In this document: piece after piece, positions 1-64,000 of the stretch
How the letters are laid out: the number at the start of each line of letters is the position of its first letter
Position numbering within the stretch: position 1 is the stretch's first letter
Assembly (NCBI GenBank): GCA_020725865.1
Contig: DYEC01000012.1
Span: 62,001-126,000, forward strand
DNA length: 64,000 nucleotides
Reading direction: 5' to 3'
Source of the DNA: Anaerolinea sp.
GTDB taxonomy: Bacteria > Chloroflexota > Anaerolineae > Anaerolineales > Anaerolineaceae
The notes under the pieces: model-generated
Told to the model about the DNA's origin: nothing
Seen by the model: only the letters and a program-made list of their open reading frames with translations
The model's database searches: none
Program-made: the position numbers and the translations under genes

Positions 1-2
1 GA

Positions 3-1331
3 GAGGTAATGGACATTGAACGGGATAAAGGTCTTAAAAAACTCGATGCGTGGCTGGGAGCATCGGATGTTCTGTTGGACGGAATATTGGGAACTGGGGT
101 ACAGTTGCCGTTGAAGCCAGAACTGGCTCGCTTGCTTGGGCATGTCAAAAATTTTCGTCCATTGCCATTTGTAGTTGCTGTTGATTGTCCTTCTGGGATG
201 GACTGTGATTCCGGTGAAGTTGCTGAGGAAACGATACCCGCAAATGTCACTGTATGTATGGCGGCTGTAAAGATGGGAATGTTACGTTTTCCAGCTTTTG
301 AGTGGCTGGGACAGCTAGAGGTTGCCGATATTGGTTTAAGTGACAGTTTGAAACGGTGGAAAGAAATTAACCTGGAGGTGGTGACGGGTGATCGGGTAAG
401 GGGCTTACTTCCGAAGCGACCAGGGGATGCACATAAAGGTACATTTGGTACAGCGATGGTGATCGCCGGCTCGGTAAATTACACCGGAGCGGCTTATCTA
501 GCTGCAAAGGCGGCTTATCGTGTAGGTGCTGGACTGGTACGGGTAGCCTTGCCAGGACCTTTGCATACCGTACTGGCAGGACAGTTACCGGAGGCTACAT
601 GGCTGTTGTTACCGCATGAATTGGGTGTCATTGCCCGCGATGGTTGTGACTTGGTATTAGAAAATCTTGAACGCGTAACAGCATTGCTGCTTGGTCCGGG
701 ATGGGGGCTGGAGGAGACCACTAGAGAGTTTCTCAGCAATTTATTGAGTCTGGCTGGCAACTACCCGATACGTTCAACTATTGGTTTTGTAAGCAAGGCG
801 AAAGAAGAAAAAAAGCAGGAGAGCAAGAGGAGAAAATTACCACCGCTGGTTATTGATGCAGATGGATTAAAACTACTCAGCCGAATCCCCGATTGGGACA
901 AATTGCTTCCAGAAGGTTCAATATTGACACCCCATCCTGGTGAGATGGGAGTGTTGACTGGTATGGGAGTACCTGAAATTCAGAAAGATCGTCTGACTCT
1001 AGCGCGCAGATACGCTGAACAATGGAAGCAGGTGGTTGTCTTGAAAGGCGCACTAAGTGTGGTTGCTGCGCCCGACGGTCGAGCTGCAGTGATACCAATT
1101 GCCACTCCGGCGCTGGCACGTGCCGGTACAGGGGATGTGCTTTCCGGAATAGTTGTTGGGTTGCTTGCTCAAGGTGTCCCAGCCTATGAGGCTGCTCTAA
1201 CAGGTGCCTGGTTGCACGCCCAGGCTGGATTGGCAGCTTCTGATTGGGTAGGGCATCCGGCTTCCGTGCTGGCTGGAGATGTATTGGAAGCAATTGCAGA
1301 TGTACTTCAGTCACTTGAAAGCAAGGAATAA
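3..1331 (+). CDS. nnr: Bifunctional NAD(P)H-hydrate repair enzyme Nnr (epimerase + dehydratase), 5' end outside the window
   Basis: The protein repairs damaged NADHX and NADPHX: an N-terminal YjeF_N epimerase interconverts R and S forms and a C-terminal ribokinase-like dehydratase uses ADP or ATP to restore NAD(P)H. The reading frame is open to the left edge, so about 100 residues of the epimerase are missing. Counted from the first in-frame ATG at 9, the YjeF_N core DGILGTG (24-30) and VAVDCPSGMDCDSG (56-69) are present; the dehydratase starts near KRPGDAHKGTFG (136-147), followed by IDADGLKLL, TPHPGEM and the nucleotide-binding ARAGTGDVLSG near the C-terminus. A short Lys/Glu-rich insertion (KEEKKQESKRRK) at about residues 268-279 sits in the dehydratase and is probably a surface loop. 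It is the only plus-strand gene before 2570. Confidence 0.93.
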   Translation, partial: EVMDIERDKGLKKLDAWLGASDVLLDGILGTGVQLPLKPELARLLGHVKNFRPLPFVVAVDCPSGMDCDSGEVAEETIPANVTVCMAAVKMGMLRFPAFEWLGQLEVADIGLSDSLKRWKEINLEVVTGDRVRGLLPKRPGDAHKGTFGTAMVIAGSVNYTGAAYLAAKAAYRVGAGLVRVALPGPLHTVLAGQLPEATWLLLPHELGVIARDGCDLVLENLERVTALLLGPGWGLEETTREFLSNLLSLAGNYPIRSTIGFVSKAKEEKKQESKRRKLPPLVIDADGLKLLSRIPDWDKLLPEGSILTPHPGEMGVLTGMGVPEIQKDRLTLARRYAEQWKQVVVLKGALSVVAAPDGRAAVIPIATPALARAGTGDVLSGIVVGLLAQGVPAYEAALTGAWLHAQAGLAASDWVGHPASVLAGDVLEAIADVLQSLESKE

Positions 1332-1332
1332 A

Positions 1333-1361
1333 TTGCCCCCTTCCTGGTTGGGAGAGGGCAA
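1333..1361. terminator. Possible weak bidirectional terminator
   Basis: TTGCCC (1333-1338) pairs with GGGCAA (1356-1361) with further partial pairing inside. The hairpin lies between the ends of the convergent nnr and ytxH genes. On the minus strand it is followed by TTTATT; on the plus strand there is no good T tract. Weak call. Confidence 0.35.
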
Positions 1362-1426
1362 AGAATCCTGCTACTGCGGTTTAATGTCAAAACGTTCCGC
1401 AATAAAGTGTTTTTAATCAACAAAAA

Positions 1427-1783
1427 CTACTCAGCCGCGGCTGGTTCTTCGGGTGGCTTGGGCTCAGATTTGCGACTGAGTTTCTTTTTCTGTTCTTCTA
1501 TGATGACCTGCCCACGTTGCTGAAGTTCTTCCGCTCTTTCTTTTGTCATTTTTGCGAGCTCATCAAATCGTGCACGAGCTTCTAATGCTGCAGCTTCTGC
1601 CTGTTTGTATGCTTCATCTATAGTTTCTGAAGCCTTGTCGCGTAGTTCAATGGCTTTGTCTTTAATCAAAGTGCGAGTTTGCTCGCCGGATTGTGGTGCA
1701 AGAAGCAGAGCAGCTAAGGCACCAGTTAATCCACCAACCACAAAACCAATTAAGAACGCTCCAAACTCATCTCGGTCTGACAT
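1427..1783 (-). CDS. YtxH-domain protein
   Basis: Small protein of 118 residues with one N-terminal glycine/alanine-rich membrane segment (about residues 8-29, GAFLIGFVVGGLTGALAALL) ending in LLAPQSGEQTR, the signature of the YtxH family, followed by a long charged amphipathic helix or coiled coil (about 35-105) and a Pro/Glu/Ala tail. YtxH proteins are general-stress or envelope-associated proteins of unknown biochemical role. The gene lies 38 bases after the upstream two-helix membrane protein on the same strand; a DUF948-like plus YtxH pair is a common arrangement in Gram-positive bacteria, so the two probably work together. Confidence 0.85.
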   Translation of the reverse strand: MSDRDEFGAFLIGFVVGGLTGALAALLLAPQSGEQTRTLIKDKAIELRDKASETIDEAYKQAEAAALEARARFDELAKMTKERAEELQQRGQVIIEEQKKKLSRKSEPKPPEEPAAAE

Positions 1784-1821
1784 GATAAAGTCTCCTTTCT
1801 ATAAGCCAAAATTATTTTAAC

Positions 1822-2265
1822 TCACCGCTTGCCCGGCTTCAGCAAGTCAATTAAACGCTTGAAGCCAGCCAGGTACTCGTTCAGCTTGATCACCGGTTCA
1901 ACTAGATTATCGCTTAAGAAGGTTACTGTTCCGCGTAACGTGTTTACCGTGTCATTTGTAGAATGTAAGATTGGTTTAATTTCATTTTGCAACAAGTTAA
2001 TCAGAATCGCAAGCTGAATCATTAGAATAAACAGCGCTGCGCCAATAACCAGCGATTCCAGAGCCATGAAAATGATAAAAACATCGCGGATCTTACTGGT
2101 AGTGGATGTTTCAGCAGTTAGAAGAAAATATGCCGCTACAACAATCAATACCAGCAATAAAACTGCGATCAGAATTGCCACGATTAATCTTCGGCGGTCT
2201 TCAGAACTAATTGGCTGGGTGGAGGAAAGGTGGGTAATTGGGGGAGTTTCGTGATTTTGTTCCAT
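1822..2265 (-). CDS. Two-helix membrane protein, DUF948-like
   Basis: About 147 residues from the ATG at 2265. A polar N-terminus (to about residue 25) is followed by two hydrophobic segments (about 28-52 and 66-92) and a C-terminal helix with regularly spaced N, V and L residues that could form a coiled coil, resembling DUF948 proteins. A longer reading with an ATG at 2292 is possible, but a TATAAT box lies at 2276-2281 on this strand, only 10 bases before the 2265 ATG, so the upstream ATG would lie before the transcription start. There is no Shine-Dalgarno, so the mRNA is probably almost leaderless. Likely cotranscribed with the YtxH gene. Function unknown. Confidence 0.72.
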   Translation of the reverse strand: MEQNHETPPITHLSSTQPISSEDRRRLIVAILIAVLLLVLIVVAAYFLLTAETSTTSKIRDVFIIFMALESLVIGAALFILMIQLAILINLLQNEIKPILHSTNDTVNTLRGTVTFLSDNLVEPVIKLNEYLAGFKRLIDLLKPGKR

Positions 2266-2275
2266 AGTTGTTTTT

Positions 2276-2281
2276 ATTATA
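2276..2281 (-). promoter_or_regulatory. -10 box giving a near-leaderless mRNA
   Basis: TATAAT on the minus strand ends 10 bases before the ATG at 2265. With the normal 6 bases between -10 box and start site the 5' leader would be about 3-4 bases, and no ribosome-binding site is visible. Compare the same arrangement at 10924, 18451, 57088 and 63776. Confidence 0.55.
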
Positions 2282-2291
2282 TAACAAAACA

Positions 2292-2320
2292 TTAGAAACG
2301 TTTCTTTTTTCCTGTATAAT
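2292..2320 (+). promoter_or_regulatory. Putative promoter of the selenium leader and yedF-like gene
   Basis: TTAGAA (2292-2297), 17 bases, TATAAT (2315-2320). The -10 is perfect and the -35 is poor. The start site would be near 2327, about 65 bases before the first hairpin of the structured leader. Confidence 0.5.
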
Positions 2321-2390
2321 TATAGAGTATTTTTATTTGGAAAGGGAAAGATGCTCACCCAATATTATCATTATACCTGATGTTACAAAT

Positions 2391-2523
2391 TGGTTGCCAG
2401 TTGGCGACCAGTCCATCACGCACACGCCTGGAATGGCATCCGGTTTTTGGCCGTCTTATGAAGTGTTGAGTTTGTTTGGGGTCACTCCGTTGCCGCCGGC
2501 GTGTGCCGGCGGCTTTGTTTTTT
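2391..2523 (+). ncRNA. Candidate structured regulatory RNA (riboswitch-like) upstream of yedF-like gene
   Basis: Hairpin 1 is TGGTTGCC (2391-2398), loop AGTT, GGCGACCA (2403-2410). A 9-base linker beginning GTC leads to segment X, GCACACGCC (2420-2428). Hairpin 2 follows at once, CTGGA (2428-2432), loop ATGGCA, TCCGG (2439-2443). After 48 bases comes a GC-rich terminator-like hairpin at 2492-2513 with a T tract. Segment X is perfectly complementary over 9 bases to GGCGTGTGC (2498-2506), which covers the loop and inner stem of that hairpin. Pairing with X would therefore compete with the terminator or form a pseudoknot. The same order of elements recurs before yedE at 24687-24794 with different bases. 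I do not recognise a known riboswitch class. Confidence 0.62.
2492..2523 (+). terminator. Intrinsic terminator-like hairpin in the leader of the yedF-like gene
   Basis: GCCGCCGGC (2492-2500), loop GTGT, GCCGGCGGC (2505-2513): a perfect 9-bp stem followed by TTTGTTTTTT (2514-2523). It lies between the promoter and the start codon at 2570, so it is an attenuator rather than an end-of-gene terminator. Confidence 0.75.
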
Positions 2524-2569
2524 GGGGAGAGTTCTTTCCCTAAAATCTTTATGTAAGGAGAGACCTGAA

Positions 2570-2911
2570 ATGGACAAAAATACGGTGATTCTTTTTACTC
2601 GCAATGGGATGGGGGAAGCTCCCGGTGAGCTGCAAACTGCATTGGCGGTCAAATTTCTGACCTTGCTGGATGAAAACCGCCAATTACCCGGCAAGATTGT
2701 ATTTTATACGGATGGTGTCAAACTGATTTGCCATGGCTCGCCAGCTATTGATATCTTGAAGAAAATTGAGTCGCAAGGCGTAGAGCTGGTGATATGCCAT
2801 ACCTGCCTGAACTTTTTTGGTCTTTTGGATCAAGTTGCAGTGGGTGTGGTTGGTGGAATGGGTGATATCATTGAGGCTTTGCGGATGGCGAAGAAGGTTA
2901 TCAGCGTATAG
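2570..2911 (+). CDS. DsrE-like selenium metabolism protein, YedF C-terminal domain type
   Basis: 113 residues from ATG 2570, preceded by AAGGAG (2555-2560). The whole protein is one DsrE/DsrF-like fold: ILFTRNGMGEAP at the N-terminus, VFYTDGVKL in the middle and VICHTCLNFFGL with Cys76 and Cys79 near the C-terminus. The C-x-TCLNxFGL pattern is that of the C-terminal half of YedF, a protein found with selenophosphate synthase in selenium-using bacteria; the usual N-terminal TusA-like half is absent here. A separate TusA-like gene lies in the selenium operon at 26066. Role (inference): handling or transfer of reduced selenium or sulfur on cysteine. An earlier in-frame ATG at 2501 falls inside the attenuator hairpin and is rejected. 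The gene ends 11 bases inside the convergent ROK kinase gene. Confidence 0.82.
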   Translation: MDKNTVILFTRNGMGEAPGELQTALAVKFLTLLDENRQLPGKIVFYTDGVKLICHGSPAIDILKKIESQGVELVICHTCLNFFGLLDQVAVGVVGGMGDIIEALRMAKKVISV

Positions 2912-3788
2912 ACATTGCCAATGCTAGCGCGCCCAAAATTCCAGCTCGGTTGCCTAAGGCTGGCGGTACAATATAAGTTTCAACATTCTCAAGGATAGCG
3001 GGAGACTGAATATACTGGTTGAGCGCTTTTTGCACTTCCGTATGGATTAGTGGGAAGAGAGCAAGATTTTGCATGACGCCGCCGCCAAGGATGATGCGAC
3101 GAGGCGAGACCACATAAATTAAGTTCGCTAATGCTCTGGCGATGTAGTTAGCCTCCAAAAACCAGGCTGGATGGTTGTCTGGCAGGGTTTCGGCAGGCTT
3201 TCCCCAGCGTTGTTTCATAGCTGGGCCCGATGCCAATCCTTCAAAGCAATCACCATGAAAAGGACAGTTTCCCGGAAAAGGGTCAGCTTGCCAATCATGG
3301 GGTATACTAATATGTCCCATTTCAGGGTGAAGCAGTCCGTGTAATGGTGAACCGTTGACGATTCCTCCACCACCAATTCCGGTGCCAATAGTCAGGTAAA
3401 GCAGGGGATCAAAACCTTGTCCAGCTCCCCAGCAACTTTCCGCCAGTGCAGCCGCATTGACATCAGTATCAAAGGCGACAGGAATTTGTAAAGTGTTTTG
3501 AAAGAATTTGACCATGCTAGTATTCTGCCAGCCTGGTTTGGGTGTGCTGGTAATATACCCATAGGTGGGAGATTTTTGGTCAAGGTCAATCGGGCCAAAG
3601 CAGGCAATGCCGATAGCGCCAAGTGTATATATTTTTGATTGTTCTTGAAAAAATGCCATGCACTTTTGCAGAGTTTCATCAGGTGTTGTGGTGGGAAAGC
3701 GAATTTCAGAAAGAATGTTTTCTGGGCCTGTGCCGACCGCGCAAACAAACTTTGTTCCACCAGCTTCAATTGCCCCAAACATATACAT
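2901..3788 (-). CDS. ROK-family sugar kinase, probable fructokinase
   Basis: 295 residues. The N-terminal phosphate-binding loop is GAIEAGGTKFVCAVG, the sugar-binding and catalytic region is VAFDTDVNAAALAE, the glycine-rich motif is TIGTGIGGGGIVNG, and HPEMGHI followed by CPFHGDCFEGLASGPA supplies the His/Cys ligands of the structural zinc typical of ROK proteins. The C-terminal adenosine motif is RIILGGGVMQN. The HPEMGH and C-x-FHG-x-C-x-EG combination is characteristic of the ROK fructokinases of Bacillus (GmuE/YdhR type), so the likely reaction is ATP-dependent phosphorylation of fructose or mannose. A second ATG two codons downstream is equally possible as start. The gene overlaps the yedF-like gene tail to tail by 11 bases. 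Confidence 0.88.
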   Translation of the reverse strand: MYMFGAIEAGGTKFVCAVGTGPENILSEIRFPTTTPDETLQKCMAFFQEQSKIYTLGAIGIACFGPIDLDQKSPTYGYITSTPKPGWQNTSMVKFFQNTLQIPVAFDTDVNAAALAESCWGAGQGFDPLLYLTIGTGIGGGGIVNGSPLHGLLHPEMGHISIPHDWQADPFPGNCPFHGDCFEGLASGPAMKQRWGKPAETLPDNHPAWFLEANYIARALANLIYVVSPRRIILGGGVMQNLALFPLIHTEVQKALNQYIQSPAILENVETYIVPPALGNRAGILGALALAMSIR

Positions 3789-3861
3789 GATCCTTTCTTC
3801 TTATCAGGTTGTCCTGGATCTGCCTCCTTTACTAAGGGAAATATCATGACCTTATTTTGAT

Positions 3862-4332
3862 TCAGGCATTCCTCAGGTTAGCAATGATCCGTTTGGGTTT
3901 CAGGATGCAATCTAAGGCGTCCTCAATGCAGGTCACGATAATATCCGCGTTCTCAAGAGCTTTTCTGTGGGTGCCCTCCTTGCCGATGATGCAGATCCCA
4001 ATAACCGCTTCTTTCAACATTTCCGCATCATTATAACCGTTACCAATTGCGATGGTGTGCTGCGCGCCAATGAAAGAAATCAGCTCTCGTTTCTCCTCAG
4101 AGGCGTTGTCACTTTTCAATGGATATGCCTCAATACCCAGGTGTTCAGCAAGTTCTTGCAAGTTGCCGTATGTGTCAGATGAGGTGACGATAACACGAAA
4201 GTGTTTTGAAAGTTCCGCAATTTTGGCTGTAACTGCCCGGGATATTTCACCATCTATTGCCAGCGTACCATTCAAATCCAAAACAACATGATGGATTTCG
4301 AGAATTCCATAGCCGGGAATGTCCATTTTCAT
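3862..4332 (-). CDS. HAD-superfamily phosphatase, soluble P-type-ATPase-like (COG4087 type)
   Basis: 156 residues from ATG 4332; a longer frame to 4431 would overlap the upstream gene and its extra 33 residues look non-native. Motif I is VVLDLNGTL: Asp nucleophile, but Asn in place of the second acidic residue usual in HAD phosphatases (DxDGT). Motif II is VIVTSSDTYG, followed by Lys in YPLKSDNASEEKRE and motif IV GNGYNDAEMLKEA. This small form without a membrane domain resembles the phosphorylation domain of P-type ATPases. Substrate unknown. The loss of the second Asp fits P-type ATPases, whose motif is DKTGT, more than ordinary phosphatases. Probably cotranscribed with the thioredoxin-CcdA gene 34 bases upstream. 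Confidence 0.75.
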   Translation of the reverse strand: MKMDIPGYGILEIHHVVLDLNGTLAIDGEISRAVTAKIAELSKHFRVIVTSSDTYGNLQELAEHLGIEAYPLKSDNASEEKRELISFIGAQHTIAIGNGYNDAEMLKEAVIGICIIGKEGTHRKALENADIIVTCIEDALDCILKPKRIIANLRNA

Positions 4333-4366
4333 AGTGATAACTGAAATTGTGTCCTTTAGCTTTAAT

Positions 4367-5767
4367 TTAGCGACGTTTGCGTCTGGTTTTACCTTTAGAC
4401 GTAGCCAACTCACTACCAATCCGTATTCCAAAACGAGGCAAGATTACCCGATGCAGTAGTAAAACTAGCGAGGTGGACCCAAGGGCAATTGCAAAGACAA
4501 CAAGTGAACTGCTAACCTTGTTCATTATGGAAGGATTGACCAGCATGACGATTGCCAAGGTAAGCATAAGCATGCCGCCAATCAGTTTCAAAATACGCCC
4601 TTGCTTTTCTTCCAGCTTGCTAGCGCGCAGGGTAAACACAGATGCGAAAAATATGGCTAGTTCGTCTAGCTGATAAATCACCATATATACTATCAACAAG
4701 GCAATGAAAACCGCCGCCCCCACTTTTTGGCTGGCTAACAAATTAGTCCATAAAACTGGGAAGCCTGCTGTGCAGGAAAACTCAACTAATGATACACCAG
4801 TAGCTAGTACCACTGTGGCACTGATCAATCCCCAGAGAGATTGACTGGCATCCGTGATTTTTCTCATGCGCTGAAAGATACCCGGTTTTTTCTCGTCCGA
4901 AATGGTAAACGAAACTCCTTCTTTATACCAGAAGTAGTCCTTGATGTTGACCAGAGCAAAGAATAGTGCTACCAATGACACAACAATCTGAACCCAGCCC
5001 ACAAAACTGGTAAAAGTGAAAATTGTGAACAACCCTGCAATAAAAAGAGCATAAACCAGGGCAGTGATTGTCAGAAACACCAGACCGATAATAATTACTT
5101 TTTTCCGTGAGCCGGTGTGTAGCGTTAGTGCCAACAACATAGTCAGCACCCAGACAGAGCAAGGATTGAACCCGTCCACAAAAGAGATAATAAGTGTACT
5201 CAGGAATAGGGGCTGGGTCTCTAAATTGATCTTGCCCAGAATTGGGACATCAATGGCACTGGATGAATTTTCGGACGGGGATGTCTGACTTTGAGTAGTT
5301 GCAGGGTGGCTGGTTGAATTATTGTTAAAGCTTGAAATGTTGGGATCAATACCGGTTCCCGGATCAGGGCAGCTTGAAACCAAGCAGGTATTTACAACTT
5401 TTTCAATTTGCGCTTTGATCGTATCGTTATAACCAACCCAATATTGAGTGCCAATGAAAAAAGTTGGAACAGCAGTAGCTTCGAAACCATAAGTCGCAGC
5501 CATTTTTTTGAGTAGTTCCTGGTTTTCGTCGACGTACCATACTTCATAAGCGCGGACTTCCACCTGTGGATGGTTTTTCTTAAGCTCTTCCAGGAATGGC
5601 TTTGCATTAGCGCAATGTGGGCAGCCATCTCCCCAGAAAAAGTAGATAACAATCTTATTTTCGGGCGTAGCGGTTTGTGCCTGAGCAGGCTGTGAAGGAC
5701 TAAGAACAAGTAATAAAAGCAGCCCTATCAAAAAGGTTAACGATAATGCGACTCGCCTAAACGCCAT
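4367..5767 (-). CDS. Thioredoxin-fold + CcdA/DsbD-type membrane thiol transporter fusion
   Basis: 466 residues. Signal peptide or N-terminal anchor at residues 5-30, then an extracytoplasmic thioredoxin-like domain with the active site CPHC (49-52) and the cis-proline motif AVPTFFIG. A Ser/Thr/Pro linker (about 140-175) leads to a membrane domain of about six or seven helices carrying two conserved cysteines, DGFNPCSVW and EFSCTAGFPV, the pair used by CcdA/DsbD proteins to move electrons across the membrane. The C-terminus is basic (KGKTRRKRR), as expected for a cytoplasmic end. The protein probably keeps a periplasmic or cell-surface thiol partner reduced, or serves cytochrome c maturation. 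The fusion joins into one chain what DsbD does with separate alpha, beta and gamma parts. Confidence 0.85.
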   Translation of the reverse strand: MAFRRVALSLTFLIGLLLLLVLSPSQPAQAQTATPENKIVIYFFWGDGCPHCANAKPFLEELKKNHPQVEVRAYEVWYVDENQELLKKMAATYGFEATAVPTFFIGTQYWVGYNDTIKAQIEKVVNTCLVSSCPDPGTGIDPNISSFNNNSTSHPATTQSQTSPSENSSSAIDVPILGKINLETQPLFLSTLIISFVDGFNPCSVWVLTMLLALTLHTGSRKKVIIIGLVFLTITALVYALFIAGLFTIFTFTSFVGWVQIVVSLVALFFALVNIKDYFWYKEGVSFTISDEKKPGIFQRMRKITDASQSLWGLISATVVLATGVSLVEFSCTAGFPVLWTNLLASQKVGAAVFIALLIVYMVIYQLDELAIFFASVFTLRASKLEEKQGRILKLIGGMLMLTLAIVMLVNPSIMNKVSSSLVVFAIALGSTSLVLLLHRVILPRFGIRIGSELATSKGKTRRKRR

Positions 5768-5943
5768 TCTTCAGTTTCCTCCATAAGAAAAGGTGGGTAA
5801 ATTGTTTGTCTATCTGATATTTTATCAGGGGAAAATCTACTGTAAAGGTAATCCTGCAATATTTTGTGAAAGTCTGGTTTTCGGCTTTCTGGGTATTCTT
5901 ACCACACCGATAGAGAGCAATTGTTTCGGTGATCGTACAAAAC

Positions 5944-5972
5944 TTGACACAATCTTGTCGGTGTGCTACATT
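5944..5972 (+). promoter_or_regulatory. Sigma70 promoter of the Roadblock/V4R/response-regulator operon
   Basis: TTGACA (5944-5949), 17 bases, TACATT (5967-5972). The start site would be near 5979, after the ATG at 5963, which excludes that codon and supports the TTG start at 6032. Confidence 0.7.
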
Positions 5973-6031
5973 ATGGTTTGAAATTTGTTTACGGAGATTT
6001 CCGGTTAGATCCATCAAAAAGGAGTGCAGCC

Positions 6032-6403
6032 TTGACCAAAACACGTAACCAAATGATGGTTGACCGACTACGGGAGCTTCAAGCCTCCTCACCGGATATT
6101 GAAGCTTCAGCTATCGTCAGTGTGGATGGCCTAACAATTGCATCAGCGCTACCTCAGGGAGTTGAGGAAGATCGTGTATCGGCCATGTCTGCCGCAATGC
6201 TTGCACTTGGGGAGCGTATCGCTGGTGAACTGGGTCGTGGTTCGCTGGATCAAGTGTACATCAAAGGTGAAAAGGGTTATGTTGTCTTGATGTCGGTCGG
6301 GGAAGAAGCTGTGCTGACTGCCCTGGCACGCGAGCAGGCTAAGCTGGGTTTAATTTTTCTTGATATGCGGCGAGCTGCCGAGGACCTTGCAAAACTGATC
6401 TGA
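6032..6403 (+). CDS. Roadblock/LC7-domain protein (MglB-like)
   Basis: 123 residues from TTG 6032, preceded by AAGGAG (6019-6024, 7-base spacing). The domain shows ASAIVSVDGLTIASALPQG, a long amphipathic helix with MSAAMLALGERIAGEL, and a beta strand GYVVLMSVG followed by AVLTALA. Roadblock/LC7 proteins are small dimeric modulators; in bacteria MglB acts as GAP of the Ras-like GTPase MglA. No MglA-type GTPase is encoded in the window. The gene is first in a probable operon with a V4R protein (14 bases downstream) and a response regulator, so it may modulate a signalling complex rather than polarity. Confidence 0.85.
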   Translation: MTKTRNQMMVDRLRELQASSPDIEASAIVSVDGLTIASALPQGVEEDRVSAMSAAMLALGERIAGELGRGSLDQVYIKGEKGYVVLMSVGEEAVLTALAREQAKLGLIFLDMRRAAEDLAKLI

Positions 6404-6416
6404 ATAACGGATACCT

Positions 6417-7055
6417 ATGGAACCCATACCTAAGAGTGGCTTATACTACCCAAATAAAATCGCTCGCATTGCCCTGCTGGCGTTGGAAGATGTGATGGGC
6501 AAAAATGGCATGAGTGCTATCCTCAATCTCGCAAATCTGCAGCATTTGATTGACAACTATCCACCAGACAACCTAGAAAAACAGTTTGATTTTGCTGATT
6601 TTTCCTCGATTTTCGGTGCGCTGGAAGAGATGTACGGCCCGCGTGGCGGCCGCGGTTTGGCGTTGAGAGCAGGCAGGGCAACATTTGATAATGCATTGAA
6701 ACATTTTGGCGCGCTGGCCGGTGTGGGCGATATGGCTTTTAAGGTATTGCCGCTATCGGCCAAAATGCGCATTGGTCTCAGTGCAATGGCAAAGATTTTC
6801 AGTACCACTAGCGATCAGCTTAGCACTGTGGAAGAAAAAGATGATCACTATATTTACACCATTCACAGGTGCCCGGTTTGTTGGGGCAGGCATACCGATA
6901 AACCAGCTTGTTTTATTGCTACCGGTCTTCTAATTGAAGGGCTAAAGTGGGTCTCGGGCGGGAATGAGTTTCGCGTCACACAGGTAACGGCTAAATCTTG
7001 TGGTGACGAACGTTGTGACTTTCTCATCCCGAAGGAACCCATTCCAAGAGTATAA
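6417..7055 (+). CDS. V4R (4-vinyl reductase-type) domain protein
   Basis: 212 residues. The C-terminal half has the V4R signature: a HRCPVCWGRH cysteine cluster near residue 145, CFIATGLLIEGL, and a C-terminal pair CGDERCDFLI near 195-205. V4R domains bind small hydrophobic ligands or porphyrin-related molecules and occur as sensory modules; the conserved cysteines could bind a metal. The N-terminal half is helical and begins SGLYYPNKIARIALLALEDV. It lies between the Roadblock gene and the response regulator (11 bases to the next ATG), so it is a good candidate sensor of that system. Ligand unknown. Confidence 0.82.
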   Translation: MEPIPKSGLYYPNKIARIALLALEDVMGKNGMSAILNLANLQHLIDNYPPDNLEKQFDFADFSSIFGALEEMYGPRGGRGLALRAGRATFDNALKHFGALAGVGDMAFKVLPLSAKMRIGLSAMAKIFSTTSDQLSTVEEKDDHYIYTIHRCPVCWGRHTDKPACFIATGLLIEGLKWVSGGNEFRVTQVTAKSCGDERCDFLIPKEPIPRV

Positions 7056-7066
7056 GGGATCAGCAA

Positions 7067-7924
7067 ATGGACGAGAAAGCTACTATCCTGATCGTTGAAG
7101 ACGACCTGGATATTGCGGATATGCTGAATGCATACTTTCGTATTCAGGGATATGAAGTCTTGACTGTCAACTGGGGCGAAGATGGTATACGTGCCTGTCA
7201 GACAAACCGTCCAGACATAGTTATTCTCGATATTCGTCTGCCGGACACGGATGGTTTTGAGGTGGCACGGAGATTGCGTGAAGACCGGCGTACTAAAGAT
7301 TTGCCGATCATTTTCTTAACAGAAAAACGCGAGCGAATGTCGCGTCTGAAAGGTCTTGAACTTAAGGCAGATGATTATATTACCAAACCTTTCGATATTC
7401 AGGAGTTGAGACTGCGGGTGCGAAATTCGCTTCAACGTGCGCGCCGGGGTACCTTGACCCACCCGGTCACAGGTTTGCCTGATGGCAAACTTGTAGATGA
7501 ACGCCTTGCTCAATGTATCAAGGGCAATGAAAGCGCATTGTTGGTCATTTCTATTAAAAACCTGGATTATTTCCGTGAGATTTATGGTTTCGTTGCGTCG
7601 GATGATCTATTGCGCGCGGTATCGTTAATGCTTCAAAATATTCTCACTGAACTTGATCTTAAGAATGCCTTTCTTGGACATCTCACAACCACTGATTTTT
7701 TGCTGGTCACTAACCCGGTTTTTATACCTGAGCTAAAGAAACGCATCAGGAGGCGGCTGGAGCAATCATTTGATTACTTTTATCGCAATCAGGATCGAGA
7801 TGAAAATGAAGATCTGTTTCGTGGACAAGAATTAGGAGTGGGGTTTGGAGAAATTTTGCTTAGTATTACACCTTATTCAGACCTGCAGCTTCTGAAACAT
7901 GATCTAGAGCGAATCTATCGCTAG
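7067..7924 (+). CDS. Response regulator with degenerate GGDEF-like output domain
   Basis: 285 residues. The receiver domain (1-120) has the acidic pair at residues 11-13, phospho-acceptor Asp55 (VILDIRLPD), Thr85 and Lys107 (YITKPF), so it should be phosphorylated. After a short linker, HPVTGLPDGKLVDERL matches the start of GGDEF domains, but no GG[D/E]EF or RxxD motif follows; where the signature should be there is LGHLTTTDFLLV. The output half is thus probably a catalytically dead diguanylate-cyclase relative acting as a binding or dimer module. No histidine kinase is encoded nearby. It is third in the operon and ends 8 bases before the glycosyltransferase. Confidence 0.86.
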   Translation: MDEKATILIVEDDLDIADMLNAYFRIQGYEVLTVNWGEDGIRACQTNRPDIVILDIRLPDTDGFEVARRLREDRRTKDLPIIFLTEKRERMSRLKGLELKADDYITKPFDIQELRLRVRNSLQRARRGTLTHPVTGLPDGKLVDERLAQCIKGNESALLVISIKNLDYFREIYGFVASDDLLRAVSLMLQNILTELDLKNAFLGHLTTTDFLLVTNPVFIPELKKRIRRRLEQSFDYFYRNQDRDENEDLFRGQELGVGFGEILLSITPYSDLQLLKHDLERIYR

Positions 7925-7932
7925 GAGAGACA

Positions 7933-8652
7933 TTGAACATCACCATAGTTATACCGACATACAATGAAGCTGAAAATCTTCCCAAGCTCGTTTCATCTAT
8001 TTTTGAACTTCCTCTTTCTGGTTTAAACTTGCTAATTGTTGATGACAATAGCCCCGATGGTTCCGGCCAAATAGCGGAGGAATTAGGGCGGCAGAGCGGT
8101 GGACGTGTCAGGGTATTGCATCGTCCTGGTAAGCTTGGGTTGGGGACAGCTTATATTCAGGGGTTTCAACTGGCTTTGAGTCAGGGGGCAGATTATATTG
8201 GTCAGATGGATGCTGATTTCTCGCATCCGATTGATAAGATTGTCCCGATGGTTGAAGCACTCTCTGAGTATGATTTCGCGATCGGGTCGCGCTATGTACC
8301 TGGGGGACGGTTAGATGAACGCTGGCCCATCTGGCGCAGGGCATTGTCTGGCTGGGGTAATTTTTATGCCCGCACGATATTGGGAATGAAGATACGCGAT
8401 GTAACAGGCGGCTTTAAGTTGTGGAAACGTGAAACCTTAAGTGCCATGCCACTGGAGCGAATTCGTTCCAATGGGTATGTGTTTCAGGTAGAAATGTCCT
8501 ACGTTGCCAGTCTTCTGGGATTTAAGTGTAAAGAGATACCAATCTATTTTGCTGATCGGCGATGGGGAAAGTCAAAAATGAATTTTCGCATACAGGTTGA
8601 GGCTGCCATTAGGGTGTGGCAACTATTGAGCTTATATCGGGATTTAAGATAA
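7933..8652 (+). CDS. Polyprenol monophosphomannose synthase (GT2 family)
   Basis: 239 residues from TTG 7933 with AGGAGA (7923-7928) upstream. It starts VVIPTYNEAENL-like (ITIVIPTYNEAEN), followed by VDDNSPDGSG and the DxD-type MDADFSHP, then GSRYVPGG and VTGGFKLWKR. This is the DPM1/Ppm1 pattern: transfer of mannose (or glucose) from a GDP or UDP sugar to a polyprenyl phosphate on the cytoplasmic face of the membrane. There is no C-terminal membrane anchor, so it resembles the soluble class with the enzyme body only. It closes the signalling operon; the functional link is unclear. Confidence 0.87.
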   Translation: MNITIVIPTYNEAENLPKLVSSIFELPLSGLNLLIVDDNSPDGSGQIAEELGRQSGGRVRVLHRPGKLGLGTAYIQGFQLALSQGADYIGQMDADFSHPIDKIVPMVEALSEYDFAIGSRYVPGGRLDERWPIWRRALSGWGNFYARTILGMKIRDVTGGFKLWKRETLSAMPLERIRSNGYVFQVEMSYVASLLGFKCKEIPIYFADRRWGKSKMNFRIQVEAAIRVWQLLSLYRDLR

Positions 8653-8658
8653 AGCTGC

Positions 8659-9540
8659 TCAATCAGCAATTGATCCTCTGAGCGTTTTTGGTTCTAACTG
8701 TTGGTAGTATGCCTGGGTTAATCTTTCCCATTCTTCCAGACTGAGTGTTTCTGCACGTCGTTGAGGATCAATTCTCACAGAATTGAGCAAATCCGATATC
8801 CGGTCTGGAGTAGTGTGCAAACCTCTGGTTAAAGCGTTACGCAGGGTTTTGCGTTTTTGGCTAAATCCTGCTTTTGCCAGTGCAAAGAATGAATCCAAAT
8901 AGAGAGTGGGAATGATAGGTTGAGGATAAATATCAATCCGAATTGCAGTAGAGGAAACTTTGGGTGCTGGGTAAAAAGCGCCCGGTGGAATTTGGATAAC
9001 CGGGTAAGGTTTACCGTATATCTGTACACTGAGCGACAGCAAATTGTATTCACCTGCGGTGGCGCAGATGCGCTGCGCTACTTCCTGCTGAACGGTCAAT
9101 ACCAAACAGTTTGGTCGAGATGGAGATTCAAGTAAGCGCCGTATTACTGCTGATGTGATGTAATAGGGAATATTGGCAACTACCCAGTAACCTGACTGGG
9201 GAAGGATATCATTGATGTTTATTGTCAAAATATCTCCATGAACAAGGGTCACGTTAGGATAGCCAGCGAGCACATCACGTAAAACCGGCAATAAACGCTC
9301 ATCCAGCTCTACTGCTACTACTTGCCGGGCTACAAGTGCAAGATGACGTGTCAGACTTCCGAGTCCAGGACCGATTTCTAACACATCGCACTCTGGTGGT
9401 ATTTGGGCGGCCTTGATGATTCGCTGGATGGCAATATCATCCATCAAGAAATTTTGTCCAAGGCTTTTCTTGGGCTTGATTCCATATTGCTTTAGCAAGG
9501 AAGGGATATGGAGAGGCGGAGGGGTCAGGGTAGTATCCAT
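8659..9540 (-). CDS. rsmA: 16S rRNA (adenine1518-N6/adenine1519-N6)-dimethyltransferase
   Basis: 293 residues, the usual length. N-terminal KKSLGQNFLMDD, SAM-binding EIGPGLGSLTRH, acidic VVAVELDERLL, and the catalytic NIPYYITSAVIRRLL. The C-terminal helical domain contains SQKRKTLRNAL. The enzyme dimethylates two adjacent adenines in helix 45 of 16S rRNA during 30S maturation. Its start overlaps the end of the YabE-like gene by 16 bases; linkage of yabE and ksgA is also found in Bacillus, so the operon order is ancient and the two are translationally coupled. Confidence 0.95.
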   Translation of the reverse strand: MDTTLTPPPLHIPSLLKQYGIKPKKSLGQNFLMDDIAIQRIIKAAQIPPECDVLEIGPGLGSLTRHLALVARQVVAVELDERLLPVLRDVLAGYPNVTLVHGDILTININDILPQSGYWVVANIPYYITSAVIRRLLESPSRPNCLVLTVQQEVAQRICATAGEYNLLSLSVQIYGKPYPVIQIPPGAFYPAPKVSSTAIRIDIYPQPIIPTLYLDSFFALAKAGFSQKRKTLRNALTRGLHTTPDRISDLLNSVRIDPQRRAETLSLEEWERLTQAYYQQLEPKTLRGSIAD

Positions 9541-10922
9541 GGAATATCTGCTGGAACAGGGGTGAGGAAATATAAGATGGTTTTCTGATGCCAGGGTTCA
9601 AAATCGGCATCTGTAAAAGCCAGATCAATCCAGTGTTGTCCGGGGATGCCGCCACCAACATCACCGATAACCGCTTTGCCATAGCCGGGTACATATACTT
9701 GCTGCCCAGCCATTAGCCGATACCATCTTGAGGTGACACTGATCACACCACGCTGAACAGGTAAACCGCTTGCAGTGCCATAATAGCAACGAGTGCCGCC
9801 TGAGCGGCAAGGGGAATAAGAAGTAGCATAAACTGCTACGGCGCGCCAGTACTCGATTGTCCCTTCGGGTGTTTGTAACGTGCGGATGACGACTTTTGTG
9901 CCATAGCCGATTTGTTCAGGCTCAGGCTCGTTGGCGGTCCATTGCGATTCGGTGGTTCGGCTCACTTCTTTCCCGTCTTCATAACGTACCCGTAAGCGAG
10001 TTATCTGTACGCCGTAACGGCCAGCACGGATCAGACGCGTCTGATCCAGTTCAAGTTCTGGATCAGCGACAAATTCACGCTCGAATGGCAAAGTCGTTTG
10101 CTCTAAGACAATTTCTTCCTGAACTTTGACTACGCGGATTCTTCCATCAGCTGGTAGAGGCTGATCTTCAGCGGGTAAGCTATAATCCAGATTCTGCAGG
10201 GAGATGCCAGATTCAGCTAATGCCTGCCCTATTGTTGGAGCGGCAGAATTCACGACGATTTTTTGCTGACCTATCTGGACGCTTAAAGGAACAGCGCGCT
10301 GCAGGGTTATCCGTTGACCTGCAGGGGGCAAAAAACCTGCCGGCATGGACAGACGATCAGCTATAGAAAGCCTTACGCCGCTATCCCAAAGCGCCCGCAG
10401 TATGGTTGAGGCGGTTGTCTGGAGAGATATATCTTTACCATTCTCCAATAGATATAAAGTTTTTGCTGGTCTGTATTGCAGGAAGTAAGCAGTTGCTGGT
10501 GCAAGTGGTTCAGTAAGTGCAACAGGCAAACCATTCCACAGTACCTTATCACCGAAGCCGGTTTTAATCCCTGCTTGTTGGAGAAGACTGGCTGGGGTTC
10601 GCTCCGCACTGCGAAGAGAAATTGTTTGACCGGTTACTTCGTCTAAAATGGTTACTGGATGTGCCTGTTCAAGGTGGATAGTTGTATTCCAGCCTACCAA
10701 TTTGTTACGATCTGGCTGCACGCGATCTTCCGGCGTTAGGGGGATACGAGCGCTAGCGATCACACTGCTTACCGTCAATGCCCGGGTGGTGACTGTTTGG
10801 GGCTGTCCATTGACAACGATAGTTACCGTGCGGCGCAACCCCAAAATAGAACCGGTGAAAACCAGTGTGATGATCAGAGCAACCCAAACGAGAGTGCGTA
10901 AACTCTTATCCATATTTGCCAT
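9525..10922 (-). CDS. YabE-like cell-wall protein: DUF348 repeats, G5 and 3D domains
   Basis: 465 residues from ATG 10922, or 462 from ATG 10913. One N-terminal membrane anchor (about 12-30), then three or four DUF348-type repeats (starting near 33, 88, 153 and 210; each about 30 residues ending in a hydrophobic helix such as TIGQALAESGISL), a G5 domain (about 270-330), and a C-terminal 3D domain (about 372-450) with TSYSPC, GVISVTSRWY, IGDVGGGI and HWIDLAF holding the catalytic-type aspartates. 3D domains are related to lytic transglycosylases of the Rpf/MltA type, so this is probably a muralytic or wall-remodelling enzyme anchored outside the cytoplasmic membrane. A TACAAT box at 10924-10929 lies one base before the first ATG and 10 before the second, favouring the start at 10913. 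Confidence 0.88.
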   Translation of the reverse strand: MANMDKSLRTLVWVALIITLVFTGSILGLRRTVTIVVNGQPQTVTTRALTVSSVIASARIPLTPEDRVQPDRNKLVGWNTTIHLEQAHPVTILDEVTGQTISLRSAERTPASLLQQAGIKTGFGDKVLWNGLPVALTEPLAPATAYFLQYRPAKTLYLLENGKDISLQTTASTILRALWDSGVRLSIADRLSMPAGFLPPAGQRITLQRAVPLSVQIGQQKIVVNSAAPTIGQALAESGISLQNLDYSLPAEDQPLPADGRIRVVKVQEEIVLEQTTLPFEREFVADPELELDQTRLIRAGRYGVQITRLRVRYEDGKEVSRTTESQWTANEPEPEQIGYGTKVVIRTLQTPEGTIEYWRAVAVYATSYSPCRSGGTRCYYGTASGLPVQRGVISVTSRWYRLMAGQQVYVPGYGKAVIGDVGGGIPGQHWIDLAFTDADFEPWHQKTILYFLTPVPADIPWILP

Positions 10923-10923
10923 G

Positions 10924-10929
10924 ATTGTA
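10924..10929 (-). promoter_or_regulatory. -10 box of the yabE-like gene
   Basis: TACAAT on the minus strand, 10 bases before the ATG at 10913 and 1 base before the ATG at 10922. If used, the mRNA would begin almost at the 10913 start codon. No -35 at the right distance is convincing. Confidence 0.4.
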
Positions 10930-10983
10930 TCAGAAAGTTATTTCATGCTCTGCAATTTTATTGAGAAATTTATTATAAAATCC

Positions 10984-11012
10984 TTGACTTTTATTCTGGT
11001 TTCTTCTATACT
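10984..11012 (+). promoter_or_regulatory. Sigma70 promoter of the thiamine operon
   Basis: TTGACT (10984-10989), 17 bases, TATACT (11007-11012). The start site near 11019 is about 10 bases before the TPP riboswitch. Confidence 0.78.
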
Positions 11013-11028
11013 GCATAAAAAGATACAA

Positions 11029-11113
11029 CGGGGAGCCCTTGATAGGGCTGAGAGGAGGACAAAAAAGTCCTCGACCCGCATGACCTGATCCGGATAATGC
11101 CGGCGGAGGGAAC
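11029..11113 (+). ncRNA. TPP riboswitch (THI element)
   Basis: The conserved segments are present in order: GGGGAGCCC with its partner GGGCTGAGA, a variable arm GAGGAC-aaaaaa-GTCCTC, then GACCC, TGACCTGATC, CGGATAATGCCG and GGAGGGAA. These are the helices and TPP-contacting loops of the thiamine pyrophosphate aptamer. It precedes thiN and a thiamine-type ABC transporter. Downstream, CCCTCC (11138-11143) can pair with GGAGGG of the aptamer end (11105-11110) or with GGAGGG at 11148-11153, which is the ribosome-binding site of thiN, so control is probably at translation initiation. Confidence 0.96.
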
Positions 11114-11136
11114 ATATGTAAGATATTTCTTTTTCA

Positions 11137-11154
11137 CCCTCCCCGGCGGAGGGT
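11137..11154 (+). promoter_or_regulatory. Ribosome-binding-site sequestering hairpin of the TPP riboswitch
   Basis: ACCCTCC (11137-11143), loop CCGGC, GGAGGGT (11149-11154 region) is a stable hairpin that hides the Shine-Dalgarno GGAGGG just before the TTG starts at 11158 and 11161. There is no T tract long enough for a terminator, so this is a translational switch. Confidence 0.7.
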
Positions 11155-11160
11155 ATTTTG

Positions 11161-11817
11161 TTGAATCAAAAAAGGGCTGTCATATTTCTAAATGGTAAGA
11201 TACCTGATTTTTCGGCGGCGATGAAGGTTGTTAAACCAGCTGACTGGCTGGTGGCAGTGGATGGCGGGTTGAAGAACATGCAACGACTGGGGTTGCAGCC
11301 TGATGTCGTAATTGGTGATATGGATTCATTGTCACCAGAGGAATTTTTGAAGCTCGCCTCAAATGGAGTTCGACTGATACGTTATCCTAGCGAGAAGGAT
11401 GAAACCGATTTTGAGCTAGCCTTGCATTTGGCTGTTGAAAAAGAAGGTTATCAAACGATACGCGTTTTGGGTGCCTTTGGTGGGCGTCTTGATCAGACAT
11501 TAGCTAATATTGCATTGCTTGCTTTGCCTTTTTTGGAGAATCGCGATGTACGTCTGGATGACGGTTACGAAGAGGCGTTTGTTATTCGAGCGAGAACGGT
11601 TATTGAGGGGAAACCCGGTGACACACTGTCGCTTATCCCGATGTTTGGTGCAGTGCATGGCGTTGTAACGCATGGATTGAAATATCCATTGCGAGGGGAG
11701 TCTTTATGGCCAGAACGGACGCGTGGCATCAGTAATGTCATGCTTAATCACCGAGCCTCTGTCCAAATTGAGCAAGGACTTTTGTTATGTGTTCACATAC
11801 GTCAGATGAGTTTCTGA
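11161..11817 (+). CDS. thiN: Thiamine pyrophosphokinase
   Basis: 218 residues from TTG 11161 (a TTG at 11158 is also possible; the 7-base spacing from GGAGGG favours 11161). Motifs: VAVDGGLKN, VIGDMDSL, DETDFELALH and FGGRLDQTLANIALL, covering the Mg-ATP and thiamine sites of the TPK catalytic domain; the C-terminal beta domain has LSLIPMFGAVHGV and GISNVM. The enzyme converts thiamine plus ATP to thiamine pyrophosphate and AMP. First gene of the riboswitch-controlled operon, 21 bases before the transporter, which implies salvage of imported thiamine. Confidence 0.95.
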   Translation: MNQKRAVIFLNGKIPDFSAAMKVVKPADWLVAVDGGLKNMQRLGLQPDVVIGDMDSLSPEEFLKLASNGVRLIRYPSEKDETDFELALHLAVEKEGYQTIRVLGAFGGRLDQTLANIALLALPFLENRDVRLDDGYEEAFVIRARTVIEGKPGDTLSLIPMFGAVHGVVTHGLKYPLRGESLWPERTRGISNVMLNHRASVQIEQGLLLCVHIRQMSF

Positions 11818-11838
11818 GAAGTGGTGTAGGAGGTAGAA

Positions 11839-12915
11839 ATGAAAAAACGAATTCAGGCAATTATTGGTTGGGTGGCATTAGGACTGTTACTAGTAGCTTG
11901 CGTTCCAAGCGTATCGGTGCCCGAAACGCCCACTACAGTAGCACCGTCTTTATTGACTGTGATGACACACGACTCCTTTGCGGTCAGCGAAGAAGTGATT
12001 AGGGCTTTTGAGCAAGAAAATAACCTTAAAGTCGAGTTCCTCAAGAGCGGTGATACCGGTTCGGCGCTCAACCGGGCTATTCTTACAAAGGCGTCACCAC
12101 AAGCAGATGTTTTTTATGGGGTAGATAACACATTTCTATCCCGTGCTCTGGAAGCTGATATTTTTGTTCCGTATGACGCGCCGGCTTTGCAGGATATCCC
12201 TGACGAGTTCAAGCTGGATGAGCAAAAGCGCGCTTTACCAGTAGATTTTGGGGATGTGTGTCTCAACTACGATAAAGTTTATTTTGCAAATGCAAATCTG
12301 GCGGTACCGCAGAGTTTTGAGGATTTACTCAAACCCGAATACAAAGGGTTACTGGTTGTGCAAAATCCGGCCACTTCTTCACCGGGGCTGTCGTTCATGC
12401 TGGCGACTGTAGCACGATATGGCGCTGATGGTTTTCTGGATTTTTGGAGAGCACTACGGGATAATGAAGTGGTAGTGGTCAATGATTGGGAAACGGCATA
12501 TTACACAAATTTTAGCGGATCCTCCGGCAAAGGAGCACAGCCCATTGTGGTGTCGTATAATTCCAGCCCGGCGGCTGAGGTGATTTTTGCCCCTGAGCCA
12601 CTGGAAGACGCTCCAACCGCAGCGATCACTTCACCAGGAATGTGTTTTCGCCAGATTGAGTTTGTTGGTATTCTCAATGGGACAAGAAAGCAAGTTTTGG
12701 CTGAGAAATTTGTGGATTTTATGCTGAGTCTGCCGTTTCAAAACGATATGCCGTTACAAATGTTCGTCTATCCGGTGCGCAATGGTGCAACTTTGCCACC
12801 CGAATTTGTAAAGTATTCTGCAGTTCCTGACCAGCCAGCCAGCATTGATCCTGAATTAATCAGTCAAAACCGTGAAGCATGGATAACAGCCTGGAATGAA
12901 GTGGTTCTACGATGA
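11839..12915 (+). CDS. thiB: Thiamine ABC transporter substrate-binding lipoprotein
   Basis: 358 residues. A lipoprotein signal with lipobox LLVAC (Cys21) indicates a membrane-anchored binding protein outside the cell. The mature part begins SLLTVMTHDSFAVSEEV and continues FEQENNLKVEFLKSGDTGSA, characteristic of the ThiB/TbpA group of type 2 periplasmic binding proteins; VDFGDVCLNYDK and FVGILNGTRKQVLAEKFVDF also fit. It should bind thiamine and its phosphates and deliver them to the permease encoded next, whose reading frame starts 20 bases before this stop. The TPP riboswitch upstream supports the substrate. Confidence 0.92.
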   Translation: MKKRIQAIIGWVALGLLLVACVPSVSVPETPTTVAPSLLTVMTHDSFAVSEEVIRAFEQENNLKVEFLKSGDTGSALNRAILTKASPQADVFYGVDNTFLSRALEADIFVPYDAPALQDIPDEFKLDEQKRALPVDFGDVCLNYDKVYFANANLAVPQSFEDLLKPEYKGLLVVQNPATSSPGLSFMLATVARYGADGFLDFWRALRDNEVVVVNDWETAYYTNFSGSSGKGAQPIVVSYNSSPAAEVIFAPEPLEDAPTAAITSPGMCFRQIEFVGILNGTRKQVLAEKFVDFMLSLPFQNDMPLQMFVYPVRNGATLPPEFVKYSAVPDQPASIDPELISQNREAWITAWNEVVLR

Positions 12916-14728
12916 GGATACTCGTTTGAGCCGCGTTGTGCTGTTGTTTTCTGATTGCCTGCGGAGAGTTTTTCGCTCACAGGTAGGTTGGCCATTCTGG
13001 CTTTTACCGGTCAGTTTTTTGCTTATATTTTTTTTCTATCCGCTTGCATCTATTCTTTTACTGGCGGGAAAAGCTGCAGTTGAAGCCGGCTTTCAGTGGT
13101 TGGCATGGGAAAAAATCTGGAGTACACTGTGGTTTACCGTCTGGCAAGCAATACTTTCGACCATCTTAACTCTGTTGATCGGGCTGCCGGGGGCGTATGT
13201 ATTTGCGAGGTATCGCTTTTGGGCAAAGCGTTTGTGGGGTGTTCTGGTCAGTCTGCCATTTATTTTGCCAACGGTGGTAGTTGCAGCTGGCTTTAACTCA
13301 CTTCTTGGACCCCGTGGTTTTGTCAATCTGATCCTGATGACCAGTTTGGGATTGGAGAAGCCGCCGATTCAGGTCATGAATACGCTCTCTGCTATCTTGC
13401 TGGCACATGTTTTCTATAACACGACCATCGTGTTAAGGATTGTGGGCGGGAGCTGGGCGCAATTGGATCAACGGCTGGAGCAGGCGGCACGATCTCTAGG
13501 TGCTACGCCATTCCGGGTTTTTTGGGAAGTAACTCTGCCCTTATTGCGCCCTGCAATTCTTTCGGCGGTGCTGTTAGTTTTTTTGTTTGATTTCACCAGT
13601 TTTGGCGTCATTTTACTGCTGGGAGGCGCTAGATTTGCCACGCTGGAGGTTGAAATCTACATTCAGGCGCTGCACATGCTGAATTTGCCTTTGGCAGGTT
13701 TGCTCTCTGCCATTCAATTGTTGTGCACCTTACTGATCACGTGGTTTTACTCTCGCCTGAATCGACGACGAGAGGTGCCTGTGATGCCGCGCGTGCTGGA
13801 TGAGTATGTTCGAACTCCTCGTGGATTGCGTCAACATCTCATGGTGGGCGGGATTTTGGTCATTTTAGGCTTATTATTGATCACGCCACTGGTTGCATTA
13901 GGTATACGTTCATTCACTAGATTGGAGGCGGCACGCGGTGAGCGCGGTGAGGTCAACACTGGTTGGACGCTGACGTATTATCGTGAACTATTTATCAACC
14001 GTCGGGGTTCTTTATTTTATGTTCCCCCCATAGAGGCAGTGCGAAATTCTTTGAACTATGCTTCACTAACAGTTGTCATTTCGCTAGGTTTGGGTCTTTT
14101 AGCTGCAGTTGCACTGAATCGTCAAAAATCAAAGACGCATAATCATCTGTCTGAGTTTCAGGGCGTTCTCTACGGTGGGACCGACCGACTCAATCACTCG
14201 AGAATCTTTTTACCCCTTGGTGAATTATTCTTAATGTTACCATTGGGAGCCTCAGCGGTTACATTGGGCTTGGGTTTTCTGGTAGCTTTTAACCGTCTAC
14301 CGCTTGATGTTCGTACATTCCCTTTTCTGATACCGGTTGCACATAGTCTTGTGGCTTTACCATTTGTTGTGCGGACATTGCAGCCTGTGCTGGCTTCCAT
14401 CCCGCCGGTGTTGCGTAACGCGGCAGCTGTGCTGGGTGCTAGCCCCTGGCATGTCTGGAAGGAAATTGACCTGCCAATTGTTTTCAGGGCAATGGTAAGT
14501 AGCGGGGTTTTTGCTTTTACGATTTCGATGGGCGAATTTGGCGCAACCACTTTTCTTGCCCGTCCGGAATATCCGACCTTACCGGTAGCGATTTATCGCT
14601 TTCTTTCACAGCCTGGGGCGCTTAATTATGGTCAGGCATTGGCAATGGCAACCCTCTTAATGTTGATTTGCGCCGTCGGCATTTTTGTTATTGAGCGGCT
14701 GAGATTGCCAGGTGGTGAAGGATTATGA
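12896..14728 (+). CDS. thiP: Thiamine ABC transporter permease, two fused permease halves
   Basis: 610 residues with about twelve membrane helices in two homologous halves. Each half has an EAA loop that contacts the ATPase: EQAARSLGATPFRVFWEV in the first and RNAAAVLGASPWHVWKEIDL in the second. This duplicated architecture is that of ThiP and ferric-iron permeases. The ATG at 12896 lies inside thiB; TTG 12926 is an alternative start and the first ten residues may not be used. It overlaps thiB and abuts the ATPase gene, giving the order B-P-Q. The loop near residues 410-440 is polar and longer than usual. Confidence 0.92.
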   Translation: MKWFYDEDTRLSRVVLLFSDCLRRVFRSQVGWPFWLLPVSFLLIFFFYPLASILLLAGKAAVEAGFQWLAWEKIWSTLWFTVWQAILSTILTLLIGLPGAYVFARYRFWAKRLWGVLVSLPFILPTVVVAAGFNSLLGPRGFVNLILMTSLGLEKPPIQVMNTLSAILLAHVFYNTTIVLRIVGGSWAQLDQRLEQAARSLGATPFRVFWEVTLPLLRPAILSAVLLVFLFDFTSFGVILLLGGARFATLEVEIYIQALHMLNLPLAGLLSAIQLLCTLLITWFYSRLNRRREVPVMPRVLDEYVRTPRGLRQHLMVGGILVILGLLLITPLVALGIRSFTRLEAARGERGEVNTGWTLTYYRELFINRRGSLFYVPPIEAVRNSLNYASLTVVISLGLGLLAAVALNRQKSKTHNHLSEFQGVLYGGTDRLNHSRIFLPLGELFLMLPLGASAVTLGLGFLVAFNRLPLDVRTFPFLIPVAHSLVALPFVVRTLQPVLASIPPVLRNAAAVLGASPWHVWKEIDLPIVFRAMVSSGVFAFTISMGEFGATTFLARPEYPTLPVAIYRFLSQPGALNYGQALAMATLLMLICAVGIFVIERLRLPGGEGL

Positions 14729-14729
14729 T

Positions 14730-15782
14730 ATGTTAGCTGTGCAGGAAATTTTTAAACACTATGAAGGCTGCCCTTTGCTGAAAGGCGTATCGTTCGAAGT
14801 AGCTGAAGGGGAGACTTTATGTCTTCTGGGCACTTCTGGAAGTGGCAAAAGCACGCTCTTGAGAATCATTGCCGGATTGGAACAGGCGGAACTTGGTCGT
14901 GTTTTATGGAACGGTGAGGATTTAGCACATATTCCGGTACATCGTCGTCATTTTGGATTGATGTTTCAGGACTATGCGCTCTTTCCACACCGCACTGTAG
15001 AACAAAACGTGGCTTTCGGTTTGAGAATGCAAGGCTTATCGGTTGTAGAGATACAGCAACGCGTAAAAGAAATGCTGGAAAAGGTGAATATGCTCAGCTT
15101 TGCCAAAAGAAGAGTTACCGATCTTTCCGGTGGAGAGCAGCAGCGTGTAGCACTAGCGCGCGCTTTAGCTCCCAGACCACGCCTGCTGATGCTGGATGAG
15201 CCTTTGGGCGCACTGGATCGCGCTTTGCGAACACAATTGATTGCAGAGTTGCGGTATTTGTTGCGTGAGAGCAAAATTCCAGCGATTTATGTAACCCACG
15301 ATCAGGATGAAGCATTTGAGATTGCCGATCGTGTGGCTTTGTTGCACAATGGGAAGATTGTTCAGTCGGGAACACCTGCGGAAGTTTATACTAATCCTGC
15401 CTCTATATGGGTCGCAGAATTTCTTGGGTTGTCCAACTTGATGCTGGGGAAAGTTCTTTCCCTATGCCCATTGCAAGTAAAAACTGATTTTGGTTGTTGG
15501 GAAGTGGGGTGTAAAGCACCGGAAGGACTTCAAATTGGGGACCGGCTTGCAATATTGTTACGCCCATGGGGGGCGAGTGTACAAACTGAACCGGGAACGG
15601 AGAATGTTTTATCGGGCAAGGTTGTGGATGTAGTCTTTCGCGGGGAAGGGTATAGGTTGGTGTTACAATGTGGCGAGGTGAAATTTCAATTTTATTGTGA
15701 GAAGCCGCTCGGTGTGGGCGAGATGATAAGGTTATACATACCGCCAGAATCCGTTATTTGTTTAAATGAGCCAAGTATATAA
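14730..15782 (+). CDS. thiQ: Thiamine ABC transporter ATP-binding protein
   Basis: 350 residues from ATG 14730, one base after the permease stop and 8 bases after GAAGGA; an in-frame ATG at 14712 is less likely because it overlaps the permease. Walker A GTSGSGKST, Q-loop FQDYALF, signature LSGGEQQRVALARA, Walker B LLMLDEPLGALD and the switch His in YVTHDQDEA are all intact. After about residue 235 there is a TOBE-type regulatory domain (RLAILLRPWGASV), longer than E. coli ThiQ and similar to PotA or FbpC ATPases. On sequence alone iron or polyamine transport would be possible; the riboswitch and thiN make thiamine the best substrate. Confidence 0.9.
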   Translation: MLAVQEIFKHYEGCPLLKGVSFEVAEGETLCLLGTSGSGKSTLLRIIAGLEQAELGRVLWNGEDLAHIPVHRRHFGLMFQDYALFPHRTVEQNVAFGLRMQGLSVVEIQQRVKEMLEKVNMLSFAKRRVTDLSGGEQQRVALARALAPRPRLLMLDEPLGALDRALRTQLIAELRYLLRESKIPAIYVTHDQDEAFEIADRVALLHNGKIVQSGTPAEVYTNPASIWVAEFLGLSNLMLGKVLSLCPLQVKTDFGCWEVGCKAPEGLQIGDRLAILLRPWGASVQTEPGTENVLSGKVVDVVFRGEGYRLVLQCGEVKFQFYCEKPLGVGEMIRLYIPPESVICLNEPSI

Positions 15783-15816
15783 TTCGATACAGAGAATATA
15801 AGACAAAAGTTTTATT

Positions 15817-16326
15817 ATGACGAAAAACTATTTACAAGAAGTTGTGCGAGTTGTCAAATGCAATCTGACTGGCCAGGAGATTTGGAGTTATCAGGGTAAC
15901 CTAATAAAACGTTCGAGAGGCATAGTTTTGCTGGAAGCTTTTTTTAACCGTGCTGATTTACCGTTTCATAATATTGTCTTACGTCAAGGGGATCGTTTTT
16001 TGGAAGCATACTTTTCAAAACGCTGGTACAACATCTTTGAGATTTATGATGTGACAGACGGCCACCTCAAAGGCTGGTACTGTAATGTAACCAAACCTGC
16101 TGTATTCCAAGAAGATAAAATTTCCTATGTTGATCTCGCACTTGACTTGCTGGTCTATCCAGATGGTGAGCGCCTGTTATTGGACGAAGAAGAGTTTGAC
16201 GCTCTACCACTTGATAACCAGACGCGCACCAAAGCCAGAGCGGCTCTGGGTGAACTACAGATGATATTTGATTCTGTTGAGATATTTCGCCTTGAATCCT
16301 GGCTGGATCGTCAAAAGAACCCGTAA
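15817..16326 (+). CDS. DUF402 family protein (putative nucleoside-diphosphate phosphatase-like fold)
   Basis: 169 residues. The central part WYCNVTKPAVF and ISYVDLALDLLVYPDGE, then LLDEEEFDAL, is the DUF402 signature, with acidic residues that bind a divalent metal in characterised members such as FomD-type and Ntdp proteins that hydrolyse nucleotide phosphates. The exact substrate cannot be told. It lies 34 bases after the thiamine ATPase without an obvious terminator and may be the last gene of that operon. Length is typical. Confidence 0.83.
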   Translation: MTKNYLQEVVRVVKCNLTGQEIWSYQGNLIKRSRGIVLLEAFFNRADLPFHNIVLRQGDRFLEAYFSKRWYNIFEIYDVTDGHLKGWYCNVTKPAVFQEDKISYVDLALDLLVYPDGERLLLDEEEFDALPLDNQTRTKARAALGELQMIFDSVEIFRLESWLDRQKNP

Positions 16327-16339
16327 GGAAAGTGCTGGG

Positions 16340-16642
16340 CTATGCAGCGAGTAGCGGCAAGTAGCTGTCCAGCATGTCTTCCAGGTTGAAGTCGAAGTTA
16401 AATTCTCCTCCACCACTGTACATCAGGTAGCCAAAAACTGCCACGCAACAGCAGCATAGCAATACCAGCACAATAATCAGCACAATCCATAAAGTTTTTC
16501 TGCTCTTTTTGGGCGGTTCTGGCGAATAGGGGGCTTCGGGGTTGAAGCCGCCAGGAGGCGGTGTTTCTGCTGGTTGAGCTGGTGGAGTTGCCATGACAGT
16601 TGGTTCATTGTCAGACGGGAAATAAGGTTGATTGTTCATCAC
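16340..16642 (-). CDS. Small Pro-rich single-pass membrane protein
   Basis: 100 residues. The N-terminal 45 residues are rich in Pro, Glu, Thr and Asn and probably disordered; KKSRK marks the cytoplasmic edge of one membrane helix (about 48-74) that contains four successive cysteines (LLCCCCVAVFGY). The C-terminal tail outside the membrane is acidic and aromatic (EFNFDFNLEDML). I recognise no family. Last gene of a minus-strand run of small membrane proteins (18442 to 16340), 6 bases after the DUF4190 gene. Confidence 0.68.
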   Translation of the reverse strand: MMNNQPYFPSDNEPTVMATPPAQPAETPPPGGFNPEAPYSPEPPKKSRKTLWIVLIIVLVLLCCCCVAVFGYLMYSGGGEFNFDFNLEDMLDSYLPLLAA

Positions 16643-16648
16643 TCTCTC

Positions 16649-17011
16649 CTAGGGTTGTGTGAAGAAAACGGTATTCATGTCATTAAAAAATGGCAGACAT
16701 AAAAATGGGGCACTAATAACTCCTGCCCAAAACAAGATGAAGAGGCAGAGTCCCAGCAAAATCAGTGCGATATTGATATATCCAAGAACCAGTCCGGCTG
16801 TTGCTAACCCGTCACCTCCAAGTCTTCCCTGGCTGCGGCGAATTTCGCTTTTCGCCAGATGGCCGAAGATGACTGCGATGATCCCGCCCAAGCCAAAAAC
16901 TCCCAACCATGCCAGAACACCAAAGATCAGGCTGATGATCGCCATAGAACTGGTTTGTGTTGGTATTTGTGGTACAAGCGATGATGTAGAGTTTGGCGAT
17001 TGATTCACCAA
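16649..17011 (-). CDS. DUF4190 membrane protein
   Basis: 120 residues with a disordered Ser/Thr/Gln N-terminus and two to three membrane segments (about 22-48 and 72-105). SMAIISLIFGVLAWLG, GHLAKSEIRRS and GLATAGLVLGYI are the DUF4190 pattern, seen in small proteins next to TM2, zinc-ribbon or Pro-rich membrane proteins. Function unknown. It overlaps no gene and forms a cluster with the neighbouring small membrane proteins. Confidence 0.83.
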   Translation of the reverse strand: MVNQSPNSTSSLVPQIPTQTSSMAIISLIFGVLAWLGVFGLGGIIAVIFGHLAKSEIRRSQGRLGGDGLATAGLVLGYINIALILLGLCLFILFWAGVISAPFLCLPFFNDMNTVFFTQP

Positions 17012-17043
17012 AACCTCCCTTAATTTATTATTTGTTTACTATA

Positions 17044-17613
17044 TCATGGGTTGACTGTTTTGTGCGCTTTAACCCAGAGCCGGTAAACAATCCAGGATGT
17101 GATCAGGACGAGAATACAAGCGATGATCACTGGTACCACAACTGAAAGAATAGAGATGATAGTTGAGGTCAGATCTTCGGCGATACTCACTGGAATGTTA
17201 CCAGCTCCCCCGGTTGTAGCAGTGACTGCCGGGCGAATGACGGCAGATTTAGCAGCATGGACACCGCCGGCAATCAGAAGACCGAGAGCCAGTGAGAGAA
17301 TGGGGTGAATATCTGTAACTACGTGAGCACTGGCTGCAAAAGCAATAGCACCTGCCGCGGGTCGAACGAAGGTCTGGATAATATCGTTGATATGATTCAC
17401 AGCAGGAGCTTTGTCAGCGAAAAATTCGATAATTGATAGCACAACTAGCAAGCCAATAATCCACCAGCTTGTCAGCACATCCCATGGTTGGCGAAGCTCG
17501 ATTAAGTTAGTAAACTTTGCCAGCAATGCCACAATCAATAAGGGAATGTATGCATTCAAACCAGCACTGGCTGAAAGCCCAAAAGCGCTAAAGATGCCAA
17601 GCAGTTCTAACAT
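17044..17613 (-). CDS. DUF4126 membrane protein
   Basis: 189 residues with about five membrane helices. FGLSASAGLNAYIPLLIVALL at the N-terminus, IEFFADKAPAVNHINDIIQTFVRP in the middle and GVHAAKSAVIRPAVTATTGG are the features of DUF4126. The charged FADKxPxxNHxxD segment suggests a conserved polar site inside or beside the membrane. Role unknown. Ten bases separate it from the DUF2085 gene upstream, so they are cotranscribed. Confidence 0.84.
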   Translation of the reverse strand: MLELLGIFSAFGLSASAGLNAYIPLLIVALLAKFTNLIELRQPWDVLTSWWIIGLLVVLSIIEFFADKAPAVNHINDIIQTFVRPAAGAIAFAASAHVVTDIHPILSLALGLLIAGGVHAAKSAVIRPAVTATTGGAGNIPVSIAEDLTSTIISILSVVVPVIIACILVLITSWIVYRLWVKAHKTVNP

Positions 17614-17623
17614 ATTTCCTCCA

Positions 17624-18442
17624 TTATTGTCCGATTGGAAAACCCTTCCAGGTTCCTGTTAATAAATATCGCCCCAAGTCCATTAAGGCAATTTGCAAAA
17701 GGGCAGTGGTAAAGCCAGTGATCAATAACCCACTCAGGTCATTGAGAGTTTGGCATTGGTTTTCTTTCTTGAGCAGCAAAATCCAGATTACAGTGTAGAG
17801 CATGGTTAGGATGAACAGAACAGTAGCTGAACTAAGTAGTGCCAATGGATATAATAAGAAAACAATTTCCGATAGGATTGCTACATCGATCACTAGTGCC
17901 AGCAGGACAATTGTACCAAGTTGACGCCAGGAATGTAGCAATGGAAACTCAACCCAATCCTTCCAAACCGTTTGATTGAAGATTGGTAGTAAGACAGCAG
18001 ACATGCCAATTCCCATCCCCGTACCAGTCAACAACCGCAACCAATTGTGAGGCTCGTAAATGTGGGGGAGATTTGGGAAAAAGTGTAAATAAGAATTGAC
18101 ACCATCCACAGCAAATGCTAACAGGAAAGCACCTAAAATGATTAATATCTTATGCGCTGGCATTCCTCCATGACGACCAAGACGGATTTGATATATCAGC
18201 GCCACGAACGCTCCCAAATACATTCCGGAACAGCGTGCGCATAGCGGCATCTGGCGGTCTCCCAGGAAGTAGGATCGAGTAGAAATTCGATGACAAACAG
18301 CGTATCCAATTGCATCTGCTTTGCCCAGCAAGCTTGGCGGTGTATAGGTTAGCCAAATACCCAGAACAAAGCCGGCTAAAACGATAATGATCAAACTGCT
18401 TGTAGAAAAGCGGCGATATTGTCTTGGCGAAGATCCATTCAT
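17624..18442 (-). CDS. DUF2085 integral membrane protein
   Basis: 272 residues with six or seven membrane helices. After the first helix come AVCHRISTRSYFLGDRQMP and LCARCSGMYLGAF, the Cys/His/Arg motif that defines DUF2085; the spaced C-H and C-x2-C residues could bind a metal. Function unknown. First gene of the minus-strand run of small membrane proteins. A TATAAT box at 18451-18456 lies just 8 bases before the ATG and no Shine-Dalgarno fits between them, so the mRNA is probably leaderless. Divergent from the DUF3048 gene. Confidence 0.82.
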   Translation of the reverse strand: MNGSSPRQYRRFSTSSLIIIVLAGFVLGIWLTYTPPSLLGKADAIGYAVCHRISTRSYFLGDRQMPLCARCSGMYLGAFVALIYQIRLGRHGGMPAHKILIILGAFLLAFAVDGVNSYLHFFPNLPHIYEPHNWLRLLTGTGMGIGMSAVLLPIFNQTVWKDWVEFPLLHSWRQLGTIVLLALVIDVAILSEIVFLLYPLALLSSATVLFILTMLYTVIWILLLKKENQCQTLNDLSGLLITGFTTALLQIALMDLGRYLLTGTWKGFPIGQ

Positions 18443-18450
18443 GATAATTC

Positions 18451-18456
18451 ATTATA
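18451..18456 (-). promoter_or_regulatory. -10 box giving a leaderless DUF2085 mRNA
   Basis: TATAAT on the minus strand ends 8 bases before ATG 18442, predicting a leader of one or two bases. On the plus strand another TATAAT at 18484-18489 serves the divergent DUF3048 gene. Confidence 0.52.
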
Positions 18457-18551
18457 TATTGGTTTCAAAGTTGGGTTGCAAGGTATAATGTTGGGCATCA
18501 GCTGTTGAGACACTCTTTTGCTTATGACAATTACGAACAGTTGCGCTTTCC

Positions 18552-19703
18552 ATGTTAATATACGAGATTAGACTATTTTTGGTTGCTTTCGTTATTTTAC
18601 TTCTGGCAGGGTGTGGCTCAAACCCAACCTTTATACCCAAGGCAACGCAACAGCCCCAACCCGAGTTATGGTTTACACCGACTGTTGTCCCTACACCGCC
18701 AGCAGTACTCACTGGTAACGTCAAGGAACCCTCTATTAATCCCCTAACCGGTTTGCCAATAGAACCTCAGGAGCTGGTGCGGAGACCGGTTGTGGTCAAG
18801 ATTCAAAATATGCCGCGCTCTGATCGCCCGCAATGGGGGGTATCGGCCGCGGATCTGGTTTATGAATATTTGATTGAATTTGGGGATACACGTTTCGCAG
18901 CCGTGTATTATGGTCGTTTACCTGAAAAAGTGGGCCCGATACGGTCTGCCCGCCATGTAGACATTCAGATTGTACAGGCATATAAGGCAATTCTGGTTTT
19001 TGGGGGCGCTTATGCAGATTTGTTGAATCTTCTTCTTGAGTCGGATTTTGGGGACCGCCTGATCCGCGAAGGCCCGAATACTGCGCCTGCCCTTTATCGC
19101 TATGACCCGGAAGGACGTAATTATCTTCTGGCAAATCTGACCTTACTGGACGGGGTGTTGGAGAAATATGGGATAGATAATTCCCTTCAGCCACTATATG
19201 GGATGGCGTTTGCATTAGAGCTGCCCGAGGATGGCGAGGATGCTCACCAGATTTATGTGCGTTTTTCGGGAAGTGTGTACAACCGTTGGGATTATGACAT
19301 GATAGATGGTCGTTATTTGCGTTATTCGGATGCAGCAAATGCCATGAGTACTAGTGATGAACAATATAAACCATTACTGGACCGGGGAACAGAACAACAG
19401 ATTGCCATGGATAATGTGGTGGTTTTACTGGCGGAATATCACCCACTGATTCAAACGCCTGAATCTGAAGTATTTGATATTCAACTGACCGGATCAGGCG
19501 AGGCTTATTTATTTCGCGATGGACAGTGCTACCGCGCCCGTTGGAAGCGAGACAGGTCAGATGATCTATTAACGCTTTGGCGCGAAGATGGTCAACCTTT
19601 ACCTTTTCGTCCGGGCCAGACTTGGTTTGAGGTGCTTGGAAGATCTTCTAAGGTTTGGCAGGGGGAGGATGGTGTTTGGCGGTTTGAGTCCTGGATGCCT
19701 TGA
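18552..19703 (+). CDS. DUF3048 lipoprotein (YerB-like)
   Basis: 383 residues with a lipoprotein signal, lipobox LLAGC (Cys21), and a Thr/Pro-rich linker to about residue 55. The mature part starts NPLTGLPIEP, then RPVVVKIQNMPRSDRPQWGVSAAD, typical of DUF3048, followed by RFAAVYYGRLPEKVGPIRSAR and a C-terminal domain with TSDEQYKP. Bacillus YerB is the named relative; its role is unknown. The protein sits outside the cell, anchored by lipid. A TATAAT at 18484-18489 supplies the -10 of its promoter. Confidence 0.85.
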   Translation: MLIYEIRLFLVAFVILLLAGCGSNPTFIPKATQQPQPELWFTPTVVPTPPAVLTGNVKEPSINPLTGLPIEPQELVRRPVVVKIQNMPRSDRPQWGVSAADLVYEYLIEFGDTRFAAVYYGRLPEKVGPIRSARHVDIQIVQAYKAILVFGGAYADLLNLLLESDFGDRLIREGPNTAPALYRYDPEGRNYLLANLTLLDGVLEKYGIDNSLQPLYGMAFALELPEDGEDAHQIYVRFSGSVYNRWDYDMIDGRYLRYSDAANAMSTSDEQYKPLLDRGTEQQIAMDNVVVLLAEYHPLIQTPESEVFDIQLTGSGEAYLFRDGQCYRARWKRDRSDDLLTLWREDGQPLPFRPGQTWFEVLGRSSKVWQGEDGVWRFESWMP

Positions 19704-19744
19704 GTGGAATTCCGAAGGTTAAAGTTTTAAGTTTTTGGTCAGGT

Positions 19745-19773
19745 TTGACATTCTGAAAACGCAAGACTAAAAT
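19745..19773 (+). promoter_or_regulatory. Sigma70 promoter of coaE-cdaA-cdaR-der
   Basis: TTGACA (19745-19750), 17 bases, TAAAAT (19768-19773), start site near 19780, about 33 bases before the GTG of coaE. Confidence 0.75.
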
Positions 19774-19812
19774 GATGCAGTGTTACTGGCAATTTACGAA
19801 AGTTTTTGAGGT

Positions 19813-20958
19813 GTGAACGTGAGTAAGTGGGCGGGCAAGTATGTAATTGGCTTAACCGGCAATATTGGTACGGGAAAGAGTGTGGTTCGGAAAATGCTTG
19901 AGCACCTTGGTGCTTATGGCATTGATGCCGACGCGCTGGCACATCGCGCAATTGCCCGCGGTGCACCCGGTTATGAGCCGGTTTTGCAATCTTTTGGACG
20001 CTGGCTGGTAATGCCAGACGGCGAAATCAGTCGCGCAAAGCTTGGCAGGCTGGTCTTCAGTGACCCAGAAGCACTCAAACAACTGGAAAGTATCATTCAC
20101 CCACTGGTATCGCAAGCGGTGGATTTGCTTATTCGGCGGGCTGAGCAGCGAGTGATTGTTATTGAAGCAATTAAGTTAATTGAAGCCGGGATGAATAAGG
20201 ATTGCGATAGCCTGTGGGTAGTTTACGCCCCTCCAGAGGTTCAACTGGCGCGCTTAATAGAGAAGCGTAAAATGAGCGAGGCTGAAGCTCGCCAACGCAT
20301 TACTGCTCAATCACCACAAGAGCAAAAACTGGCTGTTGCAGATGTAATCATCCGCAATGGAAACACTTTTGAGGACACTTGGCGTCAAGTTTCAACTTTT
20401 TGGAAGTTGACCATTCCTCACCAATCTCTTGAGGCGCAACCGCTGTTGACAAAAGAGAAGATTGTGCAGGATGCTATTAGCGTGATGCGCGGCAGACCGG
20501 CTCACTCAACGCAAATTGCAAATCTTTTTAAACGATTGGGTGGGAGCGGTCATCCCACGACGTCTGAAAAAGTCATGGAAGCTTTTGGCGAAAAGGCTTA
20601 TCTTTTGCTTAAAATGGGAAACGAACTGGTGGGTGTAATGGGCTGGCAGGTTGAAAACCTGGTGGCAAGGACTCTGGATTTGTTGATTGCCCCTCAGATT
20701 CCGCTGGAGAGGGCTTTGCCGCCTTTGATACAGGAGATGGAGACTGCTTCTAATGAACTGCAGTGTGAGGTTTCGTTAGTTTTTGTACCTCCCGCTCTGG
20801 CAAAACTTGGCATATGGCGCACCTTAGGGTATGAAGTGCGCCTGCCGCATGCTTTAGGTGTTCAAGCCTGGCAAGAAGCCGCACAGGAATCATTTAAACC
20901 AGGAATGGTGATGTTATTTAAACAGTTGAGAAAGGATCGCGTTTTACGTCCGATATAA
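19813..20958 (+). CDS. coaE: Dephospho-CoA kinase with an additional C-terminal GNAT-like domain
   Basis: 381 residues from GTG 19813; CoaE is normally about 200. Residues 1-205 are a complete kinase: P-loop GLTGNIGTGKSVV (13-25), IDADALAHRAI, the IIHPLV segment, VIEAIKLIEAG, and the lid AEARQRITAQS. It phosphorylates dephospho-CoA, the last step of CoA synthesis. Residues 205-381 are unrelated to CoaE: KAYLLLKMGNELVGVMGWQ and a following helix-strand pattern, SLVFVPPALAKLG and RTLGYEVR, look like a GNAT acyltransferase fold, though no clear acetyl-CoA P-loop (Q/R-x2-G-x-G/A) is visible. The pairing of a CoA-making and a putative CoA-binding domain is suggestive. First gene of an operon with cdaA, cdaR and der. 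Confidence 0.86.
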   Translation: MNVSKWAGKYVIGLTGNIGTGKSVVRKMLEHLGAYGIDADALAHRAIARGAPGYEPVLQSFGRWLVMPDGEISRAKLGRLVFSDPEALKQLESIIHPLVSQAVDLLIRRAEQRVIVIEAIKLIEAGMNKDCDSLWVVYAPPEVQLARLIEKRKMSEAEARQRITAQSPQEQKLAVADVIIRNGNTFEDTWRQVSTFWKLTIPHQSLEAQPLLTKEKIVQDAISVMRGRPAHSTQIANLFKRLGGSGHPTTSEKVMEAFGEKAYLLLKMGNELVGVMGWQVENLVARTLDLLIAPQIPLERALPPLIQEMETASNELQCEVSLVFVPPALAKLGIWRTLGYEVRLPHALGVQAWQEAAQESFKPGMVMLFKQLRKDRVLRPI

Positions 20959-21015
20959 GTTTATGATATTCAATATAGCGAGCTTCTCTGATTTGTATTA
21001 CTTGGCGGAAGCAAA

Positions 21016-21888
21016 GTGCCTGATTTATTGAGCGAGTTATACTTCTTATACCAGCGTTTGAACTGGCTGAGTGTTCTGGATATTTTGCTGGTTGCTTCGG
21101 TGTTTTTTGTGATTCTTGTTCTGGTTCGGGATACTCAGGCGGTTGTATTGTTGCGCGGCGCAATCTTGCTCATATTAGTCCTGGTTTTGATTACCAGTCT
21201 GGCGTCGCTACCTGCGTTTTCCTGGTTGGTACGAACTACATTGCCGGCATTGGTCTTTTCCATACCGGTGATCTTTGCGCCGGAAATTCGTCGAGCGTTA
21301 GAGCGTTTGGGGCGGGCTGGAACAGGAACACCGCTTTGGCGTATCTCTTACCCAGAAATTGAAGCCATGCAGAATGCAATTAAATCGGTTGTTAGTGCTT
21401 CTGCCCGGCTTTCAGCCCGTCAGCACGGCGCACTAATTGTGTTGCAACGGAATGATCGCCTTTATGAGTATGCTCAAACAGGTGTTCGGATGGATGCGAA
21501 TGTAACTCCCGAGTTACTTTTACAAATCTTTTATCCCAATACTCCACTTCATGATGGCGCGGTGATTATTGCAGAGGGGCATGTGATTGCTGCTGCTTGC
21601 GTGATGCCATTGTCGTCCAGTGGTATATTAAACCGCTCACCAGATCGTCAGATGGGTTTGCGGCATCGCGCCGCGTTGGGAATCTCAGAAGTTTCTGACG
21701 CAGTGGCCGTGGTTGTTTCAGAAGAAACAGGATCTATATCAGTTGCCCAAGCAGGTCGGCTGATCCGAAGATTGGACACCGAGCGATTGGAAAATATTTT
21801 GATGGCATTTTATCAGCCGGAGGAGGTCGGAGCTTTGGGTTTCTTCCGACGGGTACAGCGCTGGGCAAACGGGCGCAGAAAGGAGTAG
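21016..21888 (+). CDS. cdaA: Diadenylate cyclase CdaA (c-di-AMP synthase)
   Basis: 290 residues from GTG 21016. Three N-terminal membrane helices (about 18-90) precede a DAC domain with LHDGAVII (the DGA catalytic motif) and GLRHRAALGISE (the RHR motif), followed by VVVSEETGSISVA. It condenses two ATP to cyclic di-AMP at the membrane, a messenger for potassium and osmotic control. The YbbR-domain partner gene follows with its GTG overlapping this stop codon by one base, the standard cdaA-cdaR pairing. Confidence 0.95.
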   Translation: MPDLLSELYFLYQRLNWLSVLDILLVASVFFVILVLVRDTQAVVLLRGAILLILVLVLITSLASLPAFSWLVRTTLPALVFSIPVIFAPEIRRALERLGRAGTGTPLWRISYPEIEAMQNAIKSVVSASARLSARQHGALIVLQRNDRLYEYAQTGVRMDANVTPELLLQIFYPNTPLHDGAVIIAEGHVIAAACVMPLSSSGILNRSPDRQMGLRHRAALGISEVSDAVAVVVSEETGSISVAQAGRLIRRLDTERLENILMAFYQPEEVGALGFFRRVQRWANGRRKE

Positions 21889-23150
21889 TGAAATTGCTCC
21901 GGCTTGTACGCGCGTTTGTTAAGAATTTACCTGCGATGCTGCTGGCGCTTATACTGGCAGTGATGGTTTGGATTTCTGCTGTAACATCTTCGGATCCGAC
22001 TCAAGAGCAGGCTTTTCCGCGACCGATTCCTCTGCAAGTTATTGGTCAAGATCCAGCTTTGATTTTGGTTAGCGATTTACCAGAAAATGTGAACTTGGTG
22101 CTCAGTGCGCCCAAATCCATCTGGGAGCGATTATTAAGCGAACAAAATACTGTTCGTGCAGTTGTTGATTTTGGTGGTCTGCCTGCTGGAAAACATGAGG
22201 TGCAAATACAGGTTCAGGTTCGTGTGCAGCCGGTTAAGATAGTTTCTTATTCCCCTCAAACGCTTACGGTCGTTCTTGAAGAACTGGCAACTCAAACTTT
22301 CCCGATACATCTTGTTGAACGTAATGAGCCGGCAGTGGGCTTTGAAGCTTCGCGTCCTCAGTTAAGCCAGTCTACTGCTATTGTCAGTGGACCGAGATCT
22401 ATTGTTGATCGTGTCAAGGAAGTGCGCGCAGTGCTGGATTATGCTTCTGCGACCCAAGACATTAAGCAAACTGTTTCACTGTTGGCTCTGGATGCTAATG
22501 GTTTGCGTCTGGAAGGGCTGACAATAAGTCCTGAGCAGGTTGGTGTCTCCGTTCGGGTATCCCAGCGGGGCGGTTATCGCAACGTTGTCGTTAAAGTGAT
22601 GCCCTTCGGACAGGTTGCAAGTGGCTATCGCCTTACAAATATTTCGGTTTTTCCACCGACTGTGACGGTGTTTTCATCAGATCCTAAACTGGTAGAGAGT
22701 CTTCCAGGCTATATAGAAACTTCCCCTCTAGATCTTTCCGGTGCTAAAGACGATTTTGATGTAAATTTAACACTTAATTTGCCCTCAGGTGTACAAGTTG
22801 TTGGTGAGCCTACTGTGACAGTTCAGGTTGGAATTGCCGCTATTGAGAGTAGTTTGACTCTGACAAATATGAGTGTCCAGGTTATCGGATTGGATCCTGG
22901 TTTGAAGGCAGAAGTCTCGCCGGAGCGTGTGGATGTTGTACTTTCCGGTCCCCTGCCGATTCTAGAGCGCCTGGCATTAAGTGAAGTGCGTGTTATTGTG
23001 GACATGAGTGGTCAAAGGGTGGGCAAATATCAACGTGAGCCCAAAGTGGTGTATGATTACCCCGATTTGCGGGTGGAAGCGATTTTACCTGGCACGGTGG
23101 AAGTAACAGTGACCGCAATAACGCGCGGCACAGCGATACCTGCTCAATAA
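21888..23150 (+). CDS. cdaR: YbbR-domain protein CdaR, regulator of diadenylate cyclase
   Basis: 420 residues. One N-terminal membrane helix (about 12-30, MLLALILAVMVWISAVTSSD) and four extracytoplasmic YbbR repeats of about 80-95 residues, starting near PIPLQVIGQ, FPIHLVERN, VVVKVMPFG and MSVQVIGLD. CdaR binds CdaA at the membrane and modulates its activity. The GTG at 21888 is only two bases from GGAG; TTG 21894 is an alternative start. Confidence 0.9.
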   Translation: MKLLRLVRAFVKNLPAMLLALILAVMVWISAVTSSDPTQEQAFPRPIPLQVIGQDPALILVSDLPENVNLVLSAPKSIWERLLSEQNTVRAVVDFGGLPAGKHEVQIQVQVRVQPVKIVSYSPQTLTVVLEELATQTFPIHLVERNEPAVGFEASRPQLSQSTAIVSGPRSIVDRVKEVRAVLDYASATQDIKQTVSLLALDANGLRLEGLTISPEQVGVSVRVSQRGGYRNVVVKVMPFGQVASGYRLTNISVFPPTVTVFSSDPKLVESLPGYIETSPLDLSGAKDDFDVNLTLNLPSGVQVVGEPTVTVQVGIAAIESSLTLTNMSVQVIGLDPGLKAEVSPERVDVVLSGPLPILERLALSEVRVIVDMSGQRVGKYQREPKVVYDYPDLRVEAILPGTVEVTVTAITRGTAIPAQ

Positions 23151-23160
23151 GGATTTATTC

Positions 23161-24528
23161 ATGAATAAACCTGTTGTTGCACTGGTTGGGCGTCCAAATG
23201 TAGGAAAAAGCACATTATTCAACCGTTTGGCAGGTGAACGGCTGGCGATTGTGGATGAAGTACCCGGTACAACGCGCGATCGCTTATTTGCACAGACTGA
23301 GTGGAATGGAGTACTCTTTGACATTGTGGACACCGGAGGGATTGATCCTACAACGGGTGGAAAAGAAGCCTTATCGATTGGATCAGCTGAGTTTATTGAG
23401 CAAATTCGAAATCAGGCATGGATTGCTATTCAGGAAGCAGATGCCATTCTATTCTTGGTGGATGCAATCTCAGGGGTTACCCCTGCAGATGCTGAGGTCG
23501 CTAATATCCTGCGGAGAAGCCAGACTGTTCGGGCAGGCCAACCATGGCCCCCCATTCTTCTGGTAGTCAACAAAGCAGACAGCGAGGCATTGAGGCAGTC
23601 TGCGGGACAGTTTTATGAGCTAGGGTTGGGAGATCCATACCCGATTTCTGCGATTCATGGTACCGGGACTGGAGATCTTCTGGATGCACTCGTGGCTGCT
23701 TTGCCAAAATTCGAGGAAGAAGCTGAGGACGAATCGGTCAAGATTGCGATTGTTGGTAAGCCGAATGTGGGCAAGTCCAGCCTGCTAAACCGGCTGATCG
23801 GTGAGGAACGCGCAATTGTCAGCCCGATACCCGGTACAACGCGCGATGCAATAGATACACGAATTGAGTTTAATGGTGTACCAATCACCCTGATTGATAC
23901 TGCCGGTATTCGGCGCCGAGGAAAGATTTTGCCGGGCGTGGAGAAATATAGTGTTATGCGTTCTTTGCGTGCCATTGAACGTGCCGACGTTGCGTTGTTA
24001 ATGATTGACGCTACCAGTGGAATCACCATACAAGATGCGCATATTGCTGGGTTTATACTGGAAGCGTGGAAGAGTACGGTGGTGTTGGTGAATAAATGGG
24101 ATGCTATCCAGAAGGACACGCATACGATGGAGCAATATACAGCGCAGATTCGTCAGCAATTGAATTTTATGGATTATGTACCGGTGCTGTTCATTTCTGC
24201 CAAAACCGGACAGCGTGTGAATCAGGTTTTACCGATGGCTTTAAGGGTGCAGGAGGAGCGTCTGGTACACATTACCACCTCTAAATTGAATCAAATCCTG
24301 CAACGGGCGCAAGACGAACATGCAGCAACCTCACGGAGTGGACGTTCTCTGCGCATCTATTACGGCACGCAAGTTCGCAGTGACCCGCCAACATTTATGT
24401 TATATGTGAACGATCCAAAACTGGCACATTTCAGTTATCTGCGCTATCTGGAAAATTGTTTGCGCAGGGAGTATCCATTTCTCGGGACACCTGTGCGACT
24501 CGTATTAAAACCAAGACGCCAAGACTAA
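23161..24528 (+). CDS. der: Ribosome-assembly GTPase Der (EngA)
   Basis: 455 residues with two tandem G domains and a C-terminal KH-like domain. First domain: GRPNVGKSTLFNRLAG, GTTRDR, DTGGID, NKAD. Second domain: GKPNVGKSSLLNRLIG, GTTRDAID, DTAGIRRRG, NKWD. The KH part has LRIYYGTQVRSDPPTFMLYVN. Der acts in 50S subunit assembly. The first domain has an insertion around residues 80-100 (GKEALSIGSAEF) relative to E. coli. Its end is followed by a 405-base non-coding region. Confidence 0.97.
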   Translation: MNKPVVALVGRPNVGKSTLFNRLAGERLAIVDEVPGTTRDRLFAQTEWNGVLFDIVDTGGIDPTTGGKEALSIGSAEFIEQIRNQAWIAIQEADAILFLVDAISGVTPADAEVANILRRSQTVRAGQPWPPILLVVNKADSEALRQSAGQFYELGLGDPYPISAIHGTGTGDLLDALVAALPKFEEEAEDESVKIAIVGKPNVGKSSLLNRLIGEERAIVSPIPGTTRDAIDTRIEFNGVPITLIDTAGIRRRGKILPGVEKYSVMRSLRAIERADVALLMIDATSGITIQDAHIAGFILEAWKSTVVLVNKWDAIQKDTHTMEQYTAQIRQQLNFMDYVPVLFISAKTGQRVNQVLPMALRVQEERLVHITTSKLNQILQRAQDEHAATSRSGRSLRIYYGTQVRSDPPTFMLYVNDPKLAHFSYLRYLENCLRREYPFLGTPVRLVLKPRRQD

Positions 24529-24686
24529 TTTATGTTTGTATTCAAAAATCAGTGATCACTTGTGACTTTTATCGCTTTTCTTGTGGTTTAGAATCTTGTA
24601 TTATAAAAGTGTGAATCTGCAAACATTTATTCTATGAACCGGGAAATGATAAAGTCAAACTTTCATTTCATCTGAGCTGATATTCT
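24529..24686 (+). other. Intergenic region before the yedE leader
   Basis: After der there is a palindrome AGTGATCACT (24551-24560 region) and then an AT-rich promoter-like stretch with TTGTGG at 24581 and TATAAA at 24602 (spacing only 15, so weak). Transcription starting near 24612 would place the first RNA hairpin about 75 bases downstream. No tRNA or ORF was recognised. Confidence 0.4.
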
Positions 24687-24794
24687 GAACGCCGGTCGGC
24701 GTTCGTCAAACCGTTCCCGTATGCCCGGATAGTCACCGGAGCAACCTTCTGCTTCTGCCTCAAAAAATCCGCTGGCATACGGCAGCGGATTTTT
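24687..24794 (+). ncRNA. Candidate structured regulatory RNA (riboswitch-like) upstream of yedE
   Basis: Hairpin 1: GAACGCC (24687-24693), loop GGTC, GGCGTTC (24698-24704), 7 perfect pairs. A 12-base linker beginning GTC leads to segment X, CCGTATGCC (24717-24725). Hairpin 2 follows at once, CCGG (24725-24728), loop ATAGTCA, CCGG (24736-24739). After 22 pyrimidine-rich bases comes a terminator hairpin (24763-24794). Segment X is perfectly complementary over 9 bases to GGCATACGG (24774-24782), which is the whole terminator loop plus the closing base. The order, the GCC-RGTY-GGC first hairpin, the GTC after it, and the X-to-terminator-loop pairing are shared with 2391-2523, although the paired bases differ. 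Confidence 0.65.
24763..24794 (+). terminator. Intrinsic terminator in the yedE leader
   Basis: AAAAATCCGCTG (24763-24774), loop GCATACGG, CAGCGGATTTTT (24783-24794): a 12-bp stem whose 3' side ends in a T run continuing TTTTTGTTTTC. It lies 140 bases before the yedE start, so it acts as an attenuator. Confidence 0.8.
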
Positions 24795-24933
24795 GTTTTC
24801 AGTACGTACACATGGAAAGGAGGCAGAATCCCGAAGTGGTTTTCCCAAATATTTAGTAATTAAACTCTCAGTAATTAAAGCCTTTGTGAAGGTCAGTCTC
24901 AAGTTTTAAAAATATTTCACAGGAGGTACAGCA
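24795..24933 (+). other. 5' untranslated region between attenuator and yedE
   Basis: AT-rich. It contains a direct repeat AGTAATTAAA (near 24855 and 24871), a possible TGTGAA / TTCACA pairing that brackets the region before the ribosome-binding site, and a 14-codon reading frame from ATG 24812 after which nothing recognisable follows. The Shine-Dalgarno of yedE is AGGAGG (24922-24927). Confidence 0.4.
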
Positions 24934-26052
24934 ATGTTGGAACGTTTGACGAAATTTTTTGCTTCCCGTTGGGGGGTCATTCTGGCAGGTGCAGTCATTG
25001 GTGTTTTGGGACCCACCTTACAAAAACTTGGCAATCCTCCCAATATGGGCATCTGTGTAGCTTGTTTTGAGCGTGACATTGCCGGCGCACTGGGCTTGCA
25101 CCGTGCCAGTGTTGTCCAGTATATTCGTCCAGAAATTGTTGGTTTTGTCCTGGGCTCAACGATTGCTGCGTTAATATTCCGGGAATTTAAGGCGCGCGTT
25201 GGTTCGGCGCCAATAGTTCGTTTTATTCTGGGCATTTTTGCCATGATTGGCGCACTGGTCTTTCTGGGTTGCCCTTGGCGTGCCAACTTTCGTTTGGCTG
25301 GTGGGGACTTGAATGCAATTCCAGCCTTGATTGGATTAGTGATTGGTATCGCTATTGGTGTTTGGTTTTTGCGAACGGGCTATAATTTGGGACGGAGTCA
25401 GAAGACTTATACTGCTGTAGGTTGGATCATGCCTGTTTTGATGATCGGTTTGTTGTTGTTGGTCATTTTTAGACCGGTCTTTAGCGAAGGTGGGCCGATT
25501 TTCTTTAGCGAGAAGGGTCCAGGTTCTTTACACGCACCGCTGGTTGTATCTTTGGCAATCGGGTTGGTCATTGGTTTTCTTGCCCAACGCACTCGTTTTT
25601 GCACCATGGGAGCTATCCGCGATGTTATCTTGATCCGCGATTTTCACCTGATTAGTGGGGTATTGGCTTTGCTGGTAGCAGCCTTTATGACAAATCTGGT
25701 TTATGGTCAGTTCAAAGTAGGGTACGCTGCACAGCCAATTTCGCATAGCAATTTTTTATGGAACATGTTAGGCATGGTACTTGCTGGGCTGGCTTATGCC
25801 TTGGCTGGAGGCTGCCCAGGGCGGCAGCTGTTTTTGGCTGGAGAGGGAGATGGTGATTCTGGAATTTTTGTTTTGGGGATGATCGTTGGAGCTGCCATTT
25901 CGCACAATTTCAATCTGGCAGCAAAATCAGATGCGGTGGTTGAAGGTGCGCTTCAGGTCGGCGGGCCTTCGCCGTACGGGATGATCGCTGTAATTCTTGG
26001 GCTGGTAGTTTGTATTGTCATTGGTTTCACCATGCGTGAAAAGATGGCATAA
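24934..26052 (+). CDS. yedE: YedE-type selenium/sulfur transport membrane protein
   Basis: 372 residues with about ten membrane helices. Conserved motifs of the YeeE/YedE family: FLGCPWRANFRLAGGD, RTRFCTMGAIRD and AGGCPGRQLFLAGEGDGDSG, each with a cysteine that could handle reduced sulfur or selenium. The length and the downstream gene order tusA-csd-DUF3343-selD identify the selenium-associated YedE subgroup rather than the thiosulfate transporter TsuA. Role (inference): import of a selenium compound. First gene of the operon, controlled by the attenuator leader. Confidence 0.9.
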   Translation: MLERLTKFFASRWGVILAGAVIGVLGPTLQKLGNPPNMGICVACFERDIAGALGLHRASVVQYIRPEIVGFVLGSTIAALIFREFKARVGSAPIVRFILGIFAMIGALVFLGCPWRANFRLAGGDLNAIPALIGLVIGIAIGVWFLRTGYNLGRSQKTYTAVGWIMPVLMIGLLLLVIFRPVFSEGGPIFFSEKGPGSLHAPLVVSLAIGLVIGFLAQRTRFCTMGAIRDVILIRDFHLISGVLALLVAAFMTNLVYGQFKVGYAAQPISHSNFLWNMLGMVLAGLAYALAGGCPGRQLFLAGEGDGDSGIFVLGMIVGAAISHNFNLAAKSDAVVEGALQVGGPSPYGMIAVILGLVVCIVIGFTMREKMA

Positions 26053-26065
26053 GGAGAGAGAAGCA

Positions 26066-26272
26066 ATGAATATAGTAGATGCTCGTGGATTATCCTGTCC
26101 TCAACCTGTGATCCTTGCTCAAAAAGCCATTGTGAAAGGAGAGTTTCCGATTGAGGTTTATGTGGATACGGTTACCTCGCGTGAAAATGTCCGTCGTATG
26201 GCAGAGAAGCAGGGCTGCAAAGTTGAGATTGTGCAACAGGACGATGAGTTTAAGCTGGTACTGACCAGATGA
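26066..26272 (+). CDS. TusA/SirA-like sulfur (selenium) carrier protein
   Basis: 68 residues from ATG 26066, with AGGAG at 26052-26056; an upstream in-frame ATG at 26015 lies inside yedE. The N-terminal DARGLSCPQPV contains the CPxP motif (Cys11, Pro14) of TusA proteins, whose cysteine carries a persulfide or perselenide. It corresponds to the N-terminal half of YedF; the C-terminal, DsrE-like half is a separate gene at 2570. Overlaps the desulfurase gene by 4 bases, so the two are translationally coupled. Confidence 0.93.
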   Translation: MNIVDARGLSCPQPVILAQKAIVKGEFPIEVYVDTVTSRENVRRMAEKQGCKVEIVQQDDEFKLVLTR

Positions 26273-27456
26273 GTTCTGGAATAAGCTCTCTGGAAACAGG
26301 ATTGATCTATCTGGATAATGCGGCGACTTCCTGGCCGAAGCCGCCAGGAGTCGCCGCAGCAATGCATCATTTTCTTGATCAAATTGGTGCCAATCCTGGA
26401 CGCTCTGGCCATCGTTTGTCTGTTAAGGCGGGACGGATTATTTACGAGACGCGCGAAGCTGTGGCAAGTCTGTTTGGAGCGCCCGATCCTCTGCGCGTAG
26501 TTTTCGGTATGAATGCAACAGATGGCATCAATTTGGCGCTTCATGGAATCCTGAAGCCTGGTGATCATGTTATCACGTCAGGTATAGAGCATAACGCAGT
26601 TATGCGTCCCCTGCACGATCTGGAAACAGGTGGTGTAGAAGTGACGCAGATTCCTTGCTTTGTTGATGGCAGTCTTGACCCTGCGCAGGTAGAGTTATCT
26701 ATCCGTTCCAATACAAAGCTGATTGCATTGAATCATGCCTCTAATGTGTGTGGTACGATACTTCTTATTAGAGAAGTAGGACAAATGGCACGACAGAAGA
26801 ATTTATTTTTTCTGGTGGATGTTGCACAATCAGCGGGAGTCCTGCCAATTGATATGGAAAAGGACTGCATAGATTTTCTGGCTTTCACTGGTCATAAATC
26901 GTTATATGGTCCTATGGGTACAGGGGGATTGGTAATTGGTAAACGCATTGAGCCTGAAGCGTTGCATCCTTTACGGCAGGGTGGGACAGGCAGCCGATCG
27001 GAGCGTGAAATTCAACCCGAATTTTTCCCCGATCGTTATGAAAGTGGAACAATGAATGCAGTAGGTTTGTCAGGTTTGCTAGCTGCTCTACAGTGGTTAC
27101 AACAGCAGGGAATTGACCAAATTCGTTCTCATGAAATGACATTATGCACTAGATTAATTGAAGGTTTATTGAATATTCCTAATGTTACAGTATATGGTCC
27201 AACTGAGATGTCTCGTCGTACTGCCACAGTAGGCTTTAATATTCAAAATATGGAGCCCTCGACAGTTGGTTTAAGGTTGGATGAAGAATTCGGCATTCTC
27301 TGCCGGATCGGTTTGCATTGTGCGCCCTCGGCTCATCGCACGATTGGCACTTTTCCGAATGGTTGTGTTCGGTTTTCGATTGGTGCATTTAACACAGAAC
27401 GAGATATTGAAAGGGCACTCAAAGCAGTTAATGAACTGGCGAAAGAGGCGCAGTGA
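26269..27456 (+). CDS. Cysteine desulfurase / selenocysteine lyase (SufS/CsdB-type)
   Basis: 395 residues, fold type I PLP enzyme. IYLDNAATSWPKPP at the N-terminus, PLP lysine Lys210 in FTGHKSLYGPMGTGGL, and catalytic Cys351 in RIGLHCAPSAHRT. It removes sulfur or selenium from cysteine or selenocysteine and forms a persulfide or perselenide. In this operon the likely task is to supply selenide, through the TusA-like protein, to SelD. Known as the CsdB-like desulfurase of selenium clusters. Overlaps the upstream and downstream genes by 4 bases each. Confidence 0.93.
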   Translation: MSSGISSLETGLIYLDNAATSWPKPPGVAAAMHHFLDQIGANPGRSGHRLSVKAGRIIYETREAVASLFGAPDPLRVVFGMNATDGINLALHGILKPGDHVITSGIEHNAVMRPLHDLETGGVEVTQIPCFVDGSLDPAQVELSIRSNTKLIALNHASNVCGTILLIREVGQMARQKNLFFLVDVAQSAGVLPIDMEKDCIDFLAFTGHKSLYGPMGTGGLVIGKRIEPEALHPLRQGGTGSRSEREIQPEFFPDRYESGTMNAVGLSGLLAALQWLQQQGIDQIRSHEMTLCTRLIEGLLNIPNVTVYGPTEMSRRTATVGFNIQNMEPSTVGLRLDEEFGILCRIGLHCAPSAHRTIGTFPNGCVRFSIGAFNTERDIERALKAVNELAKEAQ

Positions 27457-27677
27457 ATTCAGAGTTTGCTGTAATTCTGGTGGACTCAACTAGTCACGCA
27501 ATGCGGATTGAGAAGATATTAACTATGCATGGGCTGACTTGTAAACTGGTTCCGGTGCCTCGTCATCTCAGTTCTGATTGTGGTGTTTGTGTGCGCGTGT
27601 TAAAACAGGACATTGAAGAAATCAAAACCTTGATTGATACTCACCATGTGATTGTACGATCTATTGAGGTGTTATGA
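27453..27677 (+). CDS. DUF3343 protein (putative Se/S carrier)
   Basis: 74 residues from GTG 27453. FAVILVDSTSHAMRIEKIL and PRHLSSDCGVCVRV (Cys43 and Cys46) are the DUF3343 pattern; members occur beside selD, yedE and cysteine desulfurases and are thought to carry reduced sulfur or selenium on a cysteine. Overlaps the desulfurase stop by 4 bases, and its own TGA overlaps the ATG of selD (ATGA at 27674). Confidence 0.88.
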   Translation: MNSEFAVILVDSTSHAMRIEKILTMHGLTCKLVPVPRHLSSDCGVCVRVLKQDIEEIKTLIDTHHVIVRSIEVL

Positions 27678-28726
27678 CACCAGATGAGCATAAAGTTCGT
27701 CTGACTGCTTTGGCAACCTGCTCTGGCTGAGCGTCTAAATTTAGCGCGCAAGCGCTGGCGCAGGTTCTGCGTCCTTTGCAGCAAATATTTTCACCAGCAG
27801 ATTATCCGGATCTGCTGGTCGGGTTGGGCGCGCCTGATGATGCAGCGGTCTGGAAAGTGGGTGAACAGCGTGCACTTGTGGTCACAACTGATTTTTTTAC
27901 ACCCATTGTGGATGACCCATATGATTATGGTGCAATTGCTGCTGCAAACAGCTTATCAGATATATACGCTATGGGAGCTGAGCCATTTCTGGCTTTGAAT
28001 GTTGCAGCAATTCCACCGCAACTACCTCCTGAAATCATCTCAGAGATTTTCCGCGGTGGGGCGGAAAAAGCCAAAGAAGCCGGGGTAGTCATTGCAGGAG
28101 GGCATACGGTTCAGGACAAAGAACCCAAATATGGTTTGGTCGCATTGGGATTTGCTCATGCTGATCGTTTTCTGACCAAAAGTGGAATGAGAACAGGGGA
28201 TATTCTATTTCTCAGCAAGCCAATCGGCAGTGGAGTGATCACCTCTGCCATAAAAGCCGATAAGATTACACATGAGGAAGCGATTGAGACAATTGCTTGG
28301 ATGAAACGTTTGAATCGTGATGCGTCCAGGCTTGCAATGAAATATGGAGCTTGTGCGGCTACAGACATTACCGGTTTCAGCCTGCTCGGACATGCCTGGG
28401 AAATGGCGTCCGCCTCTGGCGTTGGTTTACAGTTTCACTATGATGCTATTCCTTTTTATCCTCATGCAGAAAAATTGGCTTTAGAATGGTGCTTTCCGGG
28501 GGGTGGTTTTGACAACGCTGAACATTTTGGGGCTTATGTAAAATTTGCTGCTGAAATAAGTCAAGAGAGACAAATGTTATTGTTTGATCCTCAAACCAGC
28601 GGCGGATTGCTATTTGCCCTTCCAGTCGATAAGGCAATATTATGTCAGCAAGAGGCTCTCTTATCTGGCATTCCCTTATGGCAAGTGGGTAAAGTAACTC
28701 AGAGTAAGCTGATTGAAGTGGTGTGA
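27674..28726 (+). CDS. selD: Selenophosphate synthase SelD containing selenocysteine (UGA at codon 19)
   Basis: 350 residues if TGA 27728-27730 is read as selenocysteine. The N-terminus then reads ALATCSG-U-ASKFSAQAL, matching the catalytic CSG[C/U]A[A/S]K motif of SelD, with Sec at the catalytic cysteine and Lys22 following. Downstream are VVTTDFFTPIVDDPYDYG, ANSLSDIYAMGAEP, VIAGGHTVQD, DITGFSLLGHAWEMA and FDPQTSGGLL, the metal and ATP sites. A SECIS-like hairpin lies at 27757-27773. ATG 27674 overlaps the DUF3343 stop; total length equals the family norm. The enzyme makes selenophosphate from selenide and ATP. A gene caller that stops at TGA would begin at TTG 27776 and lose the active site. 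Confidence 0.95.
27728..27773 (+). promoter_or_regulatory. UGA selenocysteine codon and bacterial SECIS element in selD
   Basis: After TGA (27728-27730) come two adjacent hairpins. The first is AGCGC-GCAA-GCGCT (27743-27756) with a GNRA-type loop. The second is GGCGCAG-GTT-CTGCGTC (27757-27773), 7 pairs including one GU. The apical GCAGGTTCTGC resembles the GCAGGTCTGC of E. coli fdhF, and the loop G lies about 33 bases after the UGA, within the range accepted for bacterial SECIS elements recognised by SelB. Confidence 0.85.
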
Positions 28727-28741
28727 TTTTTTCCATAACTT

Positions 28742-28777
28742 AACTAAACCGGTTAGTTATTGCTTTTGTTTTTTCTT
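28742..28777 (+). terminator. Terminator of the selenium operon
   Basis: AACTAA (28742-28747), loop ACCGG, TTAGTT (28753-28758), followed by a T-rich tract to 28777. Weak stem but a long T run. Confidence 0.6.
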
Positions 28778-28856
28778 AAACTAAGTTTAGGGTAATGTTT
28801 GGCATCTTTTGGTATACTGATGCTATATGAGCTTTTCCGAGTTTATGAAGGTCTAG

Positions 28857-29885
28857 ATGACTGAAGATTCCGTATTATCCTCTCGAAAGCTTGATCATAT
28901 TCGCATCAATCTTGAGGAAGATGTCCGCTCGTCAATTGCTACTGGACTGGAGCGTTATCGTTTTGTCCATCAGGCACTTCCAGAACTTAATTTGGAAGCG
29001 ATTGATTTGAAACAGCAGATATTTGGAAAACTCCTTAATGCTCCAATTCTGATTTCTTCAATGACAGGTGGAACAGAGCAGGCAGCGTTAATCAATCGAA
29101 CGCTGGCAGAAGCGGCCCAGGAAGCGAGAGTCGCAATGGGACTTGGTTCGCAACGCGCTGGCATTGAGCATCCTGAGCTGGCCGTTACATTTCAAGTCCG
29201 ACGTTACGCTCCTGACATATTACTTTTTGCCAATCTAGGTGCTGTCCAGCTAAACTATCAATATACAGTTGAGCATTGTAAGATTGCTGTTGATATGGTT
29301 GAGGCGGATGCCTTGATTTTACACTTGAATCCATTGCAAGAGGCGCTTCAGCCAGAGGGTGATACTGACTTTGCTGGACTGCTGAATAAAATTGAACGAG
29401 TCTGCAAGGCTTTACCTGTTCCTGTGATCGTCAAGGAAGTGGGTTGGGGAATTTCTGAACAGGTTGCCCGTCGTCTTGCGGCTGCTGGCGTAGCGGCAAT
29501 TGATGTGGCTGGTGCAGGGGGAACTTCCTGGTCTCAAGTAGAGATGTATCGTATGGATGACCCGAGCAGTGCGCGCGTTGCCGCGGCTTTCCGCAATTGG
29601 GGGATTCCAACCGCTGAATCAATCCTTCAGGTGCGCAAAGGAGCGCCAGACATTTTGATTTTTGCCTCTGGGGGCATTCGCGATGGGATTGACATTGCGA
29701 AGTGCATCGCTTTGGGGGCAAGTCTGGGCGGAATGGCAGGTCCATTTCTTAAAGCCGCCGTACAATCCTTCGAGGCAACTTTGACAACGATTCACGAGAT
29801 ACAACGCGAAATACAGATTACCATGTTTGTGACAGGGGCGGCAAATCTATCCGAATTGCGTTCAGTTCCAATAATTCAGGTATAG
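28857..29885 (+). CDS. fni: Type 2 isopentenyl-diphosphate delta-isomerase (FMN)
   Basis: 342 residues. [15 protein letters not shown] at the N-terminus, [36 protein letters not shown], the [18 protein letters not shown] segment, [29 protein letters not shown] and [20 protein letters not shown] all fit Idi-2. The enzyme uses reduced FMN and Mg to interconvert IPP and DMAPP. A TATACT at 28813-28818 is the likely -10, about 32 bases upstream. The next gene makes polyprenyl diphosphate from the same substrates. Confidence 0.95.
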
Positions 29886-29895
29886 AGGTAGCATC

Positions 29896-30909
29896 ATGGT
29901 TTTAGAGCAGTTTGTTGACATCATGCGTCCAGCCATTGAGAAGGAATTACAGGGGACTTTAGATTTACATCTTTCCAAGTCCCTGCCAGAGTTGTATGGA
30001 ATGCTGGCTTACCATATGGGTTGGGAAGGAGAAGGCGCGGGACCCGAAGCGCAGGGTAAACGAATTCGCCCGTTGTTGGTATTGTTATGTGCAGAATCTG
30101 CAGGTGGTGATTGGCGATGCGCTCTTCCCGCTGCCGCAGCGGTTGAGCTGATTCATAACTTCTCATTAATCCATGATGATATTCAAGATCGGAGTGAACT
30201 GCGACGTGGAAGACCAACGGTCTGGGCAAAGTGGGGAGTAGCTCAAGCTATAAATGCTGGTGATTTGATGTTTTCGTTGGCACATTTATCTGTCCTGCGG
30301 TTGCGGGAAAGCTGTGCCGAAAATTTTGTCATAGAAGCTGTACAATTACTGCAAAAAGCCTGTGTCCATTTGACTGAAGGTCAATACATGGATATGTCCT
30401 ATGAGACCCGAAGAGAAATTACTTTAGACGAGTACTGGCCGATGGTAGCTGGAAAAACAGCTTCTCTTTTAGCTACCAGCACACGTCTTGGTGCCTTGGT
30501 TGCTGGTTGTGAAGTAAATCGGCAGGAGGCTTTCTGGGATTATGGATATTCACTTGGACTGGCGTTTCAGGCGTGGGATGATTATTTGGGCGTGTGGGGA
30601 GATCCGTCAGTTACTGGGAAATCTATCGAGAGCGATCTATTGACTGGCAAAAAGAGCCTACCAGTAGTTTACGGGCTATCTCAACGTGGAAAGTTTGCCC
30701 GGCGTTGGTTGGAAGGTCAGATAAGAGTAGATGAGGTGGCACAATTGGCACAGTGGTTGAAAGAAGAAGGAGCACAGGAATTTACTCGTGCAACAGCGGA
30801 GGGGCTGACCAATCAAGCGTTGAAATCATTGAACCGGGCAGCAAGTAAGGGGGCAGCTGGTGATGCTTTATACGAACTAACGAAAATGCTTTTACAAAGA
30901 GATAATTAA
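29896..30909 (+). CDS. Polyprenyl diphosphate synthase (probable geranylgeranyl-PP synthase)
   Basis: 337 residues. GKRIRPLLVLL, the first Asp-rich motif LIHDDIQDRSELRRGRPTVW, GQYMDMSYE, and the second motif FQAWDDYLGVWGDPS with TGKSIESDLLTGKKSLP identify a trans-isoprenyl diphosphate synthase. Product length cannot be fixed from sequence; the motif arrangement suits C15-C20 products. Ten bases downstream of fni, so the pair forms an isoprenoid operon feeding quinones or membrane lipids. Confidence 0.92.
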   Translation: MVLEQFVDIMRPAIEKELQGTLDLHLSKSLPELYGMLAYHMGWEGEGAGPEAQGKRIRPLLVLLCAESAGGDWRCALPAAAAVELIHNFSLIHDDIQDRSELRRGRPTVWAKWGVAQAINAGDLMFSLAHLSVLRLRESCAENFVIEAVQLLQKACVHLTEGQYMDMSYETRREITLDEYWPMVAGKTASLLATSTRLGALVAGCEVNRQEAFWDYGYSLGLAFQAWDDYLGVWGDPSVTGKSIESDLLTGKKSLPVVYGLSQRGKFARRWLEGQIRVDEVAQLAQWLKEEGAQEFTRATAEGLTNQALKSLNRAASKGAAGDALYELTKMLLQRDN

Positions 30910-30982
30910 GTCCTTAAACCTTTTTAACGTGGTTCGTATGTTAGAATAACAACTATTCATTCTCTGTTATGATGAGGCTGCC

Positions 30983-32161
30983 ATGGATATTTTCACAAAA
31001 TGCTATGAATATACAGAAGTCAAAGAAGCCATAGAACATGGGATTTATCCTTATTTCATTCCACTAACAGGAAACGAAGGCACTGAGGTGACTTTTCGCG
31101 GTCATCGGCTGATCATGTGTGGGTCAAATAACTACCTTGGATTGACCACACATCCAAAGGTGCGAGAAGCGGCTATTCAAGCTGTTAAGAACTTTGGGAC
31201 AAGTTGTACCGGATCACGCTTTTTAAATGGGACACTAGAATTACATGAACAGCTTGAGCAAGAGCTCGCTAAATGGGTTGGAAAACCTGCCGCACTGGTT
31301 TTTTCAACGGGTATGCAGGCAAATTTGGGCACGGTCAGCGCGTTGGTAACGCGTGATGATGTTGTTGTTCTGGATAAGGAAGATCATGCTAGCATTGTGG
31401 ATGGTGCACGTCTTGGGTTTGGAAAGATTGAGCGGTTTCGCCATAATGATATGAATCATCTTGAGCGGGTTTTGCAGTCCCTTTCTGATCATGTGGGAAA
31501 ATTGATTGTTGTAGATGGCTTATTTAGCATGGAAGGTGACCTTGCCCCATTGCCTGAGATTGTCAAACTGGCTGAGAAGTATGGCGCTAGGGTAATGGTC
31601 GATGATGCGCATGGAATGGGTGTGACCGGAGGTGGACATGGCACAGCAGCGCATTTTGGTGTAACTGATCGCGTAGATTTGATCATGTCCACTTTCAGCA
31701 AGTCTTTTGCTTCGCTAGGGGGCTTTATTGCTGGAGATTCAGATGTGGTTTCTTATGTCAAACACCATGCCCGGGCATTGATATTCAGCGCAAGTATTCC
31801 GCCAGCTAATGCCGCAGCAGCGCTAGCGGCTCTGCATGTGATGGCTGAAGAGCCGGATCGTGTGGAGCGTGTTAACCAAAATGCAGAAAAGATGCGTTCT
31901 GGATTTAAAGCATTAGGGTTCAACACCGGTCATTCCGTCACTCCGGTTATCCCAATCATTATTGGCGATGACCAGTTGACGTTCCTTGCATGGAAACGCC
32001 TGTTTGAAGAGGGTGTATTTGTCAATCCGGTGATTTCCCCGGCTGTTTCTCCAGGCAGGCAGTTGTTGCGTACTAGCTATATGGCAACACACACTGACGA
32101 GCAACTGGATAGGGTTCTGGAAACTTTTGCCAAGGTAGGCAAAGAACTGGGTTTGATTTAA
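30983..32161 (+). CDS. Alpha-oxoamine synthase (AONS / KBL / serine palmitoyltransferase family)
   Basis: 392 residues, fold type I PLP enzyme. GSNNYLGLTTHPKV, GTSCTGSRFLNGTLELHEQLE, FSTGMQANLGTV, VVDGLFSMEGDLAPLPEI, VMVDDAHGMGVTGGGHG and the PLP lysine in STFSKSFASLGGF are all conserved. These enzymes condense an acyl-CoA with glycine, alanine or serine. No biotin or sphingolipid gene is adjacent, so the substrate is undecided; the N-terminus with an extra segment (VTFRGHRLIMCGSN) resembles bacterial serine palmitoyltransferase-like proteins. A TAGAAT box near 30940 could be its -10. Confidence 0.86.
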   Translation: MDIFTKCYEYTEVKEAIEHGIYPYFIPLTGNEGTEVTFRGHRLIMCGSNNYLGLTTHPKVREAAIQAVKNFGTSCTGSRFLNGTLELHEQLEQELAKWVGKPAALVFSTGMQANLGTVSALVTRDDVVVLDKEDHASIVDGARLGFGKIERFRHNDMNHLERVLQSLSDHVGKLIVVDGLFSMEGDLAPLPEIVKLAEKYGARVMVDDAHGMGVTGGGHGTAAHFGVTDRVDLIMSTFSKSFASLGGFIAGDSDVVSYVKHHARALIFSASIPPANAAAALAALHVMAEEPDRVERVNQNAEKMRSGFKALGFNTGHSVTPVIPIIIGDDQLTFLAWKRLFEEGVFVNPVISPAVSPGRQLLRTSYMATHTDEQLDRVLETFAKVGKELGLI

Positions 32162-32170
32162 TTTAGTCCC

Positions 32171-33007
32171 TTACCGTGTCAGATAGAGGATACCAATTGT
32201 ATTTGGTCCACAGTGGCTTGCGATGGTCGCACCGGCACGCGTGATGCAGATTTCTTCTATTTCTGCAAGTTGATTTAGCCCATCTTTCAAATAGATTGCA
32301 TCGGCTTCGCATCCAGAATGCGTGACAAAGACACGATGTAAATCAATTTCAGGTAAGTTGTCCTTGAAATTTTCCAGTAAAGTGTCCAGGGCGCGTCTGC
32401 GCGTGCCGCGTAGCTTTTCTTTTACCCCAAGGGTTCCATCCCGGCGGACTTCAATGACGGGCCGAATTTTTAGCAAGCTGCCAACGATGTTTTGAACGGC
32501 TGAGCAGCGTCCCCCCATATAAAGATAGTCCAGTGTGTCAACAACAAATGAGGTACGCACTTTGCCCACAGTTTGCTGGATTTGGGAAACGATTTGCTCT
32601 GCATTTAGTCCTTGATCGCGCAATTCGGCCGCTTTACATACCAGCAGTCCAATCCCAGTAGAAAGGTTAGCTGAATCAATAATGTGAATTTTTCGATCTG
32701 GTAGCGATTCTGTAGCTATTTTGGCACTCTGGTAGGTTGCTGAAAGCTTTGCGCCAATTGTGATGCAGATCATCTCTTCATCAAATTGACTAAAAAAATC
32801 GATAAAGTTAGCTACAGAAGGAGCGGATGTTTTGGGAAGTTGTCCGCTTTGATTGACCTGCTCAAACAACTCTTCCAGTGTAATATTTATGCCATCCAGA
32901 TAAGTTTTTCCAGCGACGAACACGGAAAGTGGGATAACTGCAATATTAAAACGCCGAATAAGTTCCTGGCTGAGATCAGAACAGCTATCTGTGAGGACCT
33001 GCACCAT
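32171..33007 (-). CDS. DegV family fatty-acid-binding protein
   Basis: 278 residues. VQVLTDSCSDL at the N-terminus, FVAGKTYLDG, QLPKTSAPSVANF, ITIGAKLSATYQSA and DTLDYLYMGGRCSAVQN are the DegV pattern (EDD fold binding a fatty acid). Such proteins present fatty acids to the acyl kinase FakA in Gram-positive bacteria; no FakA is encoded here. A second DegV gene lies at 58669-59517. Confidence 0.93.
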   Translation of the reverse strand: MVQVLTDSCSDLSQELIRRFNIAVIPLSVFVAGKTYLDGINITLEELFEQVNQSGQLPKTSAPSVANFIDFFSQFDEEMICITIGAKLSATYQSAKIATESLPDRKIHIIDSANLSTGIGLLVCKAAELRDQGLNAEQIVSQIQQTVGKVRTSFVVDTLDYLYMGGRCSAVQNIVGSLLKIRPVIEVRRDGTLGVKEKLRGTRRRALDTLLENFKDNLPEIDLHRVFVTHSGCEADAIYLKDGLNQLAEIEEICITRAGATIASHCGPNTIGILYLTR

Positions 33008-33053
33008 TTTTAAAACTCCTTTAGTGATATTAGCTTAGCATAAGCATATTTAC

Positions 33054-34031
33054 CTAAAACCAGCCACGCCGCTTGAAGAACACCAGCATTCCGATAGCAA
33101 TGATCAAAAAAACAATCCAAACTGCTGGATAAGCCAATTTCATGGATAACTCGGGCATGTACTTGAAATTCATGCCATATACCCCCGCTAGAAATGTAAG
33201 GGGGAGAAATATTGTAGAGACAATTGTCAATGCCTTCATGATTTCATTCAGGCGCAGTGAAGTCGAGTTTAGGTAGATATCCAGCGCAGAGCTGACGATA
33301 TCCCGGATGGTTTCGCTCATGTCCTGGATGCGAACCAGGTGGTCATAAACATCCCTGAAATATATTCGGCTTTGGCGATCTATAAAAGCAAAGTCATCCC
33401 GACTGAGGCGATTAACGATTTCGCGTTGTGGACCAACAATACGGCGCAACGACATAATTGTATGTTTTAGATCGAGAATACGCTGTAATGTTGCAACATT
33501 GGGTCGGGCGATGACTCTATCCTCAAGCTCTTCAATTTCTTCTGCCATCTGATCGATCAAAGGCATGTAGTCATCAACCAGCGCGTCCAGAATGGCGTGA
33601 CATAGAAAATCAGAGCCATTGGAATGCAAACGTTCATCGCGGTGGATGCGATGCCAGGTATAATCAATGGGCGGCATTTTGTCATTCTGAGAATGAGTAA
33701 CAACATAGTTTGACCCAAGGAAAATATCCAACTCCATTGTTTCCAAAGTTTGAAAATTCTGGTCGGGGCGGATCGCGTGTACGATAATAAACAGATATTG
33801 ACCAAAGTCATCTATCTTGGGCGTTTGATACCCAATGCTCTGGCAATCTTCAATGGCTAAAGGATGAAACTTAAAAATGTCCCGCAACACGCCCCAGAAC
33901 TCATCTGGGGTTGGTTGTTCTAATGAAACCCAGAGCAATCCCTTAGGTTGCTGAAGTGCATCAGAGATGTTTTGTCGAGATAAATTTGTATGAACAGTGC
34001 TGTCTGGAGCAAAATAAATAGAGCGAATCAT
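33054..34031 (-). CDS. corA: CorA-family magnesium/cobalt transporter
   Basis: 325 residues. A large acidic cytoplasmic N-terminal domain with SLEQPTPDEFWGVL and FKFHPLAIEDCQ, a long helix DRVIARPNVATLQRILDLK, and two C-terminal membrane helices with the selectivity motif YGMNFKYMPE between them. The C-terminus is basic (FFKRRGWF). It should form a pentameric Mg2+ channel. The gene stands alone between DegV and the divergent methyltransferase. Confidence 0.93.
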   Translation of the reverse strand: MIRSIYFAPDSTVHTNLSRQNISDALQQPKGLLWVSLEQPTPDEFWGVLRDIFKFHPLAIEDCQSIGYQTPKIDDFGQYLFIIVHAIRPDQNFQTLETMELDIFLGSNYVVTHSQNDKMPPIDYTWHRIHRDERLHSNGSDFLCHAILDALVDDYMPLIDQMAEEIEELEDRVIARPNVATLQRILDLKHTIMSLRRIVGPQREIVNRLSRDDFAFIDRQSRIYFRDVYDHLVRIQDMSETIRDIVSSALDIYLNSTSLRLNEIMKALTIVSTIFLPLTFLAGVYGMNFKYMPELSMKLAYPAVWIVFLIIAIGMLVFFKRRGWF

Positions 34032-34149
34032 CTAAGTGTTCAGAGTTATATAACTGTTTACGAAATTTTACATCATTGTAATTATAACCTTATTACTGAA
34101 AGGATTTTTTACCGGAAATTATATTTTGCTAAAGCTATGAGGAATACCC

Positions 34150-34725
34150 ATGGGAATAGTTGATTACTTTGGAATGATAGCCCCTTTTTATGACGCAATT
34201 TTTGGGCGTAATTCGAAAACTGACTGGGCGGCTGTGCTTTCGATAACCGCTGGTCAACGTGTCCTGGATGTAGCGGGTGGTACTGGGCGCGTGGTTGCAG
34301 ATTTACCAATTTTAGGTTGTCAGGTGGTTGTGGTGGACGAGTCTTTTGAAATGTTACAGCAAGCAAAGCGGAAGAAGGGGATACAACCAGTCTGTGCTCG
34401 TGCCGAACAGTTGCCATTTCCTGGTTCAATTTTTGATCGGGTCATCATGGTGGATGCCATACATCATGTTGCAGATCAAGTTCGGTCTGCGGCTGAGCTG
34501 CTTCGCGTTTTAAGATTAGATGGCATTCTGGTTCTTCAGGAGCCGGATATTCGTAAACTGGCGGTCAAGTTTATTGCTCTCATAGAAAAGATTTTGTTGA
34601 TGCGCAGCCATTTTCTGAATGCAGAGCAAATTGTCAACCTTTTTAGTTTATCTGACAGACAGATCCAAGTAAATCGTCAGGGATGGGAAATATTGATTTC
34701 CGTGCAGCAGCAGAACCCCTCTTAG
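34150..34725 (+). CDS. Class I SAM-dependent methyltransferase (UbiE-like)
   Basis: 191 residues. FGMIAPFYDAIFG at the N-terminus resembles UbiE/MenG-type enzymes; VLDVAGGTGRVVADL is the SAM-binding motif I, VVVDESFEMLQQA motif post-I, LPFPGSIFDRVIMVDAIHHV motif II, and LRLDGILVLQEPD the later strand. Substrate unknown; a quinone or lipid precursor is possible. It converges with the SufT-like gene, with 2 bases between the stops. Confidence 0.86.
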   Translation: MGIVDYFGMIAPFYDAIFGRNSKTDWAAVLSITAGQRVLDVAGGTGRVVADLPILGCQVVVVDESFEMLQQAKRKKGIQPVCARAEQLPFPGSIFDRVIMVDAIHHVADQVRSAAELLRVLRLDGILVLQEPDIRKLAVKFIALIEKILLMRSHFLNAEQIVNLFSLSDRQIQVNRQGWEILISVQQQNPS

Positions 34726-34727
34726 TT

Positions 34728-35075
34728 TCAATAAAGCCCCCAATCTGCGCCCAAGCCTTCTTCCATCATTGAAAAATCCCACATTTCCATCCCTAGCTGA
34801 ACATATGTGGGACGTTGTAGCACCTGTTCTGCTTTTTGACGCGTGGTTTCCAGCATTGCAGGTCCATATGGACAAAAGGGGGTGGTTAAAATCATATGGA
34901 TCGTAGCACTATCTGGTTCGATGATTACATTGCGGACCAAACCAAGTTGAATGATGTTCAAGCCGATTTCCGGGTCGGTAACCGAACGAAGCTCTTCACG
35001 CAATTTTTCTGATAATTCAGGATAGTCTTTTTCGGAGTCCCAAGTTGGACGATAACTTCCGCTAGGGGTAGTCAT
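34728..35075 (-). CDS. MIP18/SufT-like DUF59 protein (Fe-S cluster assembly)
   Basis: 115 residues. LREELRSVTDPEIGLNIIQLGLV and the cysteine motif LTTPFCPYGPAML are the DUF59 signature of PaaD, SufT and MIP18 proteins that help to insert iron-sulfur clusters. The final residues EMWDFSMMEEGLGADWGLY are conserved in stand-alone bacterial members. Fifteen bases downstream of a SufR-like regulator gene, suggesting shared control by iron-sulfur status. No other suf gene is encoded nearby. Confidence 0.88.
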   Translation of the reverse strand: MTTPSGSYRPTWDSEKDYPELSEKLREELRSVTDPEIGLNIIQLGLVRNVIIEPDSATIHMILTTPFCPYGPAMLETTRQKAEQVLQRPTYVQLGMEMWDFSMMEEGLGADWGLY

Positions 35076-35090
35076 AAAGCTTTCTCCTGT

Positions 35091-35717
35091 TTAATCGCTG
35101 GTCTGCAAGCGATAGATGCAAAACGGATCGCCTTGTAATACACAACCAATTTTCTTAGCTTGGACTTTAAGGATCGAGGTGATCAATATTTGATCCACTA
35201 CACAAACCTCTGGATGGTTTTGACTGACATGGTAGTACGGACAGGACAGTTCCCGTATCTCATAGTATCCTTCTCTTTTTTCCCATTCTAGAGTGAATCC
35301 CTCTTGGGCAAGGATTTGTTTGAGATAGTTGAGGCGCTGTTCCATTGGCAGGCTGGCTGCTTTCTCGGAGTATTCTTTTGCCAGGTCATCAGCCATTTTG
35401 GCAAATAATTGTTGTACGGCGGTCTCGGGCAGCTTTTCCTTGATTTGTTCCAGCAAGCGATTGGTTAGGCGTAAATACCGGGTTGGAAACCGCTCAACCC
35501 CTTTTTCGGTCAAGGAATACACCAAACGTGGGCGCCCAACCCCATGACGTTCTTCTTCTGCAATCACAGTGCCTTCTGCTTGCAGATTGGTCAGGTGGTG
35601 CCGAACGGATATTGCATTGATGCCGACAGCATCGGCTAAATCATTAATGCTTGAACGAGGGTGATTGAGTAAAGTTTGGAGAATGCGTTCACGAGTGCTT
35701 TTCATCTTCTGTCCCAA
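35091..35717 (-). CDS. SufR-like winged-helix transcriptional regulator with cysteine-rich C-terminus
   Basis: 208 residues from TTG 35717, or 204 from ATG 35705. The N-terminal winged helix has TRERILQTLLNHPRSSINDLA, DAVGINAISVRHHLTNLQ and GRPRLVYSLTEKG (ArsR/MarR-like wing). A helical dimerisation region follows, and the C-terminus carries four cysteines, ELSCPYYHVSQNHPEVC and GCVLQGDPFC, in the arrangement of the iron-sulfur cluster ligands of SufR and IscR-like repressors. It probably senses iron-sulfur or redox state and controls itself and the SufT-like gene. A good promoter (35738-35767) precedes it. Confidence 0.85.
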   Translation of the reverse strand: MGQKMKSTRERILQTLLNHPRSSINDLADAVGINAISVRHHLTNLQAEGTVIAEEERHGVGRPRLVYSLTEKGVERFPTRYLRLTNRLLEQIKEKLPETAVQQLFAKMADDLAKEYSEKAASLPMEQRLNYLKQILAQEGFTLEWEKREGYYEIRELSCPYYHVSQNHPEVCVVDQILITSILKVQAKKIGCVLQGDPFCIYRLQTSD

Positions 35718-35737
35718 AATTTATTCTTAGCAACGAA

Positions 35738-35767
35738 AGTATATCATAAGCACGTAAATTATGTCAA
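35738..35767 (-). promoter_or_regulatory. Sigma70 promoter of the sufR-like/sufT-like operon
   Basis: Read on the minus strand: TTGACA (35767-35762), 18 bases, TATACT (35743-35738). The start site near 35731 gives a leader of about 14-26 bases. Confidence 0.72.
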
Positions 35768-35819
35768 TAAATAGATTTTTATGTTAAATATTTTGTTCAA
35801 ATATATAGTGGAATGAGCA

Positions 35820-35848
35820 TTGATTACAGATGCAACCTCGCGTATAAT
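35820..35848 (+). promoter_or_regulatory. Sigma70 promoter of alaS
   Basis: TTGATT (35820-35825), 17 bases, TATAAT (35843-35848). The start site near 35855 is after the upstream in-frame start codon at 35820, which fixes the alaS start at 35895. Confidence 0.78.
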
Positions 35849-35894
35849 TCAGCCCATCAATTTGATTTTATATTTGCTTAAAAGGGTGTCTATT

Positions 35895-38636
35895 ATGACA
35901 AAACCGCACACAGGTGCTGAGATTCGCCAGTCATTTATTGATTTCTTTGTGGAAAGAGGTCATACCTTTGTTCCATCTTCTTCCCTGGTTCCTGGGGGTG
36001 ATCCAACCCTTCTTTTTACCAATGCTGGTATGGTGCAATTTAAAGATGTTTTCTTAGGCACAGACCATCGTCCTTATTCTCGTGCAGTTAACTCCCAAAA
36101 GTGTATGAGAGTTGCGGGAAAGCATAACGATCTCGATGACGTGGGGCGTGATGACACCCATCATACATTTTTTGAGATGCTTGGTAATTGGTCCTTTGGG
36201 GATTATTATAAAAAAGAAGCTATTGCCTGGGCATGGGAGCTTTTGACGGATGTGTGGGGTTTAAAGAAGGAGAATCTGTGGGCAACATGCTTCAAAGATG
36301 AGAAAGGTGAAATTCCTACAGACGAAGAAGCGGCAGAAAACTGGGCAAAACAACCGGGAATGAACCCTGACCATATCCTTTACTTTGGTCGCAAGGATAA
36401 CTTTTGGGAGATGGCAGATACAGGTCCCTGCGGACCTTGTAGTGAGATTCACATAGACCTTGGTCCAGAGTTTTGTGATAAACAGGGAGTTCCAGGGCAT
36501 GTTTGCCGTGTAAATGGAGATTGCAAACGTTTCTTGGAGATTTGGAACCTGGTGTTTATTCAGTATAACCGACTGGGACCTTCGTCTTTGGAACCATTAC
36601 CGGCCTGCCACGTGGATACTGGTATGGGCTTGGAACGCATTGTCAGCATTATGCAAGGTGTGTATTCAAACTACCGGACCGATTTGCTTTCCCCGTTATT
36701 GGATACTGTTCAACGGCTTGCCGGCCACACACTGGCCCAACGAGAAGCAAATTTAACACCCTACCGGGTAATTGCCGATCATGGACGCGCTGCCACTTTT
36801 TTGATCGCCGACGGAGTAGTTCCTGGAAATACGGGCAGAAATTATGTCTGCCGGATGATAGTCCGGCGAGCGGCTCGTTTTGGCAGTAAACTGGGATTGC
36901 ATGAGCCTTTTTTGGCGAAGGTTGCCGAAACAGTGATAGAGCACTATGGTGACGTATATCCTGAGTTGAGGCGGAATCAGTTCGCTATTCTGGCAAGCCT
37001 GACGCGAGAAGAGCAGAGATTCAAGCGCACTGTGGAAACTGGGTTGGCAGTGTTGGACGAGGCTCTGGCGGAATTAAAGGCAAAGAATGCAAAAGTCCTC
37101 GATGGAGCAATCGCTTTTGATTTATATGCCACGCATGGTCTACCGCTGGAACTGACTCGTGACGTAGCCCGTGAACAAGGTTTGGAAGTGGACGAACCAG
37201 GCTTTCGAAAAGCGATGGAAGAGCACCGGATAGTCTCTGGTGCCGGAAAAGCTTTTGGTCAGCTTGGAGGAGAAGATGTTGATGTATATCGTGAAATTTT
37301 TGAGCAACTCACTGCAGAAGGAAAACTAGCGGAAACCGGGGTAATTTATGATCCATATCGCCTTTTGCAGACGGAAGGTCCTATCCTGGCAATCGTTCGG
37401 GAAGGTGAACCAGTACTTGAAGCGGTGGACGGTGATGAAATTGAGGTTATTTTGCCTGAGACCGGTTTTTATGTTGAATCTGGTGGTCAGGTTTCGGATA
37501 CAGGTTGGATTGTATCTGCAGAACAACCTAGCTGGAAGATAGAAATTGTGGATATGCGTCGTCCGGCGGCAGGGGTAATCGTTCATGTTGGAAAGGTTGT
37601 TCAGGGAATGCCAAAGGTCGGAGATATGGCAATTGCCGCAGTAGATGCCCAACGACGACGTGATATTATGCGCAATCACACGGCGACGCATCTTTTGCAT
37701 GCTGAGCTTCATGCAATTTTGGGTGAACATGCCCGACAGGCCGGTTCACTGGTTGCGCCAGATCGATTGCGCTTTGATTTCACCCACCCCGAAGCTTTAA
37801 CTGCTGAGCAACTAGAGCAAATTGAAGCAGGGGTTAATCGGGCGATTTTACAAAATTATCGTCTCTCTGTTAATTACAAACAGCTTTCACAGGCCATTGC
37901 GGAGGGGGCAATGGCGCTTTTTGGCGAAAAATATGGCGAAACGGTTCGCACCATTGCAATTGGCGATGAAGAGCCCTTCTCATACGAGTTGTGTGGTGGA
38001 ACGCATGTCGAAGAAACGGGCGACATTGGCGTTTTCTTGATCACTGGTGAGGGTAGCGCTGCTGCCGGTGTCAGGCGCATTGAGGCGGTGACCGGTCGTG
38101 GAGCTTACGAGTTGATTCAGCGGCGCTTTCGTATTCTGCGACGCACTGCCGCTTTATTGAGTGGTTCAATGGACGATGTCCCTGAAAAGGTTAGCAATTT
38201 GTCCGTTGAGCTGGAACAAACGCGAAAGCTGGTTAGCAAGTTACGACAAGAGCTTGTTGCTTATGAGTTTGAGCGCCATTTAGAGAATGTTATTCGCGTA
38301 AAGGATGTTCCGGTTTTGGCCGTAAGACTTGAAAACGCAGACGCAGACACGCTAAGGCAGATGACAGACCGGTTCCGCCAAAAGTACGGTAGCGGCGTGG
38401 TTGTTGTGGGCAGTGTTACAGACGATGCCCGTCCCATGATTGTGGCGGCTGTAACAGATGACTTAATCAAAAGAGGCTTGCATGCTGGGGAAATGGTCAA
38501 AGCTATTGCACAATTGGTTGGTGGAAGTGGTGGCGGTCGTCCGACATTGGCGCAGGCTGGCGGCAAGGATGCAGGACGTCTTAAAGAGGCGTTGGATCAG
38601 GTTGTGCCCTTTGTTCGTTCCAGGTTGCGGGATTAA
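35895..38636 (+). CDS. alaS: Alanyl-tRNA synthetase
   Basis: 913 residues from ATG 35895, slightly longer than the usual 875. Class II catalytic core with RGHTFVPSSSLVPGGDPTLL, FTNAGMVQFKDVFLG, KHNDLDDVGRDDTHHTFFEM and GMGLERIV; editing domain with HTATHLLHAEL and the zinc-type CGGTHVEETGDIG; C-terminal oligomerisation and tRNA-binding domain ending LVGGSGGGRPTLAQAGG. It charges tRNA-Ala and clears mischarged Ser or Gly. The gene stands alone and ends in a strong bidirectional terminator. Confidence 0.98.
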   Translation: MTKPHTGAEIRQSFIDFFVERGHTFVPSSSLVPGGDPTLLFTNAGMVQFKDVFLGTDHRPYSRAVNSQKCMRVAGKHNDLDDVGRDDTHHTFFEMLGNWSFGDYYKKEAIAWAWELLTDVWGLKKENLWATCFKDEKGEIPTDEEAAENWAKQPGMNPDHILYFGRKDNFWEMADTGPCGPCSEIHIDLGPEFCDKQGVPGHVCRVNGDCKRFLEIWNLVFIQYNRLGPSSLEPLPACHVDTGMGLERIVSIMQGVYSNYRTDLLSPLLDTVQRLAGHTLAQREANLTPYRVIADHGRAATFLIADGVVPGNTGRNYVCRMIVRRAARFGSKLGLHEPFLAKVAETVIEHYGDVYPELRRNQFAILASLTREEQRFKRTVETGLAVLDEALAELKAKNAKVLDGAIAFDLYATHGLPLELTRDVAREQGLEVDEPGFRKAMEEHRIVSGAGKAFGQLGGEDVDVYREIFEQLTAEGKLAETGVIYDPYRLLQTEGPILAIVREGEPVLEAVDGDEIEVILPETGFYVESGGQVSDTGWIVSAEQPSWKIEIVDMRRPAAGVIVHVGKVVQGMPKVGDMAIAAVDAQRRRDIMRNHTATHLLHAELHAILGEHARQAGSLVAPDRLRFDFTHPEALTAEQLEQIEAGVNRAILQNYRLSVNYKQLSQAIAEGAMALFGEKYGETVRTIAIGDEEPFSYELCGGTHVEETGDIGVFLITGEGSAAAGVRRIEAVTGRGAYELIQRRFRILRRTAALLSGSMDDVPEKVSNLSVELEQTRKLVSKLRQELVAYEFERHLENVIRVKDVPVLAVRLENADADTLRQMTDRFRQKYGSGVVVVGSVTDDARPMIVAAVTDDLIKRGLHAGEMVKAIAQLVGGSGGGRPTLAQAGGKDAGRLKEALDQVVPFVRSRLRD

Positions 38637-38642
38637 GAAAAT

Positions 38643-38680
38643 CACCCCTGGATGTTGATCGATATCCAGGGGTGCATGTT
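38643..38680. terminator. Bidirectional terminator between alaS and pepA
   Basis: CACCCCTGGAT (38643-38653) pairs with ATCCAGGGGTG (38664-38674), 11 bp, with ATGTTTTAA following on plus and ATTTTC on minus. It lies between two convergent genes. Confidence 0.85.
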
Positions 38681-38684
38681 TTAA

Positions 38685-40133
38685 TCAAGAAGTTAAACTC
38701 TCAAGGTAGTCTACAAGAAGACGAATTCCAAACCCTGTTGCACCTTTTGGTGATAGGAGAGTTTCTTTAGGAGTGTCTGCTACCCCAGCAATATCAATGT
38801 GTGCCCAAGGACACTGGTCATCAACAAACTGCTTAAGGAAGATGCCCCCAGTGATAGTTGAGGCTTCACCCGGTGTCCCTGCGTTTTTAAGATCAGCTTC
38901 GTCGCTCTTGATGGATTCAAGATATTCTTCGTCCAAGGGTAATTGCCATAATTTTTCACAAGTTTTCTCTCCGGCTTCCATCAGCTTGGCTGTTAATTCC
39001 GCATTGTTAGACATAATGCCGGCGCGTATTCTGCCGAGAGCAGTGATCACTCCACCAGTTAATGTTGCCAGATCTATCATAGCGCGAGGGTTGTACGTTT
39101 TTTGAGCATAGGTAAGCGCGTCTGAAAGTACCAAGCGCCCTTCTGCATCTGTAGTGATGATTTCGATAGTCTTTCCGGACAGGGTGGTAATGATATCATC
39201 TGGGCGGTATGAATTGGCGGAGATCATGTTCTCTGCCGCAGCGATGATGCCCACCAGGGGGATGGGTAACCGGAGAGTAGCTGCAGCTTGCAAGATTGCC
39301 ATGACGGTTAATCCACCGCACTTGTCGTACTTCATGCCCTGAATATTAGTTGTGCTTTTGAGAGAGTAGCCGCCCGTATCAAAGGTAATGGCTTTGCCGA
39401 TCAGGACAATTGGTTTTTCTTGTGGATTTTGTCCTGGATACTCCAGCACAATCATTTGGGGCGGTGTTTTACTGCCCTGTCCAACAGCCAGAATGCCACC
39501 AGCTTTCATTTCTGCCAGCGCTTTCTCATCCAGAATAATGCATTTCAGTCCAAATTTCTGTGCAAGTGCTTGGGCTATCTCAGCCAAAGTAACGGGATTA
39601 ATCACGCTTCCCGGTTCATGTGCCCATTCGCGTTCCAGATTGACTGCAGTGGTCAGGATAGTGGCTTTTTGTATTATTTCAGCAACAAGTGCACTCTTAT
39701 CGTTACAAAAGACTCGCACAGTTACATCAGCAGTTGTATTGTCTTTGCTTTTATAACGGTTAAATTCAAACGCGCCCAATAACAAACCCTCACAGAAAGA
39801 TGAGAAGGCATCTTTGATTGAAAATTTGTTAAACTCTAAATGCTGGATGTCCGCGGTTACAGCGCCAGATTTTTTCAACCAGCGTGCCAGTGAACCACCT
39901 GCCTGTCGGAAAGTATCACTGGTGCATTTCTTTTGTTCCCCAAGCGAGATGATGATTTCATGGTTACCTGAAGCGGTTTTAGTGATCAGGATATCTCCCA
40001 CTTGTTTTCCAGGCCTTCCGGGCGAGGGTTTTTCTGCCGCAAAATCCAGATGAATAAGCAACTCGCTAGGCGCCTCTTGGGGATCTGCAATGCGGATTTG
40101 AAGTGGATTTTTATATTCGAGATTTACTGACAC
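38685..40133 (-). CDS. pepA: Leucyl aminopeptidase (M17 family)
   Basis: 482 residues. The C-terminal catalytic domain has VLIGKAITFDTGGYSLKS (Lys and Asp metal ligands), MKYDKCGGLTVMAIL, ITTDAEGRLVLSDALTYA (Asp, Glu and the catalytic Arg) and ATLTGG. The N-terminal domain (to about residue 165) is divergent, as is usual in M17. A two-metal cytosolic hexameric exopeptidase. Nine bases downstream of the DJ-1-like gene, so probably in one operon. Confidence 0.95.
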   Translation of the reverse strand: MSVNLEYKNPLQIRIADPQEAPSELLIHLDFAAEKPSPGRPGKQVGDILITKTASGNHEIIISLGEQKKCTSDTFRQAGGSLARWLKKSGAVTADIQHLEFNKFSIKDAFSSFCEGLLLGAFEFNRYKSKDNTTADVTVRVFCNDKSALVAEIIQKATILTTAVNLEREWAHEPGSVINPVTLAEIAQALAQKFGLKCIILDEKALAEMKAGGILAVGQGSKTPPQMIVLEYPGQNPQEKPIVLIGKAITFDTGGYSLKSTTNIQGMKYDKCGGLTVMAILQAAATLRLPIPLVGIIAAAENMISANSYRPDDIITTLSGKTIEIITTDAEGRLVLSDALTYAQKTYNPRAMIDLATLTGGVITALGRIRAGIMSNNAELTAKLMEAGEKTCEKLWQLPLDEEYLESIKSDEADLKNAGTPGEASTITGGIFLKQFVDDQCPWAHIDIAGVADTPKETLLSPKGATGFGIRLLVDYLESLTS

Positions 40134-40142
40134 AATACGCTC

Positions 40143-40667
40143 CTATTTCTCAGATAATGCATTGATTAATTCGCGACAAAAGACAGGAATATCTGCAACT
40201 ACTCTGCCCCATACAAGGTTGCCGCTCCGGAAGGCAGCTTCGTCGCGCCAGATGGCACCAGCGTTAATCAGGTCGTCTTTGATACCTTCGCTTCCAGTGG
40301 CAGTATGTCCTTTGACAATGCCGGCGCTGATTCCCACCAATCCGGCATGGCAAATCATCGCAATTATTTTGCCGGATTGATACATCTGGCGTATTAGTTG
40401 TTTGACCGCGTCATAGCGGCGAATTTTATCGGGTGCCCAGCCACCTGGAATGACAACCGCATCAAAATGCTCTGCCCGTACATCTGAAAAACTCACTTCT
40501 GCCTGAGCTTTCAGCCCTCCCTTTCCTTGATAGGTTTCACCAGCTTTAATTCCGGCAATGACTATGCTGGCACCTTCTTCTTGAAGACGCATTAAAGGCA
40601 CCCAAAACTCCAGGTCTTCAAATTCTGGACCAACTAGATAGAGAATGCGTTTATCTTTAAGTTTCAT
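40143..40667 (-). CDS. DJ-1/PfpI family protein
   Basis: 174 residues. PEFEDLEFWVPLMRLQEEG supplies the conserved Glu, VVIPGGWAPDKIRR follows, and the nucleophile elbow is AMICHAGL with Cys106-His107, then GHTATGSEGIKDDLINAGA. This is the PfpI / YhbO branch; these proteins act as stress-related glyoxalase or deglycase-like enzymes or peptidases. Upstream of pepA in the same orientation, preceded by a 229-base region full of hairpins. Confidence 0.92.
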   Translation of the reverse strand: MKLKDKRILYLVGPEFEDLEFWVPLMRLQEEGASIVIAGIKAGETYQGKGGLKAQAEVSFSDVRAEHFDAVVIPGGWAPDKIRRYDAVKQLIRQMYQSGKIIAMICHAGLVGISAGIVKGHTATGSEGIKDDLINAGAIWRDEAAFRSGNLVWGRVVADIPVFCRELINALSEK

Positions 40668-40896
40668 TTTTTTCTTTCTACAGATGTGATTTTAGCTCTT
40701 TTGGAAACATTAAACTTATCTTGGTTGGCTGTTCTTGAGGGATCAGAGTCTTTTATGGGATTTTTCTCTCACGTTTTGATGTATACCGGATTCAGGTCCG
40801 ATTTTAAGCGGGCTACAAGCCCTCAATCAAGCAAATCCGGCATTGGTTAAGCCGGATCGCTGGGACGTGACTAACTGCTCAGTCGGTTAAACCCGG
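40668..40896 (-). other. Hairpin-rich region between the Flp pilin and the DJ-1-like gene
   Basis: On the minus strand: GATCCGGC / GCCGGAT (40835-40858 region) as a 7-bp hairpin with a 9-base loop directly after the pilin gene, then GGGC-TTGTA-GCCC, then a third small CGGA / TCCG hairpin, then TATACATC as a possible -10 near 40780. The first may be the pilin terminator although the T tract is poor. No ORF is convincing. Confidence 0.45.
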
Positions 40897-41043
40897 TTAA
40901 ATCATGGGGATTATATCGCTGAACATTTTCCCGACAGTTGGTCCGAGCAAAGCCAGGATCACAATGACAATAATAGCCACCAACACAATGATTAATGCGT
41001 ATTCGACCAAGCCTTGCCCTTTTTGACCTTTCAGCGAGAACAT
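40897..41043 (-). CDS. Flp/Fap-type pilin (class III prepilin)
   Basis: 48 residues from ATG 41043, preceded by GGGAGGAGGT at 41051-41060; a frame extending to 41082 is not needed. The N-terminus FSLKGQKGQGLVEYALII has the Gly-x-G-x-VEYALI pattern of Flp pilins, with the Glu and Tyr after the prepilin peptidase site, followed by one long hydrophobic helix. It is exported and assembled by a Tad system, but no tad or cpa gene is encoded within this window. Confidence 0.85.
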   Translation of the reverse strand: MFSLKGQKGQGLVEYALIIVLVAIIVIVILALLGPTVGKMFSDIIPMI

Positions 41044-41130
41044 GTTTACCACCTCCTCCCATAATGGCGTTAATTTAATCAATTATATACATAGTTTCTT
41101 GTTTTTTTCAAATTACAGATTTGCAATGTT

Positions 41131-41171
41131 TTAAAAAGACAGGGTCACATATGTTCATGCGACCCTGTCTT
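41131..41171 (-). terminator. Terminator of the glycine cleavage operon
   Basis: AAGACAGGGTC (41136-41146) pairs with GACCCTGTCTT (41161-41171), 11 bp with a 14-base loop, followed on the minus strand by TTTTAAAAC. It lies 18 bases after the gcvPB stop. Confidence 0.85.
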
Positions 41172-41188
41172 GTAACGTTGGAAACTTA

Positions 41189-42649
41189 CTAATTCTCCGG
41201 TATCCAGCAACAAAGCACCAGCTCTTTTGCTGCTTTTACTTCATCAAGCCGCCTGACCGGGGTGTTATGAGGAGCTTCTTTGAGTAATTCGGGAGATTGA
41301 TGGGCTTCCTGTGCGATCTTGATGAGTGCCTCTGCAAAGCGATCCAGGGTCTGCTTGTTTTCGGTTTCTGTTGGTTCGATCATCAGCGCTTCGTGAACAA
41401 TCAGAGGGAAATAGTTAGTGGGTGGATGAAAATCATAATCAATCAGCCGTTTTGCGATGTCTAAGGCTCGAATGCCCGGGGCATCTTCCCACCGACCTTC
41501 GGCAACAAATTCATGCATACAAATTCGGTCGTAGGGGATTTTATAAGTATTGCGCAAACGGGCAAGCAAGTAATTAGCATTTAGAACGGCATGCTCAGCT
41601 ATGTTTCTTAATCCCTCTGGTCCGTGCATGCTGATATATACGTATGCTCGCACCATCATACCAAAATGACCAAAGAATGATTTGACGCGTCCAATTGATT
41701 TGGAAGGCATGCAAAATCCATACAGAGGTGGCTCTTCCTCAGTTCCCTCTTCGATAATATCTACAATTGGACCGGGCAGAAAGTCAACCAGATGTTTGGC
41801 AACAGCCACCGGTCCGGATCCTGGCCCACCGCCACCATGTGGTGTAGAAAAAGTCTTATGTAAGTTGAAGTGCATGATGTCAAAGCCTAAATCACCCGGA
41901 CGAGTAATACCTAAAAGGGCATTCAGGTTGGCGCCATCTCCATAGACCAAACCGCCTGCTTCATGAACCATTCTGTTGACTTCAACTACATTCACATCAA
42001 ACAGCCCCAATGTATTGGGATTAGTCAGCATCAAACCGGCAATCTGATCGTCCAAGACGTTTTTGAGTGCATTGAGATCAACATTTCCGTTGGAGTCTGT
42101 GGGCAGATTAACGACTTGATAACCGCTCATGGCTGAAGTGGCAGGGTTGGTACCGTGCGCCGAGTCGGGGATTAAGATTTTAGTTCTCTTTGTATCACCC
42201 CGGGCTTTGTGATAGGCGCGAATAATCATTACGCCGGTAAACTCGCCCTGAGCGCCGGCGGCAGGCTGTAAGCTTACCCCAGCAAAACCGCTGATTTCTT
42301 TGAGCCATTCCTGCAACTCATACATTAGCGCCAGGTTACCCTGAACTGTTTCTTCTGGCTGTAGAGGGTGAGTAAGGGCAAAGCCGGGTAACCGGGCTGC
42401 TTCCTCATTCACTTTGGGATTGTATTTCATCGTGCAGGAACCCAGAGGGTAGAGACCTTTATCAACGTTGTAGTTGAACGTAGACAACCTGGTGAAATGC
42501 CGAATGACATCAGGTTCAGATAGCTCGGGCAAAGGCAAACTATCCCGAACGAATTCGGTCGGCAGGGGTGTCAATGGCACATCAGGATCGGGGTAACGGA
42601 CGCCAAGACGCCCAGGCGAAGACAGCTCATAAATAGTTGGCTCAGTCAT
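41189..42649 (-). CDS. gcvPB: Glycine dehydrogenase (decarboxylating), subunit 2
   Basis: 486 residues. The PLP lysine lies in HFNLHKTFSTPHGGGGPGSG; LPDSAHGTNPATSAMSGY and GDGANLNALLG shape the active site; YPLGSCTMKYNPK is conserved in the N-terminal part. With GcvPA it forms the two-chain P-protein that decarboxylates glycine and passes methylamine to lipoyl-GcvH. Overlaps gcvPA by 8 bases. Confidence 0.96.
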   Translation of the reverse strand: MTEPTIYELSSPGRLGVRYPDPDVPLTPLPTEFVRDSLPLPELSEPDVIRHFTRLSTFNYNVDKGLYPLGSCTMKYNPKVNEEAARLPGFALTHPLQPEETVQGNLALMYELQEWLKEISGFAGVSLQPAAGAQGEFTGVMIIRAYHKARGDTKRTKILIPDSAHGTNPATSAMSGYQVVNLPTDSNGNVDLNALKNVLDDQIAGLMLTNPNTLGLFDVNVVEVNRMVHEAGGLVYGDGANLNALLGITRPGDLGFDIMHFNLHKTFSTPHGGGGPGSGPVAVAKHLVDFLPGPIVDIIEEGTEEEPPLYGFCMPSKSIGRVKSFFGHFGMMVRAYVYISMHGPEGLRNIAEHAVLNANYLLARLRNTYKIPYDRICMHEFVAEGRWEDAPGIRALDIAKRLIDYDFHPPTNYFPLIVHEALMIEPTETENKQTLDRFAEALIKIAQEAHQSPELLKEAPHNTPVRRLDEVKAAKELVLCCWIPEN

Positions 42650-43994
42650 GGCTCACCTCCTGAAGGGCTTCGCATAATAGATCAATTTCTTCCCGGGTAT
42701 TCATTTCCGTTACCGCAATCAGCATATGATTCTTTAGTGAATGGTAGTCGCGCCCCAGATCATAACCGCCCAGAATACCATGTTCTAACAAGTGTTCATT
42801 AACTTCAGCAACATCTCTGGGACAACATACCACAAACTCGTGGAAGAAGGGTGCGTTCACGCAAAGACTATAGCCCGGAATAGCACCAATTTCTTCTGCT
42901 GCATAGTGCGCTTTTTGATAACAGAGTTCTGCCACCTTTCTCAAACCAGATTTTCCCAGCAGACTGAGATAAATGGCAGATGCCAGTGCCATCAAACCCT
43001 GGTTAGTGCAAATATTCGACGTGGCTTTTTCACGTTTTATGTGCTGTTCTCGGGCGGTTAGTGTTAGGACGTATCCTCGGTTTCCGGCCACATCTACCGT
43101 TTCACCAACCAGGCGACCGGAGATTTTATGCGCATATTCCGAGCGCGTAGCAAAAATACCAAGATATGGACCGCCAAACGAGAGTGGTATACCTAGTGGT
43201 TGCCCTTCGCCAACCACAATATCGGCACCAAATTGGCCAGGCGGCTTAAGTAACCCGAGTGAAAGCGGGTTGACCACAACAGCTACCAGTGCCCCAACTT
43301 CATGAACTGCTTTGGCGAGCGCGGTGTAGTCGAAAATTCGCCCGAAGAAATCTGGGTATTGGACAATGACCAATGCAGTGTTATTATCCAGCTGGTTCAA
43401 CAGGTAATCCGGGGTGGAAAGGGGATCGACTTCAGCTTCATCACCAACGATGTTGAGACTCTCATAGCCAGCAAGGTAGGTCTTTAGAGTAGCTCGATAT
43501 TGGGGATTAACTGATGGGGGAATAAGAATCTTGTTGCGCTTGCCGCGAAAGTAATGGTAAGCCATTACCCCTGCCTCTGCTGTGGCTGTTGCGCCGTCAT
43601 AATGAGAGGCGTTACTGATGTCCATCCCAGTTAGTGCTGTGATCAGAGACTGGTATTCAAAAATGGCTTGCAAAGTACCCTGTGAAATCTCGGGTTGATA
43701 AGGGGTGTAAGCGGTGTAGAATTCACCGCGTCTCAAGAGCATATCCACTGCTGCAGGAATATAGTGATTGTATGCCCCTGCACCCAGAAAACAAATTAAT
43801 TCGCGAGCATGCTCATTTGCCTGCGACAGACTGGTGACTTGAGCCATTGCTTCCATTTCGCTCAGTGCAGGCGGGAGGTTAAGTTTTGGATAGCGGTATG
43901 CTTCAGGAACGTCTTTAAAAAGCTCTTCCAGACTTTCTACACCGATCGCCTGAAGCATTTCCGCACGTTCAGGATCAGTATGCGGGATAAACAT
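42642..43994 (-). CDS. gcvPA: Glycine dehydrogenase (decarboxylating), subunit 1
   Basis: 450 residues. FIPHTDPERAEML at the N-terminus, CFLGAGAYNHYIPAAVD, FYTAYTPYQPEISQGTLQA, NASHYDGATATAEAG and SNICTNQGLMALA are typical of GcvPA. It lacks the PLP lysine, as expected for subunit 1. Its stop overlaps gcvPB, and its start overlaps the gcvH stop by one base. Confidence 0.96.
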   Translation of the reverse strand: MFIPHTDPERAEMLQAIGVESLEELFKDVPEAYRYPKLNLPPALSEMEAMAQVTSLSQANEHARELICFLGAGAYNHYIPAAVDMLLRRGEFYTAYTPYQPEISQGTLQAIFEYQSLITALTGMDISNASHYDGATATAEAGVMAYHYFRGKRNKILIPPSVNPQYRATLKTYLAGYESLNIVGDEAEVDPLSTPDYLLNQLDNNTALVIVQYPDFFGRIFDYTALAKAVHEVGALVAVVVNPLSLGLLKPPGQFGADIVVGEGQPLGIPLSFGGPYLGIFATRSEYAHKISGRLVGETVDVAGNRGYVLTLTAREQHIKREKATSNICTNQGLMALASAIYLSLLGKSGLRKVAELCYQKAHYAAEEIGAIPGYSLCVNAPFFHEFVVCCPRDVAEVNEHLLEHGILGGYDLGRDYHSLKNHMLIAVTEMNTREEIDLLCEALQEVSHD

Positions 43995-44386
43995 TAGTGG
44001 CTCCGTTCAGCACAATATTTCTCATAGCTACTGGCGTCCATTAGAGTTTCAAGCTCAGAGGTATTTGCCAGTTCAACTTTTACCATCCAGGCTTTACCAT
44101 ATGGATCGCTGTTGACAACCTCAGGGGTTTGAGCCAAGGCTTCGTTGATTTCTACAACCTTACCGCTGACAGGGCAATTGACATCGGCGGCAGCTTTTAC
44201 CGATTCAAGCGAAGCCAGAGTATCGCCTGGCTTTACTGTATCCCCAACTGCAACAACAATCTCCACAAAGACGATATCAGATAACTGGTCTTGGGCATAA
44301 TCCGAAATTCCGATGGTGGCAATGTTTCCATCCACATTGACCCATTCATCTGTTTTTGAATATTTTAGGTTTGTTGGTGTGTTCAT
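43994..44386 (-). CDS. gcvH: Glycine cleavage system H protein
   Basis: 130 residues, full length. KYSKTDEWV at the start, IGISDYAQDQLSDIVFVE, and the lipoylation site LESVKAAADV with Lys64. It shuttles the aminomethyl group on lipoamide between the P, T and L proteins. First gene of the operon, directly behind the tandem glycine riboswitch. No gcvT or lpd gene is encoded in the window. Confidence 0.97.
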   Translation of the reverse strand: MNTPTNLKYSKTDEWVNVDGNIATIGISDYAQDQLSDIVFVEIVVAVGDTVKPGDTLASLESVKAAADVNCPVSGKVVEINEALAQTPEVVNSDPYGKAWMVKVELANTSELETLMDASSYEKYCAERSH

Positions 44387-44427
44387 TTTCTACTCCTTTA
44401 TAGTGGTTGGATATGGCTTATTAAAGA

Positions 44428-44464
44428 GAACAGAAAGCAAACGCGCATGACGGGTGCCATGCGC
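44428..44464 (-). terminator. Terminator of the glycine riboswitch (expression platform)
   Basis: GCGCATG (44458-44464 on the minus strand) pairs with CATGCGC (44443-44449), 7 bp, loop of 8, followed by a T-rich stretch GTTTGCTTTCTG. Placed between the second aptamer and gcvH. Confidence 0.7.
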
Positions 44465-44465
44465 C

Positions 44466-44646
44466 CTTGCCTCTGTTTTTGACCTGAGAGTTTCACCCAC
44501 ATTGGGTTTGCCCCTTCGGTGTCATAAGACTTTTCAGAGGGAGACAGAAACGGAGTCCCTTGAACCTGAGAGATTCACTTGGGTAATTGCGCGTAGCCCA
44601 AGCTTGCCCCTTCGGTGCCGGTTCAATGTCCGGACTCTCCTCGCGT
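44466..44646 (-). ncRNA. Tandem glycine riboswitch
   Basis: On the minus strand there are two aptamers. The first starts GGAGAGTCCGG near 44641 and includes CACCGAAGGGGCAAGC and AATCTCTCAGG; the second includes CACCGAAGGGGCAAAC and AAACTCTCAGG, ending CAAAAACAGAGG near 44470. The repeated CCGAAGG-GGCAA and CTCTCAGG signatures are those of gcvT-type glycine riboswitches; two copies allow cooperative glycine sensing. It controls gcvH-gcvPA-gcvPB as an ON switch. Confidence 0.95.
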
Positions 44647-44663
44647 TTCAGTTTGTTTTTGAT

Positions 44664-44669
44664 ATTATA
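44664..44669 (-). promoter_or_regulatory. -10 box of the glycine cleavage operon
   Basis: TATAAT on the minus strand (GGTATAATATC), start site near 44657, about 10 bases before the first glycine aptamer. No strong -35. Confidence 0.6.
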
Positions 44670-44721
44670 CCAAAATAAAATGAATGTTATCCCTCTCGAT
44701 CACATGTACAATGTGTTAAAT

Positions 44722-45177
44722 TTAGTTTTTACCAAATAACCAAGGGTCTGTACTGCGCTCCCAAGATATGATTTCTTCAGGTTTAAACCAGAGAGAAATT
44801 TCCTGAAAGGCTGTTTCCGGGCTATCTGAGGCATGGGTCAGGTTGCGCCCTACTTCCAATGCGAAATCATGCCTTACGCTCCCAGGTGCTGCTTCAGTCG
44901 GTTTTGTTGCACCCATGGTCTGGCGTACTGCAGCAATCGCTTCTGGTCCTTCCCAGATCATTGCCATAACCGGTGAGGATGTGATATATCGTATTAACCC
45001 TTCGTAGAATGGTTTTCCTTTATGGATAGCATAATGTGCTTCTGCTAATTCAGGACTGACTTGCATAAACTTGGCTGCGATTAATTTTAAGCCGCGTCGC
45101 TCCAGGCGTGCCGTAATTTCACCAATTAAGCCGCGTTGAACCCCATCTGGTTTGATTAATACCAATGTTTGTTCCAA
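44722..45177 (-). CDS. ndk: Nucleoside diphosphate kinase
   Basis: 151 residues, normal length. EQTLVLIKPDGVQRGLIGEI at the start and the phospho-histidine His115 in RNLTHASDSPETA. Transfers phosphate from ATP to NDPs through that histidine. It lies 34 bases after the TPR-protein gene on the same strand and may be cotranscribed with it. Confidence 0.97.
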   Translation of the reverse strand: MEQTLVLIKPDGVQRGLIGEITARLERRGLKLIAAKFMQVSPELAEAHYAIHKGKPFYEGLIRYITSSPVMAMIWEGPEAIAAVRQTMGATKPTEAAPGSVRHDFALEVGRNLTHASDSPETAFQEISLWFKPEEIISWERSTDPWLFGKN

Positions 45178-45211
45178 TGTTTCCTCCAGAGTTTGTTGAA
45201 AAGTATATGAC

Positions 45212-48200
45212 TTATCTGATCAACTCTTCTGCTTTTGTGTATGCGTCCAGTGCGTCCTGCAGGCGATTGCCGCGTAAATAGGCGTCGCCGAGCGCTTGCC
45301 AGAGTCCAATATCTAAGGGATAGCGATAGAGTGCATCGCGTATATCGTGGATGGTTTGTTCCAAAAAGATTTCGGATTCAATTAGTTCGGAATATTTCTC
45401 CAAAGCACTTTGCAGCTTGCCTTTTGCCAATTCAGCTTGAGCTTCCTGCAATTTTTCCTCTGCGGTTTGGAGTTTGCTTTCCTCTGTAATTGTTACTATC
45501 TCAGATACCTGAGCAATTGTTGTGGGCGTTTGAATGGTTTCCGGCAACATCTCCTCTTCAAGCTGAGCTGTGCTCTCAATGATCTGTGGTGGTTCCTCTC
45601 CAGTGATCGGTTGCAGCTCACCAACCATTTGGGGTTGTTCAGTTTCTGGCGTTATTTCTGTTTGCTCAAATGATGGCGCTTCTTCTGGTAACATTTCACT
45701 TACAGGTGAGAATTCAACAATTTCTTCACCTGTGATTTCAGTTTCCATTAGTGGTTCTTGTGTTATCTCCATTTCGGGAGATAATTCTTGTAATGGAGTT
45801 TCAATAATGGGTGGGGAGGGAAGCTCTTCAATTATCTTCGATTTTCCTCCTTCCTCCAGCTTACTCTCAGCTTCTACAGCCTCGCTCTCAGAAATAGCTT
45901 CTTCTCCCCACTCCAGTGCCGGCGCTTCTTCCGTTTTTGCGGCATATTCCTGCATTGTCGGGACGGGTTGTGTTGGTTCAATGGTTGCCTCAACTGCTGG
46001 CATTTCAATACCGCGCAACCACGCTGGTAGCTCGCCTTCGAGTAATTGTGACTCACCGGTTTGTTCACTTTGGGTTTGCTGTTCTGGTTCCAATTCCTCG
46101 AATACTTGGGGGATTTGTTTTTCGACTTCTAAAACTGGTTCGGTTTCCTCAACCCATTCTGGATACGCTTTTATGCCCTCCTGTTCTGGTGGGGGTTCCT
46201 CAGCCTCAATTTCACGCAACCACGCAGGTAGGGCTTCTCCAGTGGTTTCCTGAATTACTTCGGTGGTAGGCTGTTCGCTTTCTGGTGTCTCCAAAATCTT
46301 CAACCAATCAGGCAATTCTTCCGATACTACGAGTTCTTCCTTAGGCGTCTCCAGCGCTGTGCCAGCAGGTTGTTCAATTTGTTCTTGAGCAATCCATTCT
46401 GGTGGTGTTTCTCTACGCTCTTCGGGAGTTGTCAATAATCCTTCTTCTGCACCCTGACGGGCAGCAAGGGTTTCGAGCCAGGCGAACGCCTCATCTATGT
46501 CTTTTTGAGAAGTTTCACCTTCAAATGGAGAGAACTCTGACTCTAAAGCAGGTTGTTTCTCAAAAGAAGGCAAAGCTTCTTGTTCAGAGGGAGACTGTGG
46601 GGGGATCTCGATAGACTCGGTTTGTTGTTGTACCCATTCGGGCGGTTGTTCCAGCCGCTGTTCTGGGGGAGTAATGAGCGTTTCTTCCTCAGCTCCCTGG
46701 CGGGCGGCCAGGTTTTCCAGCCATGCCATTGCAGCATCTATATCCAATTCGTCAATTGTCGATTGTTCTATTGATGAAGGCTCGCCCGCTACTTTCTCTG
46801 TGAAAGCAGGTTGTTCGGGTAAACCCTGCATCTCCTCTGCTAGGGGTTCAACTTGCGGCGGGGTCATTCCAAATTCTTCTGCCTGAGCAAATAAGTCAAC
46901 TAGTTCGGTGGGTAATGGAGGTTCTGTCTGTTCCGAAAGCGCAGCTTGTGGCAATGTGGTTTGTGGTTCTTCCACCGGTGTATGAAACTCTGGAAGCTCA
47001 ACAGGAAGACTGATCTCTTCTGATGCTGGTAGTTCTTCAAACGCTGGTTCAACAGGTGTTTCTGGTGTTTCAAACAGAGGAGGTAGAATCTTTTCCAGCG
47101 CTTCTAATTCTTCTTTACTTTCCTGCTCGGTGGGGCTTTCGGGTTGCGGTTGAGGCGCAAGGGATTTCACCCAATCGGGAAGCTCGGCGGGTTCAACATC
47201 TTCACCCTCCTCACCAAATTCAACAATGGATTCTATACTCTCTTTCTCCTCAGAGATCGCCCAACCAGCTTCACTCATCCAGGCTGGGAGTATTTCCTCC
47301 TTTGGTTGCTCCTCCGGCATAGTCTGGGGTTCTACTTCGGCGGTTGAGGGTAGTTCCTGTTCTGAAGGTTGCGTTACCGTTTCAATTGGTGATGCCGATT
47401 CTGGTTTAACAGCAGGCATAGTTTGGGGGATGGTATCTAACCAGGAAGGCAGCGTTTCCTCTTCTGGTTCAAAGCCAATTCCTACGGTTTGTGTCCATTC
47501 AGGTATCTGACCTGTTTCTTGCGAGGGGTGCCATTCGAGTTTTTCAAGCATTACCGAGGTATCTGCTACCTGATTACTATCTGGCATTTCAGGAGATGTA
47601 AATGCAATATACGGATCGAGACTCTGTAGCCGCTGACGATACACTTTTACATTTTCGGGATGTGAAGTTGTTGTAAGAATTTCTGCCAAGATTCGATTGG
47701 CTTCGAAGCAATAAGGCAATCTTGTTAATAACCTAGAACAGACTTCCGATGCTTCAACTTTTTTGCCTGTGGTGTAATACATCCTTGCCAGCACGACCAT
47801 CAGATCCACCCGTTGAGGGTCCTCAGCCAGAGCAGCTTTGGCCTCGGCGATAGCCTGAGGGTAAAGTTGTCCACGTTCGTACATGCGCACTAATGCCCCA
47901 CGCGTCAGACGGACTTTTGAAGGTTCTACTCCATCCCTGCGGCCGTATAAGCGGCGCAACTCTTCCTGAATTGCAGCATTTGACGGCTGTACCTCAAAAG
48001 CCCGTTCCATGTGATAGATTGCTGCGTCTAGGTTTCCCTCATCTTCGCGAATAATACTCATGCCAAGTTGTGATACCCGATCATCTGGAAATACTGATAA
48101 CACTCTTTGAAGGATATCGGCAGCTTCGCTATAGCGTTTTGCTTCAAGATATGCTTTTCCCAAAGACCGGTAAGTGTCAATATGTTTGGGGAATTGTCTC

Positions 48201-48298
48201 AAGATATATTTGCAATGGGCAATTGCCTCTTCGGTTTGCCCATTTTCAATCAGCTCTTCTATTTCCCGGTTATATGCACGTAAAGAAATTTCAGCCAT
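45212..48298 (-). CDS. Large TPR protein with Glu/Pro-rich middle and repeated Leu-Pro-x-Trp motifs
   Basis: 1028 residues. Residues 1-230 are TPR repeats (EEAIAHCKYILRQFPKHIDT, EAADILQRVLSVFPDD and similar); residues 945-1028 contain two more TPRs. Between them lies about 700 residues of low-complexity, very acidic sequence. Within it the short motif L-P-[ADS]-W-[LMV] recurs (LPSWLDTI, LPAWMSEA, LPDWVKSL, LPDWLKIL, LPAWLREIE, LPAWLRGIE) and two almost identical units near 525-570 and 605-645 share WLE[NT]LAARQGAEE and PPEW. No signal peptide. Probably a cytoplasmic scaffold; the tryptophan motifs look like docking sites. Function unknown. Confidence 0.85.
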   Translation of the reverse strand: MAEISLRAYNREIEELIENGQTEEAIAHCKYILRQFPKHIDTYRSLGKAYLEAKRYSEAADILQRVLSVFPDDRVSQLGMSIIREDEGNLDAAIYHMERAFEVQPSNAAIQEELRRLYGRRDGVEPSKVRLTRGALVRMYERGQLYPQAIAEAKAALAEDPQRVDLMVVLARMYYTTGKKVEASEVCSRLLTRLPYCFEANRILAEILTTTSHPENVKVYRQRLQSLDPYIAFTSPEMPDSNQVADTSVMLEKLEWHPSQETGQIPEWTQTVGIGFEPEEETLPSWLDTIPQTMPAVKPESASPIETVTQPSEQELPSTAEVEPQTMPEEQPKEEILPAWMSEAGWAISEEKESIESIVEFGEEGEDVEPAELPDWVKSLAPQPQPESPTEQESKEELEALEKILPPLFETPETPVEPAFEELPASEEISLPVELPEFHTPVEEPQTTLPQAALSEQTEPPLPTELVDLFAQAEEFGMTPPQVEPLAEEMQGLPEQPAFTEKVAGEPSSIEQSTIDELDIDAAMAWLENLAARQGAEEETLITPPEQRLEQPPEWVQQQTESIEIPPQSPSEQEALPSFEKQPALESEFSPFEGETSQKDIDEAFAWLETLAARQGAEEGLLTTPEERRETPPEWIAQEQIEQPAGTALETPKEELVVSEELPDWLKILETPESEQPTTEVIQETTGEALPAWLREIEAEEPPPEQEGIKAYPEWVEETEPVLEVEKQIPQVFEELEPEQQTQSEQTGESQLLEGELPAWLRGIEMPAVEATIEPTQPVPTMQEYAAKTEEAPALEWGEEAISESEAVEAESKLEEGGKSKIIEELPSPPIIETPLQELSPEMEITQEPLMETEITGEEIVEFSPVSEMLPEEAPSFEQTEITPETEQPQMVGELQPITGEEPPQIIESTAQLEEEMLPETIQTPTTIAQVSEIVTITEESKLQTAEEKLQEAQAELAKGKLQSALEKYSELIESEIFLEQTIHDIRDALYRYPLDIGLWQALGDAYLRGNRLQDALDAYTKAEELIR

Positions 48299-48587
48299 AG
48301 GAGAACCCTCCTATACTAGTATGCACCAATCCCGCTGAATATGCAAGTACCCACAATGTGGGGCAACTGTCCCAAAATTGGTTGGTGATGTATCAAATAC
48401 CCTCTTTGAGACTGATAAGAGCTGTTTTCCGAATTTTTACTGCCATGCAGTAATGGACTAAAAACCAACCAGAAACGTGGCGATCACCCTGTGCCACAGG
48501 TAAATGTCCATTGCAGTACGAATACTTATTACAGGTTTTACCAGTAACGAGACGATAACATTTTTTCAAATGATAATGGGCAGTTCA
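48299..48587. other. Region between sigA and the TPR gene
   Basis: 289 bases without a gene. AGGAGGG (48305-48311 region, minus strand) is the ribosome-binding site of the TPR gene. TTACTGC-CAT-GCAGTAA (48437-48453) forms a 7-bp hairpin without a T tract, and CTGTGGCACAG near 48500 is a small palindrome. I see no tRNA, ncRNA family or clear sigA terminator. Confidence 0.45.
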
Positions 48588-49796
48588 TTACTCGCCCAAA
48601 TAGTCACGCAGTTTTCGTCTGACTGTTGGATGGCGCAACCTGCTTAACGCTTGGGCCTCAATTTGACGAACACGTTCACGAGTAACGCCCATTTTGCGCC
48701 CCACTTCTTCAAGTGTGTACGCCTGACCATCTAGCAAGCCATAGCGAAGCTGCAAAATGCGCACTTCTCGAGGTGGTAATGTGTTGAGAACCTCTTCCAG
48801 ATGTTCCCGCAACAGGTTATAGGTGGCAGTGTCGTCTGGAGGTGGTGCTTCATCGTCTTCAATGAAGTCACCTAAAACTGAATCCTCCTCGTCATCAGTG
48901 GGTGTTTCTAACGAAAGCGGGCGGCGTGCAACCTGAATCATGTTTTCCACTTTTTTAGGAGGCACGTCCAGCGCGATGGCAAGTTCATCCACAGATGGCT
49001 CGCGACCAAGGCGCTGAGTCAGCTGATGTTGGACTCTAAGTAATTTGTTGATCTGATCTCCCATGTGTACAGGCACTCTGATGGTGCGTCCCTGATCGGC
49101 TATCGCGCGCGTAACAGCCTGGCGTATCCACCATGTAGCGTATGTGCTGAACTTATGGCCTCGTCGGTAGTCAAACTTTTTAGTGGCGCGAATAAGACCT
49201 ATGTTCCCTTCCTGGATCAGATCAAGAAAAGGAACGCCGCGCCCCATGTATTTTTTCGCAACAGAAATTACAAGTCGAGAGTTGGCGGTGATCAGATGTT
49301 CTCTTGCTGCCCAACCATCTTCAATCAGTTTACGTAGTTCGGCTCGCCGTCTGCTGCTGACATTAAGGCGCGCTAGTTCTTCGCGAGCCATACGTCCACG
49401 CTCAATACGTTGTGCGAGTTCGACTTCTTCTTCAGCAGTTAGCAATGGAACTCGACTGACTTCTTTCAGATAAAGACCAATGGTATCGTCTGTGTCGATG
49501 TTGGCCAGATCGTCAAAAGAGATTTCTCTGCCAGGCTCTTCAGCTTCTTCAACTTCACCTAACTCAAGCTCTTCATCCGTGGGACCTTCGAGGGCTGTAT
49601 CCTCAACATAGGGTATTCCCGCGCTCATAAGCGCCGCGAAAGCTTCTTCCAGTTGCTCAACATCTTGTTCCGCTTCTGGAAAAAAGTGCAGTATATCGTC
49701 AATCGTTACATACGATTTTTGACGTCCAAGCTCGATCAATCGAGCAATTGCAGGATATTCTTCTTCTTCGTCTAGCACTATTAATTCATCGTTCAT
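48588..49796 (-). CDS. sigA: Primary sigma factor (sigma-70, RpoD/SigA)
   Basis: 402 residues from ATG 49796. Region 1.1 ([20 protein letters not shown]), region 1.2 ([21 protein letters not shown]), region 2 ([59 protein letters not shown]), region 3 and region 4.2 ([20 protein letters not shown]) are all complete, so it is the housekeeping sigma. The frame stays open to a TTG at 49841, directly after AAAAGGG, which is an alternative start adding 15 residues. The -10 sequences noted elsewhere in the window suit it. Confidence 0.93.
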
Positions 49797-49839
49797 AATG
49801 CGCGTACTTATATCCTCTTCGCATGCGAAGTTATCAAAC

Positions 49840-49873
49840 AACCCTTTTCTACTTTTTGACTGACAAAAGGGTT
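49840..49873 (-). promoter_or_regulatory. Perfect 9-bp inverted repeat in the sigA 5' leader
   Basis: On the minus strand AACCCTTTT (49873-49865) is followed after 16 bases by AAAAGGGTT (49848-49840). The 3' arm includes AAAAGGG, a possible Shine-Dalgarno, and touches the alternative TTG start at 49841. A hairpin would hide that site. A further 12-base palindrome, TTCGCATGCGAA, lies at 49818-49829. Confidence 0.5.
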
Positions 49874-49916
49874 ATGAGTTCGTTGGTCATACCGGTTACT
49901 TTTAGATTTCCTAATC

Positions 49917-49945
49917 AGCATACACTTTTTAATCATAAAAATCAA
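49917..49945 (-). promoter_or_regulatory. Putative promoter of sigA
   Basis: Minus strand: TTGATT (49945-49940), 17 bases, TATGCT (49922-49917). The start site near 49910 leaves a leader of about 70-115 bases that includes the inverted repeat. Confidence 0.6.
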
Positions 49946-49979
49946 TACCTGCGTAAAAGAGTTGACAAAAATCTTATAT

Positions 49980-50525
49980 TCACTGTTGTGTAATTGCTTT
50001 CACTGTTGAGAGATAGAACAATGCTTCGGCGGTGTTAGCAGATATAACATATTGGTGGTCGAAGTTAATGCAAGCATAGTACCCATTTCTGATAGGCGTG
50101 ATCGCCCCAATTTGAAGAGTAATCTTACGATTTTTAATGTCGGTAAGTTCAATGGACAAGTATGGTGTCTCTAAGCCAAGCGTGTCAGGGGGGAGAGTCT
50201 CATCCAATATGTACAAAGGCTTAAGACTCAAAAGCGTGGAAATAAGTTCTTCAACAATTCCCTGATCAACAGTTTGGTTTGGTGAAGCATCCAATACCCA
50301 CATGCCCTGATGATTTCGTTTGAGCGCGATTAATTCATTTTCCTCAGAATTTTTTATTATGAGACCATTTACCATGTTGCTTGACCAACCCGGAAATAAC
50401 GTCGGTGTTTCCGTAAGTGTTTGATTCTGTTGGTTTTGTTGCATTAATGATTTTTCCATTATTACGGTACCGATCAGCAAAATTAAGAATGTGAATAAAA
50501 GTATCCAGGTTGAACGTCGGGCCAT
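49980..50525 (-). CDS. DUF4340 protein
   Basis: 181 residues, one N-terminal membrane helix (about 5-24) and an extracytoplasmic beta-rich part with VNGLIIKNSEENELIALKR, MWVLDASPNQTVDQGIV, ETPYLSIELTD and GYYACINFDHQYVISANTAEALF. This is a short DUF4340 domain; members are found at the end of GldFG-type ABC operons. Function unknown. Three bases after the upstream gene. Confidence 0.84.
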   Translation of the reverse strand: MARRSTWILLFTFLILLIGTVIMEKSLMQQNQQNQTLTETPTLFPGWSSNMVNGLIIKNSEENELIALKRNHQGMWVLDASPNQTVDQGIVEELISTLLSLKPLYILDETLPPDTLGLETPYLSIELTDIKNRKITLQIGAITPIRNGYYACINFDHQYVISANTAEALFYLSTVKAITQQ

Positions 50526-50528
50526 GGG

Positions 50529-52070
50529 TTACCCGCTCTTTCCTCTTCGCAAAGACACAATAATCCCAATCATAATAACTGAGACAGGGAGCAGAATGGT
50601 TACAATCAAAACTATCAGTAGAAATACGCTTTGTGTCGGCGGAATTAGAACGCGCGTAATATCGGGTTCTGTATTCAGATTGATCAGGTTATCCTGCTTG
50701 GCAGCCCAGTCAATAGCTTTAGTAATCAAATCGCTATTCCCGAAAGCTTGAAAGTACTCATCGTTTGCAAAATCTGCATCTCCAATCACTACCAATCGCG
50801 CACCTGTCGAAAGGTTTTGCGCTGCAATAGCAATTGTTAGCGGGCCATTCTGATCAGTCTCTGCGTCTGGCTTCATTTGTTGATTTCTCAAACCGGTGAC
50901 ATCCGTTTCTCCCCAGGTGGAAGCAGAAGTTTTTGCTAGCTCAGTGATGTCAACCTTTTGCAATGAGGTGTCAATAGCAAGCGAATGAGCGGTTGGGAAG
51001 ACTGCAACCATATTGCTCATCTCTGCAGTGATTGGGTGTTCGCTATATCCTAAAGGTTGTGAAATCACCATAAGTGGTGGTGCTGAGTTTGGATCAATTA
51101 ATATATTGTTCTCGCAATCGATTCCCCAATCAGTACTGAGATACTCCCAAAGCTGATCTGTGATCGGATCAGAGTTGGTTACTGCAGGTGGTTCAGAAAG
51201 CAAAATTAAGGCGCCGCCACTATCCAGATAAGCACTTAAAGCGGAGACCTCACTTCCTGTCAGAGGTTTCAGGGGATTTAGAATAACCACTTCCGTTGCA
51301 GTTGAGGGAATATCCGGCTGATCTAAAAGATTCAATGTGTCGAGGGCATAATTTTTGCTGAGGAGGTTTTGCCTCAATTGAGAATATAAACCTTCTTGAT
51401 CTTGCGGGATTGATTCGCCATGTCCGGTCAGAAAGTAGATTGTTCGTTTGCCGGGATTGGTGAGGCGAATTAGTGCTGAGGTAAGTTCCTGTTCAGAGGG
51501 ACTTGTTACATGCTCGATTCGGTTACCCATCGCTAGCACTATAGTTCCGTCGCGTGTTACATCTGCCTCCTTTGCAGCAATCGGATTGGTAACCGGGTCG
51601 ATAAATTGATAGTCAAATTTCCCCCGGCTGTGGAATTTGTAATTTTCCAGCAGGGTGCGAGCCTTTTCATCAGGGATGTTCTGTGAATAAAACGCCCTCG
51701 CTTGAACACTGTCTGTCAGGCTTTGAATCACCTGCACACTTTGGTCAGAAAGAGTGTTGTTTTTGTTTTGTGTCAGATCCCAGCGCAATAAGGTTTTATT
51801 TGCCAAGTAATTCATAATTGCCAGGATACCTATAATTGCAAGGGTAGATATAATGGTGTCGTTGCGGTGACGTGCCCGGTCTCCAATTACCGCCCTGGGC
51901 GCGCGTTTTGTATCGAAAAGCACATAAAAAACCAATCCAACCAGACCTACACCAAGGCTGATTTCTAATGGAAAAGTAAGGCGTCGCTGAACAAAGTAAA
52001 TGCTACCCGATACAAGTAGAGCGACCAGAGAAAGATACAGACCAAAGGGGGCATATTTTTTCAATTTCAT
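50529..52070 (-). CDS. GldG-type ABC transporter auxiliary protein
   Basis: 513 residues. Two N-terminal membrane helices and a third before residue 95, a large extracytoplasmic domain (about 100-480) with QARAFYSQNIPDEKARTLLE, DPVTNPIAAKEADVTRDGT, IYFLTGHGESIPQDQEG, VVILNPLKPLTGSEV and GDADFANDEYF, and a C-terminal membrane helix. This is the GldG / DUF7088 family; the large domain resembles ABC-associated intraflagellar-transport-like folds. Overlaps the permease gene by 4 bases. Confidence 0.88.
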   Translation of the reverse strand: MKLKKYAPFGLYLSLVALLVSGSIYFVQRRLTFPLEISLGVGLVGLVFYVLFDTKRAPRAVIGDRARHRNDTIISTLAIIGILAIMNYLANKTLLRWDLTQNKNNTLSDQSVQVIQSLTDSVQARAFYSQNIPDEKARTLLENYKFHSRGKFDYQFIDPVTNPIAAKEADVTRDGTIVLAMGNRIEHVTSPSEQELTSALIRLTNPGKRTIYFLTGHGESIPQDQEGLYSQLRQNLLSKNYALDTLNLLDQPDIPSTATEVVILNPLKPLTGSEVSALSAYLDSGGALILLSEPPAVTNSDPITDQLWEYLSTDWGIDCENNILIDPNSAPPLMVISQPLGYSEHPITAEMSNMVAVFPTAHSLAIDTSLQKVDITELAKTSASTWGETDVTGLRNQQMKPDAETDQNGPLTIAIAAQNLSTGARLVVIGDADFANDEYFQAFGNSDLITKAIDWAAKQDNLINLNTEPDITRVLIPPTQSVFLLIVLIVTILLPVSVIMIGIIVSLRRGKSG

Positions 52071-52828
52071 TCACGCCACCTTCTCATCTCCAGCGAAGTT
52101 TTACCGATCAATAATGCCAGAAATGTCATGCTCAAAAAATACACCACATCTTTGAGCGTAATGAAACCGCGTAGAAAACTGGTCACGATGTGGGGTGGAA
52201 AACTCAGATAGCGAAGTGCTTCGAAAGAAGAGCTACTGGTAGACTGTAGAAAAATACCAAACAGCCAGAAGAACAGCAGAATGCTGAGCGTCGCGAAGTA
52301 AGTGACAATTTGATTGGAAAAAAAGGACGAAACAGCCACACCAAAAGCCAGCATTGTTGCTACCAGAAGAATCAATCCCGAATAGGCAGCTATCAATGCC
52401 CCCCAGTCAATACCTGGATCAAGGAGGCGATTCAGAATAAGCGGATAAATAAGTGTCATCCCCAACAGAGTTAAGGCAAAAAGGAAAGTTCCTACCCATT
52501 TTCCCAAAATTACTTCCCAGTCTCGGACTGGGGCAGTCAACAATAATTCAATCGTGCCGTTTTTTTTCTCTTCTGAAACCGACCGCATGGTAATTGCCGG
52601 GGTGACAAAAAGCAAAATACTGATGAGAGGGCCAATGAAAATATCTATATCAGGAACGGTTGGCTGATAAACAGGATGGTAAAATCTAAGGTAGATGTCT
52701 AACTGACTGACAAAAATGATTCCCAAGATTAACAGGAACAGTGCTGAGACTACATAGGCAATTGGGCTAATAAAATACAGGCGATATTCACGGCGCGCGA
52801 TTGTCCAGGCATTGTGCATACTATCCAC
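52067..52828 (-). CDS. ABC-2 type permease (GldF-like)
   Basis: 253 residues with six membrane helices. AWTIARREYRLYFISPIAYVV, PAITMRSVSEEKKNGTIELLL and PVRDWEVILGKWVG are the ABC-2 permease signature. With the ATPase (2 bases upstream) and the GldG-like protein it forms one exporter. The substrate is unknown; in Bacteroidota GldAFG belongs to gliding motility, but homologues are widespread in non-gliding bacteria. Confidence 0.92.
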   Translation of the reverse strand: MDSMHNAWTIARREYRLYFISPIAYVVSALFLLILGIIFVSQLDIYLRFYHPVYQPTVPDIDIFIGPLISILLFVTPAITMRSVSEEKKNGTIELLLTAPVRDWEVILGKWVGTFLFALTLLGMTLIYPLILNRLLDPGIDWGALIAAYSGLILLVATMLAFGVAVSSFFSNQIVTYFATLSILLFFWLFGIFLQSTSSSSFEALRYLSFPPHIVTSFLRGFITLKDVVYFLSMTFLALLIGKTSLEMRRWRE

Positions 52829-52830
52829 CT

Positions 52831-53781
52831 CTAATTGCTGATATTATCTTCGAAAGTGGGTAATTCAGGTTCATCACGCGTTAACTGGATGAATATCTCC
52901 TCCAGACTCATGCTGGAGGGTTGCAGGCTCAATAGGTCATAACCGGCATTAACAACTATGCGCGCAATTTGTGGACACATTCCATCGTTGGAATTTGTTT
53001 CAATCTCCAATGTATCATCTTCCTTACAAGCCACACTAATAATACCCGTCATGCTTGCTATCAATGGAACAATTTCTTCTGCTTCGCCTCTAACCTTCAG
53101 CAAAACGCGTTGAGTCCCCATTAATCTATTTTGTAAACCTTCTCGAGTGTCCTCGGCGACAATTTTGCCTTTGTTAATGATTAAGACGCGATCGCAGACT
53201 TGTTGTGCCTCGGATAGGATATGGGTGGAAAGCAATACGGTGTGATCGCGCCCAATTTCGCGAATCAGGTTTCTTACCTCAATGATCTGGACAGGGTCAA
53301 GGCCAATCGTGGGTTCATCCAGGATCAATACTTCTGGTTCGTGCAATAGGGCTTGTGCCAGCCCAAGCCGTTGGCACATTCCTTTGGAGAGTTTTCCAAT
53401 ATATCCATTGGCGCGGTCACCCAATTTGACCAATTCGATGACCTGGTTAACGCGTGCACTTGCGTTGTGGATGTGTCTGAGCTTTGCCATGAAGAGTAAG
53501 AATTCTGAGACGGTCATATCTGGATAGAGCGCAACCGTCTCAGGTAAGTATCCAATGATTTGCCGGATTTCCAGCGAATGATCAAAAATATCATATCCGC
53601 CGATTTCCACGGCACCAGAGGTTGGTGGCAGGTAGGTAGTAAGAATGCGCATCGTGGTGGTTTTGCCGGCACCATTGGGTCCAAGAAAACCAACAATCTC
53701 ACCCTTCCCAACATTAAAGGTGAGATCGTCAATTGCCTGGCGTTTGCCGTAGTTTTTTGTTAGATGTGATACCCGTATCAT
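52831..53781 (-). CDS. ABC transporter ATP-binding protein (GldA-like)
   Basis: 316 residues from ATG 53781, just after GCAGGA; an upstream frame to 53826 encodes an unlikely hydrophobic extension. Walker A FLGPNGAGKTTTMR, signature LSKGMCQRLGLAQAL, Walker B VLILDEPTIGLDPVQ and the switch His in LLSTHILSEAQQV are intact. The C-terminal extension (about 215-316) resembles that of drug and Gld exporters. First gene of the minus-strand operon. Confidence 0.93.
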   Translation of the reverse strand: MIRVSHLTKNYGKRQAIDDLTFNVGKGEIVGFLGPNGAGKTTTMRILTTYLPPTSGAVEIGGYDIFDHSLEIRQIIGYLPETVALYPDMTVSEFLLFMAKLRHIHNASARVNQVIELVKLGDRANGYIGKLSKGMCQRLGLAQALLHEPEVLILDEPTIGLDPVQIIEVRNLIREIGRDHTVLLSTHILSEAQQVCDRVLIINKGKIVAEDTREGLQNRLMGTQRVLLKVRGEAEEIVPLIASMTGIISVACKEDDTLEIETNSNDGMCPQIARIVVNAGYDLLSLQPSSMSLEEIFIQLTRDEPELPTFEDNISN

Positions 53782-54006
53782 TCCTGCACTAAAGAACAAA
53801 AAAACTGAAGGGTGTTGCACAGCCACTCACAAACACAACGCCGTTCAGACCGCATAAAACTATACAACAATTGAATAGCAAAAGTCAATAATATCAAAAA
53901 ACTCTAATCCAATGCTAATCTTTTTGCATTTTCTAATTTGAGGTAAAATAAGGGGGTTTTTAATCCTGGCTTTAAGTAAACATCTTATCAAGGAGGAACT
54001 AGAACA

Positions 54007-56301
54007 ATGAACCTGCTTGGGCTTGCAAGACATGGCTTAAATAACTTTGAGCAAGTAGCAATTGTCCTTGTTGTCGTGACGGCTTTTCTCAGCCTGCTTT
54101 ATGCCTGGCTATTACGAGGAAATGTCTTAAACAAGGATAAGGGTAGCAAGAAGATGCAGGAAGTTTGGGAAGCAATTCGGATTGGGGCAGATAGTTACCT
54201 GCAACGTCAGCTTAAGACTATCCTTCCGGCGATCGCGTTATTGACAGTGGCGCTTTTCCTCAGTGTATATGTTGTTCCGCCAAGTTATGAGGCTGTTGAG
54301 GAGTTCGGTGAGCAGAACGCTCAAATTGTTGTTGCTATAGGACGCACCATTGCTTTTATTATGGGTGCATCATTTTCTCTGCTGGTTGGTCAATTGGGTA
54401 TGCGGATGGCGATTCAAGCCAGTGTTCGCGCGGCTTCAGCAGCCAAGCGTGGTTTCAATGAGGCGCTCTCAATTGCATATTATGCAGGAACAATTACCGG
54501 CATGTTGACAGACGGACTGGGTTTGTTCGGCGGCACGATGATTTTTATCGTCTTTGGAAAGGCTGCTCCTGATGCATTGCTTGGCTTCGGTTTTGGCGGC
54601 ACTCTGCTGGCATTGTTTATGCGTGTGGGTGGCGGTATTTATACAAAAGCAGCAGATGTCGGTGCCGATCTGGTTGGCAAAGTGGAGAAAGACATTCCTG
54701 AAGATGACCCGCGCAATGCTGCCGTTGTTGCAGACCTAGTTGGCGATAATGTGGGTGATTGCGCAGGCATGGCTGCAGATATTTTCGAAAGCTATGAAGT
54801 GACTATCGTATCAGCACTGATTTTGGGATTGGCACTTTTGGCGATTGATGGAAGTTTGAAATGGATTGTTTATCCTCTAGTCATACGTGCAATTGGCGTT
54901 TTGAGTTCGATATTGGGCACATTTACAGTCCCAATTTGGGAAAGATTCCCGATTAAGTTTTTGCGCGCTCATGATGCCGAAGAGGCAATGTTCCGCTCTT
55001 ATGAAGTTTCGAGCGTTAATACAATTTTCTGGTCTTTCCTGCTGGCTGTTTTCTATGCTCATGACTGGCGCTTGGCGATGCTCACCACCATTGGTGTTGG
55101 GCTGGCAGTAGCCTTCAATCCATTGACTTCATACTTCACCTCAACAAAACGCGCTCCGGTGCAGGAGATTGTACGCTCAACGAACACCGGTCCAGCCACA
55201 ACTATCCTTTCAGGTTTATCTGTTGGCATGGAGTCGAGCGTTTGGGCTTTATTTGTGATTGCTCTATCTTTCATCTTCGCCTTGCTTCTTTATGGTGGCG
55301 AGCAGGCAACTTACGTGCTTTATGCGGTTTCGATGGTTGGGATTGGAATGTTAAGCCACACAGGGAACAATGTTGCAATGGACTCCTATGGCCCAATTTC
55401 AGATAATGCCAACGGTATTGGTGAGATGTCTTGGCATGATTTAACTGATCCGGAAACATTGGCTGCACGGCAGATTATGGCAGATTTGGATGCAGTGGGT
55501 AATACCACTAAAGCCATTACAAAGGGAATAGCAATCGCTTCTGCCGTGATTGCAGCAGTTAGTCTGTTTGCGTCCTTTATTACCGATGTTGGACGGGTGC
55601 AAGTCCAGCTGGGATTACCAAGAATGGATGCAATTCGTGTTTCCGACACAAAAGTTTTTATTGGATTTCTTTTGGGTGGGGCATTGCCCTGGCTGTTTAG
55701 CTCTCTTTCGATCCGTGCTGTTTCGCGCGCGGCGGGTCAGATTGTCGAGGAAGTTCGTGCACAATTCCGTATTCCAGGTATCATGGAAGGGACGTTAAAA
55801 CCAAATTATGCCCGCGTGGTGGATATTTCGACACGGTCGGCGCAAAAAGAGTTAATTCCGCTGGCAACAATCTCGGTGGTAATGCCTTTAGTGATTGGTC
55901 TTGTCTTACAGGTTGAGGCTTTGGGCGGTTATCTAGCGGGAGTCATTTTGAGCGGGCAGTTGTTGGCGGTGTTTATGGCAAATGCTGGTGGTGCATGGGA
56001 CAATGCCAAGAAATCCATTGAGGATGAACCCCGTAACCTGGAAGCCAATACGGGCAAAGGCTCTGAACGCCACAAAGCTGGTGTGGTTGGTGACACGGTC
56101 GGAGATCCGCTCAAGGATACTGCTGGACCCGCTTTGAATCCGATGATTAAGGTGGTGAATATGGTCAGCTTACTTGCCGCCCCAGTCATTGTTAAGTTTC
56201 AGGATTTGGGTATTGTGGGTTGGTTGGTGGTTTTATTGCTGGTTGCTGGCTTTGTTTGGGCATTTATGCAAAGCAAACGTCCGGTGCCGCAGTTCAAGTA
56301 A
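54007..56301 (+). CDS. hppA: Membrane-bound proton-translocating pyrophosphatase (K+-independent type)
   Basis: 764 residues with about sixteen membrane helices. The pyrophosphate site is DVGADLVGKVEKDIPEDDPR and ADLVGDNVGDCAGMAADIFESYE, with a second acidic cluster GDTVGDPLKDTAGPALNPMIK near the C-terminus. The potassium-determining segment reads VGNTTKAITKG; Lys at this place marks the K+-independent H+-pumping subfamily, Ala the K+-dependent one. It hydrolyses pyrophosphate and pumps protons. AGGAGG precedes the ATG; the promoter is weak (TAAAAT near 53944). Confidence 0.97.
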   Translation: MNLLGLARHGLNNFEQVAIVLVVVTAFLSLLYAWLLRGNVLNKDKGSKKMQEVWEAIRIGADSYLQRQLKTILPAIALLTVALFLSVYVVPPSYEAVEEFGEQNAQIVVAIGRTIAFIMGASFSLLVGQLGMRMAIQASVRAASAAKRGFNEALSIAYYAGTITGMLTDGLGLFGGTMIFIVFGKAAPDALLGFGFGGTLLALFMRVGGGIYTKAADVGADLVGKVEKDIPEDDPRNAAVVADLVGDNVGDCAGMAADIFESYEVTIVSALILGLALLAIDGSLKWIVYPLVIRAIGVLSSILGTFTVPIWERFPIKFLRAHDAEEAMFRSYEVSSVNTIFWSFLLAVFYAHDWRLAMLTTIGVGLAVAFNPLTSYFTSTKRAPVQEIVRSTNTGPATTILSGLSVGMESSVWALFVIALSFIFALLLYGGEQATYVLYAVSMVGIGMLSHTGNNVAMDSYGPISDNANGIGEMSWHDLTDPETLAARQIMADLDAVGNTTKAITKGIAIASAVIAAVSLFASFITDVGRVQVQLGLPRMDAIRVSDTKVFIGFLLGGALPWLFSSLSIRAVSRAAGQIVEEVRAQFRIPGIMEGTLKPNYARVVDISTRSAQKELIPLATISVVMPLVIGLVLQVEALGGYLAGVILSGQLLAVFMANAGGAWDNAKKSIEDEPRNLEANTGKGSERHKAGVVGDTVGDPLKDTAGPALNPMIKVVNMVSLLAAPVIVKFQDLGIVGWLVVLLLVAGFVWAFMQSKRPVPQFK

Positions 56302-56336
56302 GGTACACCTATCACCAAAAGAGGCGTGAAAAAGTG

Positions 56337-56372
56337 AAAACAAGATCAGGGATCAACCCTGGTCTTGTTTTT
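56337..56372 (+). terminator. Terminator of hppA
   Basis: CAAGATCAGGG (56341-56351), loop ATCAA, CCCTGGTCTTG (56357-56367), 11 bp with one GU, flanked by AAAA and followed by TTTTT. Its 3' half overlaps the last codons of the convergent pseudouridine synthase gene. Confidence 0.85.
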
Positions 56373-57075
56373 GTTGTTCAAGGAATTGCAAAGCGCGTTG
56401 AAAATCAATCGGGTACGGGGCTTCAATAGTAAAGGGGGTATTTTTTGTGGGATGTTGGAAGGTGATCTTGAGCGCGTGTAGGGCAAGACGCTGTATAAGG
56501 GGTTGCTGCCAGGGATGGTTTTCGAGATCTCGTTTTTTGTATAACGGATCAGCCAGGATAGGAAAACCTTCTGACCACAGGTGTGCCCGGATTTGATGCG
56601 TATAGCCAGTAAATGGCACTGCGGCGATTAAAGAAATGCGATTCCAGCGTTTTATTACCTCAAACTCTGTATGAGCTGGCTTGCCATGTATTGGGTCGAT
56701 AATCGTTCGGTGGCGTCGGTCTCCATTCACACGCAGTGGCGATTGTACGCTTCTTCTATCCCAAGGGGGATTACCCATTATCAGAGCATGATAGATTTTT
56801 TTTACTTGCCTAGTTTCAAATTGCTGATTTAATGTACGGTGGGATTGGAAATTGCGCGCAATTACGACAATACCACTGGTCTCTTTATCCAGTCGGTGAA
56901 CTACCCAAAGTTTCCCGTAGTGTTTTTCCAATTGCCTGATCAGGTAAGGTAAGGACTCGTCATAACCATCTCTAATTGTCAGAAGACCAGCCGGTTTATT
57001 GACGATAATGAGATCGCTATCTTCGTAAATCAGGATTTCCTCAAGATTAATGGGTAAAACTTCCTGTGGGATCAT
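56353..57075 (-). CDS. RluA-family pseudouridine synthase
   Basis: 240 residues from ATG 57075. [19 protein letters not shown] at the start, the catalytic Asp in [28 protein letters not shown] and [22 protein letters not shown] are the RluA/RluD signature. It lacks the N-terminal S4 domain of RluD. The target in rRNA or tRNA cannot be told. A longer frame to 57123 passes through a TATAAT (57088-57093) that lies 12 bases before ATG 57075, so the shorter form with a nearly absent leader is likely. Confidence 0.88.
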
Positions 57076-57087
57076 TATCTTGAGTTG

Positions 57088-57093
57088 ATTATA
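57088..57093 (-). promoter_or_regulatory. -10 box giving a near-leaderless rluA-like mRNA
   Basis: TATAAT on the minus strand, 12 bases before ATG 57075, with no Shine-Dalgarno in between. Predicted leader about 5 bases. Confidence 0.5.
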
Positions 57094-57174
57094 ATACGCT
57101 CTAATTTGATTGTTTTGCTTCAAATTGCTAATTTAGTTAAAATAATAACGATGGTTGTAAAAAAGGAGGAGGAA

Positions 57175-57483
57175 ATGCATATTGTCTTGGTTCATGTGAA
57201 AGTAAGGCCGGAGTTTCGGGAACAATTCATTGAGGCCACACTAGAAAACGCCTGCAACAGTATTCAGGAGCCTGGCATTATTCGCTTTGATGTCTTGCAG
57301 GATTTGGAAGACCCCAATTACTTTATACTGAATGAGGTTTATCGAACACCAGATGATCAATTGAAGCATCGCGAAACCAATCATTATAAGAAATGGAAAG
57401 ACCTTGTAGCCGAAATGATGGCAGAACCGCGCAAGGGTGTAAAATTCATCAATCTTTTTCCGAGCGATTCTGAATGGAAGTAA
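57175..57483 (+). CDS. ABM-domain monooxygenase, LsrG-like
   Basis: 102 residues from ATG 57175, preceded by [60 protein letters not shown] and [13 protein letters not shown] follow LsrG closely along the whole length. LsrG isomerises phospho-autoinducer-2, but no other lsr gene is present, so this may be another ABM oxygenase of quinols or small carbonyls. Three bases separate it from an Fe-dependent alcohol dehydrogenase, suggesting a joint aldehyde or ketone pathway. Confidence 0.85.
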
Positions 57484-57486
57484 GCC

Positions 57487-58641
57487 ATGCCTTTCGAGTT
57501 TGCAACAGCGACAAAGGTTATTTTTGGACGGGGAGCTATCCGGGAGCTGGAGCGACAGGCGGGAACGTATGGCGCTCATCCTTTGATTGTTACGGGCAGA
57601 CACTTAACATCATTTGAGCGCCTGGCACCGTTCCTGATAGCGAAAGGATTATCATGGTACCAATTATCTATTTCAGGTGAGCCAACCATTGATGTTGTTC
57701 TGAATGGTGTTCAGCAGTATCATGCTGAGGCATGTGATTTTGTCATTGGGCTTGGCGGGGGCAGTGTTCTTGATACTGCAAAAGCGATTGCGGCACTGGC
57801 AACGAACCCGGGCGACCCGCTTCTATACCTTGAGGTGGTTGGCCGGAACCAACCCTTGATCAACTCTCCTGCTCCATTTATTGCAATTCCAACGACCGCA
57901 GGTACAGGCAGCGAGGTAACTCGAAATGCTGTGCTTGCAGTGCCGTCTCAGCAAGTGAAAGTAAGCCTGCGTAGTCCTTTGATGTTGGCAAAGCTGGCAA
58001 TCATTGACCCGGAGCTAACCCTGACTGTACCTCCGGAGGTAACAGCCTCAACAGGTATGGATGCGTTATGTCAGGTAATTGAACCGTTTGTTTCGCGAAA
58101 AGCGAACTGGATGACAGATTTGTTCTGTCGTGAAGGAATTCGCTGTGCAGCGGAAGCACTGAAACAAGCCTATCATCAAGGGGAGAACTATGAAGCTAGG
58201 GAAAAAATGTCTTGGGTTAGCCTGTTGGGCGGTCTGGCTCTGGCGAATGGTGGATTGGGCGCTGCACATGGATTTGCTGGGCCAATTGGCGGGATGTTTT
58301 CAGCACCTCATGGTGCAGTTTGCGCAAGACTGTTACCTCGGGTTGTGATCTGGAATATTAGGGCGCTAAAGAGCCGTCAGCCCGAAAACCCAGTCTTAAG
58401 CCGCTATCGGGAGATATCTAGACTCCTGTTAAATAACGAGCGTGCTACTATCGAGGATGGTGTGCGTTTTCTGGATGATTTATGCAAAGAACTGGATATA
58501 CCTCCTCTTTCTGCTTATGGCATTCAGAAGACCCACATAACAGAAATTGTTGAGAAAGCTCGCATTTCCAGCAGTATGCAAGCTAATCCCATCGAACTGA
58601 CCACTGAAGAGATGAGTGCAATCCTTACAGAATCGCTTTAA
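57487..58641 (+). CDS. Iron-containing alcohol dehydrogenase
   Basis: 384 residues. TATKVIFGRGAIRELER, FVIGLGGGSVLDTAKAIA and IPTTAGTGSEVTRNAV give the NAD(P) and substrate sites. The metal region reads STGMDALCQVIEPFVS, and further on GAAHGFAGPIGGMF and SAPHGAVCARLLP. The Asp and both later His ligands are present, but the first His of the usual D-A-L-T-H is Gln. Such D-A-L-x-Q variants occur in a subfamily whose substrate is not settled. Forms a two-gene unit with the LsrG-like gene. Confidence 0.88.
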   Translation: MPFEFATATKVIFGRGAIRELERQAGTYGAHPLIVTGRHLTSFERLAPFLIAKGLSWYQLSISGEPTIDVVLNGVQQYHAEACDFVIGLGGGSVLDTAKAIAALATNPGDPLLYLEVVGRNQPLINSPAPFIAIPTTAGTGSEVTRNAVLAVPSQQVKVSLRSPLMLAKLAIIDPELTLTVPPEVTASTGMDALCQVIEPFVSRKANWMTDLFCREGIRCAAEALKQAYHQGENYEAREKMSWVSLLGGLALANGGLGAAHGFAGPIGGMFSAPHGAVCARLLPRVVIWNIRALKSRQPENPVLSRYREISRLLLNNERATIEDGVRFLDDLCKELDIPPLSAYGIQKTHITEIVEKARISSSMQANPIELTTEEMSAILTESL

Positions 58642-58668
58642 TGTGGTTTTTCGAGTGAAAATGTTTGT

Positions 58669-59517
58669 TTACTGTTTCATGAAAAAGCTCACTCCTAATA
58701 CTCCAGGACCAGCGTGCACCAAAATGGCGGGCGGCAGGAAATAGACAGGGATATCTTCTGGCTTAATATTTAATTGAGTTCCCAAGTCTTTTGCTAGGGC
58801 AATGGCTTCCTCTTCGACGCCACCGTGCATGATACTCAAGTAGCCGTTCTGGTTTTTTGGGTAGTCGGTGATAACCAGTTCCTTCAGACGAGCCAAAGCT
58901 CGCTGTTTAGTGCGCTGGCTCTCGGCGGCTTCTGCGCGCCCATTCTTGAGGGTGAGAATGGGTTTCACCTGTAAAATACCGCCAACCAGTTTCTGTGCAC
59001 CGCCAATCCTGCCCCCTTTATGCAAATATTCGAGCGTGTCCACAAGGAAATATACCTTTTGACGGGTGGACATTTCCATAAGTTTTTCAACCAGTTCGTC
59101 TGCCCCCATTCCTTGGTTTGCCCACTCAACGGCCTGAAGAACAAGGGATGCCAGACCTGCCCCAATCGTTCGAGTATCCAGAATACGGATATCCGCTTCG
59201 GGAAAGTCCTGCGCGGCGATAGTGGCACTCCGTACAGTGCCACTGACTTCTGCTGACGGGCAAATGACAACAATAGTGTTGCCTTTTTGTCCAAATTCCT
59301 GATATATCGGGGCATAGAGTGATGGTTGTGGGGCGGCTGTTTTGGGTAGTACGGGCGATGCGCGCAGTTTTTGCAGGAAAGTTACATTGTCAATTTCGGT
59401 GTCATCCCGATAGGCTTCATCGCCGAAAATGATAATTTGAGGGATATAAGCTATATCTAATTCTTGGGCTTTTTTGGGGGGGATGCCAGAAGTTGTGTCT
59501 GCAACTATTTTGATCAT
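58669..59517 (-). CDS. DegV family fatty-acid-binding protein (second copy)
   Basis: 282 residues. IKIVADTTSGIPPKKAQEL, LPKTAAPQPSLYAPI, VICPSAEVSGTVRSAT, DTLEYLHKGGRIGGAQK and VHAGPGVLGVSF are DegV motifs. Moderately diverged from the copy at 32171-33007, so the two probably bind different fatty acids. AAGGAAAG lies before the ATG. It converges with the alcohol dehydrogenase gene. Confidence 0.93.
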   Translation of the reverse strand: MIKIVADTTSGIPPKKAQELDIAYIPQIIIFGDEAYRDDTEIDNVTFLQKLRASPVLPKTAAPQPSLYAPIYQEFGQKGNTIVVICPSAEVSGTVRSATIAAQDFPEADIRILDTRTIGAGLASLVLQAVEWANQGMGADELVEKLMEMSTRQKVYFLVDTLEYLHKGGRIGGAQKLVGGILQVKPILTLKNGRAEAAESQRTKQRALARLKELVITDYPKNQNGYLSIMHGGVEEEAIALAKDLGTQLNIKPEDIPVYFLPPAILVHAGPGVLGVSFFMKQ

Positions 59518-59582
59518 GAGCTTTCCTTTCTTGGAGTAAAGACTATGGATTGAATTGAATAATAGACGATTTGATTACTATT

Positions 59583-60548
59583 TTACGACAATACCAGCCT
59601 GTCTGATATGCTTTCTCCACGATAGACTCTCTGAATAATATCTGCCAGGAGGGGGGCGATGGATAGCACTTCGATTTTGGAATTTAATTTTTCGGGTGGA
59701 AGCGGTATGGTATTGGTAACAATAAGTTTTTCGATACGATCTTCATTCATCAATATTCTTAATGCACTCGGTAGCAGTACCGGATGTGTGACGGCAAAAT
59801 ATGCTTTTCCTTGAGCGCCTTGCTGATATAACGCATCAATTTGGTTCAGAACGCTGCCGCTGGCGATCAAGTCGTCAATTATGATTGGCCTTCGTCCTTT
59901 AATTTCTCCAACAATATGGGTGACTTTTGTTTCGCGAAAGCTTGTTCTTCTCTTGTGCATGATCACGAGCGGAAGGTTAAGGTACTCGGCGTATTTTGCC
60001 GCCATACTTGCCCTGCCGACGTCAGGGCTGACAATAGCTGAATTTTCAAATTCCGGTTTACGAAAATAGTCTGCGAGTACTGGGATGGCAGTCAGAGGAT
60101 CAACAGGGATGTTGAAAAATCCCTGAATAGCTGGATTATGTATGTCTACAAAGATAACACGTCCTGCATTCTGGCATTCGAGCAGGTTCGCCACAACCCT
60201 TGCACTGATGGCTTCTCTTCCTTTTGCCATTCGATCCTGACGAGCGTAGGGGAAATAGGGAATGACCGCGGTGACACTATGAACGCTGGCTCTTCTAAAG
60301 GCGTCTAAATATAACAAGAGTTCAATCAAATTATCATTAACCGGTGCACAACAAGGTTGAAGTATAAAGATATCTTGCTTGCGAACGACCTCATCTATCA
60401 TGACATGAATCTCTGAATCTGGCAGGTGACGGGTGGTGGATTTACCGAGCCGAACTCCGAGCAATGATGCTACCTCAACTGCCAGCTGGGGGTGTGCTGA
60501 CCCCGAGAAGATACGTAACGGGTGTTCGGATTTTGGTTGTTGTTTCAT
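59583..60548 (-). CDS. prs: Ribose-phosphate pyrophosphokinase
   Basis: 321 residues. [20 protein letters not shown], the flexible ATP loop [32 protein letters not shown] and the PRPP-binding loop [13 protein letters not shown] are conserved. It makes PRPP from ribose 5-phosphate and ATP for nucleotide, His and Trp synthesis. Its ATG overlaps the P1 peptidase stop by 4 bases. The nearby zwf (divergent) makes the pentose phosphate precursor pathway local. Confidence 0.96.
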
Positions 60549-61525
60549 AGGTTATTCGCCGAAGGTAAGCCGGCAACTGGCCTTGCCGATTTGACTGCTG
60601 AGACGATAGCATTCGCAACGACCTGTGCAGCAAAAGCACCCACAATATTGACATCTGCCTTGACTCTGTTTGTGGCAAGCGCAAAGATGGTGTCACCGTC
60701 CAGCATCGTATGAGCAGGACGCACTGTGATTGCAATTCCATCCTGTGCCATTTGAGCAACTTTATTTGCCTGCTCTTTGTTCAACCGGGCGTTTGTGGCA
60801 ACGACGCCAATCACTGTGTTTGCGGCGCTTGCAAATTTAAGGGTAGTCTGCCTCTGCATAGACTGCATGATTTGCAGTGTATCTGCAAAATACCTTTTCT
60901 TGTTGGCATCTCTTTGCCATACCCCGGCGATGATTTTTCCCGTAACCGGCTCAATGACATCCCCGAAAGCATTGACAACCATAATCGCGCCGATAACCAG
61001 ATTTCCAAGGCGTTTGCTGGAGGTTCCAATCCCGGCTTTGGTAGCATACTCCATACCCAGAATTTTACCAACAGTGGCTCCGTTCCCTGCGCCCGCATTG
61101 CCTTGTTGTGGTGGAGAGGATGTGGCATTCTGACAGGCTTTATATCCCATTGCTGCATCTGGTCGGACATTGGGATTACCCAATGCAAGGTCAAAGATGA
61201 CTGCTCCAGATACAATGGGGACATAAGTCACGCCGGTGTTAAACCCGATTTTTCTTTCTTCAAGAAATTTCATGACCCCGGCAGCCGCGTCCAGTCCAAA
61301 GGCTGATCCACCAGCAAGTAAAACTGCATGGACCTTATCTACCAGATGCATTGGGCGCATCAGATCAGTCTCCCGTGTACCTGGCGCGCCGCCGCGTTGA
61401 TCAACCCCCCCAGTAGCGCCTTTTTCACATAAAATTACTGTGCAACCTGTTAGAGCATCATCATTCTGGGCATGTCCCACTTTTATGCCGGGCACATCTG
61501 TAATTGCCTGATTCGTTTGCTCCAT
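60545..61525 (-). CDS. P1 (DmpA/BapA) family aminopeptidase
   Basis: 326 residues, cytoplasmic (no signal). [70 protein letters not shown] with the autocleavage/nucleophile region, and [15 protein letters not shown] are P1-family features. Members cleave themselves and remove N-terminal residues from peptides or beta-peptides. AAGGAG precedes the ATG and TATAAT lies at 61547-61552. Coupled to prs by a 4-base overlap. Confidence 0.9.
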
Positions 61526-61666
61526 AGATTGACTCCTTAAGTTATTATTATATCCAGAGAATGATTATCGCCAATGGTCACGGGTTCGTAATGTGGCCAT
61601 AAAGGTTTTTGATTGCTGAGGTAACTATGGCTTTGGATGACCCAATCAAGTTATTAGAGGTTTGCT

Positions 61667-63175
61667 ATGAGTAATATAGATGATGCAATCACGAGTACAG
61701 CTTTTGTCATTTTTGGGATTACCGGTGATTTGGCGAAACGCAAGCTGATCCCGGCGTTATATGAGTTGATTATCTCAGGGCAGTTAATTTCCCCTTTGTT
61801 TATTATTGGTTTTGCCCGGCGAGATTGGAGCGATGATACGTTACGAGACTTAATCAAAAACTCTATTACAGAATTTTCGCCTAATTTACCTTTAGAAAGC
61901 CAGGAATTAAACCGATTATTAGAGAAAGCAAGGTATGTTAGGTCTACCTTTGATGATCTGACCGGTTACCAAAAATTGGGGGCTTGTTTACAAGATTTAG
62001 GCGTGCAAAATCTATTGTTTTACCTGGCAACTCCTCCGGAAAACTACCTAGAGGTGATTCGCAATATTGGCACCAGCGGCTTAAATCAAGGTTGTGGTGG
62101 GTGGACACGTATTGTGGTCGAGAAGCCTTACGGAAGAGACCTGGAGTCCGCCAATGAGCTGGAAAAAGAAATTCATCAGGTATTTACAGAGAAACAGGTG
62201 TACCGGATTGATCATTATTTAGGCAAAGAAACGGTACAAAATATCCTTGTTTTTCGTTTCGCCAATGGTATTTTCGAACCCTTGTGGAATCATAAGTATG
62301 TAGATCATGTGCAAATCACCGTCTCGGAGACGCAAGGGATTGGGACGCGCGCCGGATATTATGAATCGGCAGGCGTCATAAGGGATGTATTCCAGAATCA
62401 TTTATTGCAATTGCTGACGCTAACCGCCATGGAGTCCCCGGTAACTTTTACTGCCGATGCTGTCCGCGACGAGAAAGTTAAGGTACTTCATGCTTTGCGT
62501 CCCTTGACTGGAGCAGAAGCTATAGCCAACACTTATCGTGCGCAATACGTGTCTGGGATGGTGGATGGAAAACGCGTGGTTGGTTATAAAGATGAGCCGG
62601 GTGTAAGAAGCGACTCGATTACAGAGACATATATGGCCGCTCGTGTGTTTGTGGATAACTGGCGCTGGGCGGGGGTGCCCTTTTATGTTCGTTCTGGTAA
62701 ACGATTGGCAGCCAGAGTGACCGAGATCGCTATTCAATTCAAGCAGGCGCCCTTATCACTGTTTAACCGGCACGATATGGCAGGCGATGCGCCGAATATT
62801 TTGGTTTTAAATATTCAGCCGGACGAGGGGATAACCCTGACTTTTGGCGCAAAGAAACCAGGATTTCAGAACCAGGTTTTACCAGTGATGATGAAATTTA
62901 ATTATGCGGAGTCATTTGGAAGTGAGCCCCCAGAGGCATATGTCCGCTTACTTCAAGATTGTCTGGTCGGGGATGCCACGCTCTTTACGCGCAGTGATGA
63001 GGTTCGTGCACAGTGGGCTTTTACAGATGGTATTTTGAATGCATGGAAATCGCAAAACCTGCGCAACTTACCTGTATATGAAGCCGGAACATGGGGACCT
63101 CCCGGTGCGGATGAATTTATTGGTAGAGATGGCCATTGCTGGCGCAATCCAACGGATGAGATTACGCCTCAATAG
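61667..63175 (+). CDS. zwf: Glucose-6-phosphate dehydrogenase
   Basis: 502 residues, normal length. FGITGDLAKRKLIPALYEL is the nucleotide fold, VEKPYGRDLESANELE and RIDHYLGKETVQNILVFRFAN form the substrate and catalytic site with the active His, and PFYVRSGKRLA is conserved. It oxidises glucose 6-phosphate to the lactone and reduces NADP. The gene stands alone in its orientation; no gnd or pgl follows. Confidence 0.97.
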   Translation: MSNIDDAITSTAFVIFGITGDLAKRKLIPALYELIISGQLISPLFIIGFARRDWSDDTLRDLIKNSITEFSPNLPLESQELNRLLEKARYVRSTFDDLTGYQKLGACLQDLGVQNLLFYLATPPENYLEVIRNIGTSGLNQGCGGWTRIVVEKPYGRDLESANELEKEIHQVFTEKQVYRIDHYLGKETVQNILVFRFANGIFEPLWNHKYVDHVQITVSETQGIGTRAGYYESAGVIRDVFQNHLLQLLTLTAMESPVTFTADAVRDEKVKVLHALRPLTGAEAIANTYRAQYVSGMVDGKRVVGYKDEPGVRSDSITETYMAARVFVDNWRWAGVPFYVRSGKRLAARVTEIAIQFKQAPLSLFNRHDMAGDAPNILVLNIQPDEGITLTFGAKKPGFQNQVLPVMMKFNYAESFGSEPPEAYVRLLQDCLVGDATLFTRSDEVRAQWAFTDGILNAWKSQNLRNLPVYEAGTWGPPGADEFIGRDGHCWRNPTDEITPQ

Positions 63176-63183
63176 ATTGGCAT

Positions 63184-63768
63184 TCACAAAGGTTGACCAC
63201 AGTTTGGACAGGCGCCCTCGCCTTTTTTAATGACGAAGCCACATTTTTTGCAGGTATCAGGCTGTTCACTACCCAGTGGCGCTCCACAAGCAATACAGCT
63301 TGGGCTTCCAATTGGGTTGGCAGTGCCGCAATAGCTGCAAGCGACTCTTTTCAGTCTTTCTGATAGCTCTTGCGTAATTCCAAGCGAACGGGCAGTACCA
63401 TCAACAACCTGCCAGACTTTTTCGGAAAGTTGCAAGGATTCAATATCTTGTGCTAAATCGTCCAGACGTCCTAGAAGGCTCAGAGGATTACGGAGTGCAG
63501 CGAGAGCAGTCATTCCTAAGCTCGCAGCTACGCCAAACCAGGCTTGTTGCCCTAGCCGCACAGAGACCCCATCTTCCATACTTTGGATATGGACAGTCAG
63601 AGCGGTATGTCCCCCAGAGTGGGCCATTTGAGAAGTAGTGATTTGAACAACAATTTTCTCGCCTTCGCCAATTTGTTGGGCGCGCAAATTGCCACGATTG
63701 AAATGGGCGATTAGGTCTGTGGCAAGGTCATGCGGCTTAATCTGCCCGTGATAGATTCGTTCTTCCAT
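63184..63768 (-). CDS. Zinc-ribbon protein with N-terminal unknown domain
   Basis: 194 residues from ATG 63768. Residues 1-135 form a compact alpha/beta domain (ERIYHGQIKPHDLATDLIAHF, GGHTALTVHIQSMEDGVSVRL, a hydrophobic VAASLGMTALAALRNPLSLL segment). The C-terminus has two zinc ribbons, CSYCGTANPIGSPSCIACG and CKKCGFVIKKGEGACPNCG. Function unknown. A TATAAT (63776-63781) lies only 7 bases before this ATG, so the longer frame to 63795 is excluded and the mRNA should be leaderless. Confidence 0.78.
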   Translation of the reverse strand: MEERIYHGQIKPHDLATDLIAHFNRGNLRAQQIGEGEKIVVQITTSQMAHSGGHTALTVHIQSMEDGVSVRLGQQAWFGVAASLGMTALAALRNPLSLLGRLDDLAQDIESLQLSEKVWQVVDGTARSLGITQELSERLKRVACSYCGTANPIGSPSCIACGAPLGSEQPDTCKKCGFVIKKGEGACPNCGQPL

Positions 63769-63775
63769 AGTTTCG

Positions 63776-63781
63776 ATTATA
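63776..63781 (-). promoter_or_regulatory. -10 box giving a leaderless zinc-ribbon mRNA
   Basis: TATAAT on the minus strand, 7 bases before ATG 63768; transcription would start on or next to the start codon. No -35 is convincing. Confidence 0.52.
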
Positions 63782-63814
63782 ATCACAAAACGCATGAATG
63801 AGAGAGGTTTTTCG

Positions 63815-64000
63815 ATGATTCGAAGGCTAAGTTTTATCCTTATGATGGTTCTGGCAGGTGGGGTTGCTTTAACGCTTGGAGTGGTTTATCCAATTCGTGC
63901 AGATGTGATGGCGCAAGCGCCAACCGTGGATATCCCAACGGTTACAAGTTCACCAAGCGGACCAATGATAACGGTTCGTCCGGACGCTGATCAACAGCAA
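63815..64000 (+). CDS. Secreted protein, 3' end outside the window
   Basis: 62 codons are visible from ATG 63815, preceded by GAGAGG at 63801-63806. The N-terminus MIRRLSFILMMVLAGGVALT is a signal peptide or anchor, followed after about residue 30 by a Thr/Pro/Ser linker and then MITVRPDADQQQ at the window edge. Such a start (TV-x-PDADQQQ after a linker) resembles exported SH3-like domain proteins, but too little is present for a firm assignment. Confidence 0.6.
   Translation, partial: MIRRLSFILMMVLAGGVALTLGVVYPIRADVMAQAPTVDIPTVTSSPSGPMITVRPDADQQQ

Follow-up and report, generated by a model that had tools for sequence, protein, structure and literature searches.

Upstream of bacterial selenium-supply genes lies a short leader ORF whose UGA stop codon can probably be read as selenocysteine, and whether the ribosome reads on or stops there most likely decides whether the selenium gene behind it is switched off or on. 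Two such leaders occur on the forward strand of the analysed window, a 64,000-nt stretch of an Anaerolinea sp. genome (GCA_020725865.1, contig DYEC01000012.1, positions 62,001 to 126,000), one in front of a DsrE/YedF-like gene and the other in front of yedE. A first-pass annotation of the sequence had described a hairpin, a segment X, a second hairpin and an attenuator whose loop and inner stem pair with X in both leaders, and this observation is confirmed base for base. Its proposal that the two leaders form one regulatory RNA class linked to selenium genes, in which X-loop pairing acts against the terminator, is supported, whereas its suggestion of an RNA possibly sensing a selenium or sulfur species, a metabolite aptamer, is not, so that the earlier interpretation holds only in part. 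The annotation had missed the mini-ORF just upstream, and the element of leader 1 starts 40 nt earlier than had been stated, at position 2351.

The mini-ORF of leader 1 (ATG CTC ACC CAA TAT TAT CAT TAT ACC TGA, 2351-2380) encodes MLTQYYHYT followed by UGA, the proposed Sec codon, at 2378-2380. The SECIS-type hairpin at 2391-2410 (TGGTTGCC AGTT GGCGACCA) carries its AGTT loop at 2399-2402, 18 nt after UGA, and is followed by X (GCACACGCC, 2420-2428), the antiterminator strand. The frame beyond UGA ends at a second in-frame stop (TGA, 2459-2461), 78 nt after the first. The 5′ strand of a further helix, P3 (GGTCACTCC, 2480-2488), is complementary at 8 of 9 positions to GGAGAGACC at 2557-2565, the Shine-Dalgarno region of the downstream gene. 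The intrinsic terminator hairpin (2492-2513) and its T tract extend to 2523 and contain X′, the partner of X (GGCGTGTGC, 2498-2506). The gene at 2570-2911 encodes a DsrE domain protein (PF02635) like the C-terminal half of the selenium protein YedF, although its TIGR03527 score of 97.7 bits lies under the cut-off of 110.

Leader 2 has the same plan, with the mini-ORF MIKSNFHFI-UGA at 24646-24675 (ATG ATA AAG TCA AAC TTT CAT TTC ATC TGA, with UGA at 24673-24675), the SECIS-type hairpin at 24687-24704 with the loop GGTC at 24694-24697, again 18 nt after UGA, X (CCGTATGCC) at 24717-24725, and the second in-frame stop (TAG) at 24730-24732, 54 nt after the first. The 5′ strand of P3 (TTCTGCCTC, 24753-24761) is complementary to GAGGCAGAA at 24820-24828, and the terminator at 24763-24794 contains X′ (GGCATACGG, 24774-24782). 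The gene behind it, yedE (24934-26052; TIGR04112, 486 bits, cut-off 200), is followed by TusA/YedF-N, cysteine desulfurase/Sec-lyase-like, Se_S_carrier and selD genes. The Shine-Dalgarno sites of both mini-ORFs look weak. Rfam, named beforehand as the means of excluding a known class, gave no match at gathering scores at either leader or in ten further loci, eight of them members of the class, and relaxed scans of the window leaders returned only sub-threshold matches to unrelated families.

Covariance model searches found the same plan in dozens of related Chloroflexota genomes, mostly before selenium genes. A search of 101 genomes (the source genome included) with yedE and the DsrE gene identified leaders initially by X/terminator complementarity and then by eye, clearly before 10 of 14 full-length yedE genes and by eye before 2 more. 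Only 10 of 37 DsrE loci read carry a leader (one had no upstream sequence), so this gene often lives without it, also in SelB genomes. A model built from 12 leaders (R1) gave 27 hits at E<1e-3 in 381 genomes, comprising the 12 seeds and 15 others that were all read as leaders, of which 8 precede yedE, 5 DsrE, 1 a tRNA and selB, and 1 a TIM barrel gene. A second model (R2, 35 leaders) gave 39 hits at E<1e-3 outside the source genome over 396 genomes of the class; 38 are leaders and one is false (locus L150), and 35 of the 38 precede yedE, YedF-like, cysteine desulfurase/Sec-lyase-like, selD or putative selenate ABC genes. R2 also found a third leader in the source genome, outside the window (contig C22, 90100-90254), before a 25-codon ORF that looks like a PCC-domain remnant (no Pfam hit) and an ABC ATPase fragment, resembling a decayed copy of the PCC/ECF operon that is intact at locus L145. 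A third model (R3, 72 leaders) over 400 genomes of the phylum added genome G415 and six single-contig genomes of 1.7-2.1 Mb, two of them only at E 0.01-0.02; in this single-contig group the leader precedes a 2-hydroxyglutaryl-CoA dehydratase D-type gene.

The curated set of 79 leaders leaves out hits judged false because only a terminator, tRNA or coding sequence matched (loci L091, L094, L096-L100, L108, L110-L112, L150, L154-L156, L174, L175, L177-L179 and L181), three reverse-strand terminator echoes, a partial hit that is by eye a leader (L152), a doubtful one (L157), two leaders read by eye only and not found by the automatic scan (L011, L014) and those found only in the R3 search (L169-L173, L176, L180). 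Five divergent leaders (L012, L013, L028, L033, L051) were added by hand. The counts also exclude weak hits of R1 (further places in genome G202 and those in G276, G184, G179, G117, G191, G192, G365, G249 and G375) and of R2 (G664:C1, G477, G650, G539, G456, G289, G558 and G590), which were not read.

In the 79 leaders the mini-ORF of 4-15 codons ends in UGA at a fixed place in 78, the exception being L141 (genome G382), where the codon is TCA while the frame and second stop are kept, either a natural fused leader that would always read through or a sequence error. In two leaders (L119, L125) no start codon was found by the automatic scan. Hairpin 1 fits the published bacterial SECIS limits (loop 3-9 nt, stem 4-16 bp, G in the first two loop positions, 16-37 nt from UGA, MFE <= -7.5; PMC13188914) in 70 of 79 leaders, both window leaders among them, against 20% of dinucleotide shuffles, and nine miss the limits as scored. 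Of these 70, 57 have the loop exactly 18 nt after UGA, and a stem of 6 or more with a loop offset of 17-18 occurs in 65 of 79 against 5% of shuffles. In E. coli fdhF (NC_000913) GGTC also starts 18 nt after UGA. The commonest loops are GGTC (16), AGTT (14) and GGTT (13). As the models contain the UGA and hairpin columns, conservation of these features among the hits is partly ascertainment. Two other yardsticks were of no use, as the two formate dehydrogenase alpha genes over cut-off in the source genome have no stop inside, and the SECIS spacing of the window's selD differs (best loops 32-33 nt after UGA, or 17 for another hairpin) and neither supports nor contradicts an offset of 18.

The read-through frame, which is not part of the models, is taken as strong evidence that ribosomes pass UGA and are meant to stop at the second stop codon. 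The next in-frame stop lies 54-81 nt on in 76 of 79 leaders, compared with 11 and 19 for the other two frames (Fisher p 5e-33, relatedness not corrected), and the counts are 68, 10 and 17 in a non-redundant set of 70. The second stop lies past X in 73 of 73 leaders, but this is partly built in, because X was sought only 29-54 nt after UGA with a 3-nt overlap allowed, and no weight is placed on it.

The pairing of X with its terminator loop is likewise absent from the models and exceeds chance. In 64 non-redundant leaders X matches its own terminator loop better than those of other leaders (mean 24.0 vs 16.2, permutation z 16.7, 0 of 20000), which is the fairest of the tests applied; three control pairings gave z 2.0, -0.5 and -2.1. 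On a 72-leader alignment the 9-pair X:X′ helix, whose columns were picked on that same alignment, has 88.0% of cells paired and 86 double-change cells against 25 in shuffles, with double changes at 9 of 9 pairs, although the last measure alone is not unusual as 102 of 500 shuffles reach it. The SECIS and terminator helices keep 96.4% of cells paired with double changes at all 14 pairs, on an alignment fitted to them; these figures do not extend to the second hairpin of the first-pass annotation. P3 strands also prefer their own partner (z 9.6), as do those of P0, a helix between leader codons and the strand after X (z 9.2 over 64 leaders), which is weak or absent in the two window leaders.

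Among 81 listed leaders the next gene is yedE in 46, DsrE/YedF-like in 21, cysteine desulfurase/Sec-lyase-like in 4 (one behind a yedE remnant), selD with in-frame UGA in 2, a tRNA plus selB in 1, a putative selenate ABC transporter in 1 (TIGR04553, 357 bits, cut-off 250), a TIM barrel with solute-binding protein in 2, a PCC domain with ECF transporter in 1, the PCC/ABC remnant of the source genome in 1, and unclear in 2. Most were assigned by reading the translation against the window's genes, with family scans run on 15 proteins. The source genome has a full-length SelB, a selD with in-frame UGA and a 63-nt tRNA-Sec piece, 94% identical, which is cut by a contig end and not called by ARAGORN. 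SelB is over cut-off in 37 of 41 leader genomes from the class and phylum sets, four genomes of the single-contig group not being included, and tRNA-Sec scores 60 bits or more in 29 of 37 nearer ones, with seven leader genomes besides the source genome lacking such a hit. Of the 14 relatives with full-length yedE, the two without a leader (loci L010 and L015; genomes G048 and G017) have neither SelB nor tRNA-Sec over cut-off, while 11 of the 12 with one have SelB and the twelfth, G009, has tRNA-Sec.

Taken together, the data are best explained, with high confidence, by a ribosome-mediated transcription attenuator whose sensor is selenocysteine decoding. Comparison among leaders alone supports the mini-ORF, the UGA, the SECIS-type hairpin at its spacing, the open frame of set length, the X:terminator-loop helix, the terminator and the selenium genes downstream, whereas translation of the mini-ORF, recoding of its UGA by SelB in the cell, a response of the output to selenium supply and the direction of switching are inferred, without expression data. 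In this view, SelB with Sec-tRNA reads the UGA when selenium is sufficient, and the ribosome that reads on masks X while the terminator loop emerges, so that the terminator folds and the gene is off; with selenium scarce the ribosome is released at UGA, X captures the terminator loop and the gene is on. In the DsrE leaders P3 can hide the ribosome-binding site of the gene, a possible second, translational layer. Recoding of the fdhF UGA in E. coli is 30-40% and negligible without added selenium (PMC4513850).

Folding with masked segments gave the terminator in 68 of 73 leaders when X was covered, and before the 3′ arm of the terminator exists X:X′ is in the best fold in 66 of 73, so the default is likely antitermination and a ribosome on X tips it. 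Unmasked folding is nevertheless split (36 antiterminator, 36 terminator, 1 other), as is folding with UGA covered (38, 33 and 2), and covering the second stop gives the terminator in 49 but still leaves the antiterminator in 22, so the direction depends on timing. As X ends about 24 nt before the second stop (medians), masking must happen during passage. Both window leaders fold as antiterminator unmasked or with UGA covered, and as terminator with X or the second stop covered.

A Sec-decoding leader of opposite sign is unlikely but is the strongest of the alternatives. Read-through could turn the gene on if the ribosome at the second stop, which lies just upstream of P3 and the terminator, opens P3 and frees the ribosome-binding site or leaves X free behind it, and the preference of P3 strands for their own partner and the 22 antiterminator folds are compatible with this. 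The terminator folds obtained on covering the second stop or X argue against it, and negative feedback is inferred to fit uptake genes (yedE, selenate ABC) better. It is less likely still that SelB.Sec-tRNA bound to the conserved SECIS-type hairpin acts directly as a repressor or roadblock without read-through, as for a SECIS-like element before E. coli selAB, since this does not explain the mini-ORF, the UGA or the open frame of set length.

A metabolite riboswitch for a selenium or sulfur compound is very doubtful. A structured leader with a switchable terminator before selenium genes and without an Rfam class would suit it, but conservation follows the coding frame and SECIS rules, which points to decoding of UGA by Sec-tRNA/SelB as the sensory step. 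Inspection of one alignment, by eye only, showed no invariant unpaired core. Least likely is a functional selenopeptide with incidental terminator pairing, for although the read-through frame is conserved in length, the peptides vary widely after UGA and X co-varies with its loop.

Leader-peptide attenuators of the trp and his type share the short ORF, the competing antiterminator and terminator helices and a ribosome position that reports the supply of one amino acid, but here the control codon is a UGA either recoded or used as stop, the proposed choice is read-through versus release rather than stalling, and a SECIS-type hairpin is part of the sensor. Bacterial SECIS elements such as that of fdhF have the same hairpin with G in the first two loop positions, mostly 17-18 nt after UGA, but the present ones sit in a mini-ORF in a 5′ leader rather than in an enzyme gene, and their product seems to be regulation. 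The SECIS-like element before E. coli selAB, on which a literature search returned no paper, is also a SECIS-type RNA controlling selenium genes but is not known to have a read-through mini-ORF or terminator switch. No precedent for a Sec-decoding attenuator was recognised from titles and abstracts of open-access papers (those consulted were PMC8659212, PMC5322559, PMC13188914, PMC4513850, PMC7888660 and PMC8124441), although most subscription papers and all preprints lay outside the search and a prior report cannot be excluded. The Se regulatory network is called unclear (PMC5322559), and the leader offers a direct, testable answer to how bacteria sense selenium, in which supply of the 21st amino acid is read by the recoding event itself; it would also give a natural read-out of SECIS efficiency and show a stop codon used as a two-way switch.

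It is probable that recoding of UGA to selenocysteine is itself the regulatory decision in a natural selenium sensor, that this sensor marks a selenium regulon across Anaerolineae and in the single-contig group of the same phylum, which is tentatively Dehalogenimonas-like, and that it points to uptake systems not yet linked to selenium. Candidates are the leader-marked operons with a PCC domain plus ECF transporter and with a TIM barrel plus extracellular solute-binding protein (L145 in genome G717, L086 in G251 and L116 in G465). The element is not general to yedE, as R3 found a strong leader in only 8 of 80 named yedE loci, in MAGs labelled Chloroflexi, Anaerolineae, Anaerolineales, Thermoflexales or Chloroflexus, and a weak one in Phototrophicales; the 8 are contigs already in the R3 seed and add no evidence. 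A model-free scan of these 80 loci found Shine-Dalgarno-led mini-ORFs followed by a G-loop hairpin for 9 of 26 ending in TGA, 0 of 17 in TAA and 0 of 2 in TAG, but six of the nine are known leaders, and without them the result is 3 of 20 against 0 of 19, which proves nothing. The remaining three are leads only, namely L222 and L223 from deltaproteobacterial MAGs (MGK[PS]FVPLSL[TI]-UGA, alike in both), which hint that the idea arose or spread beyond the phylum, and L249 (Dehalococcoidales).

At locus L085 (genome G261) a tRNA-Sec-like tRNA lies between the leader and selB (1377-1469; RF01852 36.4 bits, cut-off 47), whose anticodon ARAGORN reads as GCA (Cys); this genome has a separate strong tRNA-Sec hit, and the tRNA-Sec-like tRNA possibly inserts Sec on Cys codons. 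Locus L047 (G017) has a DsrE homologue with one in-frame TGA in a genome without SelB over cut-off. Within the window, selD has an in-frame TGA at 27728-27730 (SGUAS) and is a likely selenoprotein, although ORF calling lists it only from 27776, and the Se_S_carrier gene (PF11823, 27453-27677) lies between the cysteine desulfurase and selD. The window also contains known riboswitches, TPP at 11019-11128 (+) and glycine at 44543-44653 (-).
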